Source: Lachnospiraceae bacterium (lineage in GTDB: Bacteria; Bacillota; Clostridia; Lachnospirales; Lachnospiraceae). From it: DNA of 64,000 bases. The translations under genes and the position numbers were made by a program. The notes under the pieces are model-generated. The model did not search any database and had not been told where the DNA came from. It worked only from the letters and a program-made list of their open reading frames with translations. Where the stretch lies: positions 22,425 through 86,424 of the forward strand of contig WRAQ01000007.1 of assembly GCA_009780115.1 (NCBI GenBank). The letters are read 5' to 3'. Below, piece by piece: positions 1-64,000 of this stretch (positions within the stretch are counted from its first letter, which is position 1; each line of letters starts with the position of its first letter).

Positions 1-1
1 T

Positions 2-3000
2 GTCCGTGAAGTTGTGCTTAATGTGGTTGCGCAAGCCTTTTCTGTTGCAAAAAAAATGATTGATGAAAAATATTTGCTTGGCGATTACGGACTTGACCAA
101 TATAAATATTCTTACATCATGGAACAACTGAAAATAAATGGTTATAAAGTGGATTTTAAAGAATATGAACTGGATGGTATGACGATAAAGGAATTTATTC
201 AGGCGGTAAATGATGTGCAAACTTTGGCGGCCAATCATGATGAAAGAATAAGTATTTCTGATATAGCTTATACCTTACAGACCGGCAGGGAAGCTTTCAA
301 GATCCGGATGGCAATCATCGCATCAAATCTGGACAGCTTAGGGCAAAAGCTTGAAAATTGGCTGGAATATGGTAAGGATGTGGACTGTTATACAGCTTAT
401 GGCGAAAAGGTGCTTTGTAATGGAGAGTCGGTTGAAATAAAAGATGTTGATAGTATTACGGAGCTGCTTAAAAAAGGGAAATTGCGGGAGTTGGCTATTA
501 GTTGGCTGCTTCACAAGGAAATTAATTGGCAGCTTATGAAAGGCAATGAAAATGGAGTAAGAGTTTCATTGCCGGGATATGTATTCAGAAAAGAACATTA
601 TTTAATTGACCGTCATTTAATTGATAGTAAAGATAATAAAGCACAGCCAATGTTGGGAGAGAATATATCCGGAATTGATAAATGTGCCTACCGGATTATT
701 TTTACCGGCGCTGAGTTTTTTTTGAATGACCATATCTTGCTGACGAAAAAGGTGATGCCGGGGATGGCTTATCTTGAACTGGCAAGGGCAAATATTGAAC
801 AAGCTACCAGGGAGAAAGTTGTTGAAATTAGAAATGTTTTGTGGAGTAATATATTTTTGCTGGATCAATCCACAAAAGAAATGCAGGTTATTTTAAAAAG
901 GGATGGGAACTATATTTCTTGTGAATTTAATGGCGAAAATAAATTTGCGGAATGTAAGGTTATTACCGCTAAAGATTATCAGGATGAAGCTCATTATAAT
1001 ATTCAAACTATAAAAGAAGGATGTAATAAGAAAATCTTGCCCGATGAATTATATTCCTATTACAAATCAGGCGGTTTAGATTATGGGCCATCCTTTAAAA
1101 TGTTGGATGAAGTTTGGTATAACAATACGGAGGCAATCAGCCATTTGACAGTACCAGAATGCTGCAAAATAGATTTTGATGCTTATGTGTTACACCCATC
1201 CATGTTGGATTCAGCTCTTCAGGCTGGTCTGTGTATCCGGGGGGAGAGCGATACAAAAGATGAAACAACAACACATATACCATATTTTGTAGAAAAGGTA
1301 TCAATATACGGCAAAATGGAAAAAAGCTGTTATAGTTATATTACGCTTTCAAATAATCAGACAAATGATAACCGAAGCCTGAATTGTGTTTTACTATCGG
1401 ATGAAGGCAGGCCTTTGGTAAGGATCCAGGCATTTACAGCAAGAAAAGCAAAACTACATAAGGAGAAGCAAATAGATAAGCACTCAATAGAGAGTGGTTT
1501 GCACTTTTATAAGACAAAATGGAATCTAGTTGGTTCCAATACCGGAACGATTATGAAAGCAAAAAACTATCTGCTAATCCCCCGTCATGCGAACTATTAT
1601 GACGAGCTGGTAAAAATGAAAGAGGATGGCCAATATCCAGACAGAATTTTATTTGATTGCCGCATTACAGAAGAGCAGAAAATGCCTGAAAATAAAATAG
1701 AAGCTGTGATAGAACAAACGGTACTCCGTTTATTTGATTTCTTGCAATTATGGATTTTAATATACGGTGATAATCAGATTGAAATTTTTGTGTTAATTGA
1801 TGGGGGGCGGGATATCCACTCTCTTATTGCAAAATCAGTTTCAGGTTTTACAAATTCGGTTTCCGTGAATATGACCGTACTGGAAAATGCCGGTTGTAAA
1901 GAAGATGAGTTTATCGAAAAGGTCTGTACCTTACTACTTCAAGTTATGACCAGAAAACATTATCGGATTACCCGGGATGAGGTCATGGAATTTGATATAA
2001 TCCCCTGCACTTTGCCCAAAACAGATAAATCTTTGCTTAAAGAAAAAGGGACTTATCTGATAACCGGCGGACTTGGGGCAATTGGAAAAATTATATCACA
2101 GTATCTTGCAAGTCGTTATAAGGCGAATTTGATTTTGCTTGGAAGAAGCGGGTTAAATGAGGAAAAACAAGCATGGCTTAAGGATTTACAGGCTCATTCC
2201 AATTATATAAGGTATTATTCTTGTGATATTTCCTGTCAGCGCGACTTGGAAGAGGTGAAAAAGCAGATAAAAATGGAAGGGTTTATCCCGGAGGGGGCTT
2301 TTCATACGGCTGGAATCAATAGTATCGGTGAATGGCAAGAAAAAACAAAGGAAAATTTCCTTGGCACTTTAAAGCCAAAGATTCATGGAACGATATTCCT
2401 TTGTGAAATATTAACGTATTTTGAAGCAAAGTTTATATTACAGTTTTCTTCTGCTTCTTCCTATACCGGGGATTTTGGCAGAGGGGATTACGCCGTCGCC
2501 AATAGCTTCCTTGATAATTTTTCGCAACAAGGCATCCAAAATTATGTAATCAACTGGCCCATCTGGGAAAGCGGCGGAATGCATACAGGTTCTTTTGCGG
2601 CCGAGAAAAAGATGCTTTCAAAAATGGGATTGGATTACATAAAACCTGCGGATGCATTGGAATGTATCGAAAGTGTATTGGCAAATGATGAATATCAGTT
2701 GATTGTAATGGCAGGTAAACAAGATAAAATCAGCAATATCATTCAAAATTGTGTCACGAAAATGGAACCGGAAACCACAGAAAGATATTTACCCTCAAAG
2801 ACAATATCGCAAAGTGAGAAAGAGGAAAAAGATGATATAAGACGGGAATTAAAGCAACTCATAGGTGATATCCTGGATCTTAGTTTGGAGAGGATTGATG
2901 TAAATGAAAGTCTAGAGGTTTATGGGTTTAATTCTGTCACCATTGCCCAACTATGCGAAAAAATCAACAAGAAGTATGGGACAGATTTCAACCCCACCAT

Positions 3001-4123
3001 TTTTTTTGAATATGAAACAGTAGACCAGATAAGTTGTCATCTTAGGGATGTCCTTTCCCCTCAAAAAGTGAAAGAAGAATTAAATACCGGGCAGGATGTT
3101 ACCAACCCGGTAGTGATGGATAACGAAGCGTTGCTGTACAAATTATCAAGTGTCCGGATAGACAATTTCGATAGCCTGAAAGAATATTTAAAGCATTGCT
3201 CGGAAGAGTATAGGAAAAAAGGAAATAGCTATAAAGAGGTAATAGATGTTCTGGATAAACATAATTATCCGAATAAGTGTGACAAAGAAACCTTATTGCA
3301 CTTGATGGTGCGGCTGCCTAATGGCCAGATGGTGGAAACCATGTTACTTGGACAGGGCAAACCGCTGATAGTCATTCCCGGATTTGGTATCTCCGGGGCC
3401 GCCCTCATTCATCAATTAATGGAGCTGTCCAAGCAGTATCTTGTTGTTGTGATCCATCTTCCCGGGTCAGGTTACAGTGAAGGTATGGAAGATATACTAT
3501 ACCCGCCTAAAATATGCGAGGTAATAAAAGCCACCCTTGAATCTTTGGAAATAAAGTTACCGGTCAGTATTTTGGCATTTTCACTTGGAGGGTTAGTTGC
3601 TCAGGAATTGGTAAAATCCTATCCAGAGATATGTAAGCAATTAATCCTTAGTTGTAGCTTTACAAAGTCGGATTCTGCAGAAACAGCAGAAGAATCTTTA
3701 GAAAAAAAGTTCGAAAAGGATTTTATTAATACCGGTAATTCAGAGAAATTCTATGAATATTATGAAATGAGCAAATGTGTAAACCGTTCTTCCATTAATT
3801 ATTTGGCTGAAGCAAGCCTAAAGAAGTATATAGAAGTAACTAATCTTGAAATAGTTCAGATTCCGGTCCTTGTCATATCCGGAGGAAAAGATTCAGTAGT
3901 GGACAGTTATGAGTCGGAGATTATTGCCGAAAGAATCCCTAATTCTATCCATATTGAATTTTTGAATCATGGACATTGCGTAAATTTAACAAATGCAGCC
4001 ACCTTTAATAAATTGATAACAGAGTTTCTAAAAAATGACGGATATTTAACCAATAATGAAATAAAAAGCTTTGCTAACGGCGAATTAATTATTTGCAAAA
4101 ACTATAAAACGGAGATTGAATAA
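2..4123 (+). CDS. Polyketide synthase, 5'-truncated: DH-KR-ACP-alpha/beta hydrolase
   Basis: The frame is open to the left edge, so the N-terminus, including any ketosynthase, lies outside the window. The first ~75 residues look like a carrier protein with GLDQ where the phosphopantetheine Ser is expected, followed by the AYTLQTGREA linker common in trans-AT PKSs. A dehydratase follows: its catalytic His is near nt 731 (motif H-x3-T-x4-P, with Thr for the usual Gly), YGPSF near nt 1083, and LDSALQA with the second catalytic Asp near nt 1207. A ketoreductase has TGGLGAIG near nt 2060, Ser in QFSSAS and Tyr in DYAVAN near nt 2450-2495. An ACP has GFNS with Ser at nt 2933. The C-terminal alpha/beta hydrolase has AFSLGG (Ser near nt 3581), GGKDS and NHGH, a complete triad that probably releases the chain. 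No AT domain is visible, which fits a trans-AT type. It overlaps the next gene by one base (TAATG). Confidence 0.9.
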   Translation, partial: VREVVLNVVAQAFSVAKKMIDEKYLLGDYGLDQYKYSYIMEQLKINGYKVDFKEYELDGMTIKEFIQAVNDVQTLAANHDERISISDIAYTLQTGREAFKIRMAIIASNLDSLGQKLENWLEYGKDVDCYTAYGEKVLCNGESVEIKDVDSITELLKKGKLRELAISWLLHKEINWQLMKGNENGVRVSLPGYVFRKEHYLIDRHLIDSKDNKAQPMLGENISGIDKCAYRIIFTGAEFFLNDHILLTKKVMPGMAYLELARANIEQATREKVVEIRNVLWSNIFLLDQSTKEMQVILKRDGNYISCEFNGENKFAECKVITAKDYQDEAHYNIQTIKEGCNKKILPDELYSYYKSGGLDYGPSFKMLDEVWYNNTEAISHLTVPECCKIDFDAYVLHPSMLDSALQAGLCIRGESDTKDETTTHIPYFVEKVSIYGKMEKSCYSYITLSNNQTNDNRSLNCVLLSDEGRPLVRIQAFTARKAKLHKEKQIDKHSIESGLHFYKTKWNLVGSNTGTIMKAKNYLLIPRHANYYDELVKMKEDGQYPDRILFDCRITEEQKMPENKIEAVIEQTVLRLFDFLQLWILIYGDNQIEIFVLIDGGRDIHSLIAKSVSGFTNSVSVNMTVLENAGCKEDEFIEKVCTLLLQVMTRKHYRITRDEVMEFDIIPCTLPKTDKSLLKEKGTYLITGGLGAIGKIISQYLASRYKANLILLGRSGLNEEKQAWLKDLQAHSNYIRYYSCDISCQRDLEEVKKQIKMEGFIPEGAFHTAGINSIGEWQEKTKENFLGTLKPKIHGTIFLCEILTYFEAKFILQFSSASSYTGDFGRGDYAVANSFLDNFSQQGIQNYVINWPIWESGGMHTGSFAAEKKMLSKMGLDYIKPADALECIESVLANDEYQLIVMAGKQDKISNIIQNCVTKMEPETTERYLPSKTISQSEKEEKDDIRRELKQLIGDILDLSLERIDVNESLEVYGFNSVTIAQLCEKINKKYGTDFNPTIFFEYETVDQISCHLRDVLSPQKVKEELNTGQDVTNPVVMDNEALLYKLSSVRIDNFDSLKEYLKHCSEEYRKKGNSYKEVIDVLDKHNYPNKCDKETLLHLMVRLPNGQMVETMLLGQGKPLIVIPGFGISGAALIHQLMELSKQYLVVVIHLPGSGYSEGMEDILYPPKICEVIKATLESLEIKLPVSILAFSLGGLVAQELVKSYPEICKQLILSCSFTKSDSAETAEESLEKKFEKDFINTGNSEKFYEYYEMSKCVNRSSINYLAEASLKKYIEVTNLEIVQIPVLVISGGKDSVVDSYESEIIAERIPNSIHIEFLNHGHCVNLTNAATFNKLITEFLKNDGYLTNNEIKSFANGELIICKNYKTEIE

Positions 4124-5067
4124 TGTTTAGTGGAAAGTATGAAAAAGAATATGTAAAAATCAACGATATTGAGGAATTTTTTCTTCATTTTCCATCATTA
4201 CCCGAAAAGGAGGTGGTTCTGTTTATTCATGGCGGTCCGGGCACATCGGAAGCCGTATCAGGACATGATATGTATGAAGCCCATAAGGATAAATTTAACA
4301 TAGTTTATTATGATCAACGGGGTGCTGGAAAGACTTATATGAGGAACCCCGATAAAGAAGCGGACATTAACAACATATTAAAAGACTTAGAAGAAAGTGT
4401 TGAATACATTAAGCAGAAATATAATAAAGAAAAAATAATTATTCTGGGTCATTCATGGGGGACTATTCCCGGTGCCCTATATGTCAAGAAGCATCCGGAA
4501 AATGTCATAGGTTATGTGGGAGTTGCGCAAATAGTTAATATTAACGATAGTGAAAGGGCTCGCGTTACCTATTTAAAGAATCTTATGCAAGAAAAGAGGA
4601 AAAATAAGCAGGTAAAGTTTTTGGATGAACTAATAGAGGCAACAGAGGGCACGCTTTATGAAGAAAGGCTGACGAAGAAGCAGCTTAACCGGTTAAGGAT
4701 GATGCAAATAAGAAATAAGATGCTTGAGGGCGCAAGTTTATCAATGCTTAAGATTATGAAAAATAGTCCGGTTTATGAAAAAACTGACTTGAAAGTAATG
4801 ATGTCATCTAAAAAACGTTCCGCTAAGCTGTGGGATTATATTTATAAATTTGATTTATATAAAGAAATGAAAGAATGGCCGGTGAAAACGTTGTTTATTT
4901 CTGGAAGCAAAGACTTTCAGGTTCCTTATTCTTTATTAACGGAATATTGCCGGCAGAATAAGGATGGCAATATTCAATTAGAGATATATGAAGATGCCGG
5001 GCATTTTTTTATGTTTGACCAAAGCGCAAAATTTTGGGATATGATTTACCAATTTTCTTTAGAATAA
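4123..5067 (+). CDS. Alpha/beta hydrolase, proline iminopeptidase-like (S33)
   Basis: This 314-residue protein has the HGGPG oxyanion motif near residue 37, YDQRGAGKT near 65, nucleophile elbow GHSWGT near 108, an acid in SGSKD near 262 and a catalytic His in EDAGHF near 288. This order is typical of proline iminopeptidase/S33 hydrolases, which cut N-terminal residues from small peptides or amides. The start overlaps the PKS stop by one base, which implies translational coupling. Given the cluster it may trim, hydrolyse or edit the peptide-polyketide product, or act as a discrete type II thioesterase. The family assignment is secure. The substrate is unknown. Confidence 0.88.
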   Translation: MFSGKYEKEYVKINDIEEFFLHFPSLPEKEVVLFIHGGPGTSEAVSGHDMYEAHKDKFNIVYYDQRGAGKTYMRNPDKEADINNILKDLEESVEYIKQKYNKEKIIILGHSWGTIPGALYVKKHPENVIGYVGVAQIVNINDSERARVTYLKNLMQEKRKNKQVKFLDELIEATEGTLYEERLTKKQLNRLRMMQIRNKMLEGASLSMLKIMKNSPVYEKTDLKVMMSSKKRSAKLWDYIYKFDLYKEMKEWPVKTLFISGSKDFQVPYSLLTEYCRQNKDGNIQLEIYEDAGHFFMFDQSAKFWDMIYQFSLE

Positions 5068-5089
5068 ATAAATTTATGGAGATACACTA

Positions 5090-6073
5090 ATGATGAAGTA
5101 TGAAAATATATATGAAAAACCTCAGGACAAGTTTTGGTTTGCCGGAGAGAAAAATTGCATTGAAAAGGCAACTTCTTTCATATTAAAGGCCAGGTACTAT
5201 AATAATCCTAAATTGATGTCAATCTTTTTAGAAGATATAACCCTTGCCTTTGTACATAATGAGAACAAAATAATCAATGCCAATTGTGTAAAAAAGCCAT
5301 TTATATTAAATAGGATTGTTGACACTGGTGATATTCCAGTAAATAGGCTGAAACATAACTTAGATAAATATGGTGAAGTAGTTGCCGTAATATCTACCAA
5401 TAAGATTCCTTACCGAGTGGACTATGATGTTTCAATCTTGGATATTGACAGCGGGAAACATGCAATTGCAGTAATTGGCTATGATCAAAGCTATTTTTAT
5501 GTGCTTGAATGGGCAAAATATATCGGCAATGGATATGACATTTCACCAATGAATCCATCTATCGGGAGAATCAAAATCGTGGATTTTGAAGCTTGCCTTG
5601 AAGAATATTTTGAATGCATGGAATTAGTTTGCGATTTGGGGCAACATGAAGCGATAGATAGCTATGAGAAATCTATAATACAAAAGATAAAACAGAATCA
5701 AAACCGGAAAAATGAAGAAAAAAGTTATGGATTAACAGCTTTAAAAGAATTATACCATTTATTCAGGGAGGGTACCGTAACATATGAACTTTACACTAAT
5801 GAAAATATTATGGAAGTCAGCAATCTGATCAAGGCAAGAGAGGTCATAAAGTATAAATTGATTGGTGCAATAAATAACGAGGGCGAAAAAGAATCAATTG
5901 AAGCAACTATCAATGAAGATAATAAAAACTGGACTAAGTTTATGCGGCTTTTAATGCGGAGGCGCTCAAATGACCCGGCCCGGAGATATGATAACGGGGA
6001 AATTGGCAATTTGCTCAATTCAATATATGAAAAGGAAACTAATATCTATAAAGCGATAGAACAATACTTATAA
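5090..6073 (+). CDS. BtrH-N-like papain-fold protein (small paralogue)
   Basis: This 327-residue protein has no signal peptide. Its N-terminal ~180 residues resemble the BtrH N-terminal family (butirosin acyltransferase BtrH, a papain/C39-like fold): Cys23 at the start of a helix (NCIEKATSF), His124 in KHAIAVIGYD, and the next strand YFYVLEW. There Glu140 stands where the larger paralogue at 16970 has Asp145. In butirosin biosynthesis BtrH moves an acyl chain from an acyl carrier protein to an amino sugar. By analogy this protein may transfer or release a carrier-bound acyl group. The C-terminal ~140 residues are helical, charged and unrecognised. It lies 22 nt after the hydrolase and 28 nt before the NRPS. 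The family call rests on motif pattern only. Confidence 0.7.
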   Translation: MMKYENIYEKPQDKFWFAGEKNCIEKATSFILKARYYNNPKLMSIFLEDITLAFVHNENKIINANCVKKPFILNRIVDTGDIPVNRLKHNLDKYGEVVAVISTNKIPYRVDYDVSILDIDSGKHAIAVIGYDQSYFYVLEWAKYIGNGYDISPMNPSIGRIKIVDFEACLEEYFECMELVCDLGQHEAIDSYEKSIIQKIKQNQNRKNEEKSYGLTALKELYHLFREGTVTYELYTNENIMEVSNLIKAREVIKYKLIGAINNEGEKESIEATINEDNKNWTKFMRLLMRRRSNDPARRYDNGEIGNLLNSIYEKETNIYKAIEQYL

Positions 6074-6101
6074 AAATCTAATTGAGGGACAGAGGTGACA
6101 A

Positions 6102-9100
6102 ATGAATAAAATTACAGAAGAATTTTGTTACGGCGGTAAAATGGAATGGGAAAAAGCCACTTGTCATGAGTTTTTTGAGTTGACGGCCGAAAAGTATCCG
6201 GACAAAATTGCATTACGTATGAAAGACGAGTGTTTTACTTATTCGGAGCTTAATAAGAAAGCCAATCAATTGGCAAGGAATTTACGAAAAAAGGGCGTTG
6301 GGCCGGATGTTTGTGTTGCTATTATGGGCGAGAAAGAGCTTGAAACAATCATTTCAATTTTGGCTATCTGGAAAGCCGGCGGGGCATTTGTTGCAATTGA
6401 TAATAATTTGGGCGAAGAAAGGGTGACATATATTCTCAAGGATTGCAAATCGCTTCTTCTTTTAAAGTGCCGGAAAGAATTAAATTTTTCAACCGATATT
6501 CCAGTCATTTCGATGCTTGATGAAGGATACTATCAAGGTGAGGATGATAACCCGGAAAATGTGGTTGATGGAAGTAATCTGGCATATTTTGTCTACACAT
6601 CCGGTTCGACCGGGACACCCAAAGGTGTTATGCAGCATCATAGGGGAACAGTCCGGTTCCATAATCATTTTTTGATTAATGATATTTCTCCAAACGATAC
6701 TTTACTGCAATTTTCCAGTTTTTCATTTGCCATGTCGGTTTGGGAACTTTCGATTTCTTTTTTTACAGGTGCAACTTTATGCATGATACCAGAATATTAT
6801 GTTTTGGACACAAGGGAGTTTGAAAAGTACATACAAAAATATAAAGTCAATATATTACTTTTACCCCGGCAATATATAGAACAAGTGAAGTGTTATGATG
6901 GAGTTGACAAGATATTCACTGCCGGGTCTGAAATGACCAGTGAAGTTTTTGATTATATACCTAAGGGTGTACAATTCACTCAAATGTATGGTACCAGCGA
7001 AGTTTCCGGGGTGGTGACACAATGGCGGTATAGCGGGGAGGCTGTTGAAAGCAAACTTCCAATCGGGAAACCAATGCCAAATTGTTATGTATACATCGTA
7101 AAAGAGGGAAGATTATGTAGTATTGGGGAAATAGGGGATATATATATTGCGGGGGAATGTATATCCCGGGGTTACGTATCAAAACCTGAATTAACGAAGG
7201 AAGTTTTTATCCCCAATCTTTTTGGGGATGGGATCATGTACGCAACAGGTGACATGGGAAGATGGCTAGCCGACGGGAATATAGTTTTTCATGGCCGTAA
7301 GGATTCTCAAGTTAAGATAAGGGGTTATCGGGTCGAACTTGGCGAAATAGAAGCAGTACTTCGAAGCAAGGAATCCATTCAAGAGGCAGCAGTCGTTTTG
7401 AAAGAAGATAAACAAAAAGAGAAAATCATTTGTGCATATATCACAGCAGATAAAGAAATTGACTTGTCAGTACTAAAAAAGGAATTAAGAAAATCATTGC
7501 CGGAATACATGATTCCGGCTAAGATTATGCAACTTAAGGAAATGCCTCTTACAATTAGCCGGAAACTTGACAAAAACCGCTTACCGGATATTGACCTTGC
7601 AATCCGTTCTAATTATATACCTCCCGAAACAAAACTCCAAAAACAACTAGCTTCTATGTTTGAAAAAATCCTTGGTGTTGAAAATGTTGGGATTAAAGAT
7701 AGTTTCTTTGATTTGGGCGGACATTCTTTGAGTGTTTCAAAGCTTTTGAATGCAATCAATATCAATTGCGGTATTTATTTATCCATAAAGAGCATCTTTG
7801 AACATCCAGTTATCAGTGAATTAAGCGAGGAAGTAGAAAAGTGCAGAAACAAGGTTCAGGAGGATATGTCTGTCCCCAAATCCCATAAAAAAGAAAAATA
7901 TGCTATGTCCCCGGTACAGAAGGGGATTTATTTTGCTTGTCAAATGAATGAAAACACGGCTTATAATATTTTCAGCGGTTATAGGCTGGAAGGGATACTT
8001 GATGTCCGGAAGCTTTACGATGCCCTGGAAGAGTTGACTGTAAGACACGAAATGCTTAGAACCAGTTTTCATATTGAAAATGGTGAGTTAGTTCAATGTG
8101 TCCATGATGAGGCAATCGTAAATTTTGAATTTAAAAAAGACAATCGGGATATAGAAGAACTGATAAGCGAGTTTAATCGGATTTTTCAACTTGAAAAGGC
8201 GCCGCTTATGCGGGTCTGCCTGATAGAGCAAAAAGATTGCCATTTATTGATGATGGAAATACATCATATTATCACGGATAAAACAAGTAATGCGATATTC
8301 TTTAATGAATTATCATGTATTTATAACAATACTCAATTGTCACAAAAGACTCTTGATTATATTGATTATAGTGAATGGATTAATCACCGTAATTTGGAGC
8401 TTCAAAAGAAGTTCTGGCTGGAAAAATTTGCTGAACCTAATTCAGTTATTGAATTACCCCTTGATATGACCCGGCCGCAAATACAGGATTTCGCCGGTGA
8501 TAGTGTAAGTGCTTTTGTCAGCCCCAAACTACGGGGAAAAATTTCCGGGTTGGGAAAAATTACCAATACTACTGATTATATGATTTTTATGTCCGTCTTT
8601 ATGGTTCTTCTTAGTCAGTATAGCGGGCAGGACGATATCGTTGTCGGGACACCGATTTCAGGCAGGGCAACCCATGATTTGGAAGATATGTTTGGCATGT
8701 TTGTTAATTCAATGCCAATGAGAGGGAAACCCGAGAAAGACAAAGACTTTGCTTCTTTCCTGAAAGAAATAATGAATTTCTCATTGATGGCTTATGAGAA
8801 TCAGGAGTATCCCTTTGAGGAATTAGTAAGGCAGTTAAAGGTAAAAAGAGATATCTCAAGAAACCCATTGTTTGATTATATGCTTGTTATGCAGAATACA
8901 CAGGAGCAAAATCTTGAAATGGACTGCCTGAAAATTTCTGCCCTTAAGCAAAATAATTTTACGGCCAAATTTGATTTAACAATTTTTATTTATAATAGAG
9001 AGGGTCAATATGAGATTCAACTGGAGTATTGCAGCAAACTATTTAAACGCTCGACGGCAATGTCAATGCTGGAGCATTATATCCATATTCTGACCTATAT

Positions 9101-12100
9101 TACCGACAATCAAAATATCAGGATAGATGATATTCCTTTGGTGTCAAAAGAGGGACAAGAATTAATCTTAAATGTTTTTAATGCTACGGAATCAGATTAT
9201 GACAAACGTAGTATTTTATCTTTAATAGAAGAGCAAGCAGTTATTAATCCTGAGCAGATAGCATTATATGATAAAGACAGAAGATTAACTTACAATGAGA
9301 TGGATGGAAAAGCAAATCAGCTTGCTTGCTATTTGGCGGAATCCGGGGTTAAAAAGGGTGATATCATTGCAATCATAAGTGAGCGGAGTATAGAATTTGT
9401 AGTTGGAGTTCTGGCAATATTGAAAGCCGGCGGGGTTTTTGTTCCAATTGACCCGGATTATCCGGAAGATAGAATACTGTACATTTTAGGGGATTGTGCC
9501 CCGGCACTTATCTTGTGTAGTGAATCGGCAGCTATTAATTGGAACGTACCCACGATAAGCATGAATGTAATTAAGGAATATGCAGGAATTGAAAAAAATA
9601 ACCAGATAGCCCCCCTTTCGGCGGAGCTTGTATATATGATTTATACGTCAGGGACCACAGGAAAGCCGAAAGGTACCATGATTACCCACGCAGGGCTTTC
9701 TAACTATATAAATTATGGTATAGAGAATTATGTTTCAAAACCACCTGTGGCACCCTTATTTACCAACCTATGCTTTGATTTGACGATGACAACTCTTTTT
9801 CTGCCTTTGTGCTGCGGGGGCAGGATTAAAATTTATAATGCCCCAATTGATGAAATGATTCGGGAAATTTTTGCCGAAGATGAGTTTACGCTAATCAAAT
9901 GCACACCCGCTCATTTGAAATTTGCCGCGAACTGCGAAAAGCGGCTTCTTATGAATCTTGAAACGATGATTATTGGCGGGGAAGAATTGGAGACCATGAC
10001 ATCAGAGCAAGTCTTAGAAAACTTCGGGCATCACATAAAAATTCATAATGAGTATGGCCCTACGGAGGCGACCATAGGATGCTGTGACCACATATATACG
10101 GGCAATGAATTAAATAGGACAGTATCAATCGGTAAGCCAATTAATAATATGCAAATATATATTATGGAAAATGAGAGGTTATGCGGGATAGGAATCCCGG
10201 GGGAGCTATGTATTTCAGGCATAGGGATTGCCAAGGGATACTGGAATAATGAAGAGATGACGGCGGCGAAATTTGTTAGCAACCCCTTTGGCGAGGGTAT
10301 TTTATATCGCACCGGTGACAAAGCAAGATGGCTTGCAGAGCAAACACTGGAATATTTGGGAAGAATAGATGAGCAGATTAAAATACGGGGATTTAGAATC
10401 GAACCTGGTGAAATTAGTAATTGTATCAGAAAACAGGAAGGGATTAAGGATGCTGTTGTTATTACAAGAGAATCTAATGCGGGCGAAAAACAATTGTATG
10501 GATATTATACAGCAGATGAAAATAAGGAAAATGAACAGATAAAAGAGCTTTTGCGCAAAGAACTACCGGAGTACATGATACCGATTTATTTAATGCAAAT
10601 TGACCATATTCCAATAACCCGTAACGGGAAAATAGATAAGAAATTGCTTCCGCTGATTAAAACGGATAGTGCAATGGGAAAAGCGGCTCCAAGAAATGAT
10701 AAAGAAAAGGTTATTTCGGAAATATTTAAGTCCGTATTGGAAATAGAGAATGTTGGCATATATGATAATTTCTTTGAGTTAGGCGGCCATTCTTTGAAAG
10801 CAGCGAAAATGATTCACCTTATTGAGGAAGCTTTTAGGATAAAGTTAATGCTAAGTGAAATTTTTCATTTTCCTAATATATCTAAGTTGGCCGAATATCT
10901 GGGGCAGAAGAATGAAGTCCATGGGACGGGCGGGATTCCAAGAGCGGAAACCCTTCAGTTTTATGAAGCAGCGCCGGTTCAGAAAGGCATTTATCTGATT
11001 GCCGATAATGAAAAAAGTACTGTCTATAATATGCCCTATGGGGTGAAACTTACCGGGAAGCTGGATACAACAAGGCTTAGTGCGGTATTTGAAAAAATAA
11101 TAAACCGTTATGAGATTCTTAGAACCGGTTTCAGGCTTCATGAAGGAAAGATTATTCAGCAGATTTCAGAATTACCGGATTTTGATTTTAAAGTTATACC
11201 GGCGGAAGCGAAAGATTATGATTTGGCTTCCATGGTTGAACCCTTTGACCTGGCAAAAGCGCCTCTCTTGCGTATTCGGGTAATCAAAGGAGAAGAGGAA
11301 AGTATTTTATTTTTGGACATTCACCATCTTGTATGCGATGGTATTTCCCTTTCGGTGATTATTAATGAAATATCTGATTTGTATAATGGGGCGGCGGGGG
11401 AAGAACCCAAGCTGCAATATAAGGATTACAGCCAGTGGATGTATAGCCGGGATATGAGCAGCCAGAGGCAATATTGGCTTAACAAATTTTCAGATGAAAT
11501 TCCGGTTTTGGATTTACCGATAGATTTTTCACGGCCTCAATTTCAAAGCTTCCATGGTTCCCGTATTCTTAAGACTTTGGGCAATGAATTAACTAGTGCT
11601 ATAAAAAAACTAGCCATCGAAAAAGGTGTTACTGAATATATGGTGTTTCTATCTATATATATGATGATGTTAAGTAACTATAGCCGACAGGATAAAGTGG
11701 TTGTCGGTTGCCCTGTTACCGGAAGAACAGACAAAGATATCCACAATATGCCGGGGATGTTTGTGAACTCCGTGGGGTTAATCGGAGAGGTAAATCAGGA
11801 TTCCGGTTATCAGGATTTCCTTAAACAAATTAAAATCAATACCTTAGAAGCATACAGCAATCAGGAATATCCGCTTGAAGTTTTATTGGATGATTTAAAG
11901 ATAAAAAGGGACTATTCCAGAAATCCTTTGTTTCAGGTGATGCTTGTGATGCAGAATCAAGAGCAGGTTAATTTTAAATTAGATGAAATTAAGGCCAATG
12001 AAATTAATATTAAGAGTTTTGTATCTAAATTTGATTTAACGCTTTGTATCAAAGAAGTGGACAATACTTTCCGCATTGAATTTGAATATTGTACGGATTT

Positions 12101-15100
12101 GTTTCGAAAAGAAACGATTGGCTATATGTTAGAGCATTTCATATGCCTGATTGCAGGTGTTACCGATAATCCTAATAAGATACTTAAAGAATATTCCATG
12201 GTTTCTGCAGAAGAACAAAAGAAAATTCTGACAAAGTTCAATCATACTAAGCTGAAGTATGAAGAAAATTTATACATTCATGAAATATTTGAGAAGGTAT
12301 CAGCATTTAGTCCGGATTCGATAGCAGTATGGCATAATGGCAAAAACTTAACATACAGACAATTAAATGAAAAAGCTAATCAACTCGCCTCGTGGCTTAT
12401 GAAAAATGTAGTTGCAGATGGAAACCATGTGGCAATACTTGCAGATAAGTCAATCGAAACGGTTATCAGTATCATTGCGGTCTTAAAATCCGGGGCTGCC
12501 TATGTGCCAATAGATAGGGAAATGCCGGAAAAGAGGCGAAGTTATGTGCTTTCAGACACCAGCCCGGTAATAATTCTTACCAATGAATGTTTTGTTTTAA
12601 AGGGTTGGAATATCCAGGAGGTTTCTCTAAAAGATTGGAAGTTTGGGCAGGAACCGGTAAAAAATACTAATCTGCCATACGACGAAGAACGTTTGGCATA
12701 TATACTTTATACATCTGGTACCACCGGAAATCCCAAAGGGGTGATGGTTAAGCATTCGGGGGTTGTTAATCTGGCACATTTCCAAAGGAAACAATATAAA
12801 ATTACACAACAAGACCGTATTTTGCAATTTGCGAACTTTGTATTTGATGCCTCAGTATGGGAATGCGTAATGGCTTTATTAAATGGGGCTACCCTTTACA
12901 TTCCCAATGAAGAGACTATTTTGGAGCCAAAGAAGCTGGAAAAATTTGCCGAAGAGAATCAGATTACGGTTATGACAATACCGCCCCACTACTTTCTACA
13001 GATGCAAATTTCTGATATAAGGGTACTTATTACGGCGGGGTCAGCCCCGGATCTAAGTGTGCTTGAGCGGGTCCCGGATAGCACATGTTATGTGAATGCG
13101 TATGGACCAACTGAGGTGACAGTATGCGGGACAGACTGGATTTGGGATAAAAGCGAAATAACAAATATAATTCCCATCGGACGGCCAATTGCCAATACGC
13201 AGATTTATATCCTGCGGCATGGAAATCTTTGTGGAATCGGGGTCCCGGGAGAAATCTGTATCAGTGGGGCAGGTGTGACAAAAGGGTACTTAAATCAAAA
13301 AAAACTTACCGCCGAAAAATTTGTAAAAAATCCTTTTGGACAGGGTATGATGTACAAAACAGGAGACGTAGGCCGATGGCTGGATAATGGCAATGTAGAG
13401 TTTTTGGGACGTATGGATGAACAGGTTAAGGTCAGGGGATACCGGATCGAGCTCAAGGAGATAGAAAATGTAATCAGGAAAATCAAAGGGATAAAGGATG
13501 CTGTAGCAATTGTCAGGGAAAATGAAGCTTGTGAAAGTAATATTTATGCTTACTATACTTCTGAGTTTCCTCTGAATGGAAACGAGATAAAAAAAGAGTT
13601 GCGCAAATCCCTTCCGGAATATATGATCCCTTCCTGTATCATATCGGTTGAAAGCATTCCGGTAAACCGCAGCGGAAAAGTGGATAAAACCAAGTTGCCA
13701 GCCGAGGTTATAGTCACTGAACAGGACGATGAGCAGGCAATTACCGAAAATCAAAAGGAGATTGGGGCAATATTTGAATTTGTCCTTGGTATCAATAAGG
13801 CTGGAAAAAAGACAGACTTTTTTGAGTCCGGCGGACATTCCCTGAAAGCTGTTAAGATAATTAACGAGATTGAGAAAAAATATAACATCCGTTTATCTGT
13901 TAAGGATATATTCATTTACCCGACCCCGGAAAGTCTGGCAGCTTATATTGAAGAAAATGCAAAAGATAAATACTATGAAGCGATTCAGGCATGTAAGGAA
14001 AAGGATTTTTATCCTGTCTCCCATATGCAAAAAGGTATTTATATCATATGCAAGATGAAAGATACGATAAGTTATAACATGCCCAAGGCGATATCTTTCA
14101 AAGGAAGATTAAATCTTGAAAAACTGCGAAATGTTTTTTCCATTTTGCTTAAGCGCCATGAAATTCTTAGAACTAGCTTCCATGTTGAGCAAAACGAAGT
14201 GGTTCAAAAAGTGCATCGAAAGGCAGAAGTTGAAATAAGCTATGCGGAAGCAGAAGAATTTACAGAAAGAATGATGAATGAATTTGTCCGTGTTTTTGAC
14301 TTAGGCAAAGCGCCGCTTGTTAGGGCAGGAATTATCAGGCAAAAGGAATATGACGTACTGCTGTTGGATATCCACCATATTATTTCAGATGGTTTAAGTG
14401 CGGATATCCTGACTAGAGAGATATCAGCTTTATACAATGGTGTAATACTTAAGGAGAACACCATCCAATATAAGGATTTTAGCAGTTGGCTGAAAACCCG
14501 GGATACCGGGGCGCATAGAAAGTTTTGGATAGAGGAAGTGGGAGGAGAGGCCAGTGTGCTTAATTTCCCATTGGACAAATCAAGACCCAAATATCAGACT
14601 TTCCAGGGTGACAGAATTGTGATGAATTTTGCCGAGGAGACAAGTAAGCTTATCCGAAGAATGGGGAGAGACTATAGTGTTTCTGATTATATGATTTTTC
14701 TGGCTGGCTATATGATACTTTTATCAAAATATTCGCGGCAGGAGGATGTTATGATTGGCAGCCCTCTGGCAGGCAGATTCCGTAAAGAGACGGAAAACAT
14801 GCTTGGTATGTTTGTCAATACAATGCCTATCCGGGAAAAAATTGAGAAGAATCAAACATTTACCGACTTCTTGCAGAAGATAAAAAATAAAGTCCTTCAA
14901 GTAGTTGAACACGAAGCTTATTCTTTTGAGTCACTCATCAGTCAATTGGGTATCAAGCCGGATCACTCAAGAAATGCCTTGTTTGATATAGTACTTGCTG
15001 TGCAAAACCAAAAAGCGGCCGCGTGGAGGTTGAATGAGGCAGAAACGGTAAAAGTATGGGAAGTAAACACCAATACCTCCAAGTTTGATATTACTTTGAT

Positions 15101-16955
15101 TATAGATAGTTCTAAACCCAAATATGAAATGGAATTAGAATATTGTACCGATTTGTTTTACAAAGAAACAATGGAACGTATGCTTAAGCATTTCATATGT
15201 CTTATGAAAGATATTTCATTAAACCCTAATAAAATCATTGATGAATTTTCTATGGTTGATGAAGATGAAAAATCTGCTTTACTTTGTATGTCGCAAGCTA
15301 CCATGACCGGATATTTTGATTCAGAGCTTATCCATGAGAGATTTGAAAACATAGCCGTACAATTTCCGGAACGGATAGCAATAATACATAATGAAAGGCA
15401 AATAACTTACCGGGAATTGAATGAAAAAGCAAATCAGACAGCACATTATCTGCGTATAAAAGGGGTAGGGCGAAATAGCTTAGTTGCTGTATTAGGGGAG
15501 AAAAAGATTGAAACCATGATTTTAATTTTAGGTATTCTAAAAGCAGGAGGAGCTTATGTACCAATTGACCCTGAATATCCGGCTGAACGAATCGAATATA
15601 TCTTAGAAGATTGCCAGCCGGTATTATTTTTGAAAGATGTTCCGCTTTCTGAAAAAAATAAAACAAATCCCAAACACATTAATGAGGCAGATGATTTGGC
15701 TTATATTATTTATACGTCAGGGACGACTGGGAAACCAAAGGGGGTCATGCTAGAACACAAAGGGCTTATAAATCTGTATTATCATTGCCAAATTGCGTAT
15801 GGTTTAAGTGAAGAAGAGGTTGTTTTGCAATTTGCCAACCTGACATTCGATGCTTCGGTATGGGAAATTGCAATGGCATTTTTAAGTGGGGGGACCTTAT
15901 GTATAGTGGATAAGGAAATTATTACGGATGTCAGAAAATTTGAACGTTATGTATATGCTAATGGGGTGACTTTACTACTTTTACCCCCTCAATATTATCT
16001 TCAGGTGGAACTATCAGGCATAAAGAGAATTATTACCGGAGGTTCCCCGGCCGACAAAACTGTGCTTGATCATGTGCCGGACAATATAGTTTATTCAAAC
16101 GCATATGGGCCGACAGAGATTACTGTATTCTGTACTGATTGGGAAGCCCGGCCCGGAGAAATTGTCGAGAAAGTACCGATTGGCAGGCCGATAAGTAATA
16201 CGAGCATCTATATCATGGATAATAATCAGATTTGCGGTATTGGCGTACCGGGTGAGTTATGCGTGGGGGGCCCCGGAGTGGCCAGGGGTTATTTGAATCA
16301 ATCAGGTCTGACTAAGGAGCGGTTTGTAACGAATCTACAAGGCGAGTCAAGAATCTATCGCACAGGTGATTTGGCAAGATGGACAGAAAACGGGACGATT
16401 GAATATCTTGGCCGGATGGATAACCAAGTCAAAATACGGGGCCACCGGGTTGAGTTAGGGGAAATTGAGAGTGTTATCCGGACTGTGGCAGGGGTTAAGG
16501 ATGCAATTGTAATTGTAAGAAAATCAGGCGATACGGATGAGCAGTTATATGCGTATTTTACATCTGACATAGTTATCAATATGGATGAGATTAAACAAGT
16601 TTTACATAGAAAACTCCCGGAATATATGATTCCTAAGCTCATGATGAAACTTGAAGAGATACCGGTCGGGCAAAGCGGAAAACCTCAACACCACAAATTG
16701 CCGGATATCAAAATGGTCAGTGAAAAAGAATATATGATACCAAACGGAGAAAAAGAGCAAGCGGTAGCAAATGTATATATGCAAGTTTTGAAACTTGACA
16801 AGGTTGGTAGGAATGACAGCTTTTTTGACCTTGGGGGCAATTCAATGAAAGCTATTATCGTAATTAACCATCTTAATAAAAAAGGATATAAAATCAGCTC
16901 CCAGGATATTATGAGGTATCCGGTTGTAGAAAAACTGGCCGCCCGGTTAAAGTAA
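6102..16955 (+). CDS. Four-module NRPS, A-T-C-A-T-C-A-T-C-A-T, no thioesterase
   Basis: This 3617-residue synthetase begins directly with an adenylation domain. A-domain core motifs lie near residues 165 (YTSGSTG), 1181, 2203 and 3204 (YTSGTTG). Carrier serines are S542, S1564, S2580 (all GGHSL) and S3581 (GGNSM). Condensation motifs are HHIITDK at 721, HHLVCDG at 1741 and HHIISDG at 2758; the first lacks the usual Gly after Asp. Reading the ten specificity positions against PheA by eye gives A1 A-M-W-L-F-A-M-G-V-K (no Asp235), A2 D-L-T-K-I-G-E-I-G-K (Asn-like), A3 D-A-W-T-I-A-A-V-C-K (Phe-like) and A4 D-A-W-L-I-G-A-V-F-K (hydrophobic, unassigned). There are no epimerase, reductase or TE domains. 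The protein ends right after the fourth carrier, so release must occur in trans. The start has an AGAGGTGAC Shine-Dalgarno. Confidence 0.95.
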   Translation: MNKITEEFCYGGKMEWEKATCHEFFELTAEKYPDKIALRMKDECFTYSELNKKANQLARNLRKKGVGPDVCVAIMGEKELETIISILAIWKAGGAFVAIDNNLGEERVTYILKDCKSLLLLKCRKELNFSTDIPVISMLDEGYYQGEDDNPENVVDGSNLAYFVYTSGSTGTPKGVMQHHRGTVRFHNHFLINDISPNDTLLQFSSFSFAMSVWELSISFFTGATLCMIPEYYVLDTREFEKYIQKYKVNILLLPRQYIEQVKCYDGVDKIFTAGSEMTSEVFDYIPKGVQFTQMYGTSEVSGVVTQWRYSGEAVESKLPIGKPMPNCYVYIVKEGRLCSIGEIGDIYIAGECISRGYVSKPELTKEVFIPNLFGDGIMYATGDMGRWLADGNIVFHGRKDSQVKIRGYRVELGEIEAVLRSKESIQEAAVVLKEDKQKEKIICAYITADKEIDLSVLKKELRKSLPEYMIPAKIMQLKEMPLTISRKLDKNRLPDIDLAIRSNYIPPETKLQKQLASMFEKILGVENVGIKDSFFDLGGHSLSVSKLLNAININCGIYLSIKSIFEHPVISELSEEVEKCRNKVQEDMSVPKSHKKEKYAMSPVQKGIYFACQMNENTAYNIFSGYRLEGILDVRKLYDALEELTVRHEMLRTSFHIENGELVQCVHDEAIVNFEFKKDNRDIEELISEFNRIFQLEKAPLMRVCLIEQKDCHLLMMEIHHIITDKTSNAIFFNELSCIYNNTQLSQKTLDYIDYSEWINHRNLELQKKFWLEKFAEPNSVIELPLDMTRPQIQDFAGDSVSAFVSPKLRGKISGLGKITNTTDYMIFMSVFMVLLSQYSGQDDIVVGTPISGRATHDLEDMFGMFVNSMPMRGKPEKDKDFASFLKEIMNFSLMAYENQEYPFEELVRQLKVKRDISRNPLFDYMLVMQNTQEQNLEMDCLKISALKQNNFTAKFDLTIFIYNREGQYEIQLEYCSKLFKRSTAMSMLEHYIHILTYITDNQNIRIDDIPLVSKEGQELILNVFNATESDYDKRSILSLIEEQAVINPEQIALYDKDRRLTYNEMDGKANQLACYLAESGVKKGDIIAIISERSIEFVVGVLAILKAGGVFVPIDPDYPEDRILYILGDCAPALILCSESAAINWNVPTISMNVIKEYAGIEKNNQIAPLSAELVYMIYTSGTTGKPKGTMITHAGLSNYINYGIENYVSKPPVAPLFTNLCFDLTMTTLFLPLCCGGRIKIYNAPIDEMIREIFAEDEFTLIKCTPAHLKFAANCEKRLLMNLETMIIGGEELETMTSEQVLENFGHHIKIHNEYGPTEATIGCCDHIYTGNELNRTVSIGKPINNMQIYIMENERLCGIGIPGELCISGIGIAKGYWNNEEMTAAKFVSNPFGEGILYRTGDKARWLAEQTLEYLGRIDEQIKIRGFRIEPGEISNCIRKQEGIKDAVVITRESNAGEKQLYGYYTADENKENEQIKELLRKELPEYMIPIYLMQIDHIPITRNGKIDKKLLPLIKTDSAMGKAAPRNDKEKVISEIFKSVLEIENVGIYDNFFELGGHSLKAAKMIHLIEEAFRIKLMLSEIFHFPNISKLAEYLGQKNEVHGTGGIPRAETLQFYEAAPVQKGIYLIADNEKSTVYNMPYGVKLTGKLDTTRLSAVFEKIINRYEILRTGFRLHEGKIIQQISELPDFDFKVIPAEAKDYDLASMVEPFDLAKAPLLRIRVIKGEEESILFLDIHHLVCDGISLSVIINEISDLYNGAAGEEPKLQYKDYSQWMYSRDMSSQRQYWLNKFSDEIPVLDLPIDFSRPQFQSFHGSRILKTLGNELTSAIKKLAIEKGVTEYMVFLSIYMMMLSNYSRQDKVVVGCPVTGRTDKDIHNMPGMFVNSVGLIGEVNQDSGYQDFLKQIKINTLEAYSNQEYPLEVLLDDLKIKRDYSRNPLFQVMLVMQNQEQVNFKLDEIKANEINIKSFVSKFDLTLCIKEVDNTFRIEFEYCTDLFRKETIGYMLEHFICLIAGVTDNPNKILKEYSMVSAEEQKKILTKFNHTKLKYEENLYIHEIFEKVSAFSPDSIAVWHNGKNLTYRQLNEKANQLASWLMKNVVADGNHVAILADKSIETVISIIAVLKSGAAYVPIDREMPEKRRSYVLSDTSPVIILTNECFVLKGWNIQEVSLKDWKFGQEPVKNTNLPYDEERLAYILYTSGTTGNPKGVMVKHSGVVNLAHFQRKQYKITQQDRILQFANFVFDASVWECVMALLNGATLYIPNEETILEPKKLEKFAEENQITVMTIPPHYFLQMQISDIRVLITAGSAPDLSVLERVPDSTCYVNAYGPTEVTVCGTDWIWDKSEITNIIPIGRPIANTQIYILRHGNLCGIGVPGEICISGAGVTKGYLNQKKLTAEKFVKNPFGQGMMYKTGDVGRWLDNGNVEFLGRMDEQVKVRGYRIELKEIENVIRKIKGIKDAVAIVRENEACESNIYAYYTSEFPLNGNEIKKELRKSLPEYMIPSCIISVESIPVNRSGKVDKTKLPAEVIVTEQDDEQAITENQKEIGAIFEFVLGINKAGKKTDFFESGGHSLKAVKIINEIEKKYNIRLSVKDIFIYPTPESLAAYIEENAKDKYYEAIQACKEKDFYPVSHMQKGIYIICKMKDTISYNMPKAISFKGRLNLEKLRNVFSILLKRHEILRTSFHVEQNEVVQKVHRKAEVEISYAEAEEFTERMMNEFVRVFDLGKAPLVRAGIIRQKEYDVLLLDIHHIISDGLSADILTREISALYNGVILKENTIQYKDFSSWLKTRDTGAHRKFWIEEVGGEASVLNFPLDKSRPKYQTFQGDRIVMNFAEETSKLIRRMGRDYSVSDYMIFLAGYMILLSKYSRQEDVMIGSPLAGRFRKETENMLGMFVNTMPIREKIEKNQTFTDFLQKIKNKVLQVVEHEAYSFESLISQLGIKPDHSRNALFDIVLAVQNQKAAAWRLNEAETVKVWEVNTNTSKFDITLIIDSSKPKYEMELEYCTDLFYKETMERMLKHFICLMKDISLNPNKIIDEFSMVDEDEKSALLCMSQATMTGYFDSELIHERFENIAVQFPERIAIIHNERQITYRELNEKANQTAHYLRIKGVGRNSLVAVLGEKKIETMILILGILKAGGAYVPIDPEYPAERIEYILEDCQPVLFLKDVPLSEKNKTNPKHINEADDLAYIIYTSGTTGKPKGVMLEHKGLINLYYHCQIAYGLSEEEVVLQFANLTFDASVWEIAMAFLSGGTLCIVDKEIITDVRKFERYVYANGVTLLLLPPQYYLQVELSGIKRIITGGSPADKTVLDHVPDNIVYSNAYGPTEITVFCTDWEARPGEIVEKVPIGRPISNTSIYIMDNNQICGIGVPGELCVGGPGVARGYLNQSGLTKERFVTNLQGESRIYRTGDLARWTENGTIEYLGRMDNQVKIRGHRVELGEIESVIRTVAGVKDAIVIVRKSGDTDEQLYAYFTSDIVINMDEIKQVLHRKLPEYMIPKLMMKLEEIPVGQSGKPQHHKLPDIKMVSEKEYMIPNGEKEQAVANVYMQVLKLDKVGRNDSFFDLGGNSMKAIIVINHLNKKGYKISSQDIMRYPVVEKLAARLK

Positions 16956-16969
16956 AGGAAGATATTTAT

Positions 16970-18562
16970 ATGATGAAGCTAGAAATGAATCTAATAAAAA
17001 TGCCCCGGTTGAGAAAAGGCAAGTTTTCCATATTCTTTTGTGTGGACGATGCTATTGCTACAATAGCGGCTTATTATCAAAGAAGCTATGAATATATGTA
17101 CCGTGATGCCCTTTATTATCGTTATGACAAAAAAAATGAATATATCGGAAAGAGTATATATGTCCCCTACTTATTTCAAAAGCAGTTGCGGGAATGCTGC
17201 GGAATTACTATGGAATTTCAAAATCATACGGAGCATCCCTATGACTTGGTGAAAAAGGAATTGGATGCTAAAAATCCCGTTTTTATGGCTATTAATGCTT
17301 ATTACTGTCCATGGGACTGGCGCTATGGGGAAATTGAGGACGGGGGACATGCAATTATACTAAATGGATATGATGAGCAGAATCAATCCCTATTATGTAT
17401 TGACCCTTATTATGATCAGATTGATTTGGTATTGCCGCTGCATCTTTTTAGTAAAGGAATTATGCAGATTGCCACTTTCCGCAAAGAAAACTATGATAAA
17501 AATATAGACAACGAATCCTTTTTGCAGGAAAGCCTACAAAATATGGTGGATAAGCCTTTTTATTCTGATGCCGAAAAGCTGGCAGCAGATATTGGACAGA
17601 ATTTTTTATTTGAATACGAAATTTCAAATTATGATCCTCTTGAAGAAATAAGCGGAGAAGAAATGTCAAAGCGGGTTGCTTTAGAAGCAGCCTTTACCGC
17701 TTTGTCCAATAATCGGCAACGTTATGCAGTTATGCTTAAGTTAATTGGGGAAAAATCACCCGGGCTTAAGGATATGACTATTGGTGCCATAGATAGGCTG
17801 ATTGCTTTTGCCGAACAGTGGGATATGCTAAGATATATGATAATGAAAGGCATCATGTTAAAAAAAGCTTCTGTCATAACGGAATACGCCCCTGAAAAAA
17901 TAAAGATAATTGCCTTGTCGGAAAAAGAGTACTTTGAAGAATTAGTGGAAAATAAAGAGAAGGGTTTATGGAGAATGGCATCAGACAGGACATGTGATGA
18001 ACAGCTTACAATATCAGAAATATTTCATTATGAGCTTAATCAATTCTGTAACAATGAGGGAATTGGAGATTTTGAAAATACTTCTGCCAACTTAAATGAT
18101 AAGGGCGACTATTTCCTGCTTGATGACTTTTCCGAGAAAATGAGTTTCCTGGATATGAGTTTTCAAGTATCAGGACTGCATAATGGGAAAGCAGATAATG
18201 TGATTTGTCAGGGTCAAAAGTTAAAAGTTCTGCCTGACTATTATATAGCTTGCGTGATATTAGGCTGTTCCGACTTTGGGCAATGCATAGATAGGGTAAG
18301 GTTTGTCTACGAGGATGGAAAGGAAGAGGAGTGTCGAATAGAAATGCCGGAATGGCAGCCGGAGCTGCAATATGGGGAACCGGAAGGAACGGCCTTTGTC
18401 TTAAGGTCAGTGGAATGTTATGAAGGCAGCAAATCAATCAATAGTGACGGGAAAAGGTTATATGTGAGGAAACTTAAACTTAACCAAGAAAAAAGGCTTA
18501 TATCCTTAATGCTTCCGCAAACGCCCTGTTTGCATATATTTAGCTTGTTTTTGGCGAAATAG
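16970..18562 (+). CDS. BtrH-N-like papain-fold protein (large paralogue), possible chain-release enzyme
   Basis: This 530-residue cytosolic protein lies 14 nt after the NRPS. The N-terminal ~165 residues carry a papain/C39-like layout: Cys24 (FFCVDDAIA), His127 in GGHAIILNGYDE and Asp145 in LLCIDPYY. This matches the BtrH N-terminal family of carrier-dependent acyltransferases. The middle (about 200-330) is helical. The C-terminal ~150 residues look like a beta-sandwich (FVYEDGKEEECRIEMPEW and similar strands), comparable to ligand- or carbohydrate-binding modules. The NRPS lacks a terminal domain, so the inferred job is to release or transfer the chain from the last carrier. The alternative is a cluster-associated peptidase. 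Family confidence is moderate and the role is inference. Confidence 0.7.
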   Translation: MMKLEMNLIKMPRLRKGKFSIFFCVDDAIATIAAYYQRSYEYMYRDALYYRYDKKNEYIGKSIYVPYLFQKQLRECCGITMEFQNHTEHPYDLVKKELDAKNPVFMAINAYYCPWDWRYGEIEDGGHAIILNGYDEQNQSLLCIDPYYDQIDLVLPLHLFSKGIMQIATFRKENYDKNIDNESFLQESLQNMVDKPFYSDAEKLAADIGQNFLFEYEISNYDPLEEISGEEMSKRVALEAAFTALSNNRQRYAVMLKLIGEKSPGLKDMTIGAIDRLIAFAEQWDMLRYMIMKGIMLKKASVITEYAPEKIKIIALSEKEYFEELVENKEKGLWRMASDRTCDEQLTISEIFHYELNQFCNNEGIGDFENTSANLNDKGDYFLLDDFSEKMSFLDMSFQVSGLHNGKADNVICQGQKLKVLPDYYIACVILGCSDFGQCIDRVRFVYEDGKEEECRIEMPEWQPELQYGEPEGTAFVLRSVECYEGSKSINSDGKRLYVRKLKLNQEKRLISLMLPQTPCLHIFSLFLAK

Positions 18563-18571
18563 TGGATGCCA

Positions 18572-20008
18572 TCACACTGTCTGTATCAACCGCAAATAAA
18601 ACTCAACCACCTTGTAAAGCGACTCAAGCGGAAGACGTTCATTGTGACTATGAATCATCGCCCGTTCTTCTTTTGTCAGCTTGAGGGGGGAGAAACGGTA
18701 AACCCGGTCAGTAATCCGTAAATAGTGGCGTGAGTCGGTGGCAGCCATCATTAGATAAGGGGCAATGAGGGCTTCAGGCCAAATAGTATGGATGACCTTT
18801 TTTAAAGTTTCGTATTCAGTGCTAGTAGTATCGGAATGGGCTGAAGCCTCACCGCCGCTGACAACGGTAAGCTTAATTTCATCATTTTTAACCACTTTCT
18901 TAATATAAGCTAATGCGGAATCAACTGTCGTCCCGTCCATTAAGCGAAGGTTCATCCCAATAGTAGCTTTTGGCGGCAGGACATTAAACGCTTTACTTCC
19001 TTCCATCCGGGTTACGGCGCAGGTGGTGCGGAGCATCGCATTGAGATTACCCCCGTTTTTACGGCCGAAATATTTTAATAATGGTAAAAAACACCATAAA
19101 TTAGCAAAAATTAAACGATACCCAAAAGAAGAGTGCCGGCATAGGGTATCAAACATTTCCGCGACGGGTTTGGTCAGTTTGCCGGGGAAAGGATTATTTT
19201 CAATCCGGGTAACGGCTTTGGCAAGTTCGCCGACAAGAGTATTTGGGGGTGGGGTTGAAGCATGGCCGCCAAGGCTTTCCATGCTGCATTCCAAATCAAG
19301 CACCCCTTTTTCGCCGATGCCAATCACGGCGCAGGGGGCGGTGACACCGGGAAAGATATCTTGAACGATAACCCCGCCTTCGTCAACGACTAAGCGCGGG
19401 CGGATCCCTTTTTCGGCAAACCATGAAACGATAGCAATGCAACTCGCCCCATGTATCTCTTCATCACCGCCAAAGGAAAAATAAATGTCACTGGTTGGAA
19501 CGAAGCCGGTTTCTAAAAGTTGTTCGGCGGCATTTAAGACCCCGCAGATAGTAACTTTGGTATCAATTGCCCCACGGCCCCAGATAACTCCGTCTTCGAT
19601 AATCCCGTCAAAGGGGGGCTTCTCCCAGTATTCTTCATCGGCAGGCACCACGTCGAAATGCGACATCAGGACGACCGGGCCGCCGTTTTCTTTGCCTTTC
19701 CAGTGAAAAAGTAAACCGGCCGGCCCGATTTTTTCGAGAGGGCAGTTTGCATGAACCAAGGGATAGTGCTCTTTTAGTGTCTCATAAAATTTATCAAATT
19801 CCGTCCAGTCGGTTAATGATTCTTCACGGTTTGAAACAGTTTTGCACTGTAATATTGCCGAAAAATCAGCGGCAACTTTATCCTCATTTACAATAACATT
19901 GCCGGTGAGAGAACCGGGCATTGGATAGGGCCGGAGAGTAAGCGCCCGGACAAGCAGGGTAGTGCAGAAGATAATAATTATAGTAAGGATAATTAAAAAT
20001 ATATTCAT
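18572..20008 (-). CDS. M20 family zinc metallopeptidase (carboxypeptidase PM20D1-like)
   Basis: This 478-residue protein has an N-terminal hydrophobic segment (residues 3-22), which suggests a membrane anchor or signal. M20 metal and catalytic motifs are clear: SHFDVVP near 116, GRGAIDTK near 145, GGDEE with the general-base Glu near 180, VVDEGG near 207, and a late His in DSRHYLRI. Such enzymes hydrolyse, or reversibly form, N-acyl amino acid or dipeptide amide bonds. It is convergent with the NRPS operon with only 9 nt between the stop codons, and there is no obvious terminator. An N-acyl-amino-acid hydrolase next to an NRPS that seems to make an acyl-peptide could be maturation or resistance, but it may simply be a neighbour. 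Confidence 0.88.
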   Translation of the reverse strand: MNIFLIILTIIIIFCTTLLVRALTLRPYPMPGSLTGNVIVNEDKVAADFSAILQCKTVSNREESLTDWTEFDKFYETLKEHYPLVHANCPLEKIGPAGLLFHWKGKENGGPVVLMSHFDVVPADEEYWEKPPFDGIIEDGVIWGRGAIDTKVTICGVLNAAEQLLETGFVPTSDIYFSFGGDEEIHGASCIAIVSWFAEKGIRPRLVVDEGGVIVQDIFPGVTAPCAVIGIGEKGVLDLECSMESLGGHASTPPPNTLVGELAKAVTRIENNPFPGKLTKPVAEMFDTLCRHSSFGYRLIFANLWCFLPLLKYFGRKNGGNLNAMLRTTCAVTRMEGSKAFNVLPPKATIGMNLRLMDGTTVDSALAYIKKVVKNDEIKLTVVSGGEASAHSDTTSTEYETLKKVIHTIWPEALIAPYLMMAATDSRHYLRITDRVYRFSPLKLTKEERAMIHSHNERLPLESLYKVVEFYLRLIQTV

Positions 20009-20076
20009 GAAAGTTCCTTTCTTGCATAAGTTTGTTGCTATAATAGTATAGTACGTTGTTAATTATATTTATACAA

Positions 20077-20106
20077 GTAGAAAAAGCAGTCGAAACTGCT
20101 TTTTTT
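20077..20106. terminator. Bidirectional Rho-independent terminator
   Basis: The stem AAAGCAG/CTGCTTT encloses a short loop and is bounded by A-runs on one side and T-runs on the other. It lies 32 nt beyond the stop of the ABC permease gene (minus strand), so it would end that operon. It is also upstream of the divergent-facing M20 promoter region. Confidence 0.75.
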
Positions 20107-20138
20107 ACTTATACTTTTTTCGCCTGCCGAACACATTT

Positions 20139-20900
20139 TTACTTTGTAAGCTTACTTTTATAAATATGCACGGCAAGTACAAAACCAAAAACTATTAGCC
20201 CAATACACCATATAAGAGCAATTTCTATTTCGTTTTCAAGCGGTGTGCCTAACAGCAGACCCCGCAGGGCATCAATCACCGGGGTCATTGGCTGATGTTT
20301 TGCGAATACCCGGAGGACAGTAGGCAGAGTCTCGGGCGGCGCAAAAGCGGAACTAAGAAATACGAAAACGACAAGCAGGAAATTGATGCCGCTGATAGCT
20401 TCAGCATCTTTTGAAACAAGCCCGATTATTACGACAAGCCATGTCATTGCGATGATAAACAGTATCAAAATCCCGGAAATTACCAGCCACTCCGCGAAGC
20501 CGGCCGTTGGCCTGAAACCAATCATAAAAGCTGCGCCAAAGGTTGCTATCGTGATGACAATACTGCGGATTACCGACATCCATACATGTCCCGAGATAAA
20601 AGCTGATTTGGCAATTTGTATTGAGCGGAAGCGGTCAATAATCCCTTTGGACATATCATTATGAACACTCAAAGAGGTTGCGGCGGAAGAGTTGCAGATA
20701 CATTGTAAAATAATCCCCGGTACGATGAAATTGATGTAGTTGAACCCCTCGATGCTGGCGATGCCGCCGAATACATAACCGAAGAGTACCATCATTATAA
20801 AAGGTACCACGATTGCCATTGTAACGGCTTCGGGGCTTCGTGATGTTTTAATTAAACAGCGTTTGAACATTATATATGAATCAGATATTGCTTTACTCAT
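20139..20900 (-). CDS. ABC-2 type transporter permease (DrrB-like)
   Basis: This 253-residue integral membrane protein has about six hydrophobic segments (near 25-50, 55-78, 105-128, 140-165, 170-190 and 225-247) and the ABC-2 signature region with PPETLP before the last loop. The family exports drugs or lipids together with a DrrA-type ATPase. Its start overlaps the ATPase gene by 8 nt, so the two form one transporter. As a half-size permease it probably works as a homodimer with two ATPases. The substrate cannot be read from sequence. The nearby PKS/NRPS product is a candidate. Confidence 0.9.
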   Translation of the reverse strand: MSKAISDSYIMFKRCLIKTSRSPEAVTMAIVVPFIMMVLFGYVFGGIASIEGFNYINFIVPGIILQCICNSSAATSLSVHNDMSKGIIDRFRSIQIAKSAFISGHVWMSVIRSIVITIATFGAAFMIGFRPTAGFAEWLVISGILILFIIAMTWLVVIIGLVSKDAEAISGINFLLVVFVFLSSAFAPPETLPTVLRVFAKHQPMTPVIDALRGLLLGTPLENEIEIALIWCIGLIVFGFVLAVHIYKSKLTK

Positions 20901-21822
20901 TTTTACCTCCCTTTTCCCCTATTAATGTCAAAAAGGCATCTTCAAGTGACGGCTGATTTTGGGTAAAGCGTGATATGGTTAGCCCACCGTCATTGATGCG
21001 GTTGAGAATATCCGTTAGCTGACTTGCACTGCCATTCGTTGATACTTCAATGATTTTTCGCCCGGCCTTGAGCGGATAACCTTCCAACAGCCCCCGGGCT
21101 TTATCTGCATCGGTTGAGTTCATAAATTCTAGTGAAATCTCACCGATTGGCAGTATCTTTTTAAGCTCTTCCGGCGAACCTTCGGCGGTGATAATGCCGT
21201 TGTGCAAAATTGCGATGTGGTCGGCGAGATATTCCGCTTCTTCCAAATATTGCGTTGTCAGCAGTATCGTTGTGCCGTTTTCGGCAAGTCTTGCAATCAT
21301 ATCCCACATAACGATTCGGTTTTGCGGGTCAAGCCCGGTGGTTGGCTCATCAAGAAAGATTACTTGTGGTTTACCCATTAGGCTCATTGCGATATCAAGC
21401 CTTCGGCGCATCCCGCCGGAATATTCCAAAACCCGCCGGTCGGCAGCATCTTCAAGGTTGATGAGCGAAAGCAATTTTTCTGTTTGCTTACGAAAATCGG
21501 GCAGATGTTTTAATTCGCCAATCAAGTATAGGTTTTCCCGTCCGGTAAGTATTTCGTCAACGGCGGCATATTGACCGGTAAGGCTGATACAGCCCCGCAC
21601 ATTGTCGGCTTCTTTGAAAACATCATGACCGCAAATAGCGGCTGACCCGCCGTCTGCTTTGGTCAGAGTGGAGAGGATTCTCACACAAGTGGTTTTCCCG
21701 GCCCCGTTTGAACCAAGCAGGGCAAATATCTTACCTTTATAGACATGGAAATCTACGCCTTTTAATACTTGGTTTTGTTTGAAAGATTTTTTTAAACCTT
21801 TCACTTCAATGATTTTTTGCAT
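20893..21822 (-). CDS. ABC transporter ATP-binding protein (DrrA-like)
   Basis: This 309-residue ATPase has Walker A GSNGAGKTT near residue 39, signature YSGGMRRRLD near 139, Walker B VIFLDEPTTGLDP near 157 and the H-loop TTQYLEEAE near 191. A C-terminal ~85-residue extension is typical of the DrrA/daunorubicin resistance subfamily. It is preceded by a strong AAGGAGG ribosome site and by a 17-bp palindrome resembling one at the tetR promoter, so repression by the adjacent TetR protein is likely. It couples ATP hydrolysis to the DrrB-like permease at 20139-20900. Confidence 0.93.
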   Translation of the reverse strand: MQKIIEVKGLKKSFKQNQVLKGVDFHVYKGKIFALLGSNGAGKTTCVRILSTLTKADGGSAAICGHDVFKEADNVRGCISLTGQYAAVDEILTGRENLYLIGELKHLPDFRKQTEKLLSLINLEDAADRRVLEYSGGMRRRLDIAMSLMGKPQVIFLDEPTTGLDPQNRIVMWDMIARLAENGTTILLTTQYLEEAEYLADHIAILHNGIITAEGSPEELKKILPIGEISLEFMNSTDADKARGLLEGYPLKAGRKIIEVSTNGSASQLTDILNRINDGGLTISRFTQNQPSLEDAFLTLIGEKGGKNE

Positions 21823-21867
21823 ATTTCCTCCTTATTTACTTTCTATGCTATCGTTTGGCAGCTTAAT

Positions 21868-21884
21868 ATACATTTGGTATGTAT
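21868..21884. promoter_or_regulatory. Putative TetR operator in the ABC promoter
   Basis: The site ATACATTTGGTATGTAT is an inverted repeat (ATACAT/ATGTAT, 5-bp centre) between tetR and the ATPase start. A near match (ATACACCATGTATGTAT) lies in the tetR promoter. Two matched sites flanking one TetR gene suggest autoregulation plus control of the exporter. Confidence 0.6.
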
Positions 21885-21902
21885 GAATAATATTAAAAAA
21901 AA

Positions 21903-22550
21903 TTACCCTAATTCATTTGCCACCCATTCTTCTCCAAGTTTTTCAAATTCATCGTCATAAATGTTCAAGCCAAAGTGTTCCAAAATCTCAATAACTACCT
22001 TTGCTTTTTTCTCCAGATAATCGGCATTACCCGGAAAAAGTACGGAGCCAAGCCAAAAACTGAACAGCACGATAAAAAGTTCCGCAAGAACCTGCGGGTC
22101 TTGTTCCTTAATCGAACCATCCGCAATCCCTTCTTCAATAAGGGGCTGGACATATTTACGGCTAAGTGAGGCGTTAAACTCCATATTCCACATAAAAACT
22201 TGCGGGCTTTTAAAAAGCTCTTTGCTGGTCGTATTCAATATAGCCAAGTCCCTTTGCTGGGTAGCCATATTAATCTTCAAAGCTTTTTGTAGTTTTGCCA
22301 GGCCGCTAAGGTTTTTTTCCGTGAGTACTTTTTCAAAAGGGTTTGTCTCTTCAAAAATTCTTTCGCATATGGCGCTAAGTACTTCGCCTTTTGACTTAAA
22401 GTGGTGATAAAAAGCCCCGCGGGTAAGGCCGTTCATATTTTCGACAATGTCCAAAATAGTAGAAGCCTCATAGCCTTTTTCTTGAAAAGTCCGCAAGCCG
22501 GCATCAAGAACCTTTTCTCTTGTTTCCTCGGGATATTTGTTCCTTGGCAA
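21903..22550 (-). CDS. TetR/AcrR family transcriptional regulator
   Basis: This 215-residue protein has an N-terminal TetR helix-turn-helix (residues 8-55: EKVLDAGLRTFQEKGYEAST and the recognition helix region LTRGAFYHHFKSK) and a divergent C-terminal ligand-binding domain. The start codon is TTG: an AGGAG lies 7 nt upstream, and the only nearby ATG runs into a stop after five codons. It sits just upstream of the DrrAB-like exporter on the same strand with 80 nt between, and the operator-like site lies in that gap. It is a likely repressor responding to the exporter's substrate. Confidence 0.9.
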   Translation of the reverse strand: MPRNKYPEETREKVLDAGLRTFQEKGYEASTILDIVENMNGLTRGAFYHHFKSKGEVLSAICERIFEETNPFEKVLTEKNLSGLAKLQKALKINMATQQRDLAILNTTSKELFKSPQVFMWNMEFNASLSRKYVQPLIEEGIADGSIKEQDPQVLAELFIVLFSFWLGSVLFPGNADYLEKKAKVVIEILEHFGLNIYDDEFEKLGEEWVANELG

Positions 22551-22568
22551 ACTTAATCTCCTTTATTC

Positions 22569-22585
22569 ATACACCATGTATGTAT
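22569..22585. promoter_or_regulatory. Putative TetR operator in the tetR promoter
   Basis: ATACACCATGTATGTAT lies 18 nt upstream of the TTG start. It matches the site at 21868 at 13 of 17 positions, including ATACA and the right half TATGTAT. It probably mediates autorepression. Confidence 0.55.
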
Positions 22586-22679
22586 AATAACATACGAATT
22601 TCTCCATGTCAATGTGCTTTTTGGAATTTACTCGTTAAGGAATAAAATTAAAGAAAATCACACTTTTTTTGACGAAAGC

Positions 22680-23756
22680 CTACTCAACTTTCTCCATTAC
22701 CGTAATTGTCAAGCACGAGAGGTCGTTAAATAAATCATATTTTTTTCCTTCGGCATTGACTACTTCGGGGCGCAAGATGTTTTCTTTGTTGTTCTTGACC
22801 ACCGTTGCTATTTCACCATTACTTAAAAGAACCTGTGAGCCAACCGGATAAAGAACTATCGACCTTAAGAAAACCCGCAAAATATGGATGTCAAAATCGG
22901 CGGTCATTGCCATCATCATTTCAACGGCATGGCTTGGCGAAAAAGCGGCTTTGTATGGCCGGGCAGTAACCAGAGCATCATAAACATCGGCAACTGTCAG
23001 GATTCGGGCAAAGAGGCAGATTTTGTCTCCGGGCAATTTTTGGGGATAACCATTTCCGCTCCATTTTTCATGATGTTGCAAAACTCCCAGTTTAACATGG
23101 TCAGGGATGGTTTTGATTTCCATAATATTTTGATAACCATAAACAGGATGGGTTTTCATCATCTTAAATTCGATATCGGTTAGTTTCCTTTGGGCATTCA
23201 AAATATCGCTTGGAATCCGGGTTTTGCCGAGGTCGTGGAGCAGGCCGGCAGTAGATAAGTCTTTTAGCTCCTGCTCGGAAAGCCCTAGCATTTTACCAAT
23301 CATTATTGATATTGCCGCGACGTCAAGACTGTGTTTGAAGGTATATTCATCGCTGCATTTAAGTTCGTCAAGGGAGATGCCGACATTTTCGTCACCATAA
23401 ATAATATCAACCAAGGTCTGGGACAAATCGTCAATTTTTTCAATGCTTTCCTCAATATCATGGTTATTATAAAGATAATCGATGGCATCAATTGCTGATT
23501 TTTTGACTTCTTCAGTGAGGACGACCAATTTCTCATCATCGGGGGCCGGGGCCTTTGGGCGGACGATCGGGGTTTCGTCCCCCTCAAACTTCGGCTTGCG
23601 CCAAATGTACATACTACGGTCGCCGCGCTCAAGAATATTACGGATTTCATCAGTAATAACGTGGCTTTCTTCAAGCAAAAGACGGCCGTCACTATCATAA
23701 ATGGCATCTTTAACACAACCTTGTTTCAAGATTTCCTTTGGATTAATTTTCCACAT
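22680..23756 (-). CDS. HD-GYP domain protein, probable cyclic-di-GMP phosphodiesterase
   Basis: This 358-residue protein has an N-terminal ~100-residue PilZ-like or unassigned part, then a complete HD-GYP domain: HSLDVA near 142, LLHDLGKTRIP near 172, HPVYGY near 203 and HHEKWSGNGYPQKL near 228. It ends in a C-terminal ~65-residue beta-rich tail (VGSQVLLSNGEIATV). HD-GYP enzymes cleave cyclic-di-GMP to pGpG or GMP. Metal-binding residues appear intact. It follows the GNAT gene on the same strand by 30 nt, so the two may be co-transcribed. A second, degenerate relative lies at 46961-48094. Confidence 0.9.
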   Translation of the reverse strand: MWKINPKEILKQGCVKDAIYDSDGRLLLEESHVITDEIRNILERGDRSMYIWRKPKFEGDETPIVRPKAPAPDDEKLVVLTEEVKKSAIDAIDYLYNNHDIEESIEKIDDLSQTLVDIIYGDENVGISLDELKCSDEYTFKHSLDVAAISIMIGKMLGLSEQELKDLSTAGLLHDLGKTRIPSDILNAQRKLTDIEFKMMKTHPVYGYQNIMEIKTIPDHVKLGVLQHHEKWSGNGYPQKLPGDKICLFARILTVADVYDALVTARPYKAAFSPSHAVEMMMAMTADFDIHILRVFLRSIVLYPVGSQVLLSNGEIATVVKNNKENILRPEVVNAEGKKYDLFNDLSCLTITVMEKVE

Positions 23757-23786
23757 AAAGAATTTCCCTATAAAGATGCCGCTAAG

Positions 23787-24644
23787 CTACACCTTTTTAC
23801 CCATCCATTGGTAACTAACCGGGCGGAAGCCTAATTTTTCGTACCAACCAATCATCCCAACATAAAGAAGCTCAATTTCGACACACCCCTGTTCTTTTAA
23901 CCAGCAAATACCCTCGGCGACCATCCGCCGGCCGATACCCCGTTCGCGAGCCTCCTTAATAATTCCGACACATCCGATGCACCCGTTTTTTTCATGCTCC
24001 CGCCTAAAGCGTGCCCCATAAGGTTCAAGCATTTGAAAACCAATAATTTTTTGACCGGAAACCGCCAGCATAACCGGGTCTTCGTAATCAACAAAGAATT
24101 GATGCCATGACGAATCGGCATCTTCAATTGCGATATCTAAAGCTTTTTTATCTGCTTTTCCCGCTAAGCGGAAAGTAACATCATCCGGTTCCGGAAGATT
24201 AAGTTCCCGGAAGTCAAAATCAGCAAGTTTAAGCCCCATATTCATTGTCGTTTCCGGTGCAGTATAACCATATTTCTCAAAAAAACCGATACTTCCATAA
24301 TCAAGCGGGACCCCCTGAAAAATATAATGCCGGGCGTATCCTAATATTATCGGGGCATAATTATTATTAGCCCGGATATATTTTTCGGCTTCATCTAAGA
24401 GCCGGGCCCCATGCCCCTTGCCGCGGTATTCGGGCAAAACACAAATCAGGGTGATGGTATTACGGCAAATTATCGCAAAACCAATCATTTTTTCAGCGGT
24501 ATCGAAAGCCCTGATCACATGAGTAAGCTCATTATCAGGTTTGAGCGAGTCAAAAAAACATTCGGCAGTCAGCGGGTAGTCCGGAAAGCAGCTTGCATAT
24601 AAATAAAATAGGTCGTGATTAGTATTTGGCATTTTCATATCCAT
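23787..24644 (-). CDS. Tandem GNAT N-acetyltransferase
   Basis: This 285-residue protein contains two GNAT folds. The first has the acetyl-CoA loop PEYRGKGHGARLL near residue 79. The second has KEARERGIGRRMV near 233, followed by the GFRPV end strand near 275. Double-GNAT proteins include mycothiol synthase-like enzymes and bifunctional amine acetyltransferases. No specific substrate can be assigned. It is the first gene of a two-gene minus-strand unit with the HD-GYP protein. Confidence 0.85.
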   Translation of the reverse strand: MDMKMPNTNHDLFYLYASCFPDYPLTAECFFDSLKPDNELTHVIRAFDTAEKMIGFAIICRNTITLICVLPEYRGKGHGARLLDEAEKYIRANNNYAPIILGYARHYIFQGVPLDYGSIGFFEKYGYTAPETTMNMGLKLADFDFRELNLPEPDDVTFRLAGKADKKALDIAIEDADSSWHQFFVDYEDPVMLAVSGQKIIGFQMLEPYGARFRREHEKNGCIGCVGIIKEARERGIGRRMVAEGICWLKEQGCVEIELLYVGMIGWYEKLGFRPVSYQWMGKKV

Positions 24645-24775
24645 ATTATATCACATAATTAAAAATAATTGATAGACATAAATGTTGCAAAATTTACTCT
24701 TTTTTCTTTCCGCTTTATATGGTATTATAGATTCGGAGAAGTATAAGAAATATTCTGCGGAGGAGCCGAAGGTAA

Positions 24776-25729
24776 ATGTCAGACAAAATAAAGCTGACTG
24801 ATGAACGCCGGAAACGGATTAAAATACTTAAGAAAATCATTGTCTTCGCCATTTTTTCCGCCGTTATTTTACCATCGGTTTTTTGTATAATCTTAATGGT
24901 CAAGCTATCAGAAACACGCAGGCAGATGACGGACTTGGAAGAAAGGCTTATTTCGCAAGAAGAATTATTGCTTATCATGGCGCAGGAAGCAGAAGCGGAA
25001 GCGATTTTAGAGGTCGTTGAGACTAGTATTTTTCACACAGCAAGACTTGAAGAATCGGGGCGCCGGCGAACTACACCGGTGAGTGAGGTAAGCGAGCAAA
25101 ATATTGAGCGGAGAATTTATCTTACTTTTGATGACGGGCCTAGCATTAATACCGGCCGGATTTTGGATATTTTAAAAGAATACGATGTTAAGGCGACTTT
25201 TTTTGTCGTTGGAAAAACTGACGAAAGGTCATTTGATTTGTACCGCCGGATAGTTAATGAAGGGCATACCTTGGGGATGCACTCATATAGCCACCGTTAT
25301 CAGGAAATATATCAGTCAGTTGAAGCATTTAGTGATGATTTGTCCAGGTTGCAGGAATTATTATATGAAGTGACCGGGGTCTGGTGCCGTTATTACCGCT
25401 TTCCCGGCGGAAGTTCAAATACGGTCAGCCGGATTGATATGCAGGATTTAATTAATTATCTTAGGGAAAAAGATATTACTTATTTTGACTGGAACATTGG
25501 TTCCGGTGATGCCGCGACCGGATATGTCAGTGCCCAGCGGATTATCAATAATTGTATGACGGGGTTAAGGGATAAAACTAACGGGATTATCCTGATGCAT
25601 GATACAGCCGAAAAGAGCAGTACCGTTTCCGCGCTGCCCCGGATAATAGAGGGGATATTGGCGCTTGAGAATACGGCTTTACTTCCGATTAGTGATGATA
25701 CTTTTGCAGTGCAACATATTACAAATTAA
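24776..25729 (+). CDS. Membrane-anchored polysaccharide deacetylase (NodB/CE4)
   Basis: This 317-residue protein has a cytosolic Lys/Arg-rich start, a transmembrane anchor near residues 21-43, a short coiled-coil stalk (about 45-65) and a CE4 domain with all five motifs: TFDDGP near 121, HSYSH near 167 (metal His pair), RFPGGSSN near 207, DWN near 240 and LMHD near 273. It probably removes N-acetyl groups from peptidoglycan or another surface glycan outside the membrane. A GGAGG site precedes the ATG. It sits 30 nt before the bactofilin gene, which suggests a joint role in cell-wall shaping. Confidence 0.93.
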   Translation: MSDKIKLTDERRKRIKILKKIIVFAIFSAVILPSVFCIILMVKLSETRRQMTDLEERLISQEELLLIMAQEAEAEAILEVVETSIFHTARLEESGRRRTTPVSEVSEQNIERRIYLTFDDGPSINTGRILDILKEYDVKATFFVVGKTDERSFDLYRRIVNEGHTLGMHSYSHRYQEIYQSVEAFSDDLSRLQELLYEVTGVWCRYYRFPGGSSNTVSRIDMQDLINYLREKDITYFDWNIGSGDAATGYVSAQRIINNCMTGLRDKTNGIILMHDTAEKSSTVSALPRIIEGILALENTALLPISDDTFAVQHITN

Positions 25730-25759
25730 AGATGTTCAATAAAAAATGGAGGATTAAGA

Positions 25760-26656
25760 ATGGGATTCTTTACAGATTTGAAAGAGGATTTATCTCAAGC
25801 AGTAGGTGAGCTGATGCCGGAAGATGAAATTCTCGATGGTTTGCCGGATGAACTTTTAACGGATGAACCTTTTATGGAAGAGGAAGAAATGGGAGAGGAA
25901 GGGCTGGAAGTAAGCAGTGAGTTTGAAGATGTAGCCGCTGAATTATTCGAGACTTTTGAAGATGAGTTGTTAGAAACCGAAGCTTTAGAAGCCGGTCTTG
26001 AAAGTGACGAAGCTGAAATTACAGAAATCGGCACAGAAGTAGGGGCGGAAATGTTCGACATTGATGAAATGTTAGAAAATATTACGGAAACGAATAATAT
26101 GAAAGAGGATGATGAAATGAGTGATGATTCAATCTATGTAGCAGCGGCGGAAGCAGAAAATATGAAAACTGACATGACCGGCAAAAGAGTCTCGGATGAA
26201 ACGGCGACAATCACCGCCGGAATGCACATTACCGGAAATATTACCTCCGAAGGTTCTTTGGAGCTTGAAGGAAGTGTAAACGGAAATGTTGATATTCTTG
26301 GAAAACTTAATGTTACCGGCAATATTGACGGAGATTCAAAAGCCGCCGAAATTTTTGCTGATAATGCGAAAATCACCGGTGAAATCCGTAGTCTTGGCAG
26401 TGTGAAAATTGGTCAAAGTACAGTTATCATCGGCAATATTTTTGCCAATAGTGCCGTAATCGCCGGTGCGGTAAAAGGCGACATTGATGTCATGGGTCCG
26501 GTCATCCTTGACACCTCTGCCATTGTAATGGGCAATATCAAATCAAAATCCGTCCAGATTAATAATGGTGCGGTTATTGAAGGTATGTGTTCACAATGTT
26601 ATGCCGAAGTAAATCCGACGTCTTTCTTTGATGAAATAAAGAAAGGCAAAAAATAA
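25760..26656 (+). CDS. Bactofilin family protein with acidic N-terminal extension
   Basis: This protein has 298 residues. The N-terminal ~135 are extremely acidic and repetitive (many Glu/Asp). Residues ~150-285 form the bactofilin beta-helix (ITAGMHITGNITSEGSLELE and following hexad-like GN/GD repeats). Bactofilins polymerise without nucleotide and localise wall enzymes. The domain is normally about 110-120 residues, so the acidic half is an unusual extension. The TAATG junction overlaps pyrH by one base, so the two are translationally coupled. Its partner is probably the deacetylase immediately upstream. Confidence 0.9.
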   Translation: MGFFTDLKEDLSQAVGELMPEDEILDGLPDELLTDEPFMEEEEMGEEGLEVSSEFEDVAAELFETFEDELLETEALEAGLESDEAEITEIGTEVGAEMFDIDEMLENITETNNMKEDDEMSDDSIYVAAAEAENMKTDMTGKRVSDETATITAGMHITGNITSEGSLELEGSVNGNVDILGKLNVTGNIDGDSKAAEIFADNAKITGEIRSLGSVKIGQSTVIIGNIFANSAVIAGAVKGDIDVMGPVILDTSAIVMGNIKSKSVQINNGAVIEGMCSQCYAEVNPTSFFDEIKKGKK

Positions 26657-27348
26657 TGAGAATCTTACTCAAACTTTCCGGTGAGGCATTAGCAGGTGAT
26701 AAGAAAACCGGCTTTTGCGAAGAGATGGTTAGGAAGGTGGCAAATCAGGTTAAAGAGCTCGTTGCAGATGGCACTGAAGTTGGCATCGTCATCGGGGGCG
26801 GAAATTTTTGGCGGGGCCGCACCAGCGAAAATATTGACCGGACGAAAGCTGATCAAATCGGAATGCTTGCGACGGTGATGAATTGTATTTATGTTTCGGA
26901 AATATTCCGCAGTACCGGAATGAAAACGAATATCCTTACTCCATTTGAGTGCGGTTCGTTTACAAAACTTTTTTCCAAAGACCGGGCCAACAAGTATTTC
27001 AGCAAAGGAATGGTAATATTCTTTGCCGGCGGGACCGGACACCCGTTTTTTTCAACTGACACCGGTGTCGTTTTACGGGCGGCGGAAGTTGATGCCGATA
27101 TGATTTTGCTGGCAAAAGCGGTTGATGGTGTATATAGCGATGACCCGCGGAAGAATCCCGAAGCAGTGAAATATGCGGAAATTTCCATCGACGAAGTAAT
27201 TGCGAAAAATCTGCAGGTGGTGGATATGGCGGCTTCGATTCTGGCGAAAGAGAATAAGTTGCCGATGCGGGTTTTCGGGCTTGGGGACCCAAATGGTATC
27301 GTGAACGCGGTCAAGGAGGATTTTAAGGGGACGGTTATTACGGCTTAG
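26656..27348 (+). CDS. pyrH: UMP kinase
   Basis: This 230-residue enzyme phosphorylates UMP to UDP with ATP in pyrimidine nucleotide synthesis. It shows KLSGEAL at residue 6, the GGGNFWRG loop near 47, DQIGM near 66, FAGGTGHPFFSTDT near 122, and the substrate loop KAVDGVYSDDPRKNP near 155. Length is normal for the bacterial amino-acid-kinase type. It starts inside the bactofilin stop codon and precedes frr, as in most bacteria. The usual upstream rpsB-tsf pair is replaced by bactofilin and deacetylase. The codons around its stop are duplicated 28 bp downstream. Confidence 0.97.
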   Translation: MRILLKLSGEALAGDKKTGFCEEMVRKVANQVKELVADGTEVGIVIGGGNFWRGRTSENIDRTKADQIGMLATVMNCIYVSEIFRSTGMKTNILTPFECGSFTKLFSKDRANKYFSKGMVIFFAGGTGHPFFSTDTGVVLRAAEVDADMILLAKAVDGVYSDDPRKNPEAVKYAEISIDEVIAKNLQVVDMAASILAKENKLPMRVFGLGDPNGIVNAVKEDFKGTVITA

Positions 27349-27407
27349 GTACGGGGGTTAGATTAGTACGGCTTAGGTACGTTTAGGTCGTGAGTGAATA
27401 GGCAAGA

Positions 27408-27507
27408 GGGCAAAAACATTTCGCAGGAACCTTAGGCCGCCTTCTTCCCAAGAGAAAATGTAAATTAGAGTCAATTAGACCGTAGCGACGGAGAAAGTTT
27501 ATTGCCC
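27408..27507 (+). repeat. Interspersed element family A, copy 1
   Basis: This ~100-bp imperfect inverted repeat lies between pyrH and frr. Outer arms GGGCAAAAAC and GTTTATTGCCC pair with a one-base offset. The core contains CCTTAGGCCGCCTTCT and CAATTAGACCGTAGCGACGG, shared with copies at 30896-31010 and 62864-62980. No open reading frame is present. The 194-nt gap otherwise holds a 15-bp direct repeat (27339-27353 and 27367-27381). Confidence 0.8.
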
Positions 27508-27542
27508 GATTTGTATATTCGGTCATGAATTAGGAGGAATGA

Positions 27543-28097
27543 ATGATGGATGAAAGACTAAACCTATATGAAGGAAAAATGACAAAAGCAGTTGAATACT
27601 TAGAAAACGACTATGCCGGGATTCGGGCCGGAAGGGCAAATCCGCGTGTCCTTGACAAAATCCGCGTTGATTATTATGGGACCCCGACCCCGCTCCAGCA
27701 AGTGGGTAATGTTACCATTCCGGAAGCGCGCCTGATTCAAATTGCACCATGGGAAAAAAATCTGATTAAGGAAATTGAAAAAGCAATCCTTGCTTCCGAC
27801 CTTGGTATTAACCCGACCAATAACGGTAATACAATCAGACTGGTTTTTCCGGAATTAACCGAAGAACGCCGCCGCGATTTGGTGAAAGATGTCAAGAAAA
27901 AAGGTGAGGAATGCAAGGTTGCAGTCCGTAATATCCGCCGCGATGGCAATGATGCTTTCAAGAAATTAGGCAAAGCTGACATTTCGGAAGATGAAGTGAA
28001 ACACTTGGAAGATTTGTTACAGAAATTAACGGACAAATTTATAAAAGATGTAGACAAAATGGTAGAAGAGAAATCGCAGGATATTTTAAAAGTTTAG
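27543..28097 (+). CDS. frr: Ribosome recycling factor
   Basis: This 184-residue protein has the full RRF length and signatures: YAGIRAGRANPRVLDKI near residue 26, YYGTPTPLQQ near 42, the ligand region NPTNNGNTIRL near 83, and ELTEERRRDLVK near 96. With EF-G it splits post-termination ribosomes so the subunits can be reused. An AGGAGG lies 6 nt before the first of two consecutive ATG codons. It is the first gene after repeat copy 1 and the likely head of frr-uppS-cdsA. Confidence 0.98.
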   Translation: MMDERLNLYEGKMTKAVEYLENDYAGIRAGRANPRVLDKIRVDYYGTPTPLQQVGNVTIPEARLIQIAPWEKNLIKEIEKAILASDLGINPTNNGNTIRLVFPELTEERRRDLVKDVKKKGEECKVAVRNIRRDGNDAFKKLGKADISEDEVKHLEDLLQKLTDKFIKDVDKMVEEKSQDILKV

Positions 28098-28117
28098 AAA
28101 ACGAAGAAAGATTTGGT

Positions 28118-28828
28118 ATGGATACAGCGCTTAAAATGCCCCGCCATGTGGCGATTATCCTTGACGGCAATGGCCGCTGGGCAAAAGCAAAAGGGATGCC
28201 CCGCAATTATGGCCACGTTCAGGGGGCAAAGACAGTTGAAATTATTTGTGAAGAAGCTTATAAAATGGGCATTAATTATCTGACCGTTTATGCTTTTTCG
28301 ACGGAAAATTGGAACCGGCCGAAAGACGAAGTTGATGCTTTGATGAAACTACTTCGTAATTATATGAAAACTTGTCTTAAAACCGCAGAAAAAAACCGGA
28401 TGTGCGTTCGTATCATTGGTGACAAAAGCGGGCTTGATCAAGATATTCAAAAACGTATTTTCGAGCTTGAAGAAGCAACAAAAAACAATGACGGCCTGCG
28501 TTTTCAGATTGCCTTAAACTATGGCGGACGTGATGAAATCGTCCGGGCGGCCAGGAAAATCGCCGCTGATGTTTACGACAATCGTTTGAACATAGAAGAT
28601 ATCAAAGAAAATACTATTGCTGAATATCTTGATACGTACAACATTCCGGAACCGGATTTGTTAATCAGGACATGTAACGAACAAAGAATATCGAACTTTT
28701 TGTTATGGCAGTTGGCATATACCGAATTTTATTTTACGGAAGCAGCCTGGCCTGATTTTACTAAAGAGGAATTACTTAAAGCTGTCGCCGCATATAACAA
28801 TAGAGAACGGCGTTACGGGAAGTGTTAG
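28118..28828 (+). CDS. uppS: Undecaprenyl diphosphate synthase (cis-prenyltransferase)
   Basis: This 236-residue enzyme condenses eight isopentenyl units with farnesyl diphosphate to make the C55 lipid carrier for cell-wall synthesis. It shows the DGNGRWAK pyrophosphate-binding loop at residue 17, YAFSTENWNRP near 68, NYGGRDEIVRA near 135, and the RT(C/S)NEQRISNFLLWQLAYTE segment near 188 followed by WPDF. The canonical RTSGE motif appears as RTCNE. It sits 20 nt after frr. Confidence 0.97.
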   Translation: MDTALKMPRHVAIILDGNGRWAKAKGMPRNYGHVQGAKTVEIICEEAYKMGINYLTVYAFSTENWNRPKDEVDALMKLLRNYMKTCLKTAEKNRMCVRIIGDKSGLDQDIQKRIFELEEATKNNDGLRFQIALNYGGRDEIVRAARKIAADVYDNRLNIEDIKENTIAEYLDTYNIPEPDLLIRTCNEQRISNFLLWQLAYTEFYFTEAAWPDFTKEELLKAVAAYNNRERRYGKC

Positions 28829-28840
28829 GAGTAGAGTGAC

Positions 28841-29665
28841 TTGAAAAATTTTTGGACTAGGCTTGGAAGTAGTATTACTCTGGTAATCATTACTTTATTA
28901 ACGGTTTTTTCCGGCGGATATATATTAGCAACAGTTTTGTTGTTTATTTCTTTAATTGGTTATCGTGAGCTTCTAATTGCCTTTGGCTTAACTGATTCAG
29001 GCAAAAAAACAAACTCAATCGAAAATCTGGGTTATTTTATAATAACCGTTTATTATGCGGCTATGCTTGGTACTAATAATATATCTATCTTATTTTTTGT
29101 TATCATTTTATCCTTAGTTATGTTTATGACGATGTATGTATTTACATATCCTAAATACCACATCCGCCAGATAATTGAAGCGTTTTTTAGTATTTTATAT
29201 GCCCCGGTGATGCTATTTTGCATCTACCTGACCCGCAGCCTGGAAAACGGTATTTATTTTATCGGGTTGATTTTCATTAGTTCATGGATTTGCGATTCTT
29301 GCGCTTATTGCGTTGGCATGTTATTTGGCCGGAACAAACTTGCGCCGAACCTTAGCCCGAAGAAATCTATTGAGGGTGCAATTGGTGGTGTTTTAGGGGC
29401 GATGGCGGTCGGCGCTTTGTATGGTGCCTTTGTCGTAAACCGTTTGGTTCCGGAACTTACATTCACCTTAACTTTTGCCGTGATATGCGGGATTGGTGCG
29501 GTGATTGCCCAAATCGGCGACTTAGCAGCTTCGGCAATCAAACGCAATTATGAAATCAAAGATTTCGGCAAACTAATACCGGGACATGGTGGTATTATGG
29601 ACCGTTTTGACAGTGTGATTTTTACCGCGCCGGTGATATATTTCCTGGCGCTGGTTATAATATGA
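28841..29665 (+). CDS. cdsA: Phosphatidate cytidylyltransferase
   Basis: This 274-residue membrane protein makes CDP-diacylglycerol for phospholipid synthesis. It has about eight hydrophobic segments and the family signatures SPKKSIEGAIGG near 175 and PGHGGIMDRFDSV near 247. The start is TTG at 28841, supported by a TAGGAG site just upstream. No ATG gives an intact N-terminus. It lies 12 nt after uppS in the conserved order uppS-cdsA-dxr-rseP. Confidence 0.96.
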   Translation: MKNFWTRLGSSITLVIITLLTVFSGGYILATVLLFISLIGYRELLIAFGLTDSGKKTNSIENLGYFIITVYYAAMLGTNNISILFFVIILSLVMFMTMYVFTYPKYHIRQIIEAFFSILYAPVMLFCIYLTRSLENGIYFIGLIFISSWICDSCAYCVGMLFGRNKLAPNLSPKKSIEGAIGGVLGAMAVGALYGAFVVNRLVPELTFTLTFAVICGIGAVIAQIGDLAASAIKRNYEIKDFGKLIPGHGGIMDRFDSVIFTAPVIYFLALVII

Positions 29666-29742
29666 TACCAAGGTCAGTGTTTCATGCTTGCATGAAAAAA
29701 TGTGAAAGCGAAGCAATCCCTAGGTATCTCATGTGAATATGA
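29662..29742 (+). repeat. Interspersed element family B, copy 1 (dxr leader)
   Basis: From the cdsA stop to the dxr ribosome site the sequence forms a hairpin. GATACCAAGG pairs with CCTAGGTATC, and inside it TTTCATG/CATGAAA forms a second stem. GATACCAAG, GCGAAGC, AGCAATCC.TAG and TATGAGG recur upstream of hemW at 37334-37402. The final GAGG serves as the dxr Shine-Dalgarno. Confidence 0.6.
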
Positions 29743-29749
29743 GGCAACA

Positions 29750-30895
29750 ATGAAAAAAATCGGAATCCTTGGTTCAACCGGCTCAATCGGGACCCAGACA
29801 TTGGATATCGTCAGGCACAATCGGGATGATTTACATGTGGTTGCATTAGCTGCCGGTAGCAATATCGGTTTACTTGAAGAACAAATCCGCGAGTTTCACC
29901 CGCTTTATGCGGCGATGTGGAACGAAGAAGCTGCCCGTGAGCTAAGGGTCAAAGTCGCCGATATTCCGGTCAAAATTCTTAGCGGAATCGAAGGCCTGAT
30001 TGAAATTTCTACCTTACCCGATATCGAAATGTTAGTCACCGCTATTGTGGGGATGATTGGCTTAAGGCCAACAATTGCCGCGATAAAAGCGGGAAAAGAT
30101 ATCGCCCTTGCTAACAAAGAAACCCTTGTTACTGCCGGGCATATTATTATGCCGCTTGTAAAAAAACTTGGGATAAATTTATTACCGGTTGACAGCGAGC
30201 ATAGTGCTATTTTTCAATCACTTGTTGCCGAAAGCCCTGATACAATTTCCAAAATACTTCTAACCGCTTCCGGCGGGCCTTTCCGTGGTAAAATTACTGC
30301 TGAATTACCCGGAAAAACAAAAAATGATGCATTACGCCATCCGAATTGGGCGATGGGGCAGAAGATAACTATTGATTCCGCTACTTTAGTGAATAAAGGA
30401 TTGGAAGTAATCGAAGCTCACTGGCTGTTTGATATTCCGGCGGAACAGATTAAAGTAATTATTCACCCCCAAAGTATTATCCATTCGATGGTTGAATTTG
30501 TTGACCGCGGAATAATTGCTCAACTTGGTATTCCTGATATGAAGCTGCCGATTCAATATGCCCTTTTTTATCCTGAACGCAAACCGCTTAAGGGGGAAAG
30601 CGTTGATTTTACGGCTATCCAAACCCTGACATTTGAAAACCCTGATACCGAAACTTTTAAAGGCCTGCCGCTTGCTTACAAGGCTTTGGCTGATGGCGGA
30701 AGTATGCCAACCGTTTATAATGCCGCCAATGAGAAAGCAGTCAGTTTATTTTTACAGGATAAAATTGGCTTTTTAGATATATATGAAATCATCGAAGGGG
30801 CGATGAACCAACATAAAATAATCCCTAGTCCAAACGTAGAGGAAATTTTGACGGTAGAGTTGGAAACATATAGATACATTAATGCCATACAATGA
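29750..30895 (+). CDS. dxr: 1-deoxy-D-xylulose 5-phosphate reductoisomerase
   Basis: This 381-residue enzyme is the first committed step of the methylerythritol phosphate isoprenoid pathway (DXP to MEP, NADPH-dependent). It shows the N-terminal ILGSTGSIG nucleotide loop at residue 5, ANKETLVTAG near 120, the metal site PVDSEHSAIFQ near 144, ASGGPFRG near 180, HPNWAMGQKITIDSATLVNKG near 203 and EAHWLF near 226. The ATG at 29750 is preferred over an upstream GTG because the protein then begins MKKIGILGSTGS like its family, and a GAGG precedes it. Confidence 0.97.
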   Translation: MKKIGILGSTGSIGTQTLDIVRHNRDDLHVVALAAGSNIGLLEEQIREFHPLYAAMWNEEAARELRVKVADIPVKILSGIEGLIEISTLPDIEMLVTAIVGMIGLRPTIAAIKAGKDIALANKETLVTAGHIIMPLVKKLGINLLPVDSEHSAIFQSLVAESPDTISKILLTASGGPFRGKITAELPGKTKNDALRHPNWAMGQKITIDSATLVNKGLEVIEAHWLFDIPAEQIKVIIHPQSIIHSMVEFVDRGIIAQLGIPDMKLPIQYALFYPERKPLKGESVDFTAIQTLTFENPDTETFKGLPLAYKALADGGSMPTVYNAANEKAVSLFLQDKIGFLDIYEIIEGAMNQHKIIPSPNVEEILTVELETYRYINAIQ

Positions 30896-31010
30896 GTAAG
30901 TCAGATAAGATATCTCGCAGTCACCTTAGGCCGCCTTCTTCCCAAGATTAAGATTGTAGTTTACACCAATTAGGCCGTAGAGACGGAGAGATATACTTAA
31001 TCTGACTTAC
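30896..31010 (+). repeat. Interspersed element family A, copy 2
   Basis: This element starts at the base after the dxr stop. Perfect 11-bp terminal arms GTAAGTCAGAT and ATCTGACTTAC enclose TATCTC/GAGATA and the shared core (CCTTAGGCCGCCTTCT and CCAATTAGGCCGTAGAGACGG). The arm sequence is quite different from copies 1 and 3, but complementarity is preserved. Confidence 0.82.
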
Positions 31011-31129
31011 GGATTATATATTAATTAGAATACTTACGGATTATATATTAATTAGAATACTTACGGATTATATATTAATTAGAATACTTACGGATTATAT
31101 ATTAATTAGAATATTTGCGGATTATATTT
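31005..31129 (+). repeat. 27-bp AT-rich tandem repeat, about 4.6 copies
   Basis: Four perfect copies start at 31005, 31032, 31059 and 31086, each beginning ACTTACGGATTATATATT. A decayed fifth copy begins at 31113. The first unit overlaps the right arm of repeat copy 2 (shared ACTTACGG). It lies in the rseP upstream region. The units abut with no spacers. Confidence 0.95.
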
Positions 31130-31160
31130 AAACAAAGAAATTTATAGGAAAGGCACCAAT

Positions 31161-32237
31161 ATGGCAACATTCATCTCATTTATAATCATCTTCGGCCTCA
31201 TCGTTTTAGCCCACGAACTAGGCCATTACCTACTTGGAAAGAAAAATGGCATTACCGTAACGGAATTTTTCATCGGAATGGGGCCGACCCTTTTTTCATT
31301 TACAAAAGGCGGGACCAAGTTTTCCCTGAAGCTTTTCCCCATCGGCGGGGCCTGCCTCTTTGAAGGCGAAACCGGCAACTCCCCCGCGAAAGAAGAGGGA
31401 GAAGAAGAAAAAGCGCCTGAACTAAGCGAAGGTTCTTTTCTGAAAGCTTCGGTTGGGGCCCGGTTTTCAACGATATTCGCCGGCCCGGTTTTCAATTTTA
31501 TCTTAGCTTATCTAATTGGTTTGATTATTATCGGAAATACCGGTATTGATTTGCCGATTATTGAGACGGTAACTCCCGGCGGCCAGGCCGAAGCAGCCGG
31601 CCTACGTCCCGGTGATGTTGTCAAACGGATAAATAACGAAAAAATCGATGTCTATCGCCAGATTTTCTTTATTTCTTATACCAGCCGCGGTGAAACCCTT
31701 AAGGTAACTTATGAACGAGACGGTATCACTGATACGGTTATAATTAACCCCGCTTACAGTGAGGAGCTTGGGCGTTACCTGATTGGGGTCAATGCCTATG
31801 GCGAATATACGAAAACGGGGGCGTTGTCGGTCTTTAGAAATGCTTATTATGAAGTTAAATTCGGTATGACTTCGACCTTGAAAAGCTTAAGAATGTTAGT
31901 CCAGGGACAGTTAACGAAAGATGATGTCGCCGGCCCGGTAGGAATGGCAACAATTGTTGGTGAAACCTTTGAGGCAGCCCGGCCCCATGGAATATCGGTG
32001 GTTTTACTTTCGATGCTTAATATTGCGATGATTCTTTCAGTGAATCTTGGTATTATCAATTTATTGCCATTGCCGGCATTGGACGGCGGGCGGTTGGTCT
32101 TTATCCTCCTTGAAATGATTCGCGGCAAACCGGTCGCCCCGGAAAAAGAGGGGCTTGTTCATCTCGCCGGAATGATTGCTTTGATGGTCTTGATGGTATT
32201 TATTTTATTTAATGATATTTCAAGGTTGTTTTCTTGA
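31161..32237 (+). CDS. rseP: RIP (S2P/M50) metalloprotease RseP
   Basis: This 358-residue membrane zinc protease has AHELGHY (HExxH) at residue 17 in the first transmembrane helix, one PDZ domain (about 125-200, GGQAEAAGLRPGDVV), and the second metal motif PLPALDGGR near 308 before the last transmembrane helices. It cleaves membrane-embedded substrates such as anti-sigma factors or signal peptide remnants. In sporulating Firmicutes relatives process sigma regulators. Order after dxr is the standard one. An AGGAAAGG-type ribosome site precedes the ATG. Confidence 0.95.
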   Translation: MATFISFIIIFGLIVLAHELGHYLLGKKNGITVTEFFIGMGPTLFSFTKGGTKFSLKLFPIGGACLFEGETGNSPAKEEGEEEKAPELSEGSFLKASVGARFSTIFAGPVFNFILAYLIGLIIIGNTGIDLPIIETVTPGGQAEAAGLRPGDVVKRINNEKIDVYRQIFFISYTSRGETLKVTYERDGITDTVIINPAYSEELGRYLIGVNAYGEYTKTGALSVFRNAYYEVKFGMTSTLKSLRMLVQGQLTKDDVAGPVGMATIVGETFEAARPHGISVVLLSMLNIAMILSVNLGIINLLPLPALDGGRLVFILLEMIRGKPVAPEKEGLVHLAGMIALMVLMVFILFNDISRLFS

Positions 32238-32254
32238 CAAATTTATGTTATAAT
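32226..32254 (+). promoter_or_regulatory. Sigma-A-type promoter for the small RNA
   Basis: TTGTTT (32226-32231), a 17-bp spacer and TATAAT (32249-32254). The -35 box lies inside the 3' end of rseP. Transcription would begin near 32261, at the start of the structured region. Confidence 0.5.
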
Positions 32255-32260
32255 CAAACT

Positions 32261-32404
32261 ATAATTATGATTCTTTCGTAAGAACCAGCATCTCAAAGGT
32301 GGCTGTCTGGAAAGGCAATGTAGAATTGGATTGCCAATCTACATTGAGCAACGAGTAATCGTTTAGGGCCCCCTTGATTATCAAGTCGGGGGGCACTTTG
32401 TTTT
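32261..32404 (+). ncRNA. Candidate structured small RNA or leader, family unknown
   Basis: About 144 nt with consecutive stem-loops: TTCTT/AAGAA near 32271; CCAGC paired with GCTG near 32285-32305; a long hairpin at 32316-32346 (CAATGTAG/CTACATTG continued by ATTGG/CCAAT, one bulge); CGA/TCG near 32351; and a GC-rich terminator. It does not match, by eye, 6S RNA, SRP RNA, tmRNA or common riboswitch cores. It could be a free RNA or an attenuator for the gene at 32420. Confidence 0.5.
32366..32404 (+). terminator. Rho-independent terminator
   Basis: GCCCCC-TTGA loop TCAA-GTC-GGGGGC followed by CACTTTGTTTT. This very stable stem lies 16 nt before the start of the next gene, so it acts either as the 3' end of the small RNA or as an attenuator. 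Confidence 0.75.
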
Positions 32405-32419
32405 CTAAGTGGTGGCTTT

Positions 32420-33985
32420 ATGATTGTGACCTTTCAATTTCCGATTATTGATAAACGCGCGTTTATTAAAGATGATGCAAAAAAATATTTTTATCCGCCA
32501 GGCTGGATAGCTGATAATAAATATTTGAAAAGCTTTGGAAATTCATTAGATGATAATCCCGACGGGCCCGCGGTAAGGGAAAAGGCATATATGAAAGCCG
32601 CAAGGGCAGTACGTTTCCCGACGATGAGCAATTTATATATTCAGCCGTATAATGGATGTACATTCTCTTTGCGAGGGACTGCAAAATATAAAACACGACA
32701 ATTCTATACTGATAGCGCGATATCTAATTTTAATATTGAAATAGAATGTAGGGCAGGGAAGAATCAAACCGCCTTTGATGGTGATAAGGTTTCTTTGTTC
32801 CTTGGCGCTATTTTTCAGATACCGGTGAAAATACCGACAGGTCAAATGTTCCGCTCCGCTTCGGGTGAACCCGAAAGAACATTTACAAATACGGTGCTTC
32901 AAAATGCGGGGCGGCCGATTGCTTCCCTTTATTATGGCGCCACCCTCAAAGACAAAGCCCAACTTCCTACTGCCAGAGAGCAGGAGTTGGTTGGTTCGGG
33001 TACCCCGCTGGTTATTTTACAATACGACGAGGAGGAAATGAAGAACATTACCGATTCGTTTGAACATATAAATTGTGACAAAGGTTTTTGTGTACATTAT
33101 GCCCCAATTAGAGTAGATTCCCGAAGATGTGACGTATGGCTGGTTAAGAATGACAATGACTGGGCGGCGATCAACAGACTTTGCAATTGCCTTTCTTATC
33201 TGCACCATGAAAAAGAAGGAGTTTTGGAAATCCTTAAGTGGCTGAATAATATGTATGGTGATTATGAACTTTTGGAGCGAAAAATTGTCTGGTTTTTGAA
33301 AGATAAAGCGAAACAGCTTACAAAACCAAGAACTTTCGGATATGATAAGCAGAATCTTTTGGATATCGCTTACAAATATGATTTACAAGTAAACAAAGAA
33401 AAATTTGCCTTTATTTTAAGTAAAATTGAAGCAAACCGGGAAATATTCGGCGATGACATAAATACTATTCGCGAGTTATTCGAGAATAAGAGAGATACGC
33501 CTATTGAACCAAAAACAATGATAAACTATTCGATTGAGGAAGTAATATTAATGATAGGAGATAATGGTATGATAGAAATTAATAAGGCAGGAAGAGACAT
33601 AATCAATGCAGGAAGAGACATAATCACGGTCGGCGGCGATGTGAAAAATAGTTTTAATACCGGAGTAACGGAATGTATTGGTAAAACTGAAAATGAAGAA
33701 CTAAAGAAAGAGCTTGAAAATCTTAGGCAAGAGGTTGACAAAGTCGCAAATATATTTGACGGTACAAAAGAACAGAAGGCAGAATTAGAGGAATTAATGC
33801 AAGATATCCGAAACTTCTGTGACCAGGCTGTAAGTGATAACCCTGTTAAAAACATCTTGCAAAAAGCAGTAGCGGGGGCTGAATTTGTAGCGAAAACGAT
33901 AGCAACTGTTAATTCTTCAAGTATCGTTAGTATGATGACAAGAATAATCGGCATAATTTTTAATCAAACCCCTGCCGCCGGTTGA
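32420..33985 (+). CDS. Unrecognised 521-residue protein, possible conflict/effector protein
   Basis: No family was recognised. Residues 1-330 look globular (mixed alpha/beta, e.g. SLFLGAIFQIPVKIP, GTPLVILQYDEEE). Residues ~385-420 hold a short Gly/Asp repeat (AGRDIINAGRDIITVGGDV) like the low-complexity turns seen in several bacterial conflict proteins. Residues ~425-470 are a predicted coiled coil (ENEELKKELENLRQEVDKV), and the last ~45 residues are amphipathic or hydrophobic (SSIVSMMTRIIGIIF). The gene is a lone accessory insertion between rseP and spoIIP, with its own upstream RNA element and downstream terminator. A GTGGTGG site precedes the ATG. A defence or toxin role is only a guess from architecture and context. 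Confidence 0.8.
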   Translation: MIVTFQFPIIDKRAFIKDDAKKYFYPPGWIADNKYLKSFGNSLDDNPDGPAVREKAYMKAARAVRFPTMSNLYIQPYNGCTFSLRGTAKYKTRQFYTDSAISNFNIEIECRAGKNQTAFDGDKVSLFLGAIFQIPVKIPTGQMFRSASGEPERTFTNTVLQNAGRPIASLYYGATLKDKAQLPTAREQELVGSGTPLVILQYDEEEMKNITDSFEHINCDKGFCVHYAPIRVDSRRCDVWLVKNDNDWAAINRLCNCLSYLHHEKEGVLEILKWLNNMYGDYELLERKIVWFLKDKAKQLTKPRTFGYDKQNLLDIAYKYDLQVNKEKFAFILSKIEANREIFGDDINTIRELFENKRDTPIEPKTMINYSIEEVILMIGDNGMIEINKAGRDIINAGRDIITVGGDVKNSFNTGVTECIGKTENEELKKELENLRQEVDKVANIFDGTKEQKAELEELMQDIRNFCDQAVSDNPVKNILQKAVAGAEFVAKTIATVNSSSIVSMMTRIIGIIFNQTPAAG

Positions 33986-33993
33986 TATATGTA

Positions 33994-34021
33994 CCAAAGG
34001 AGATTTTGAAATCACCTTTGG
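33994..34021. terminator. Bidirectional Rho-independent terminator
   Basis: The stem CCAAAGG-A-GATTT/AAATC-A-CCTTTGG has a 2-nt apex (effectively a 4-nt loop). It sits between the convergent stops of the unknown gene (33985) and spoIIP (34032). T-rich sequence follows on the plus strand. Confidence 0.7.
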
Positions 34022-34031
34022 CCTTGTATTA

Positions 34032-35348
34032 TTAATTCAAAACCATCGATAATACGTGCGCCAGCGGTTCGCAGGCGTTCATGATTTCTTCGACGGTATT
34101 TGTTTGCGCCCCAAGCTCAATTAATGTTGTCCGTGGTAAGACATGCATATTATAACGGTAAGCCCTTAGATAAATTTTTCGGGTAATTCCGGGATAATAT
34201 TCATTAGCCGCAACCTGGGCTTGAAAAGAAAAGGCCAAATTTTCATTAATATAAGGATTTTCCAAATATTCAATCGGGCCGGTCTGCCTGGTATAACTTA
34301 AACCGTTAAAAAACATAAACTGGGCGGTTGGCCGTCCTTGCAAATCCATGACAAGTTTCCGCCCTTCTTTCATTTCATCACGGTGCAAATCAATCACAAC
34401 CTGAATTGACGGGTTTTCTTTAAGAATACGCTCAATATCCGGAAGGGCATTTGAATAAGCATAGTCCCGGCCGCCAAGGTCATATCCGGTGGTATGATGG
34501 AGGACGTTGAAGCCATATTTCGTCTCAAGTATTTCGGCAAGATGCGCCCCGGCACCAACAATTGTTGTGCTGGGGTCGCCCGGGACTGAATCAGCGAAAG
34601 CTTCAAGTGAATGAGTATGATAAATAAGAATCTGGGGCCCATTTACCTGCTTATTAATTGACATATCACGGTTTAATAAGCTATCAAGGTTAATGCGGGC
34701 TTCAGTAGCGCGGGTAGTCGGGTCCACCGCATAAAAATTATTAATCAATTCTTCATAGGAAAAACCTTCCAGCCAATTATAAGTGAAGACCGGGGAACTT
34801 GGCGGATTAAAGGGTTCGCGGTTCGGGGAAATTGGGGGTGTTTCCCCCTCTGTTTCATCAGTTTCATCGTCTTTGGATTGGTTTTCCTTTAAGAAACTTT
34901 GCAGAATTGAATCATCAATATGGAGTGCATCTTCCGTATAATCCAGTTCATTTTCTGTTGTATTCCGGCTATCCTCATCCCGCCCTTCCATCCGGATAAG
35001 GATATCCCTTGTTTGCTCATCCTCAGTTGCCGGTTCCTTTCTTAATTCTTGCATGCCTAAATAAAAGAGCGGTATTTGCTTATTTAATGCAGTTTCTATG
35101 TAGGAATTAAGCCCGATAACGTGATTCCGGTTATCAAGGAATGACAATATTGGCATTGTATTTACTGACATTTGACGGCTTAACCCTTCGCGGACTTCAT
35201 TATAAAAAAGGCTAACTTGGCTGCCGTCCGGGGAAAAATCCTTTAAACCGTTATAAACAATCATAACAAGTGTTATGATTAGCAAGGTGATGATTGACCA
35301 TTTAAGAAGATTGATTTTTAGGCGGCGAAAACGTGGCCGGTTGAGCAT
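34032..35348 (-). CDS. spoIIP: Stage II sporulation protein P
   Basis: This 438-residue protein has an N-terminal transmembrane segment (about residues 16-35), a low-complexity acidic linker (about 130-190), and a C-terminal SpoIIP amidase/endopeptidase domain with IYHTHSLE near 248, a VIDLHRD motif near 316 and a final TTLIELG near 407. With SpoIID and SpoIIM it degrades septal peptidoglycan during engulfment. The chosen start is the ATG at 35348 with AAAGGA upstream. Longer alternatives add a Cys-rich stretch not expected in the family. It is divergent from lepA, its usual neighbour. Confidence 0.92.
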
Positions 35349-35520
35349 TTTTTTATCCTTTTCATACTTTTCGCGACAAGGAAGGCAAAAACATCTAGAA
35401 GTTAATAGCATCTTATTGCCTGGCTTGGTCCTTAGCATACCCTTGTACTGGACAAAGGAGATTTTGAGTGGTATAATTGTCCAAGTCTACTATCATATTT
35501 ATGTATTAAGGAGCACAAAG

Positions 35521-37335
35521 ATGTCCCGCATCGACCAAAGTAAAATCAGGAATTTTTGCATTGTTGCCCATATTGATCATGGGAAATCTACCTTAGCCGA
35601 CCGAATTATAGAAAAAACAGGTTTGTTGACCGACCGCGAAATGCAGGCGCAAGTCCTTGATAATATGGATTTGGAGCGGGAGCGCGGTATTACGATAAAA
35701 GCCCAGACCGTCCGTGTAGTGTACAAAGCTTTAGACGGTGAAGAATATATTTTTAACCTGATTGATACACCGGGACATGTCGATTTCAATTATGAGGTCA
35801 GCCGTTCGCTTGCTGCTTGTGAGGGCGCGATTCTGGTGGTTGATGCCGCACAAGGGATTGAAGCCCAGACCCTGGCTAATGTTTATCTGGCAATTGACCA
35901 CAATCTTGATGTTATCCCCGTAATCAATAAAATCGATTTGCCAAGTGCCGAACCAGAGCGGGTAAAGGAAGAAATCGAAGATGTAATTGGTATTGAAGCC
36001 CATGATGCCCCGATGATTTCGGCGAAAAGCGGGATGGGTATTGAGGCGGTTTTGGAAGCGGTGGTCAAAAAAGTCCCCGCCCCAAAAGGTGACATGAAGA
36101 ATCCGCTTCAAGCTTTGATTTTTGATTCATTATATGATTCCTATAAAGGGGTTATCGTTTTTTGCCGGGTAATGGAAGGGGCAGTCCGGAAAGGGACAAT
36201 AATTAAAATGATGGCGACCGGTGCCCAGTCGGAGGTGGTTGAGGTTGGTTATTTTGGCCCCGGCCAGTTTATTACCTGTGAAGAGCTTACCCCGGGAATG
36301 GTTGGTTATATCACAGCTTCACTCAAAAACGTTAAAGATACCACTGTTGGTGATACGATTACTGATGCAAATGACCCATGTACTACTCCGTTACCGGGGT
36401 ACAAAAAAGTCCAGTCAATGGTTTATTGCGGTGTTTATCCGGCTGATGGTGCCAGATACCCTGATTTGCGGGATGCTTTGGAGAAATTGCAATTAAATGA
36501 TGCTTCTTTACAATATGAGCCGGAAACTTCGGTAGCTTTGGGTTTCGGTTTCCGCTGCGGTTTCTTAGGGCTTTTGCATTTGGAAATCATTCAAGAGCGT
36601 TTAGAGCGTGAATATAACCTTGACCTAGTCACAACCGCACCAAGTGTTATCTATCTTGTTCATAAAAATAATGGGGATGTAATAGACTTGACTAACCCGA
36701 CGAATTTACCCGACCCGACCGAAATCAACTTTATGGAAGAGCCGATAGTTTCGGCAGAAATCATGGTGACGAGTGAGTTTATCGGCTCAATTATGGAACT
36801 TTGTCAGGAACGGCGCGGCCGTTATCTTGGAATGGAATATATTGAAGGCGGGCGGACAGTTTTACGCTATGAATTGCCGCTTAATGAGATTATTTATGAT
36901 TTCTTTGATGCCCTCAAATCACGGTCACGGGGTTATGCCTCATTTGATTACGAACTTAAAGGTTATGAGCGTTCAGAGATGGTGAAGCTTGATATCATGA
37001 TTAATCGTGAAGAAGTTGATGCCTTATCCTTTATCGTCCATCGCGATACTGCTTACGAGCGGGGGCGCCGGATGTGTGAAAAGCTTAAAGATGAGATTCC
37101 GCGGCATTTGTTTGAAATTCCGATTCAAGCAGCGATAGGCAGCAAGATTATCGCCCGTGAGACGGTCAGGGCAATGCGTAAAGACGTTTTGGCGAAGTGT
37201 TACGGTGGTGATATCAGCCGGAAGAAGAAGCTGTTAGAAAAGCAAAAAGAGGGCAAAAAACGGATGCGCCAGATTGGCAGTGTGGAAATTCCGCAGAAAG
37301 CATTTATGAGTGTGCTTAAGCTGGATAATGATTAG
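35521..37335 (+). CDS. lepA: Elongation factor 4 (ribosome back-translocase)
   Basis: This 604-residue translational GTPase shows the G1 motif AHIDHGKS near 16, G2/switch region [12 protein letters not shown] near 49, DTPGHVDF near 81, NKIDLP near 136 and the LepA-specific C-terminal region ending in [14 protein letters not shown]. It is thought to act on stalled or mis-translocated ribosomes. The ATG at 35521 with TAAGGAG upstream gives the normal N-terminus ([17 protein letters not shown]). Longer in-frame versions overlap spoIIP. Confidence 0.98.
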
Positions 37336-37402
37336 ATACCAAGTGATTTTAGGGTTGTGGGAGCGAAGCGGAGCAATCCGTAGATATCTTTCGAAGTATG
37401 AG
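37334..37402 (+). repeat. Interspersed element family B, copy 2 (hemW leader)
   Basis: This copy lies between the lepA stop and the hemW start. AGATACCAAGTGATT pairs imperfectly with AATCCGTAGATATCT. GATACCAAG, GCGAAGC, AGCAATCC.TAG, TATCT and TATGAGG match copy 1 at 29662. The trailing GAGG region acts as the hemW ribosome site. Confidence 0.55.
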
Positions 37403-37409
37403 GGGCGGT

Positions 37410-38645
37410 ATGAAACCACTTAGCATTTATATCCATATCCCCTTTTGTAAAAGTAAATGCCATTACTGTGATTTTCTTTCGGCGCCGGTTTCGTCAAAAA
37501 CTGAACAGGCGGATTATACTAAAGCCCTATTACAAGAAATTGAGATAGAAGCTTTGGCATACCAAGACTATCAAGTAAAGACGGTTTTTATTGGTGGGGG
37601 CACACCGTCAATTTTACCGGCAGAGAACATTGAAGCAATATTATGTAAACTAAAAAGTTCATTTAATTTTGCCGCTAACGATGATACCGAAATCACTATT
37701 GAAATTAACCCTGGAACAATAACAGGCGTTATTTTATCTAAATACCGGGCTGCCGGAATCAACCGCTTGAGTTTTGGCCTGCAATCAGCTAATAATAATG
37801 AACTAAAATTACTTGGCCGTATCCATACCTATGATGAATTTTTATCCACATACAATGAAGCAAGAAATTTGGGTTTTCAAAACATAAATATTGACTTGAT
37901 CTCGGCAATTCCCGGTCAGTCATTTTCATCATGGAAGCAAACTTTAGAAAAAGTTTCCGGGCTTTTACCGGAACATATTTCTGCTTATAGTTTAATCATC
38001 GAACCGGGTACTTCCTTTCACGAAATTTATGCCGGTGGCAATGATAAAGCCCGTGAAATAGTGGGAGAAGAGCAAGAACGGCAAATTTACCACTATACAA
38101 AATCATACCTTGAAGCGAAAAATAACAGTCGTTATGAAATATCGAATTATGCCAAACCGGGATATGAATGTAAGCATAATTTGACCTATTGGCGCCGGGG
38201 TGATTATGTTGGTTTTGGTCTTGGCGCTTCATCGCTGATTGACAATAAACGTTGGTCAAATATCTCCGATTTGAAAAGTTATATCATGATTTACCAAAAC
38301 AAACAAGTGGCACCCGGCGGTGATGATTCTAAGAAAATTGATTCTCAATTCTCCTTAAATGATTCAAACAATAGCAGTTTCCTATTAAGCGGTTGCAAAG
38401 AAAAATTACAAGTGTTATCTTTAAAAGAGCAAATTGAAGAGTATATGTTTCTTGGCTTGCGATTGACTGAAGGAGTCAATAAGAAACACTTCAAAAAAAC
38501 TTTCGGCCATGAGATAAATGAATTTTATGAATCGGTATTATTGAAGCTCAAAGAGCAGAAGCTAATAGAGGTTGGTGAGTATATTACGTTGACAGCTTAT
38601 GGTGTTGATGTGAGTAATTATGTGCTGGCGGAGTTTTTGTTTTGA
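37410..38645 (+). CDS. hemW: Radical SAM heme chaperone HemW
   Basis: This 411-residue protein has the radical-SAM cluster motif CKSKCHYCDF near residue 14, GGGTPS near 61, NPGT near 98, and the HemN/HemW-type region CKHNLTYWRRGDYVGFGLGA near 255. A C-terminal helical domain is present, interrupted by an unusual Ser/Asn-rich insertion near 305-335. HemW inserts heme into respiratory proteins. It was formerly annotated as oxygen-independent coproporphyrinogen oxidase. The internal ATG at 37410 is chosen because GAGGGGCGG just before it acts as the ribosome site. It follows lepA, as is usual in Firmicutes. Confidence 0.93.
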   Translation: MKPLSIYIHIPFCKSKCHYCDFLSAPVSSKTEQADYTKALLQEIEIEALAYQDYQVKTVFIGGGTPSILPAENIEAILCKLKSSFNFAANDDTEITIEINPGTITGVILSKYRAAGINRLSFGLQSANNNELKLLGRIHTYDEFLSTYNEARNLGFQNINIDLISAIPGQSFSSWKQTLEKVSGLLPEHISAYSLIIEPGTSFHEIYAGGNDKAREIVGEEQERQIYHYTKSYLEAKNNSRYEISNYAKPGYECKHNLTYWRRGDYVGFGLGASSLIDNKRWSNISDLKSYIMIYQNKQVAPGGDDSKKIDSQFSLNDSNNSSFLLSGCKEKLQVLSLKEQIEEYMFLGLRLTEGVNKKHFKKTFGHEINEFYESVLLKLKEQKLIEVGEYITLTAYGVDVSNYVLAEFLF

Positions 38646-38659
38646 GGTTTACTTTATAA

Positions 38660-39928
38660 CTAAGATAAGCGGACCAATAACCTCACCGTAAACCCATCCC
38701 CCCTATTAATCGCTTCCAGCCCGCCCCCCATTTTGTCCATCAACAGCTTAGCAATATAAAGGCCAAGCCCTTCCCCTTCTTTCTGCGAAAGTTTTGCATT
38801 TTCACCCCGGTAAAACTTTGTTGTAATTAACCCAAGTTCTTCTGCTTTGACCCCTTTACCGTAATCATTGATATCTAACTGAAACAGCCCGTCACGGACC
38901 CGGCAATCAATATCAAGCTCCGTATCGGCGTATTTGTATGAATTTGTCACGATATTCCCGATTATCTGCTCCATTCGCAAACGGTCAATTTCTAAAAGGC
39001 AGGCCGGAATTTCACCAATCCGGATTTTGGCAAGAAAGTCAAGATTTTTAAAAATATCCCTTAAAATTCCGCTATCCTCGCTCAAAAGCACGACCTTTAG
39101 CTCGCCCAATTCCTCAAGCGCACTGTGCATCATATCATTCATTAAGCGGTCAATCTGGTCGGCTTTTATTTCGATTGTTTTGAGCTTTTCGATGGTACCG
39201 GGACTTTCCGTCCCGGCTTGCAGAAGTTCGGAAATCAGGCGGATTGAAGTGACCGGGGTTTTCACATCGTGGTTAAGCGAAGCAATCAATTCTTTTTTTG
39301 CGCGTTCGGCTTTAATTTGATTTTTTTGCGCTTCAAGCAAAGACTCACGCATTACATCAAAACTCTGGGTAAATAAGCCGAAGGTATTATTTTTGTCCAT
39401 CGGAAGCGGTTCATCAAGTTTTCCGGTGGTTATTTTGTGGGCAAAGGTTTGCAGTCGTTTAAACGGCTTGATTAAAGCATTGTGCAAAACCAGCAGGAAT
39501 AACAAATTTAACCCGGCTAATAAAACAAAAATAAAAAGTGTTATGTTTCTTAGCCTGGTTTGTGCTTCACTTGTTATATGGGCGGGGGAGACTTCAATCA
39601 AAGCTTTGCCGATTGTATTAGTTCCAATAATAATATCCATCGGGATAAAACCGCTTTTGACCGCTGATTGTAAATTGACAGGTAAAGTAGCATCAGATAA
39701 ATAACGTACGTTATTTTCATTATCAATCAAAGTAAAACGGTACAAAAAAGGTATAGCGCTTAACCGCCCGGGCTCATCCCAATTAAGGGCGGCCTGTTTC
39801 GTGATTTCATTCAAGGCGATAAAATCAATTTCCGCCGGGGGGTTTACTTTTTGAATATTAATGAACAACAGAAAACCGGAGCTGATGAAAATTAAAAGAA
39901 ATATATAAGGTATAACATACTTTTTCAC
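38660..39928 (-). CDS. Two-component sensor histidine kinase
   Basis: This 422-residue protein has two transmembrane helices (about 3-22 and 128-150) flanking a ~100-residue extracellular sensor, then HAMP (about 152-205), a HisKA domain with SLNHDVKTPVTS (phospho-His near 224) and a HATPase with N-box GNIVTNSYKYA near 325, DYGKG near 362 and GEGLGLYIAK near 392. The GTG at 39928 is preferred because GGAGG lies 5 nt upstream. The neighbouring OmpR-type regulator is its likely partner. The divergent ABC/FtsX transporter suggests detection of a peptide or cell-envelope stress. Confidence 0.92.
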   Translation of the reverse strand: MKKYVIPYIFLLIFISSGFLLFINIQKVNPPAEIDFIALNEITKQAALNWDEPGRLSAIPFLYRFTLIDNENNVRYLSDATLPVNLQSAVKSGFIPMDIIIGTNTIGKALIEVSPAHITSEAQTRLRNITLFIFVLLAGLNLLFLLVLHNALIKPFKRLQTFAHKITTGKLDEPLPMDKNNTFGLFTQSFDVMRESLLEAQKNQIKAERAKKELIASLNHDVKTPVTSIRLISELLQAGTESPGTIEKLKTIEIKADQIDRLMNDMMHSALEELGELKVVLLSEDSGILRDIFKNLDFLAKIRIGEIPACLLEIDRLRMEQIIGNIVTNSYKYADTELDIDCRVRDGLFQLDINDYGKGVKAEELGLITTKFYRGENAKLSQKEGEGLGLYIAKLLMDKMGGGLEAINRGDGFTVRLLVRLS

Positions 39929-40041
39929 ACCAACCTCCATATTTGAATCAATCAGCAAAATTGCTTATAAGAAAGCATGTAAACGGCATTCTTCCTATGC
40001 GAAGCTTAGATTTTCTTTGTTTATGTCCAATGGACACAAAC

Positions 40042-40734
40042 TTAAAAAATCTCTTCGTTTTCGAACATATATCCGCTGCCCCACATTGTTTTGATAAAAC
40101 GCGGGTTTTTCGGGTCTTCCTCCAACTTTTCGCGGAGATGGCGAATATGGACACTTAAAGTACCCTCACCGATAAAGGTATCTTCCCAAACTTTTTCAAG
40201 CAACTCATCTTTAGTGAGCCGCCGCCCTTTATTAGCAATTAAATAAAGCAGCAACTTTAACTCAAGCGGTTTTAGTTTCACCGGTTCGGCATTACGCAAA
40301 ACGCGGCCGCTATCCTGCTCAATTTCAATATTACCAAATCTGATAATATCGCTTGACACCGTTTTTTGAATGATGGTATTCCGTTTTAACATAGCTTTGA
40401 CTTTGGCATAAAGAACAGTCATCGAAAATGGTTTGGTGATATAATCATCACCACCAACACCTAAGGCAGTCAAAATATCATCATCAGTATTACGGGCACT
40501 CATAAAAAGAATCGGTACATCTGACATTTCCCGCAATTTTTTGCAAAGATTAAAGCCCGATTGTTTACCCAAATTGACATCAAGCAAAATTAAAGCCGGT
40601 TTTTGTTCCGCCGCTTTTTGTAATCCCGATTCAAAATCAACAGCGTATTCACAGCTTAAATTAAATAAAGTAAAATATTCGTATATCGTCTTGCTAATAC
40701 TTATCTCATCGTCGATAATCAGGCAATCTAACAT
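40042..40734 (-). CDS. OmpR/PhoB family response regulator
   Basis: This 230-residue protein has a receiver domain with the acidic pair DDE at 8-10, phospho-acceptor Asp in LLLDVNLG near 52, Ser/Thr switch FMSAR near 78 and Lys in TKPF near 101. It is followed by a winged-helix DNA-binding domain (about 130-228, LTKDELLEKVWED, VHIRHLREKL). It lies 113 nt upstream of the kinase on the same strand, divergent from the ABC/FtsX operon. Repeats in the 121-nt divergent gap are candidate binding sites. Confidence 0.95.
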   Translation of the reverse strand: MLDCLIIDDEISISKTIYEYFTLFNLSCEYAVDFESGLQKAAEQKPALILLDVNLGKQSGFNLCKKLREMSDVPILFMSARNTDDDILTALGVGGDDYITKPFSMTVLYAKVKAMLKRNTIIQKTVSSDIIRFGNIEIEQDSGRVLRNAEPVKLKPLELKLLLYLIANKGRRLTKDELLEKVWEDTFIGEGTLSVHIRHLREKLEEDPKNPRFIKTMWGSGYMFENEEIF

Positions 40735-40750
40735 GGTTATACTCCGCTGT

Positions 40751-40786
40751 TAAGAAATTGATAAGAAATTAACAAATCTTTGTTAA
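40751..40786. promoter_or_regulatory. Putative response-regulator binding region
   Basis: TAAGAAATT occurs at 40751 and 40762, an 11-bp period typical of OmpR-family direct repeats. A perfect 18-bp palindrome TTAACAAATCTTTGTTAA follows at 40769-40786. Both lie between the divergent regulator and transporter genes. Confidence 0.5.
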
Positions 40787-40855
40787 AGAAGATTTGCTTT
40801 GAGGCTATTATACTATGACAAACGGCTTTTTATCAAGAATATGAGGATAAATTAA

Positions 40856-41614
40856 ATGAAAGCAATTATCAAAACAGAAAAACTGTGTAAATCATTTTCC
40901 GTCGGCGGAAAACAGCTCCATATTATCAAAAACATGGATTTAAAAATTAATGAGGGTGATTTTACCGTAATAATGGGAAGTTCGGGCAGCGGAAAAAGTA
41001 CCTTGCTTTATGCGATTTCCGGAATGGATAGACCAACGCTTGGCAGTGTCTGGTTTGGCGAGACGGACATTTCCAAACTTACCAATGATGAAATGGCGGT
41101 TTTCCGCCGTGAAAACTGCGGTTTTGTCTTTCAGCAGATTCACCTGATGGACAATATGAGTGTAATGGACAATGTAATGACAAGCGGCCTGCTTCTTACA
41201 AATAATAAAAAGAAAATTTATGAACGTGCGATATGGCTTTTTACCCACGTAAAACTTTCAAAAGACTTATTGGATAAATTTCCCAGCCAGCTTTCCGGCG
41301 GTGAAGCCCAACGGGTAGGGATTGTCCGGGCATTGATAAATAACCCGAAATTAATCTTTGCCGATGAACCAACCGGTGCGTTAAATTCTGCTTCCGGTAA
41401 AGCTGTATTAGATGTGTTGACAGAATTGTATACTTCCGGCCAGAGTGTAGTAGTAGTGACTCACGATATCAAAACGGCCGCCCGGGGTAACCGGATTATT
41501 TACTTACGTGACGGTGCATTATCCGGTGAATTAAATTTGCCGGCTTATTCTGATGATAATAAAGCGGCCCGGATGGAAGAAATTCAAAAATTCCTTGAAA
41601 GGATGGGATGGTAA
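40856..41614 (+). CDS. ABC transporter ATP-binding protein (MacB/BceA-like)
   Basis: This 252-residue ATPase has Walker A GSSGSGKST near residue 42, Q-loop VFQQIHL near 92, signature LSGGEAQRVGI near 145, Walker B IFADEPTGALN near 166 and an H-loop VVVTHD near 199. It matches the MacB/LolD/BceA class that powers FtsX-type mechanotransmission permeases. Its stop codon overlaps the permease start (TAATG). With the neighbouring two-component system it resembles peptide-antibiotic sensing and detoxification modules. Confidence 0.94.
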   Translation: MKAIIKTEKLCKSFSVGGKQLHIIKNMDLKINEGDFTVIMGSSGSGKSTLLYAISGMDRPTLGSVWFGETDISKLTNDEMAVFRRENCGFVFQQIHLMDNMSVMDNVMTSGLLLTNNKKKIYERAIWLFTHVKLSKDLLDKFPSQLSGGEAQRVGIVRALINNPKLIFADEPTGALNSASGKAVLDVLTELYTSGQSVVVVTHDIKTAARGNRIIYLRDGALSGELNLPAYSDDNKAARMEEIQKFLERMGW

Positions 41615-44115
41615 TGAAAAAGGCTTTTCACATCGCAAAGGCGAATCTAAAAAAACATAAAAGCGCAGCCCTTTCACTGTTTCTAATTCTTTTAACTGTT
41701 TCGGTTTTAAGTACTATCGGTATCAGTATTGTTTTTGGCGTAAGAAAAGATTATGAAGCAAATATCGACCGGCTAAACGGGCTACATAGTGCTATTATAA
41801 TGTCTAAGGATGTTTATTTAACCGAATATGAGGATTTTATTAAAAGTGACAGCCGTGTCATAGAATATAATATCGGCGAAGTAATCTACTATTATCTATT
41901 TCCGTTTAATTATGGCGGGGATGTGCTTCATCAAATAATGATTCTGGATGCTGATGCCGGATTCACGATTTCCGCCCCGCCGATTGATATAAGAGATAGT
42001 AATATTCCCCGTGACCGTGCGGTATATTTGCCGCTGTATGCCGAACAAAATCTAGGCTTCAAAACCGGTGATATATTTACAATGACTCACCGGAACCGGC
42101 CAATCGAGTTGATTGTCGCCGGATTTTTTGAAGCAACTGAATATAGCGCGCCCAACGGCATCGGTTTGAAAATCTTTGTGCCGGGTGAGTGCTTCCATGA
42201 GCTGAAAAATCAGCTCGGCAGTTCGGTCTGGATTACCGCCCGCTTTCAAAATCCCTATGATTCAACAGTTTTCAATAAAGATTTTCGTGCTTATTCCGAT
42301 GTTGACCTATTTGCTATTGGTGAAGATTCTTTGGTGATGGATTTTTCGGGAGGTGCGGAAAACTCAATCATGCCGGTTATGATTATCAGTTCAATTTTGC
42401 TGGTATTTGTTATAATAATAATTTTGATATCATTAATTGTGATTCGTTTCCGGGTCACCAATGGTATTGACGAATCAATGCATACTATCGGTGTCTTAAA
42501 AGCTTCCGGTTACAAAAGCGGACAGATTATTGCAAGTTATTTGCTTGAATATAGTATTATTTCCTTACCGGCAGCGTTATTTGGTATTTTGCTTGCGCTT
42601 CCATTATTTTCGGTAATCCGGCAAATCCTGGCCTCCATTTCGGCAACGACATGGACACTTACTGCTAATTTTCCGCTGGCTTTAATTTTTTCTATTTTTA
42701 TCAGCGCCTCCCTGCTTCTGCTGGTTTTGCTTTCCTGCCGGAGGATTCACAAAATCCCGCCGGTCGAAGCATTACGCGGCGGGATTGCAACTAATAGCTT
42801 CAGGCGTAATTATTTTCCGCTGAAAAAAGGCTTGGGTAATGTGCATATCCGGCTCGGGTTCAAAAACATGATGGCATACGCAAAGCAATATTTAATGATT
42901 GGTGCGGTTTTGATGGCTTCAACTTATGCTATCATTATTATTGCTGCTTTATACCAAAATTTTGTTATTAACAATACCGCGTTAATTCAAATGACCGGAA
43001 TTGAAATCGCGGATATTGACATTATCGTTACGCGGCATACCGATGCCGATGCTTTGGCTTTAGAAATGGAAAAATTGGACGAGGTAAAAAAAACGGCGAT
43101 GCTTGCCCCGGTTCATTTCAGCATTGAGGGTACGGATATGACTGGTTGGTGTTCCGATGATTTTTCGCTGATGGAAACAATACGGACACATGAAGGCCGC
43201 TTTCCCAGGTACGACAATGAAATAGCGGTTACGAAATTGTTTGCCGATCAAATTGGCAAAGAAATTGGCGACAGTGTAAAAGTAAAAACTAAAGGTATTA
43301 CCCAGGAATATATTATCAGCGGTTTCTTCTCGGCGGCTAGTGACGGCGGAAGAATAGGAATGATGACCCTTGAGGGTTACAGACGGCTTGACCCCAATTA
43401 CCAGCGTGACAATATCAAAATTTATTTCAATGAAGGTATCAGATTTGATGATTTTTATGGGTTTATTAAAGCAAACTATGGGGTGGTTAATGTTTATCAA
43501 GATGACGGAGACGGCCGCTTTAGCGCTGCGAAAGCCCGCGCCGAAGAAAAAATATCAAACTACCTTGAATTTTATGGCATTGACAGTGTGGAATATGCCG
43601 TTATTTATAACAGCGAAATAATATTGAGTGGTTCATCACGAACTTATCAGATTGAGCAAATTGTTGATATTGCAGAGTTTATCAGTACCCAAATCAGCGG
43701 ATATGCCGATGCTGTAAGCATCATTACCATGGTTGTCTCTGTTATATCATTAGGAATTATCGCTTTGATTTTGACAATGGTAGTCCGCCAAATCGTCAGG
43801 AAACGCCGCTATGAGCTTGGGGTAATGAAAGCCGGAGGTTATACCACCAAACAATTGGCCCGGCAGATAGCAATCAGTTTCATGCCCTGCGTTTTGTTCG
43901 GCATCACCCTTGGCTGTATAACCGGTACGTATACTGTAAATCCGGCAGTGACGGCAATGTTTGCCTCGACCGGGACATACAACGCCAATGTATATATTTA
44001 TCCGCTTGCAGCGGTTATAATTGGATTTTTGATCCTGCTGTTTACTTATATGGTAATAAATCTTTCGGCAAAAGGCATTAAACATATTACTGTTTATGAA
44101 TTAATTTCGGAATAG
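41614..44115 (+). CDS. FtsX-like ABC transporter permease
   Basis: This 833-residue permease has an N-terminal transmembrane helix (about 18-42), a large extracellular domain (about 45-250), three helices near 255-390, another helix near 430-455, a second extracellular domain (about 460-700) and three final helices. This is the eight-to-ten-helix layout of large FtsX/MacB-like permeases, with two FtsX domains (KASGYKSGQIIASYLLEY and KAGGYTTKQLARQI regions). An alternative ATG lies two codons upstream. It acts with the ATPase at 40856, probably in extrusion or sensing of a cell-envelope-active compound. Confidence 0.93.
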   Translation: MKKAFHIAKANLKKHKSAALSLFLILLTVSVLSTIGISIVFGVRKDYEANIDRLNGLHSAIIMSKDVYLTEYEDFIKSDSRVIEYNIGEVIYYYLFPFNYGGDVLHQIMILDADAGFTISAPPIDIRDSNIPRDRAVYLPLYAEQNLGFKTGDIFTMTHRNRPIELIVAGFFEATEYSAPNGIGLKIFVPGECFHELKNQLGSSVWITARFQNPYDSTVFNKDFRAYSDVDLFAIGEDSLVMDFSGGAENSIMPVMIISSILLVFVIIIILISLIVIRFRVTNGIDESMHTIGVLKASGYKSGQIIASYLLEYSIISLPAALFGILLALPLFSVIRQILASISATTWTLTANFPLALIFSIFISASLLLLVLLSCRRIHKIPPVEALRGGIATNSFRRNYFPLKKGLGNVHIRLGFKNMMAYAKQYLMIGAVLMASTYAIIIIAALYQNFVINNTALIQMTGIEIADIDIIVTRHTDADALALEMEKLDEVKKTAMLAPVHFSIEGTDMTGWCSDDFSLMETIRTHEGRFPRYDNEIAVTKLFADQIGKEIGDSVKVKTKGITQEYIISGFFSAASDGGRIGMMTLEGYRRLDPNYQRDNIKIYFNEGIRFDDFYGFIKANYGVVNVYQDDGDGRFSAAKARAEEKISNYLEFYGIDSVEYAVIYNSEIILSGSSRTYQIEQIVDIAEFISTQISGYADAVSIITMVVSVISLGIIALILTMVVRQIVRKRRYELGVMKAGGYTTKQLARQIAISFMPCVLFGITLGCITGTYTVNPAVTAMFASTGTYNANVYIYPLAAVIIGFLILLFTYMVINLSAKGIKHITVYELISE

Positions 44116-44128
44116 GAGAGAATTTAAA

Positions 44129-46099
44129 ATGAAGAAACTTTATCTAATCCTTATAATACTGTTATTTTGTGTAGGTTTGACTGGTACTGTATTTGCCTTG
44201 GATACCAGGCCGGAAGCTGAAAGTAATGCACCACACCCGGAAAAGCTTTACGGCATTGGTTCGGTCAGTAAGGTATTTACTGCCGCTGCCGTGATGTTAT
44301 TGGCAGATGAGGATAAAATAGGACTTGATACACCTATTATCACCTACATCCCCGAGTTTACGATGGCCGATGAACGCTACCGGAAAATCACGCCGCGGAT
44401 GCTGCTTAATCATTCATCAGGACTGATGGGGATGACCGACAATAACGTTTTTTTGACCGCCGATAATGACACATACAATCATGATAATTTTTTGCAGTTT
44501 TTGAGTACCCAAACCCTTAAACACGAGCCGGGTGAGCGCTCAATTTACAGTAACGATTCATCAACCCTTGCCGAAGTCCTGGTTGAGTTTGTCAGTGGAA
44601 TGACATTCACCGATTTTATTGAACAAAAGTTTTCAAAACCGCTTAACTTAAGCAATATCAAAACCCCGCAAAGTGATTTCGACCGTACTATACTTGCGCC
44701 AACCTATCTTGGCAATAGTGAGTTAAAACCGCAGAACCTTAATGTAATCGGTTCCGGCGGGATATATAGCACAATGAAAGACCTTTGTTTTTATGCAACG
44801 ATTTTCATGAACAATGTCGACGGTTCAATTTTATCCAAGGAATCAGTAAATGAAATGGCGAAGAATCAGCACCTGATGGAGGTAGTTGCCCCGGGTTCCG
44901 ACACGATATTCCGCTATGGCCTTGGTTGGGACAGTGTCGATATGTACCCGTTTAACCAACTTGGAATTAAGGCGCTAAGTAAGGGTGGTTCGACCGGCAT
45001 ATATTTTACTAACCTTACCGTACTTCCGGAGTACAATTTAGCTGCCGCGGTAGCCTCTTCCGGGGCCGGTGGTTTGGAAGCATTAATATCACAGCAAATC
45101 ATTCTTGCCGTCCTTGAGGAAGAAGGCCTGATTCCGCCGGGAACAGTGATTGGCTTTCCCCCGCAAAATCTAACCCGTGCCGAAGTCCCGGAAAATTTAA
45201 AAACCCGTTCCGGTTTATACGATTCAGGGATAGGCGGTTTTTATGATGTTACTTTTACTGAAAATTCGCTTATTTTAACCCCGGTTGGTGTCCGTAACGA
45301 ACGCCCGATGGAATTTATCTATAATACTGATGATAAATTTGTTTCGGTAAACGGTGATTTTATTGGCATGCATGCGATTGCCCCCGGGGCAGTTGGTTTT
45401 ACTAACCTTCGCTTTATCGGTGATTATTTGACTGTTGAAACTTATATCGACGTTCCGGGGTTAGGCCAGGTAGCGGAGACAATGCCTTTTGCAGAAAGAA
45501 TCATTGCTAATCCGGTTTCCGGAACGGCACAAAACGGATGGGCGGCCAGAAATGATAATGAATATTTGTTGGTCAGCGAAAAATATACCTCGAGCCAATA
45601 TATCGATGCCGCCCTCGCAAAAACCAAAACCGATGAGCGTTTCCCCGGTTATGTGACCCAAGGTATTTATCGCGGCAGCGGCCGTTTATTTCCGGCCGCC
45701 CGGATTATGGATAAAGAAAAGGCATATGGTTATCAGAATATTCCTACCATAATGGGGCGGGATATTGTGAATTTATCAATGGTGAACCAAAACGGCAACG
45801 AGTATCTTAAGATAAATAACTACTGTTATGTTAATGCCAGTACTGCGATATTGCTATCAACTCTTGAAGAAGTGTTTACCATCAATGATGAGCCAATTTG
45901 GGTTAATGTCGATGAATCGTGGGGGGGTAAAATTATTAGTATTCAAACGCCGGAAAACGGCTCATGGTTCGTTTATGATGATAAAATGAACTGTCTTGCC
46001 ACCTCACTTGAAAAAAATGTCCGCCGGACAGTTATCCTGCCTGAAGGCGGCCGGATTGCTTTTGCCGGTGAAACGGGGGCCGAATTTGTAGTGAAGTGA
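44129..46099 (+). CDS. Secreted serine hydrolase, beta-lactamase/S12 family
   Basis: This 656-residue protein starts with a signal peptide (about 1-23). Its penicillin-binding fold has the SxxK nucleophile in GSVSKVF near residue 48, YSN near 139 and a KGGSTG motif near 290 in place of the KTG/HxG box. A C-terminal ~300-residue beta-rich region of unknown function follows. S12 members are DD-peptidases, esterases or peptide amidases. It lies 13 nt after the FtsX permease and probably belongs to that operon. No C-terminal transmembrane helices are seen. Confidence 0.9.
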   Translation: MKKLYLILIILLFCVGLTGTVFALDTRPEAESNAPHPEKLYGIGSVSKVFTAAAVMLLADEDKIGLDTPIITYIPEFTMADERYRKITPRMLLNHSSGLMGMTDNNVFLTADNDTYNHDNFLQFLSTQTLKHEPGERSIYSNDSSTLAEVLVEFVSGMTFTDFIEQKFSKPLNLSNIKTPQSDFDRTILAPTYLGNSELKPQNLNVIGSGGIYSTMKDLCFYATIFMNNVDGSILSKESVNEMAKNQHLMEVVAPGSDTIFRYGLGWDSVDMYPFNQLGIKALSKGGSTGIYFTNLTVLPEYNLAAAVASSGAGGLEALISQQIILAVLEEEGLIPPGTVIGFPPQNLTRAEVPENLKTRSGLYDSGIGGFYDVTFTENSLILTPVGVRNERPMEFIYNTDDKFVSVNGDFIGMHAIAPGAVGFTNLRFIGDYLTVETYIDVPGLGQVAETMPFAERIIANPVSGTAQNGWAARNDNEYLLVSEKYTSSQYIDAALAKTKTDERFPGYVTQGIYRGSGRLFPAARIMDKEKAYGYQNIPTIMGRDIVNLSMVNQNGNEYLKINNYCYVNASTAILLSTLEEVFTINDEPIWVNVDESWGGKIISIQTPENGSWFVYDDKMNCLATSLEKNVRRTVILPEGGRIAFAGETGAEFVVK

Positions 46100-46120
46100 G
46101 AGATACTTTATCTGACTTAG
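46098..46120 (+). repeat. Family A remnant (right arm only)
   Basis: The stretch running GAGAGATAC, then TTTATCTGACTTAG, matches the right arm of copy 2 (GAGAGATATACTTAATCTGACTTAC). It overlaps the stop codon of the serine hydrolase gene. No core or left arm is present. Confidence 0.45.
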
Positions 46121-46164
46121 GAATAAATCAAAATCGATACAAACAAAATTAATTTGGAAAGGCA

Positions 46165-46191
46165 CTTACATACCCCCTCTGTCATAGAATA
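46165..46191 (+). promoter_or_regulatory. Possible mother-cell (SigE/SigK-type) promoter of sigK
   Basis: CATAGAATA at 46183-46191 fits the CATANNNTA -10 pattern of mother-cell sigma factors. An AC-containing element lies about 17 nt upstream. The -35 match is weak, so this is tentative. Confidence 0.3.
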
Positions 46192-46218
46192 ATAGAAACT
46201 GACTTTGGGGGCGTTTAC

Positions 46219-46860
46219 TTGAAAACGTTCAAAAAACCTCTTTCTGCCACCGAGGAAGCCTCTTACATACATGTCCTTAGTCAGGGCAACATTGATGCCG
46301 TCGCCGAAGCCAGGGAAATTCTGATTGAAAGAAACCTGCGCCTCGTCGCCCATATCGCCAAAAAATACTGTAATGTCGATGAAGACATGGAAGATTTGAT
46401 TTCCATCGGTACAATCGGCTTAATCAAAGCCGTTTCTTCTTTTGATGCCGAAAAGGGCAAATTGAGTACCTATGCCTCAAGGTGCATCGACAACGAATTA
46501 TTAATGCTGCTTCGCAGCAAGAAGAAAACAGCAAAAGAAGTTTCATTATATGAGCCAATCGGGATTGACAAAGAGGGTAATGAAATTAACCTCCTTGACA
46601 TAATCGAACATGAGCAGACCGATGTCCTTGACCGGATGGAATTGTATGATAATACGAAAAAATTAGCGAGCCTTTTCGGCCAGGTTTTATCAGAGCGGGA
46701 AAAAGAAATTATTTTCTTGCGTTACGGCCTTGTTACCGGTAAAGAAGTAACCCAGCGCGAAATAGGTGAAATGCTTTCAATATCACGAAGTTATGTCTCG
46801 AGAATTGAAAAAAAAGCATTAAGGAAACTAAAGGAGGGATTTGAAAAGGACGATTCATAG
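46219..46860 (+). CDS. sigK: RNA polymerase sporulation sigma factor SigK, no pro-sequence
   Basis: This 213-residue sigma-70 family protein has region 2 (RNLRLVAHIAKKY, DLISIGTIGLIKAVSSFD, STYASRCIDNELLM), the SigK-like linker KKTAKEVSLYEPIGIDKEGNE written here in part (KEVSLYEPIGIDKEGNE near 112), and region 4 (TQREIGEMLSISRSYVSRIE near 177). It drives late mother-cell transcription in sporulation. The start is TTG with GGGGG eight nt upstream. The frame is closed by a stop 27 nt above and encodes no hydrophobic pro-peptide like that of Bacillus SigK. The gene is uninterrupted, so no skin-type element is inserted here. Confidence 0.9.
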   Translation: MKTFKKPLSATEEASYIHVLSQGNIDAVAEAREILIERNLRLVAHIAKKYCNVDEDMEDLISIGTIGLIKAVSSFDAEKGKLSTYASRCIDNELLMLLRSKKKTAKEVSLYEPIGIDKEGNEINLLDIIEHEQTDVLDRMELYDNTKKLASLFGQVLSEREKEIIFLRYGLVTGKEVTQREIGEMLSISRSYVSRIEKKALRKLKEGFEKDDS

Positions 46861-46890
46861 GGACAAATCCATAGGATAGTGAAATATCTT

Positions 46891-46919
46891 TTGACCAAAA
46901 TATCAAATTGTGCTATTAT
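46891..46919 (+). promoter_or_regulatory. Sigma-A promoter for the HD protein-pilT unit
   Basis: TTGACC (46891-46896), 17-bp spacer, TATTAT (46914-46919). The predicted start is about 35 nt before the ATG at 46961, and a GAGGGG ribosome site lies between. Confidence 0.7.
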
Positions 46920-46960
46920 TAAATGAATCGGACAAGATGTCAAAAGAGGGGTAGTAAATT

Positions 46961-48094
46961 ATGCTCTTTAAAAAAACGGACGAACTTAAAGTGGGGATGC
47001 GTTTAGCCCGCCCTATTTATAACAAATCCGGCGTACTTTTGTATGACCGGAACTCACTACTTTCTCCGCAGGGAATCGAAAGTATCAGAAATTTCGGTTT
47101 AATCGGTATCTATATTTTGGAACCGGCGGAGCCGGTACCGCCAATGACCCAGGCCGATATTGAATTTGAACGTTTTCAAACGATGTGCGTATTTGCTATT
47201 GCTGATGAATTAAATCGTATTTTATCAACGAAAAAACAGCAGCGTACTCATTTTATCGTTGCTGATATTATCAAAAATTACGGTTATCTTACCTCGAAAA
47301 TTAACTTTGTCCAAAATTTGCGGAGTAATGAAGATTATATCTTCAAACATTCCATGAATGTGGCGATAATGGCGGCATTACTTAGTAAGGGTATGAACTT
47401 AAGTTTGCCGGAACGAAATGATGTTGTTATTGCGGCTTTATTACATGATATCGGAAAGTTATCGCTGCCGATTGAAGTGGTATTTCAAGAAGAAGAAAAC
47501 CATGCCGGGAAGCAAAAAGTAAAGTCCGCCGTCGTATCCGGGTTTTCGATTATTGATGAAGCTTTCCCGTCGAATCCGGCGGTTAAAAGGATGTGCACCC
47601 AATATTTGCGCATGAAAGAAGCGGCTGAAAAAGGTGAAACTTATCGCGGCGAGGACAAAATACTGCCCGGTGCATTTATTTTACATATCGCTGATACATT
47701 TGATGCAATGACGGCAATGCGCTTAGAAAAACATCCGGCTTCGGAAGTTACAGTCCTGAAATATTTACTAGAACGTCAAGAGATTTACCGCAAGCCGGTT
47801 ATTGATACCCTGACAAGCTGTATCAACATCCTCAATCAGGGTGTCAGTGTTGAGCTTAATAATGGTGACAAAGCATTGGTCCTTGCAGAAAACAGTTATG
47901 ATATCTTGCGGCCGATGCTTTTGAATTTCCGCAACAATACAATTATGGATTTAAGTGACAAATCAGCTTATGGAAATATTGAAATTGTCGATATTATGAG
48001 GACGATGGATAACCGGCACGTCATTGACCTTGATGCCCTGAAGAATCAAGGAATTAGTGTTGATGAATCGGAATTTGTCACCCCGAGAGGATAG
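46961..48094 (+). CDS. Degenerate HD-GYP-like HD domain protein
   Basis: This 377-residue protein has an HD-GYP-like layout: an N-terminal beta-rich segment (about 1-55), helices, then HSMNVAIMAALL near 130 and LLHDIGKLSLP near 166. Where active HD-GYP proteins have HHE-x-DG-x-GYP it reads QYLRMKEAAEKG, so the GYP motif and the associated metal His pair are missing. IADTFDAMTA near 249 is kept. It may bind rather than hydrolyse cyclic-di-GMP, or hydrolyse another phosphoester. It is 5 nt before pilT, so the two are co-transcribed. Confidence 0.85.
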   Translation: MLFKKTDELKVGMRLARPIYNKSGVLLYDRNSLLSPQGIESIRNFGLIGIYILEPAEPVPPMTQADIEFERFQTMCVFAIADELNRILSTKKQQRTHFIVADIIKNYGYLTSKINFVQNLRSNEDYIFKHSMNVAIMAALLSKGMNLSLPERNDVVIAALLHDIGKLSLPIEVVFQEEENHAGKQKVKSAVVSGFSIIDEAFPSNPAVKRMCTQYLRMKEAAEKGETYRGEDKILPGAFILHIADTFDAMTAMRLEKHPASEVTVLKYLLERQEIYRKPVIDTLTSCINILNQGVSVELNNGDKALVLAENSYDILRPMLLNFRNNTIMDLSDKSAYGNIEIVDIMRTMDNRHVIDLDALKNQGISVDESEFVTPRG

Positions 48095-48099
48095 AGTCA

Positions 48100-49152
48100 A
48101 TGCCCAGAATAGAAGAATTACTTCGCACCGCCAATGAATCAGGCGCTTCGGATTTGCACATAACGGTTGGTGTCCCGCCCAAAATGCGGATTAACGGCCA
48201 GTTAATTACGATGAATTATGGCCGCTTATTACCTCCGGATACCGAAGCAATCATGAGAGAAGTCATGAATGACTTTCAGCGGAAAAAATTTGAAGAACTT
48301 GGCGAATGGGATATGTCTTTTTCTATTCCCGATTTAGGGCGCTACCGGGTGAATGCCTATCGCCAAAGAGGGACAGAGGCGGCGGCCTTTCGTGTCGTCG
48401 GGACAGAAGTGCCTTCCCCGGAGGTTTTAGGGGTCCCCCCTTCAGTAATTGACCTTTTTAACCGCAAAAGAGGCTTAGTTTTAGTAACCGGGCCGACCGG
48501 AAGCGGTAAGTCAACGACTCTTGCGGCGATTATTGACAAAGTAAATAATAACCGTGATTGCCATGTTATAACCTTGGAAGACCCGATTGAGTATCTGCAT
48601 AAACACAAAAAAGCAATGGTAAACCAGCGCGAGATTGGGATTGATTCAATGAGCTATGCCAATGCCTTACGGGCATCGCTCCGTGAAGACCCCGACGTTA
48701 TCCTCGTTGGTGAAATGCGGGATTTTGAGACCATTAGTGTTGCGATAACCGCCGCTGAAACCGGCCACTTAGTCCTTTCAACCCTGCATACAATCGGGGC
48801 GGCAAGTACTGTTGACCGGGTCATTGACGTTTTCCCCCCTCATCAGCAGCAGCAAATCCGCGTTCAGCTTGCCAACGTTTTAGAAGCTGTTGTTTCCCAG
48901 CAATTGATACCGACTTCCGATGGCCACGGGCGGGTTGCCGCTTTTGAAGTTCTGCATGCGAATCATGCGGTTCGGAATCTTATCCGCGAAGGAAAATCAC
49001 ACCAGTTGATTTCGGTAATGCAGACGAACCGCAAACTTGGTATGATTGCAATGGATGATGCAATTACGCAGCTTTATTTTGATGGAAAAATAGACCGCGA
49101 CCAGGCTGTTTTATTTTCAGTTGACCCGGATGGGATGGAGCGGAAGATTTAA
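48100..49152 (+). CDS. pilT: Twitching motility ATPase PilT
   Basis: This 350-residue secretion-superfamily ATPase has Walker A GPTGSGKST near residue 131, an Asp box ITLEDPIEY near 157, Walker B-like LREDPDVILVGEMRD near 197, a His box TGHLVLSTLHT near 222 and the PilT-type AIRNLIRE-like segment HAVRNLIREGK near 287. PilT powers retraction of type IV pili. No other pilus genes lie in this window, so its partners must be elsewhere. It is paired with the degenerate HD protein, which suggests nucleotide control of retraction. Confidence 0.95.
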   Translation: MPRIEELLRTANESGASDLHITVGVPPKMRINGQLITMNYGRLLPPDTEAIMREVMNDFQRKKFEELGEWDMSFSIPDLGRYRVNAYRQRGTEAAAFRVVGTEVPSPEVLGVPPSVIDLFNRKRGLVLVTGPTGSGKSTTLAAIIDKVNNNRDCHVITLEDPIEYLHKHKKAMVNQREIGIDSMSYANALRASLREDPDVILVGEMRDFETISVAITAAETGHLVLSTLHTIGAASTVDRVIDVFPPHQQQQIRVQLANVLEAVVSQQLIPTSDGHGRVAAFEVLHANHAVRNLIREGKSHQLISVMQTNRKLGMIAMDDAITQLYFDGKIDRDQAVLFSVDPDGMERKI

Positions 49153-49249
49153 GGGGTTAGTTGATTTTATTATTTCTCGGGGTGGTTTTCGATTTTTTAC
49201 GTTCATTGTGTTCCCTTTCAAATAGTTATAGGAGTTTGCAGTAATAAAT

Positions 49250-49297
49250 GGGCTGCCATAGTATATTTAATATTATTGGTAAATATTATGGCAGCCC
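49250..49297. terminator. Long hairpin between convergent pilT and peptide genes
   Basis: GGGCTGCCATA pairs with TATGGCAGCCC and the stem continues through TATTTA/TAAATA. There is no strong T-run on either side, so it may be a weak bidirectional terminator or a protective 3' stem. The surrounding 207-nt gap holds nothing else seen. Confidence 0.5.
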
Positions 49298-49359
49298 GCT
49301 TTGTCAATTCAACAATATGATTTTTAAGTACTTTATTTAACTATGAGGTCAACGTTAAT

Positions 49360-49569
49360 TTAGCCTCTCGCATTAAAATTACTTAACGAAGTTCTATCGG
49401 TATTTGACCGAGAGGTATTTGCTGATGTATGGGCTACTCCGCTTACGGCTGGAGATGAATTACATGGGGGATAGCAGTTACAAGTATTGCATATGCAGTT
49501 TGCACAAGTACATGCAAATGCTTGAATTGAGCGCATCTTCCGGTTTGCTTTTTTTCTTGTTGGATTCAT
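49360..49569 (-). CDS. Cys-rich bacteriocin/RiPP-like precursor peptide
   Basis: This 69-residue peptide has a basic leader (residues 1-15), then AFACTCANCICNTCNCYPPC with eight cysteines in about 20 residues, and a Ser/Thr/Asn-rich tail. The layout resembles the CLI_3235 family of putative bacteriocin precursors of clostridia (from memory; not searched). A strong AAAGGAGG lies 6 nt before the ATG, which supports real translation. It lies 63 nt after the solute-binding lipoprotein gene on the same strand. No maturase or exporter gene adjoins it. It could alternatively be a small metal-binding protein. Confidence 0.65.
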   Translation of the reverse strand: MNPTRKKANRKMRSIQAFACTCANCICNTCNCYPPCNSSPAVSGVAHTSANTSRSNTDRTSLSNFNARG

Positions 49570-49632
49570 GATTTTCCTCCTTTCTTTGCTTGGTTCATAT
49601 TGTTGAAGAAATTACAAATTATTACTGATATC

Positions 49633-51840
49633 TTACTTCATTTCACTCACATAAATAGCAATTCTATTTTCGGCAATATCGGCGGCCTCTTCAGCCGATT
49701 TCGCCCCGCTGAAGAACGACCCGGCTTCTTCCATAACAATATTTAGTATATGTTCGTCATGAACCCGAATCTTTTCAGCTCTATTGATTAAATCAATGAC
49801 TGTTTGAATATCGCTTTCGGTGCCGGATGCATAAAAAGCTCCTTTTTCATCATGAAGGGCTTTGAATGTTTCCTTGATTTTTGCATCATGGGCACTTTTT
49901 AGAATCGGGAAAACGGGAAGATGACAGTCTCTTATTTGAAACTCTTCTGCCAGCATACTGCTGATAAACTCCCATGCCGCACCCTTATGCTGACTGTTTT
50001 GGTTGATAGCAAGTACTGCTAGTGAAGCAATCAGATTACCACTTCCATTTTCCGAAGGGAAACCGGGATAAACAATGGATTCGCCAAAATATGTCAAAAG
50101 ATTATAATGATTGAGATAATGGTACATCATATTTGAGAATAATAGAATTTGCCCATCCTGAATCCGGTCAATAATATTATCATCAAAAACATATAGATGG
50201 TCGGGGGTAAACTGGTCGGCAAAATAAAGCATCTTAAGAAATAAATCGCGCTGAAAGCCGCTGTCATCACTATCCCAATCCACTAACGCCTCACCATTGG
50301 CCCGTAAGCATAACCTAAGTACGCCGGATTTGCTGTGGTCAAAAAAAACCTTACTATCCGGCAAGCGGCTGTTTACATATTCTATCATTTCATCAAGGTT
50401 CCAGCTTTGGACATCTCCAAGTTCAGACTTTGCCGCAACTAAAGTATTAATTAGATAAGAAACCGGCATTCCTAAAAGCTGCCCGTCAGATTCGTATGCC
50501 TTGATGATATTTTCCTGAAAGTCTGCCCGTTCCATTGCATCAATATACGGATAAAGGTCAGTAAGTACACCCTTTCTTGCATAATGATTCATTGAAAAAG
50601 CATTCGGAAGGACAATAATATCCGGCCCCTTCCCATTAATTATATCAAAGTTAAGCCGGGTCATTCCGCCATCAACATCAGCGCCATTGTCAGAATAATC
50701 TTTTATCTCAATCCGGTAACGAGGATTGGTCATATTAAATTCAATAATCGCCGTACGCAAGGCATCATCAATATAAAACCATACCCCGCCAATCAATAGT
50801 GTTTCTTTTTCGATTATCGTTTCATCTTCCCTAAGCGGGCGGATTACCCGCATATTTATACCGCGGGCGGTACTGACAATCCAACCGACCCGCCCGTCAC
50901 TAAGCGGAAGGAAGCTGCCATAATTATCAACCATTATACTGACACTATTCCAATCAAATACTTGCCCATAGCTTTGACTTTGAAGGTCATAAGTATAAAC
51001 TCCGGTTTCGGTAGCGAAAAGGAAATCACTGCCCAAACCAGGGGTAAACCCATAACAATTAAAGGTTGCATTGATATCATAGCTTTGCCCAAGGAAGCCG
51101 GAATCGGTATCAATGATTGCTATTTTACCCCCGCCGGTATTAATAGGCCAAGTTAAATAGATATTTTCATAAGCCCTGTCCCATGACATTTTGAAATTAA
51201 AACTGCCAACCGGAATCTTGCTGAACAGGTTACCATCTTTATTAAAAATATAGACTGTGCCGGAATTAACCAGATAAATCAGCCCGGCCTTATCAATTAA
51301 TAAATTCTGCGGGTAAACATACAGGTCTTTAATATCATCCGCAAGCATAATGCGGGAAATTTCCGTACCGTCGCGGTTAATCCGTTTGATAATAATTTCT
51401 GATTTTGCATCAACCACTGACTCATCTGAAAAACTTAAAATAGCGAGGTTAAGGCTGCCGTCAAGGTTGACTGAAAAGCTGCTGATAAATGAATCCGGCT
51501 CAAGAACATAAGGTATTTTTACGGCTTCGGGTTCTTCCAAATCCATATCAAGATAATAAAGATATTGCTCTGTGCCATAATCACCATCTTGATAATCAGG
51601 CGGATACTCAAAACCGGAGATATAAATAATGTTACCATGTGATACCGCCATATGGACTGACTGGATATTTTCAATAAGGAAAGGCTCCGCAATATAAGCA
51701 TCGGCGATAGCGACACTTGCTTGCTTTGCTTCATCATTTTTATTGCCGCAGCCTATGAAACTGGTAGCCAAGGTTAAGGCCATAATAAAAATGATATGCT
51801 TTAGTATTTTTCTAAGTAATTTTTGTTTTTGAAGACTCAT
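49633..51840 (-). CDS. Extracellular solute-binding lipoprotein with N-terminal propeller-like half
   Basis: This 735-residue protein has a lipoprotein signal (about residues 12-32, SFIGC lipobox). Residues ~40-345 contain repeated beta-strand blades (e.g. YLYYLDMD, GNIIYISG, GTVYIFNKDG), suggesting a beta-propeller. Residues ~350-720 resemble family 1 ABC solute-binding proteins (AIIEFNMTNPRYRIEIKDYS, GPDIIVLPNAF, KGVLTDLYPYID). No permease or ATPase gene is adjacent, so it is an orphan receptor or sensor. It is divergent from a stand-alone LytTR regulator and precedes the Cys-rich peptide gene. Confidence 0.85.
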   Translation of the reverse strand: MSLQKQKLLRKILKHIIFIMALTLATSFIGCGNKNDEAKQASVAIADAYIAEPFLIENIQSVHMAVSHGNIIYISGFEYPPDYQDGDYGTEQYLYYLDMDLEEPEAVKIPYVLEPDSFISSFSVNLDGSLNLAILSFSDESVVDAKSEIIIKRINRDGTEISRIMLADDIKDLYVYPQNLLIDKAGLIYLVNSGTVYIFNKDGNLFSKIPVGSFNFKMSWDRAYENIYLTWPINTGGGKIAIIDTDSGFLGQSYDINATFNCYGFTPGLGSDFLFATETGVYTYDLQSQSYGQVFDWNSVSIMVDNYGSFLPLSDGRVGWIVSTARGINMRVIRPLREDETIIEKETLLIGGVWFYIDDALRTAIIEFNMTNPRYRIEIKDYSDNGADVDGGMTRLNFDIINGKGPDIIVLPNAFSMNHYARKGVLTDLYPYIDAMERADFQENIIKAYESDGQLLGMPVSYLINTLVAAKSELGDVQSWNLDEMIEYVNSRLPDSKVFFDHSKSGVLRLCLRANGEALVDWDSDDSGFQRDLFLKMLYFADQFTPDHLYVFDDNIIDRIQDGQILLFSNMMYHYLNHYNLLTYFGESIVYPGFPSENGSGNLIASLAVLAINQNSQHKGAAWEFISSMLAEEFQIRDCHLPVFPILKSAHDAKIKETFKALHDEKGAFYASGTESDIQTVIDLINRAEKIRVHDEHILNIVMEEAGSFFSGAKSAEEAADIAENRIAIYVSEMK

Positions 51841-52232
51841 AAAACTCCTTTCAATATTATGATTTTAACATTTCAATTATTTCTATATTCTTGTTCTTCT
51901 ATTAATCAGCAATTCCATTAATAGTATTTAACTCATAATCCAATATTTTTGTCGAATCAATCCGAATATTGAAATTTTTCTCTATTTCAAAAAATAAGTA
52001 TAATAAATCTAATCTGTCGTTCTGTTACTTTAAGTTTGTTAGAATCATAACATTATTATTGAAAATGAGTCAATAGGGATGTCATGAATGCGGTCTTAAA
52101 CGTAATCAATGATATATTGATTAATTATAACGACTAAATTTACGACGAAAATTGAAAATTAAGTTTGATATTTATGACAATTTGCGTTAAAATTAATAAA
52201 TCAAAAGAAAAAGTAAAGAGGGACAATCGAAT
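51841..52232. other. 392-nt AT-rich divergent intergenic region
   Basis: This region separates the lipoprotein gene and the LytTR gene. It contains a 7-bp inverted repeat TTGAAAT/ATTTCAA near 51969-51990 and several TATAAT-like hexamers, but no well-spaced promoter could be fixed. It is the natural place for LytTR sites. No clear pair of LytTR repeats was recognised by eye. Confidence 0.4.
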
Positions 52233-52580
52233 ATGAATTTCAAACCACATAATATCGTGAAAATAGAATCAAAGGGTAAATTAAATGCTTTAGAAGTTAA
52301 TGAGATTATTTATATCGAAAGCGACAGACGGTATTTGAAATTCCACATCCAAAATGAGGAGTGTAAATGTATTGGGAAATTAAAGGATTATGAAGATAAG
52401 CTTATTCCATACGGATTTTTAAAGTGTCATCGAAGTATTTTAATAAATATGCAATTTATTAGGAGCATTGAAAGCAATATAATCGTAACCAAAACCGGCA
52501 ATGAAATACATATGAGTTCGCGAAGAAAAGCTGATTGCCTTGAAAAGTTTAATGAATATCTCCAAAGTTATATTATCTAA
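52233..52580 (+). CDS. Stand-alone LytTR DNA-binding domain regulator
   Basis: This 115-residue protein is almost entirely a LytTR domain: ALEVNEIIYIESDRRYLKFH near residue 20, LKDYEDKLIPYGFLKCHRSILINMQFI near 50-77 and a basic C-terminal part. It has no receiver or membrane domain, so it is not a classical two-component regulator. LytTR proteins control bacteriocin, quorum and cell-envelope genes. An AGAGGGACA ribosome site precedes the ATG. It is divergent from the lipoprotein and peptide genes, which are its most likely targets. Confidence 0.9.
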   Translation: MNFKPHNIVKIESKGKLNALEVNEIIYIESDRRYLKFHIQNEECKCIGKLKDYEDKLIPYGFLKCHRSILINMQFIRSIESNIIVTKTGNEIHMSSRRKADCLEKFNEYLQSYII

Positions 52581-52614
52581 TTAAAAAAATACACAAACAA
52601 TTCGAAAAAAGTCC

Positions 52615-52643
52615 TTGCTTTTTTGTAAAACATGTTGTATAGT
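52615..52643 (+). promoter_or_regulatory. Sigma-A promoter for comM-dprA
   Basis: TTGCTT (52615-52620), exactly 17 bp, TATAGT (52638-52643). It leaves a leader of about 100 nt before comM. Confidence 0.65.
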
Positions 52644-52748
52644 GAACATATCCATTCGGATAAGTTCTATATTTATTAGTTTTGTCGAAGTAATTCAAGC
52701 AGTTCAATTTTATCCAAAGTAACAAGATATAGTTCATAAGGAGTATTT

Positions 52749-54293
52749 ATGTTCGCAAGTGTAACGACAGGTGCCATATCCGGCATCCAAAGCTACCTTG
52801 TCCAAGTGGAAGTTAATGCCACCAGCGGTCTGCCCGGCTTTGCGATGGTTGGCTTGCTTTCGCCGGAAGTCAGGGAAGCGGCCGAGCGTGTCCGGGTAGC
52901 CCTTAAGAATACCGGAATCAAAATGCCGCCATTGCATATAACTGTGAATCTATCACCGGCTGATAAGCGCAAGGAAGGGACCGCTTTTGATTTACCGATT
53001 GCTGTAGGTGTCCTGATTGCTACTCAAAATATTCCTCTGGAAGCAATCAAAGGGACTTTAATAATTGGTGAGTTAGGTTTAGATGGTTCGATTAAAAAAG
53101 CCAGCGGAATCCTGCCCATCGTCCGGGAAGCGGTGAATAGCGGCTATTATCGTTTTCTTGTACCAAATGAGAATATCGAAGAAGCAAAAGTTATCGCAAG
53201 GGCGGATGTAAATAGTGCCCTTACCTTGGAAGAGGTAATAATTTTATTAAAAAGCGGTATTTCAAGCTCTAAGCAAAATATCCGCAGCAAAAAGGGGGCT
53301 GGTAAGAAGAGAGAAGATAATACTGACTTCGAAGAACTGAATTTTGCAGATATCGCCGGGCAGGAACAAGCAAAAAGAGCAGCGGTTATTGCAGCGGCTG
53401 GTTTTCATCATATGTTGTTAATCGGGCCGCCGGGGACGGGAAAGACGATGATTGCCCGCCGGGTTCCGACGATTTTACCTCCGCTCAATGAAGAGGAGAG
53501 TCTGGAAGTATCTTCTATTTATAGTATCGCCGGATTGTTAAACAAAAAACAAGCAGTAAAAACTAACCGCCCTTTCCTTAACCCTCATTATACTATCTCG
53601 GCGCAGGGTTTGACCGGGGGCGGCCGGGTCCCTCGTCCCGGGGTTGTTAGTTTAGCCCACCGCGGTGTTCTCTTTATGGATGAGCTGCCGGAATGTAACC
53701 GCGATGTCATCGAAATCCTGCGCCAGCCGATTGAAGACAAAAAAGTTACTGTCAGCAGGGCTTCCGGCTCATTTACTTATCCCGCTGATTTTATGTTTCT
53801 TGGCGCGATGAACCCTTGCCCTTGCGGTTATTTTCCCGACCAGTCAAAATGCAGTTGCTCGGATAAAGATGTGAAACGATATTTAAACCGTATTTCAGGG
53901 CCGATTCTTGACCGGATTGATATTTGTGTGGAAGTTGCAAGAACAACCATCGAAACGCTGAATCAGCCAAAGTCAGGAATATCTAGTGAATTAATGCGCA
54001 AGCAAGTAGAAATTGCCCGCAATATCCAAAAAAAACGCTATCAAAAATCCTTATATCGTTCAAATGCTGATATCATTGTCAAGGATATTCCGGTTTTTTG
54101 CTATTTAGGTAAAAAAGAAACAGAATTAATGGCGGAAATTTTTAAAGCTTTGAATCTAAGTGCCAGATCATATCACCGCATTCTCAAAGTAGCCCGGACA
54201 ATTGCCGATTTAAGTGAAAGTGAAAATATTGAAGAGCCGCATATTCTTGAAGCGGTGCATTTTCGCCTTAGTGACGGGAGGTACTGGCAATGA
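52749..54293 (+). CDS. comM: YifB/ComM family AAA+ ATPase (magnesium chelatase-like)
   Basis: This 514-residue protein has an N-terminal Lon-S5-like domain (about 1-165, VNLSPADKRKEG near 71), a Mg-chelatase AAA+ core with Walker A GPPGTGKTM near 227, Walker B GVLFMDELPE near 309, sensor region GAMNPCPCGYF near 357 with a Cys-rich insertion (CSCSD), and the C-terminal ChlI domain. ComM is a helicase promoting branch migration during natural transformation. It overlaps dprA by 4 nt (ATGA), so the two DNA-uptake genes are coupled. Confidence 0.95.
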   Translation: MFASVTTGAISGIQSYLVQVEVNATSGLPGFAMVGLLSPEVREAAERVRVALKNTGIKMPPLHITVNLSPADKRKEGTAFDLPIAVGVLIATQNIPLEAIKGTLIIGELGLDGSIKKASGILPIVREAVNSGYYRFLVPNENIEEAKVIARADVNSALTLEEVIILLKSGISSSKQNIRSKKGAGKKREDNTDFEELNFADIAGQEQAKRAAVIAAAGFHHMLLIGPPGTGKTMIARRVPTILPPLNEEESLEVSSIYSIAGLLNKKQAVKTNRPFLNPHYTISAQGLTGGGRVPRPGVVSLAHRGVLFMDELPECNRDVIEILRQPIEDKKVTVSRASGSFTYPADFMFLGAMNPCPCGYFPDQSKCSCSDKDVKRYLNRISGPILDRIDICVEVARTTIETLNQPKSGISSELMRKQVEIARNIQKKRYQKSLYRSNADIIVKDIPVFCYLGKKETELMAEIFKALNLSARSYHRILKVARTIADLSESENIEEPHILEAVHFRLSDGRYWQ

Positions 54294-55426
54294 AAGATGA
54301 ACTAAAGTATATTTATTGGCTTAATTCGGTTGAAGGCATTGGCTTCAAATCAATGATGGTACTTAAGAAATACGGGGGCAGCGCTTCAAATATCTACAAC
54401 ATGACTGAAAATGACTTGCGGTGGTTTTTAGGCAAACGCCAATTGACCGAAATGGTCAATAGTCGGAATGTATGGGATATTGACGGTGAGTTTGAAAAAC
54501 TTATGCAAAATAAAATATCATTTTATCCTTATGGGTTTGCCGGTTATCCGGAGAAGCTTAATGGTTTGGCTGCCCCTCCCGCCGCCCTTTTTGTAAAAGG
54601 CGAGTTGCCTAGGCCGGACACTCCGGCGGTAGCGGTGATTGGTACTCGCAAAAACTCAGGTTATGGAAGTGCGATGGCCAAAGAGTTAGGGGTAAAACTT
54701 GCAGAAAGCGGGATTTCTGTTGTGAGTGGGATGGCGCGGGGAATTGACGGAATCGGCCAGCGTGCCGTCTGTGAAGCCGGGGGTAAGACTTTTGCTGTTT
54801 TGGGCTGTGGGGCAGATGTTGTATATCCCCCGGAGAATAGACGTCTTTATGAACAAATCATCAGACAGGGGGGGATTATTTCCGAATATTCGCCCGGGAC
54901 CCGGCCAAAAGCAGGCCTATTTCCTGCCCGCAACCGGATTATCAGTGGTTTGTCAGATGTTATTGTCGTTATCGAAGCAAAAGAAAAAAGCGGAACAATG
55001 ATAACGGTTGATATGGCTTTGGAGCAAGGGCGGGAGGTTTATGCAATGCCGGGGCGGCTGGTTGACGGGTTAAGCTGCGGGTGCAACCGCTTAATCAAAC
55101 AAGGTGCCGGTTTAATTGTCTCAATTGAGGAATTTATTGAAGAGATTCTAGCTACTTTTAAAGAAAAATTAACCAGAGAGATAATTGATATCAAAAAGCA
55201 GCCGGCCCAAACAGTGAAAGAAAAAGCTAATATTGAAAAAACTTTATCACTTACAGCGGAAGAAAAGCAGATTTATTCATGTCTTGATTATATACCCCGC
55301 TCCCTTGAGCAATTAAGTGTGTCAAACCCAACCATATCTTATGAAAATCTATTAAAGATTTTGATTACATTTTGCCTGAAGGGTATCGCGAGCCAGATGG
55401 GGGCAGGATACTATTGCCTTAAATAA
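54290..55426 (+). CDS. dprA: DNA processing protein DprA
   Basis: This 378-residue protein has an N-terminal helical SAM/HhH-like part (about 1-75), a central Rossmann-like DprA core (about 85-290) with VIGTRKNSGYG near 120, SGMARGIDGIGQRA near 148, VLGCGADVVYPPENRRLY near 175 and FPARNRIISGLSD near 213, and a C-terminal winged helix (about 320-375). DprA binds incoming single-stranded DNA and loads RecA during transformation. It is in an operon with comM. Confidence 0.96.
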   Translation: MKDELKYIYWLNSVEGIGFKSMMVLKKYGGSASNIYNMTENDLRWFLGKRQLTEMVNSRNVWDIDGEFEKLMQNKISFYPYGFAGYPEKLNGLAAPPAALFVKGELPRPDTPAVAVIGTRKNSGYGSAMAKELGVKLAESGISVVSGMARGIDGIGQRAVCEAGGKTFAVLGCGADVVYPPENRRLYEQIIRQGGIISEYSPGTRPKAGLFPARNRIISGLSDVIVVIEAKEKSGTMITVDMALEQGREVYAMPGRLVDGLSCGCNRLIKQGAGLIVSIEEFIEEILATFKEKLTREIIDIKKQPAQTVKEKANIEKTLSLTAEEKQIYSCLDYIPRSLEQLSVSNPTISYENLLKILITFCLKGIASQMGAGYYCLK

Positions 55427-55457
55427 AAAGGCCTTGGCGATGATAACTTACTAATCA

Positions 55458-55486
55458 TTGACTATATAGTCAAAAGGGATTATACT
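55458..55486 (+). promoter_or_regulatory. Strong promoter of the superoxide reductase gene with overlapping palindromes
   Basis: TTGACT (55458-55463), 17 bp, TATACT (55481-55486). The -35 lies in a perfect 16-bp palindrome TTGACTATATAGTCAA (55458-55473). The -10 lies in the inverted repeat TTATACTAAAATAGTATAA (55480-55498), AT-rich like Fur/PerR family sites. Two hairpins follow in the leader. Confidence 0.65.
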
Positions 55487-55605
55487 AAAATAGTATAAAG
55501 GCTGAAAATCAAAAGATTTTCAAACAGAGATTTGTGCAAACACATATTATGTGTTTAAGCACTAAAGTTTCCGCATTTTGGAAGAAGATACATAGGAGGG
55601 ATTGG

Positions 55606-55992
55606 GTGAGTATTTTAAAGAAGTTTTACAAGTGTGAACATTGTGGCAATATAATTACGATGATACAAGATTCCGGTGTTAAAGTCATATGTTGCGGCCA
55701 GGCGATGAAGGAGTTGATTCCGAATACGGTTGATGCCGCAGCGGAAAAGCATGTTCCTGTTGCAGTTCGTGACGGTAACAAGCTCACTGTAAATGTTGGC
55801 TCCGTTCCCCATCCAATGATGGCAGAACATCATATTGCTTGGATTATTGCGGCTCAGGAAGCCAAAACCCAGCGGGTTGTCCTTGATCCTGTTGGTATTC
55901 CTGCCGCAGAATTTATTCTTGATGACGGACCGGTTACAATTTATGAGTATTGTAACATTCATGGTCTATGGAAAGCAGAAAATAATGAATAA
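55606..55992 (+). CDS. dfx: Desulfoferrodoxin / class I superoxide reductase
   Basis: This 128-residue protein has an N-terminal rubredoxin-like desulforedoxin site with C10-x2-C13 and adjacent C29-C30. The superoxide reductase centre has the expected ligands in HVPVAV, HPMMAEHHIAW and YCNIHGLW (four His and one Cys). It reduces superoxide to hydrogen peroxide without making oxygen, a hallmark of anaerobes. The GTG at 55606 is preferred, with AGGAGG 8 nt upstream. The longer reading adds an unrelated N-terminus. Its 3' end overlaps pcrA by 8 nt. Confidence 0.94.
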   Translation: MSILKKFYKCEHCGNIITMIQDSGVKVICCGQAMKELIPNTVDAAAEKHVPVAVRDGNKLTVNVGSVPHPMMAEHHIAWIIAAQEAKTQRVVLDPVGIPAAEFILDDGPVTIYEYCNIHGLWKAENNE

Positions 55993-58219
55993 ACTTTACG
56001 ATACCCTAAATGATCAGCAAAAAAAAGGCGTTTTTACAACGGAAGGCCCTGTTTTATTACTTGCGGGAGCCGGCTCCGGTAAAACTCGTGTCCTTACGAC
56101 CCGGGTAGCCTATTTGATTGAAGAAAAGGGAGTGAACCCGTGGAACATAATGGCGATTACATTTACCAACAAAGCTGCCGGCGAGATGAAAGAGCGGGTG
56201 GAAGATATGGTTGGTTTTGGTGCTGATAGTATCTGGGTGACTACCTTTCATTCTACATGTGTACGGATTCTTAAACGTTATGGTGATCGTTTAGGTTATG
56301 ATAGTACTTTTACTATTTACGATACTGATGACCAGAAAACGGTTATCAAAGAAATACTCAAGAAATTTCAGATTGATACGAAAACGCTTAAAGAAAGATA
56401 TTTTCTTTCGGCAATATCTAATGCGAAAAATGAGTTGATATCTCCCCAGGCTTATCATAAGGCAATTGGCGGTGATTTTAATAAAAGCCGTATTGCCAAA
56501 GTATATGAAGAATATCAAAATACTCTTAAGCGGAATAATGCAATGGATTTTGATGATTTAATTATGCAGACAGTTGAATTATTCAAAAATCACTCTGACA
56601 TCCTTGAGCAATATCAAGAACGCTTCCGTTATATTATGGTTGATGAATACCAAGACACCAATACTGCTCAATTCGCCTTAATCAGCCATCTTGCGGCGAA
56701 GTACCGGAATATTTGTGTTGTTGGTGATGATGACCAATCGATTTACAAGTTCCGTGGCGCCAATATCCGGAATATCCTTGATTTTGAAAAAGTTTATCCG
56801 GATGCGGTAGTGATCAAACTCGAGCAGAACTACCGCTCAACGCAAAATGTCCTGGATGCTGCCAATGCGGTTATTGGTAACAACCAAAGCCGAAAAGAAA
56901 AAGCTCTCTGGACAGAAAAGGGTGAGGGGAATAAGATTCATTTCCGGCAGTTTGACAATGCTTTTGAAGAAGCTGATTATATTACTGATGATATTTACAA
57001 AAAGCAAAAAGACGGCCTTATCCGCTATAGCGATTGTGCGGTTTTATTCCGGACTAATGCTCAGGCACGTTTAGTTGAAGAACGTTTTATTATCAGGGGT
57101 ATCCCCTATGATGTTGTTGGCGGCACCAATTTTTATGCCCGCCGGGAAATAAAAGACTTGCTTGCATATCTTAAGACAATCGAAAATGGCCGTGATGATA
57201 TAGCTGTCCGCCGGATTATTAATGTCCCGAAACGTGGTGTTGGTATGACATCAATCCAGCGCATAGTTGATTATGCCGACGAGCGGAATATTAATTTTTA
57301 CGATGCAATGCGTGAATCGGATCAGATTATCGGCTTAGGAAAAGCGGCGATGAAAATCACCGCGTTTACGACAATGATTCAAGCTTTCCGTAGTAAAATG
57401 GAATTATACGGTTTATCTGACTTAATTAAAGATGTTATCGAAACGACCGGTTATATTACGGAACTTGAAGCTTCAAATGAAGAAGATGCCCAGTCGCGTA
57501 TCGAAAATATCGATGAGCTTATCAGCAAAGTAGTTTCATTTGAAGAAAACAACCATGAAGCGACCCTTAGCGATTTCCTTGACGAGGTTGCTTTAGTAGC
57601 TGATATCGATCATGTCGTCGGGGAAAGCGGCCAGGTACTTTTGATGACTTTACATAGTGCTAAAGGTTTGGAGTTTCCGCATGTTTATATTGCCGGATTA
57701 GAAGACGGTGTTTTTCCAAGTTATATGAGTATCGCTTCCGAAGACCCGGAAGCAGAAATTGAAGAGGAACGTCGTCTTGCTTATGTCGGGATTACCCGGG
57801 CCGGGGATGATTTGACACTGACTTGTGCGAAACAGCGGATGGTTCGCGGCGAAACACAATACAATGCCGCAAGCCGGTTTTTGAAAGAAATTCCGCCGCC
57901 GCTTATGGATAACCGCCTTAGTACTTTCCGCAAGATGAAAGTCACGGTTCCGGTTAAAAATTATACTGCCCCGGAAAACAAACCATATGTCGCCGGCGGG
58001 GTATCGGCATTAAAAAGAGGCGGAATCGGCCAGGGGTTGCCGGTGATGGGGGCCAGTCCTGATTACATAGTTGGTGACAAGGTGGCACACATCAAATACG
58101 GTATCGGAATAGTTAGGGGTATTGAGCAGGGGGCAAAGGATTATCAGGTAACGGTTGATTTCGATACTGCCGGGCCCAAGATTATGTATGCCGCTTTTGC
58201 AAAACTTAAGAAAGTCTAA
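55985..58219 (+). CDS. pcrA: ATP-dependent DNA helicase PcrA/UvrD
   Basis: This 744-residue SF1A helicase has the N-terminal Q-motif LNDQQKKGV, Walker A LAGAGSGKTRVL near 32, motif Ia AITFTNKAAGEM near 61, motif II VDEYQDTN near 219, motif III GDDDQSIYKFRGA near 246, motif IV LEQNYRS near 280, motif V LMTLHSAKGLEFPHV near 555 and motif VI RRLAYVGITRAGDDL near 598. A C-terminal Tudor-like domain (about 690-740) binds RNA polymerase in relatives. It acts in repair and conflict resolution. The ATG at 55985 gives the canonical start. Earlier in-frame codons would overlap the superoxide reductase gene extensively. Confidence 0.96.
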   Translation: MNKLYDTLNDQQKKGVFTTEGPVLLLAGAGSGKTRVLTTRVAYLIEEKGVNPWNIMAITFTNKAAGEMKERVEDMVGFGADSIWVTTFHSTCVRILKRYGDRLGYDSTFTIYDTDDQKTVIKEILKKFQIDTKTLKERYFLSAISNAKNELISPQAYHKAIGGDFNKSRIAKVYEEYQNTLKRNNAMDFDDLIMQTVELFKNHSDILEQYQERFRYIMVDEYQDTNTAQFALISHLAAKYRNICVVGDDDQSIYKFRGANIRNILDFEKVYPDAVVIKLEQNYRSTQNVLDAANAVIGNNQSRKEKALWTEKGEGNKIHFRQFDNAFEEADYITDDIYKKQKDGLIRYSDCAVLFRTNAQARLVEERFIIRGIPYDVVGGTNFYARREIKDLLAYLKTIENGRDDIAVRRIINVPKRGVGMTSIQRIVDYADERNINFYDAMRESDQIIGLGKAAMKITAFTTMIQAFRSKMELYGLSDLIKDVIETTGYITELEASNEEDAQSRIENIDELISKVVSFEENNHEATLSDFLDEVALVADIDHVVGESGQVLLMTLHSAKGLEFPHVYIAGLEDGVFPSYMSIASEDPEAEIEEERRLAYVGITRAGDDLTLTCAKQRMVRGETQYNAASRFLKEIPPPLMDNRLSTFRKMKVTVPVKNYTAPENKPYVAGGVSALKRGGIGQGLPVMGASPDYIVGDKVAHIKYGIGIVRGIEQGAKDYQVTVDFDTAGPKIMYAAFAKLKKV

Positions 58220-58284
58220 AATATGTAAAAATATGGTAGAAAAATCTTTAGGTTAATGCTATAATATTAGAAGCAGCAGGCAAT

Positions 58285-58400
58285 CCCCGAAGGGCATGAT
58301 TTCTTTCGAAATCAGATATAATGTCGTTAATACATTATATCAGCGCGGTTTTAGTGCGCATCCCCCGGAGGGCATGATTTCTTTCGAAATCATGATATAA
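58285..58400 (+). repeat. Hairpin-rich duplicated element downstream of pcrA
   Basis: Two 36-39-bp near-identical copies (58285-58320 and 58362-58400) each contain the hairpin GATTTCTTTCGAAATC. Between them are the stems GATATAATG/CATTATATC and GCGC/GCGC. Unit spacing is 78 bp. The 290-nt gap contains no gene. Its function could be pcrA transcript processing or a structured RNA. Confidence 0.7.
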
Positions 58401-58509
58401 CATAAATTGCGAATAGTAACAAGACAGGCAGGAAACACTAAGCTATACAATTCACCGCTTCACAGTTTATGATTTCGGTACAACTACATTAGCAAAGAAA
58501 GGATAATAT

Positions 58510-58788
58510 ATGAAAAACAAGATAGAAGATGTTGTTGAGATGATTAAAACCCGCGATTTACATGATTTATTAAGCCGCAAGGAAGAAAAGAAAAAAGCTA
58601 ATACCTTAGTTTGGGTACTTGCTGTTATTGGTGCAATTGCCGCTGTTGCAGCGATTGCTTACGCTGTATACCATTATATGACCCCGGATTATTTTGAAGA
58701 TTTCGATGATGATTTCGATGATTTCGATGATGATTTCTTTGAAGATGATGATGATTTGGCAATTGAAGTACCGGATGATTTAGCGTAA
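58510..58788 (+). CDS. Small single-pass membrane protein with acidic tail
   Basis: This 92-residue protein was not assigned to a family. It has an amphipathic, charged N-terminus (1-29), one transmembrane helix (about 32-57, rich in Ala/Ile/Val) and a tail almost wholly made of Asp, Glu and Phe (FEDFDDDFDDFDDDFFEDDD). An AAAGGA site precedes the ATG. Its topology suggests an anchored acidic tail that could bind cations or basic partners. The same acidic-tail style occurs in the bactofilin at 25760, but no relationship is implied. Confidence 0.75.
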   Translation: MKNKIEDVVEMIKTRDLHDLLSRKEEKKKANTLVWVLAVIGAIAAVAAIAYAVYHYMTPDYFEDFDDDFDDFDDDFFEDDDDLAIEVPDDLA

Positions 58789-58821
58789 AAGCGTGAAGGA
58801 CAACTATCTTAATACAATTTT

Positions 58822-58852
58822 TAGGGCTGCCGTTTGATATGGTAGCCTTTGT
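58822..58852 (+). terminator. Weak hairpin terminator
   Basis: GGCTGCC pairs with GGTAGCC (one G-T wobble) followed by TTTGTCTT. It lies 34 nt after the small membrane protein gene and just before the preferred start of the next gene. Confidence 0.4.
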
Positions 58853-58862
58853 CTTGGAGAAT

Positions 58863-60215
58863 ATGAAAAAAGGGCAAACCCTAACGGGAAAAGTAATCAG
58901 GCTGGATTTTCCTAACCGCGGTATCGTTGAAACAGAGGCCGGTTATTGTGTTGTCAAAAATACTTTACCCGGGCAAATGATTACATTAACGATTAACAAG
59001 ATCCGCAAAAGCCTTCCTGAAGGGCGGCTTAAATCAATCGACCAAAAATCACCTTTAGAAATCACTTCAACCTGTCCGCATTTTGGAAAATGCGGTGGTT
59101 GTATCATGCAGAACTTACCTTATGACGAACAGTTACGAATCAAAGAAGAACAGTTAAGAAGGCTTCTTGATTTAGAAAATTTCACCGGGATTCACCCAAG
59201 CCCAAGACAATTTGGCTATCGCAACAAGATGGAATTTTCTTTTGGCGATGAGTATAAGGACGGGCCCCTTGCTTTGGGGATGCACCGGCGTGAAAGCTTT
59301 TATGATATTGTTACGGTTGATGAATGCCAGCTAGTAGATGAAGATTACCGGCGGATATTGCAGTACACCCGCGAATATTTTGCGGGCTATTCTCATTATC
59401 ACCGGATGAAACATTTAGGCTTCCTGCGCCATCTTTTAATTAGAAAAGCCGCTAGAACTGAAGAAATATTAATCGCTTTAGTTACTACATCCCAAGAAAA
59501 TCACGATTTGACCGGATGGGTAAAAGGCTTACTCGAACTTGGATTGACTGGACAGGTCAATGGAATTTTGCATATAATTAATGATTCGGTTGCTGATATA
59601 GTCCGCGCTGATGAACTGAAAATCATTTATGGGCAAGATTGGTTTTATGAAGATATCCTGGGGCTCCGGTTTAAGATTACCGCTTTTTCTTTTTTTCAAA
59701 CTAATTCATTAGGGGCGGAAGTGCTTTATGAGATAGCGCGAGAGTATATCGGCGATATAAAAAGCTTGGATATTAATCAGCATAAACCAATTATCTATGA
59801 TTTATATTGCGGGACCGGAACCATCACTCAATTGCTTGCCCCGATTGCCGAAAAAGTAATCGGCGTTGATATTGTTGAAGAAGCTATTATTGCTGCCTGT
59901 GAAAATGCGAAGTTAAATGGTTTACATAACTGTGAGTTTATAGCCGGTGACGTCCTGAAAGTGCTTGATGATATCAAGGAAAAGCCGGATTTTATCGTTC
60001 TTGACCCACCCCGCGATGGCCTTCACCCTAAAGCCTTGAAAAAAATCCTGGCTTACGATATCCCCCGGCTTCTTTATATTTCTTGTAAACCTACCAGCCT
60101 TAACCGTGACCTCAAAGAGTTTGCCGCTTATGGATATACCGTTAGCCGGGCGGCGGCAGTTGACTTATTTCCCGCGACCGGGAATGTTGAGGTGGTGTGT
60201 TTGTTGGCGAAGTAG
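58863..60215 (+). CDS. rlmD: 23S rRNA (uracil-5-)-methyltransferase, RlmD/RlmCD family
   Basis: This 450-residue protein has an N-terminal TRAM domain (about 3-55), an iron-sulfur cluster motif CPHFGKCGGC near 72, SAM-binding motifs YDLYCGTGTITQ near 312 and VIGVDIVEEAI near 331, LDPPRDGLHPKAL near 377 and the catalytic Cys in YISCKPTSL near 403. It methylates U at C5 in 23S rRNA. The ATG at 58863 is chosen because GGAGA lies just before it. An ATG eight codons earlier lacks a ribosome site and overlaps a hairpin. Confidence 0.93.
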   Translation: MKKGQTLTGKVIRLDFPNRGIVETEAGYCVVKNTLPGQMITLTINKIRKSLPEGRLKSIDQKSPLEITSTCPHFGKCGGCIMQNLPYDEQLRIKEEQLRRLLDLENFTGIHPSPRQFGYRNKMEFSFGDEYKDGPLALGMHRRESFYDIVTVDECQLVDEDYRRILQYTREYFAGYSHYHRMKHLGFLRHLLIRKAARTEEILIALVTTSQENHDLTGWVKGLLELGLTGQVNGILHIINDSVADIVRADELKIIYGQDWFYEDILGLRFKITAFSFFQTNSLGAEVLYEIAREYIGDIKSLDINQHKPIIYDLYCGTGTITQLLAPIAEKVIGVDIVEEAIIAACENAKLNGLHNCEFIAGDVLKVLDDIKEKPDFIVLDPPRDGLHPKALKKILAYDIPRLLYISCKPTSLNRDLKEFAAYGYTVSRAAAVDLFPATGNVEVVCLLAK

Positions 60216-60224
60216 GATTATTCA

Positions 60225-60436
60225 TTACTTAAGCTGCTGTTTATTTTCAAAAAATCCTGCCCAAGGGTCAGCTTTCTTGATTCGCCGAAGTGCCGCTGCC
60301 ATATTGATGCCATCAGGGGCAATTTTTGTTAATTCATCCCATGCAATTGGCATTGAAACCGCCGCCCCCGACCTTGCCCTAAGCGAGTAGGGTGCGATAC
60401 TGGTTGCGCCCCGGCCATTCCGTTGCCAATCAACAT
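60225..60436 (-). pseudogene. ligD: Out-of-frame 3' end of ligD
   Basis: After the ligD codons for SGKIM, a shifted frame reads DWQRNGRGATSIAPYSLRAR, then AVSMPIAWDEL, ending LK at a TAA at 60225-60227. These are the expected last motifs of the LigD polymerase domain. The whole span 60225-62815 is 2591 nt, one short of a multiple of three, which points to a single-base deletion near 60427-60436 (or a sequencing error). Confidence 0.88.
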
Positions 60437-62815
60437 AATCTTGCCGGAGCGTTTTATTTTGCGCGAATTACTGGTATAACGGTCCGGCCACTTGCTTTCC
60501 ATTACTTGCACCACCGACTTGGCAAATTCTTTTACTTTATCCCAAGTTGCAACCGGCTTAATTGGGACAACGACATGATAACCTTTACCCCCGCTGGTTT
60601 TTAGGTAAGCATTTAAAGAAAGCTCATTTAAAATTGCGCGCAAATCCTTTACCCCCAGACGGATTGTTTTTAAGTCCATACCTTCATCAGGGTCCAAATC
60701 AAAGACAACCAAATCCGGATTTTCCATTTTCATTGCCTTGCTGCCCCAGCTATGAAATTCAAGTGTCCCCATTTGCGTTTCCGATATTAATCCGGTGATA
60801 TCTTTTATATAAAAATAATCATCTTTTGAAGTTTCGTTGCCGGGCGGCACTTTTTTGCCCTTTTCATTGGAAGCCGGGATTTCAACAGTAAAGATACCAT
60901 GGCGGCCAGGCTCGGGGTGCTTTTTGTAAAAGCAAGCACCACCCTCAACACCTTTAGGGCAACGGACGATACTTAGTATCCGGCCTTCAACATAAGGGAG
61001 CATTTTTTCTGCTACTTGCTCATAATAGCGGATTACGTCTATTTTGGTGATTTCCGGGTCTTCGAAAATTACCTTATCAGGGTTACTGATTTTGATATCT
61101 TGAACTGTGATGCCGGTTTTATCCATAACTTTTTCTTTCCCGTCATTTTCTGTTTTCTTAACGCCTGCTTTCCCGCCGCCTTCTGTCTTTTTAACGTCTG
61201 CTTCCGCGGCAACTTCCCGCCTGACTTCCTTAGCTTCTTTATCTATCCGGATTCCCTTAAAACTTGCCTGCCGTAATTGATTTTCTTTCGTCCATTCGGC
61301 GAACTTAATCTCTGCGACCAATGATGGCCTAAGCCAGACGATATTTTCATCAGTCCTTTCTTTTGGGGCTGTTTGGAAAGGAGTAGTTTTTCTTTTTAAG
61401 CTGTTAAATTTAGTCAATAGTTCTTTTGCGCTTTGCTCTGTGAAACCGGTTCCGGTCCGGCCGGCATATATTAAGTTTCCATCCTCATAATATCCTAATA
61501 ATAACGAGCTAACTCCCCGAATACTTTTTTCTGAAATCGTATAGCCGCCGATTACAAATTCCTGCCGCCGGTCACATTTTATTTTTATCCACTCATTACT
61601 TCTTGTACCGGTATAAATAGAATCGGCCATTTTGCCGATTATCCCTTCCATTTTTAGTTTGGTTGCAATCGCCAGGCTTTCTTCCCCGGCGTTGGTACCC
61701 TTAGTATCCTGAACGTGGCGGCTATAATGAATATTTTCCGGGGCATCTTTTAACAGAGATTCTAATTTTTCTTTTCGCCGGATAAGCGGCTGATTACGTA
61801 AATCAACCCCGTCAAGGGCGAGAAGGTCGAAAGCAATATAAACCAGGTCTTTTCCTGTGGGATTTTTAAGATAATTCTGTAATGCTTGAAAATCAGTGCG
61901 GCCTGTTTCATCGGTGACAGCCATTTCACCGTCAAGCACCAGCGAGCGGCCATTGGCAAGACTGATAAGTGATTCAGTGACACTAAGGAAACGGTCGGAG
62001 TAATCGTGATCATTCCTTGTTTGCAATCTGGCTTTATTATCTTCGATATAACTAATAATTCGATAACCGTCATATTTAAATTCATAAAGCCAATTTTTGC
62101 CGTCGGGTACTGCATTTACCAATTTAGCCAATTGGATTCCGGTAGTTTTGAAAGGGTTAGGCGCGGATTTTTTCCGACTTTTTTTTGTACCGGTAACTTT
62201 TTTCGCCCCGATGTTTTTTGCTGGTTGCGCCCCGGCTTCGATTTCCGCCATTGTCCGCCCGGTTGTTATGCTTAAGGTATAATCAGAAATTCCGGCCGAA
62301 TCCCCGGAATACTCATCTTTGTCCTTGATTAGAAGCCAATTATTTTGTTCTTTATCACTATCATCGTCTTTTTTTAAACGCACCAGCGCCCACCGGCCCT
62401 TTAACCGGCTGCCTTCTAAGGTAAACTTAAGCGAACCCTTCTTAAGGCCTGCACCCATATCGGAGTAAGGCTCATAATAACCCTCGTCCCAAATCATCAC
62501 TGTGCCGCCGCCATATTCCCCTTTGGGGATCGTACCCTCGAAATGCCGGTACTCTAGCGGATGGTCTTCAACATGAATCGCCAGGCGTTTGTCACTTGGT
62601 AAAAAGGAAGGCCCTTTCGGCACCGCCCAACTAAGCATCACCCCGCCCCACTCAAGGCGCAGGTCATAATGCTCTCTGCTTGCCATATGATGCTGGACGA
62701 CAAAGTGTAACTTATCTTTGACTTTCTCACTTTGCCCGATATCACTATCGCCTTCCGGTTCGCTGGTCTTTTCAAAGTCCCGTTTTTTATTGTATTTTTT
62801 GAGTTTTTCTGCCAT
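60329..62815 (-). CDS. ligD: Multifunctional DNA ligase D (PE-ligase-polymerase), 3' frameshift
   Basis: This 828-residue reading frame has a 3'-phosphoesterase domain (about 30-170, HFVVQHHMASREHYDLRLEW), an ATP-dependent ligase domain with the adenylated Lys in YEFKYDGYR near 247, a low-complexity Lys/Glu linker (about 520-560), and an archaeo-eukaryotic primase-type polymerase domain with FDLDPDEG near 715. LigD repairs double-strand breaks with Ku. No ku gene is in the window. The frame leaves the family sequence after SGKIM: the last ~25 residues are out of frame, and the true C-terminus continues in another frame (see the separate entry). Convergent with rlmD. Confidence 0.9.
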   Translation of the reverse strand: MAEKLKKYNKKRDFEKTSEPEGDSDIGQSEKVKDKLHFVVQHHMASREHYDLRLEWGGVMLSWAVPKGPSFLPSDKRLAIHVEDHPLEYRHFEGTIPKGEYGGGTVMIWDEGYYEPYSDMGAGLKKGSLKFTLEGSRLKGRWALVRLKKDDDSDKEQNNWLLIKDKDEYSGDSAGISDYTLSITTGRTMAEIEAGAQPAKNIGAKKVTGTKKSRKKSAPNPFKTTGIQLAKLVNAVPDGKNWLYEFKYDGYRIISYIEDNKARLQTRNDHDYSDRFLSVTESLISLANGRSLVLDGEMAVTDETGRTDFQALQNYLKNPTGKDLVYIAFDLLALDGVDLRNQPLIRRKEKLESLLKDAPENIHYSRHVQDTKGTNAGEESLAIATKLKMEGIIGKMADSIYTGTRSNEWIKIKCDRRQEFVIGGYTISEKSIRGVSSLLLGYYEDGNLIYAGRTGTGFTEQSAKELLTKFNSLKRKTTPFQTAPKERTDENIVWLRPSLVAEIKFAEWTKENQLRQASFKGIRIDKEAKEVRREVAAEADVKKTEGGGKAGVKKTENDGKEKVMDKTGITVQDIKISNPDKVIFEDPEITKIDVIRYYEQVAEKMLPYVEGRILSIVRCPKGVEGGACFYKKHPEPGRHGIFTVEIPASNEKGKKVPPGNETSKDDYFYIKDITGLISETQMGTLEFHSWGSKAMKMENPDLVVFDLDPDEGMDLKTIRLGVKDLRAILNELSLNAYLKTSGGKGYHVVVPIKPVATWDKVKEFAKSVVQVMESKWPDRYTSNSRKIKRSGKIMLIGNGMAGAQPVSHPTRLGQGRGRRFQCQLHGMN

Positions 62816-62863
62816 AATACGGATATTGTTTCCTTAATTTTTTTGTTTATACACAAATATAAT

Positions 62864-62980
62864 GGCTAAGTCAGGCAATAAACTCTCTCTGTCGCTGCGG
62901 TCTAATTGGTTCCAATGAACATTCTCTTAGGGATAGAAGGCGGCCTAAGGCTCCTGCGAGATGTTTTTGCCTCCTTAGCC
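62864..62980 (-). repeat. Interspersed element family A, copy 3 (inverted)
   Basis: In the minus orientation it carries the core CCTTAGGCCGCCTTCT and CCAATTAGACCGCAGCGACA. Outer arms GGCTAAG-tc-AGGCAA and TTGCCT-cc-TTAGCC pair over about 13 bp. It lies between ligD and the tryptophanase-family gene. The rest of that 295-nt gap holds the promoter and leader below. Confidence 0.82.
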
Positions 62981-62989
62981 TTATTTCAC

Positions 62990-63019
62990 TTGACAATCAC
63001 AAAGCGGTTAAGGTAAAAT
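62990..63019 (+). promoter_or_regulatory. Sigma-A promoter of the tryptophanase-family gene
   Basis: TTGACA (62990-62995), 18-bp spacer, TAAAAT (63014-63019). The ~85-nt leader can fold into TTTAGC/GCTAAA enclosing GCATTAATGC, and into CGGG/CCCG enclosing CATAA/TTATG near 63056-63080. No leader peptide was found. Confidence 0.65.
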
Positions 63020-63110
63020 TAGTTTAGCAGTTAAACGCATTAATGCGCTAAAGTACGGGTCTCATAATAATTATGCCCGAAATCATTTAATACCCACAAG
63101 GAGGCCCAAG

Positions 63111-64000
63111 ATGGCTAATATCAAATACTACACCGAGGAGAATATCCCCCTCGAGATGCACAAAGTCCGTATTATTCAAAAACTCCACCTTCTTCCGATT
63201 GAAGACCGTTTAAATTCATTAAATGATGCCGGTTTTAATACATTTTTATTAAAGAACCGTGATGTTTTTCTTGATATGCTGACAGACAGCGGAGTAAATG
63301 CGATGAGTGACCGCCAACAGGCGGCGATGCTGATTGCTGATGACAGTTATGCCGGTTCGGAAACTTATTATCGTTTGGAAAAAAAACTAACAGAAATATT
63401 TAATACGAAACTGTTTCTTCCTGTCCATCAAGGCCGGGCGGCAGAAAATATCATCAACCGCTCCCTGATTAAACCAGGTGATACCGTTTTGATGAACTAT
63501 CATTTCACGACCTCTAAGTCACACGTTACCGTTAACGGCGGACGAGTCGAGGAGCTTATTTCTGATGCCGGGATTGAGGAAGAAAGCAACCTGCCCTTTA
63601 AAGGAAATATGGATATTGACAAGTTAAACGAAGCGATTAGCCGTCTTGGCGCTGAAAATATTCCTTATGTCCGGATTGAAGTTGGCACCAACTTAATCGG
63701 CGGGCAGCCGGTTTCAATTCAAAATATGCGTGATGTAGTAGCAATTTGCAAAAAACACAATATCATTTCGCTGTTGGATGCCTCACTTCTTGCCGACAAT
63801 CTCCATTTCATCAAAGAGAGGGAAGAAGAGTTTAAAGCAAGTTCGATTCTGGAAATAACCCAAGCGATTGCGGAATTATTTGATTTAATCTATTTCTCAG
63901 CCCGCAAATTAGGGTCGGCGCGGGGCGGCGGGATACTTACGTCAAACGATGAAATGTTCTTAAAAATGCGCGAATTAATACCGCTGTTCGAAGGCTTTCT
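63111..64000 (+). CDS. Tryptophanase/tyrosine phenol-lyase family PLP enzyme, 3'-truncated
   Basis: The frame is open to the window end (296 codons seen). It has strong AAGGAGG upstream of the ATG. Residues match the beta-eliminating lyase family: SDRQQAAMLIADDSYAGSE near 64, FLPVHQGRAAENI near 102, PGDTVLMNYHFTTSKSHV near 124, VEVGTN-like IEVGTNLIGGQP near 188, LLDASLLADN near 222 and the PLP-Lys region FSARKLGSARGGG near 263. TnaA itself has SKKD at that site, so this is a divergent member. Family enzymes cleave Trp or Tyr to indole or phenol, pyruvate and ammonia. The exact substrate cannot be decided here. Confidence 0.88.
   Translation, partial: MANIKYYTEENIPLEMHKVRIIQKLHLLPIEDRLNSLNDAGFNTFLLKNRDVFLDMLTDSGVNAMSDRQQAAMLIADDSYAGSETYYRLEKKLTEIFNTKLFLPVHQGRAAENIINRSLIKPGDTVLMNYHFTTSKSHVTVNGGRVEELISDAGIEEESNLPFKGNMDIDKLNEAISRLGAENIPYVRIEVGTNLIGGQPVSIQNMRDVVAICKKHNIISLLDASLLADNLHFIKEREEEFKASSILEITQAIAELFDLIYFSARKLGSARGGGILTSNDEMFLKMRELIPLFEGF

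Follow-up and report, generated by a model that had tools for sequence, protein, structure and literature searches.

How does a peptide leave an NRPS that has no release domain, and what do the two papain-like proteins encoded on either side of it do? The question is raised by the draft genome (3.08 Mb) of a Lachnospiraceae bacterium, of which a stretch of 64,000 nucleotides, here called the window (G000:C7:22425-86424), was analysed. Five consecutive genes lie on the + strand, overlapping by one base or separated by gaps of 14-28 bp. In order these encode a PKS (to position 4123), an alpha/beta hydrolase, a small papain-like protein, the NRPS and a large papain-like protein. The gap between the small protein and the NRPS is 28 bp and that between the NRPS and the large protein 14 bp; the gene that follows is on the opposite strand. 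Scans for promoters (60 vs 53.9 expected) and terminators (17 vs 13.7 expected) gave counts near chance.

The NRPS (6102..16955, + strand; P0004, 3617 aa) has the Pfam domain order A-T-C-A-T-C-A-T-C-A-T, made up of four AMP-binding, three Condensation and four PP-binding matches. It begins with an A domain, with no starter C, and its C-terminus is 36 residues past the last carrier motif. No thioesterase or reductase family is among its Pfam matches up to E 1, and the motif G[HYFWAS]SxG is absent. A conventional NRPS of the TE/R-terminated kind carries a TE or R at the C-terminus of its last module; this one carries neither. The ORFs and the Pfam matches thus bear out the original prediction of a four-module NRPS that ends at a carrier and sits between two proteins. 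The A-domain codes, read by position against the third A domain at what we take to be the PheA positions, are AMWLFAMGV (A1), DLTCIGEIG (A2, its fourth position alignment-dependent), DAWTIAAVC (A3) and DAWLIGAVF (A4). The A3 code is presumably Phe-like and the A2 code Asn-like, with no specificity claimed. The code of the first A domain (window 6720-7016) lacks the first-position Asp that is the rule in domains activating alpha-amino acids, and it may therefore take a substrate of another kind.

The large protein (16970..18562, + strand; 530 aa) has the putative triad C24, H127 and D145, which is invariant across six large-protein rows; in 63 aligned rows the three columns hold Cys in 56, His in 60, and Asp in 38 or Glu in 17. 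These residues, and C23/H124/E140 of the small protein, are exactly where they had been placed beforehand. The large protein scores 25.6 bits against PF14399 (BtrH_N), below the gathering cut-off of 29.7, and 33.4 bits against PF13529 (Peptidase_C39_2), above the cut-off of 24. Its structural model has a mean pLDDT of 70.7, with residues 331-413 under 50, and the predicted fold matches the three-dimensional fold of CtaG and CcbD. The best structural match is AziU3/U2, and CtaG (19.0) and CcbD (18.8) come within about one Z unit of it at best. Residues 357-528 (18038..18553, + strand) form an AziU2-like domain, matched by a profile hmmsearch against the PDB chains AziU2/Azi28 (E 2e-13) and by Foldseek (7wuw_A, E 6.5e-8). 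By these profiles and the model, the large protein is an AziU3-like part and an AziU2-like part in one chain and not simply a relative of BtrH. The AziU3/U2 enzyme of the azinomycin pathway is aziridine-forming and consists of two separate chains. The window protein shares with it the AziU2-homologous domain and differs in being one chain with an intact triad and an NRPS neighbour. In a Ktedonobacteraceae MAG (L022:7892-9931), a 679-aa protein with no papain-like part has an end that matches some of the large protein's C-terminal half.

In R. papyrosolvens, the 10 kb flanks of one full-length relative contain no NRPS gene; an AMP-ligase gene lies ~8 kb to the left and phage-like genes lie to the right. 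The P. selenitireducens gene is near genes that by eye encode a free carrier protein and a PPTase, with a C-domain gene ~9 kb on, a context that is supportive but not adjacent. The A-T protein of L. phytofermentans has a carrier domain at 19.8 bits, just under the Pfam cut-off of 20.8.

The small protein (5090..6073, + strand; 327 aa) passes no Pfam cut-off, the best match being PF13529 at 14.9 bits (cut-off 24), and has no match to PF14399. A search of 5.8 billion proteins returned one match, the protein itself, and in 295 genomes of the order there were, besides its own genome, weak local matches in 9 (E 0.007-0.09). One of these, viewed by eye, was an unrelated membrane-anchored C39-like protein and was set aside. 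PHROGs and NCBIfam gave nothing useful for either the small or the large protein, and the single-sequence model of the small protein (pLDDT 41.2) was kept out of the fold search. The strict layout Cys...His...G[YFW][DNE]...acid at the spacing seen here occurs in none of 202 unrelated ORFs of 280-400 aa and in 11 of 20000 shuffles of the small protein, and in just 30 of 62 family members.

To assess its membership, 27 divergent BtrH-like proteins that stand alone (290-380 aa) were taken from the family-genome survey described below and made into a profile. Against this profile the small protein scores 27.3 bits over residues 10-323 (E 6e-7 for 5000 sequences), with a bias term of 24.3, and neither the 189 unrelated ORFs that were scored nor 500 shuffles with its composition include one that reaches this value. 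With a profile of all 62 members the score is 25.2 bits (controls 0/187 and 0/500). Scores against the terminal-domain, canonical and large-protein profiles are at chance level (4.3, -0.3 and 1.7 bits); among the controls, 1 of 170 unrelated ORFs and 10 of 487 shuffles attain the first of these. Likewise, hhalign with the single small sequence gave no significant probability for the large family (1.5%) or the terminal-domain family (4.0%). In the HMM alignment C23, H124 and E140 fall on the Cys, His and acid columns, whereas plain mafft addition to the family alignment brings only C23 into register and not H124 and E140. Since the full-length profile match stands above its controls and the other profiles give chance scores, the small protein is placed as a remote member. 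Judged from the invariant triad of the large one and the profile score of the small one, both window proteins are thus members of the family, not chance look-alikes, and the relation between the two is remote. The claim that they are BtrH-N-like paralogues therefore stands as to the papain-fold group, by profiles and triad; neither reaches the PF14399 cut-off and their mutual kinship is distant.

What characterised members of this group do can be taken from several papers. BtrH is described as a papain-fold group member that acts on carrier-bound acyl groups (PMC10318531), and BtrH-type transacylases acting on ACP-bound fatty acids are suggested (PMC2922099). CcbD and LmbD use a ping-pong Cys-His-Glu mechanism to link an amino acid, held on a carrier, to an amino sugar through an amide bond (PMC12945683). 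CtaG is proposed to transfer hydroxybenzoyl from one carrier to tri-beta-alanine on another (PMC6772006). The assignment of both the small and the large protein to this group, in which the characterised enzymes handle acyl groups bound to carriers, is supported. BtrH, from butirosin biosynthesis and PF14399, shares with them the triad layout and the carrier-protein context. No BtrH chain is among those listed in the fold comparison, an absence that carries no evidential weight. The lincosamide condensing enzymes CcbD and LmbD join one amino acid to an amino sugar, whereas the window has a multi-module NRPS peptide; they are 10-11% identical to the large protein and match its residues 6-332 only, so that the AziU2-like part is outside. 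CtaG, the closthioamide peptidyl transferase, with its proposed carrier-to-carrier transfer, matches residues 6-329 only, also without the AziU2-like part.

The neighbours of such proteins were surveyed across the family of the window. A PF14399 search of 397 genomes gave 57 matches in 35 genomes, of which the match of the window itself and one with an internal stop were omitted. The other 55 were read in their surroundings, which make up 51 stretches with a maximum length of 20 kb; 16 of these fall short of 19 kb, for the most part at contig ends. A gene matching the A-domain profile is present in 22 of the 51 stretches, in 14 of them at most 200 bp away or fused, and is absent from the other 29. 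The background, estimated from 255 PF00501 matches in 60 family genomes, is ~3% of 20-kb stretches by chance; NRPS-rich genomes (up to 26 matches in one) lift it, but not to 43%. The association is uneven: among the 12 strongest BtrH_N matches (> 65 bits) one has an A gene, which is nearly background, compared with 21 of the 39 other stretches. Two family members bracket an A gene in five of the stretches (L013, L036, L043, L044 and L050; loosely in L043). The bracket around the A-T gene of L050 consists of a 540-aa protein related to the large one (E 3e-62) and a small member (338 aa), with ABC-transporter-like genes by eye. L046 and L047 each have a small member placed between a C-A-T-C gene and an A-T gene. 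The KS profile found no PKS in the stretches L013, L036, L044 and L050, where family members lie beside A-T genes. By eye L044 has a type II thioesterase-like gene, and L046 has an ORF matching the profile of the free hydrolase; both could be thioesterases.

A second line of evidence comes from papain-like domains that are fused to megasynthases. A 2196-aa protein of L055 has the order KS-ACP-C-A-T-papain-like and a 1668-aa protein of L049 the order KS-KR-ACP-papain-like; Pfam shows no TE in either (E up to 0.01). A protein-collection search with the C-terminal region of the L055 protein, in which only proteins 0.55-1.75 times the query length were admitted, returned 11 megasynthases of 1460-2513 aa, among them the L055 protein and a 1460-aa protein (P0010) with the order C-A-T-papain-like; the length filter excludes free-standing relatives by design, so the count of 11 says nothing on the frequency of fusion. 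Each of the 11 has the domain behind its last carrier, with at most 4 residues (0-4) left before the C-terminus. An alignment of 14 domains, 12 of them terminal and 2 stand-alone, shows Cys and His in every one, and Glu in 13 with Asp in the remaining one. The terminal-domain profile is homologous to that of the large-protein family over 293 columns (hhalign 96.9%, E 1.3e-10). The large-family profile finds the L049 protein (E 3e-9), and the L055 protein is absent from the 46 matches listed. By sequence comparison the fused domains are nearer to the small stand-alone members of L035 and L068 than to the large protein, and they are no more than distant relatives of the window proteins. They stand in the place of the TE and reductase domains that end NRPS and PKS lines, after the last carrier, and differ from these in fold and in catalytic residues, which here are of the papain-type Cys-His-acid kind. 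No description of a papain-like or BtrH-like terminal NRPS domain was found in the open-licence literature; subscription papers lie mostly outside this scope, and the absence is unproven. The mirror image of these fusions is seen in L056 (L056:9684-14336), where a BtrH-like domain (BtrH_N 23.8 bits, below cut-off) is N-terminal and precedes T-C-A-T; it may act in loading.

We propose that the large papain-like protein releases the tetrapeptide, which would pass from the last carrier to Cys24 and from there to an amine, much as CcbD acts with proline; the probability of this reading is put at about one half. It starts from an NRPS with neither TE nor R, a conserved Cys-His-acid triad, and same-strand genes with gaps of 14-28 bp. 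A papain fold combined with a helical domain is predicted for the large protein, as in CtaG, CcbD and AziU3, and in the model its AziU2-like end domain may help to hold the substrate. By analogy with these enzymes, a thioester would form on Cys24 and be aminolysed by a free amine, on the polyketide or a small amine. The small protein might, again by analogy and with less weight, carry out another transfer, for which the opposite end of the line is the likeliest site, in the manner of CtaG, for instance placing an acyl or polyketide chain on the first NRPS module. Since that module has no starter C, the start of the NRPS is the natural place for such a transfer. Off-line acyl transfer and release by the large protein, as originally predicted, is partly supported, and better than the bare motif would allow: relatives lie beside or between A-domain or NRPS genes and homologous domains are fused behind the last carrier. 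The fused domains, however, have their nearer kin in the L035 and L068 proteins, and neither the large nor the small protein of the window is close to them, so that either of the two may be the one that releases the chain.

The main rival takes release away from the NRPS. The giant PKS gene, whose 3' end is in the window (1..4123, + strand), starts as an ORF ~15 kb before it and has ~6370 codons from the first ATG at C7:7444. It has no AT domain; a KS lies just left of the window, and the visible part runs to DH-KR-ACP and then a TE-like alpha/beta-hydrolase domain (3359..4033, + strand; P0001 residues 1116-1340) with an AFSLG motif, which scores 64 bits against PF00561 (Abhydrolase_1) and 13.4 bits, under the cut-off, against PF00975 (Thioesterase). 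Because the PKS upstream ends in an ACP and an alpha/beta hydrolase, the NRPS could feed it: the tetrapeptide would enter a trans-AT PKS, whose C-terminal domain would release the whole product, and the papain-like proteins would tailor it or carry out side-chain acyl transfer. A further PKS ORF to the left of the giant one is cut by the contig start, so a first KS that accepts the NRPS product is possible, and hybrid lines often depart from gene order. An AT sought genome-wide gave two matches only, both on contig C34, which encodes a tandem AT protein, and more large PKS pieces are on contigs C46, C59 and C69. The pieces on these four contigs may belong to the same cluster, the left part of which is not visible in one piece. 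Against this route, family members occur beside A-T genes in the four stretches named above in which the KS profile found no PKS, and in other proteins a homologous domain takes the place of the TE. We consider it unlikely.

The AziU3/AziU2 likeness of the large protein raises another reading, in which its reaction on a substrate tethered to a carrier would be ring closure or elimination in place of acyl transfer. Its closeness to AziU3/U2 leaves room for such ring-forming chemistry. The stretch around the His of AziU3 aligns only weakly (E 0.14) with the terminal-domain profile. The ring-forming reading is made improbable by the nearly equal structural scores of CtaG and CcbD and by the invariance of Cys24, His127 and Asp145 in the six relatives, as expected for a nucleophilic papain-type triad. 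Least probable of all, the free alpha/beta hydrolase (4123..5067, + strand) could hydrolyse the tetrapeptide off the last carrier as an off-line TE, given its intact GHSWG motif and its operon position, but it matches Abhydrolase_1 and proline iminopeptidase models best, no Thioesterase family is among its listed matches, and its gene adjoins the PKS end, away from that of the NRPS. By sequence this proline-iminopeptidase-like protein is possibly a type II TE or an esterase. A TE or reductase gene further left in the operon that explains release had been named beforehand as a finding that would speak against off-line release, and the PKS domain and the free hydrolase go part of the way: with them the cluster is not TE-free, and other release routes exist.

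A wider, tentative proposal, which we hold at somewhat under even odds, is that papain-fold Cys-His-Asp/Glu domains terminate assembly lines as a class of their own, the third after thioesterases and reductases. They would be fused behind the last carrier in some lines, free partners in others, and here paired at the two ends of an NRPS, one acylating the start and one releasing the product by aminolysis, with the AziU2-type domain of the large partner linking the class to aziridine-forming enzymes. The terminal papain-like domains are the chief novelty here, together with the recurrent bracket and the fusion of AziU3-like and AziU2-like parts; the system would be a variant of known carrier-dependent amide synthetases. 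An NRPS gene that stops at a carrier domain is readily dismissed as incomplete. If papain-fold aminolysing domains regularly end such lines, amide or conjugate products become predictable and searchable, and the fused T-papain proteins are small, directly testable constructs. The AziU3-AziU2-like fusion with its intact triad suggests an evolutionary route between amide-forming and ring-forming enzymes.

The same genome has a second system on another contig (L015, G000:C6:24000-43900), with three BtrH-like proteins (449, 310 and 320 aa) in a row together with a NusG-like regulator, a free ACP, an A-domain gene, a radical SAM protein and a peptidase-type ABC transporter; apart from the A gene and the BtrH-like proteins, these were named by eye. 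It was considered as part of the window pathway and dropped, since it is on another contig and looks like a radical-SAM/ABC system of its own. Within the window the G+C content is 0.36-0.38 in positions 1-16000 and 0.40-0.43 in 20000-60000, and the lower G+C of the cluster would fit its acquisition from elsewhere.
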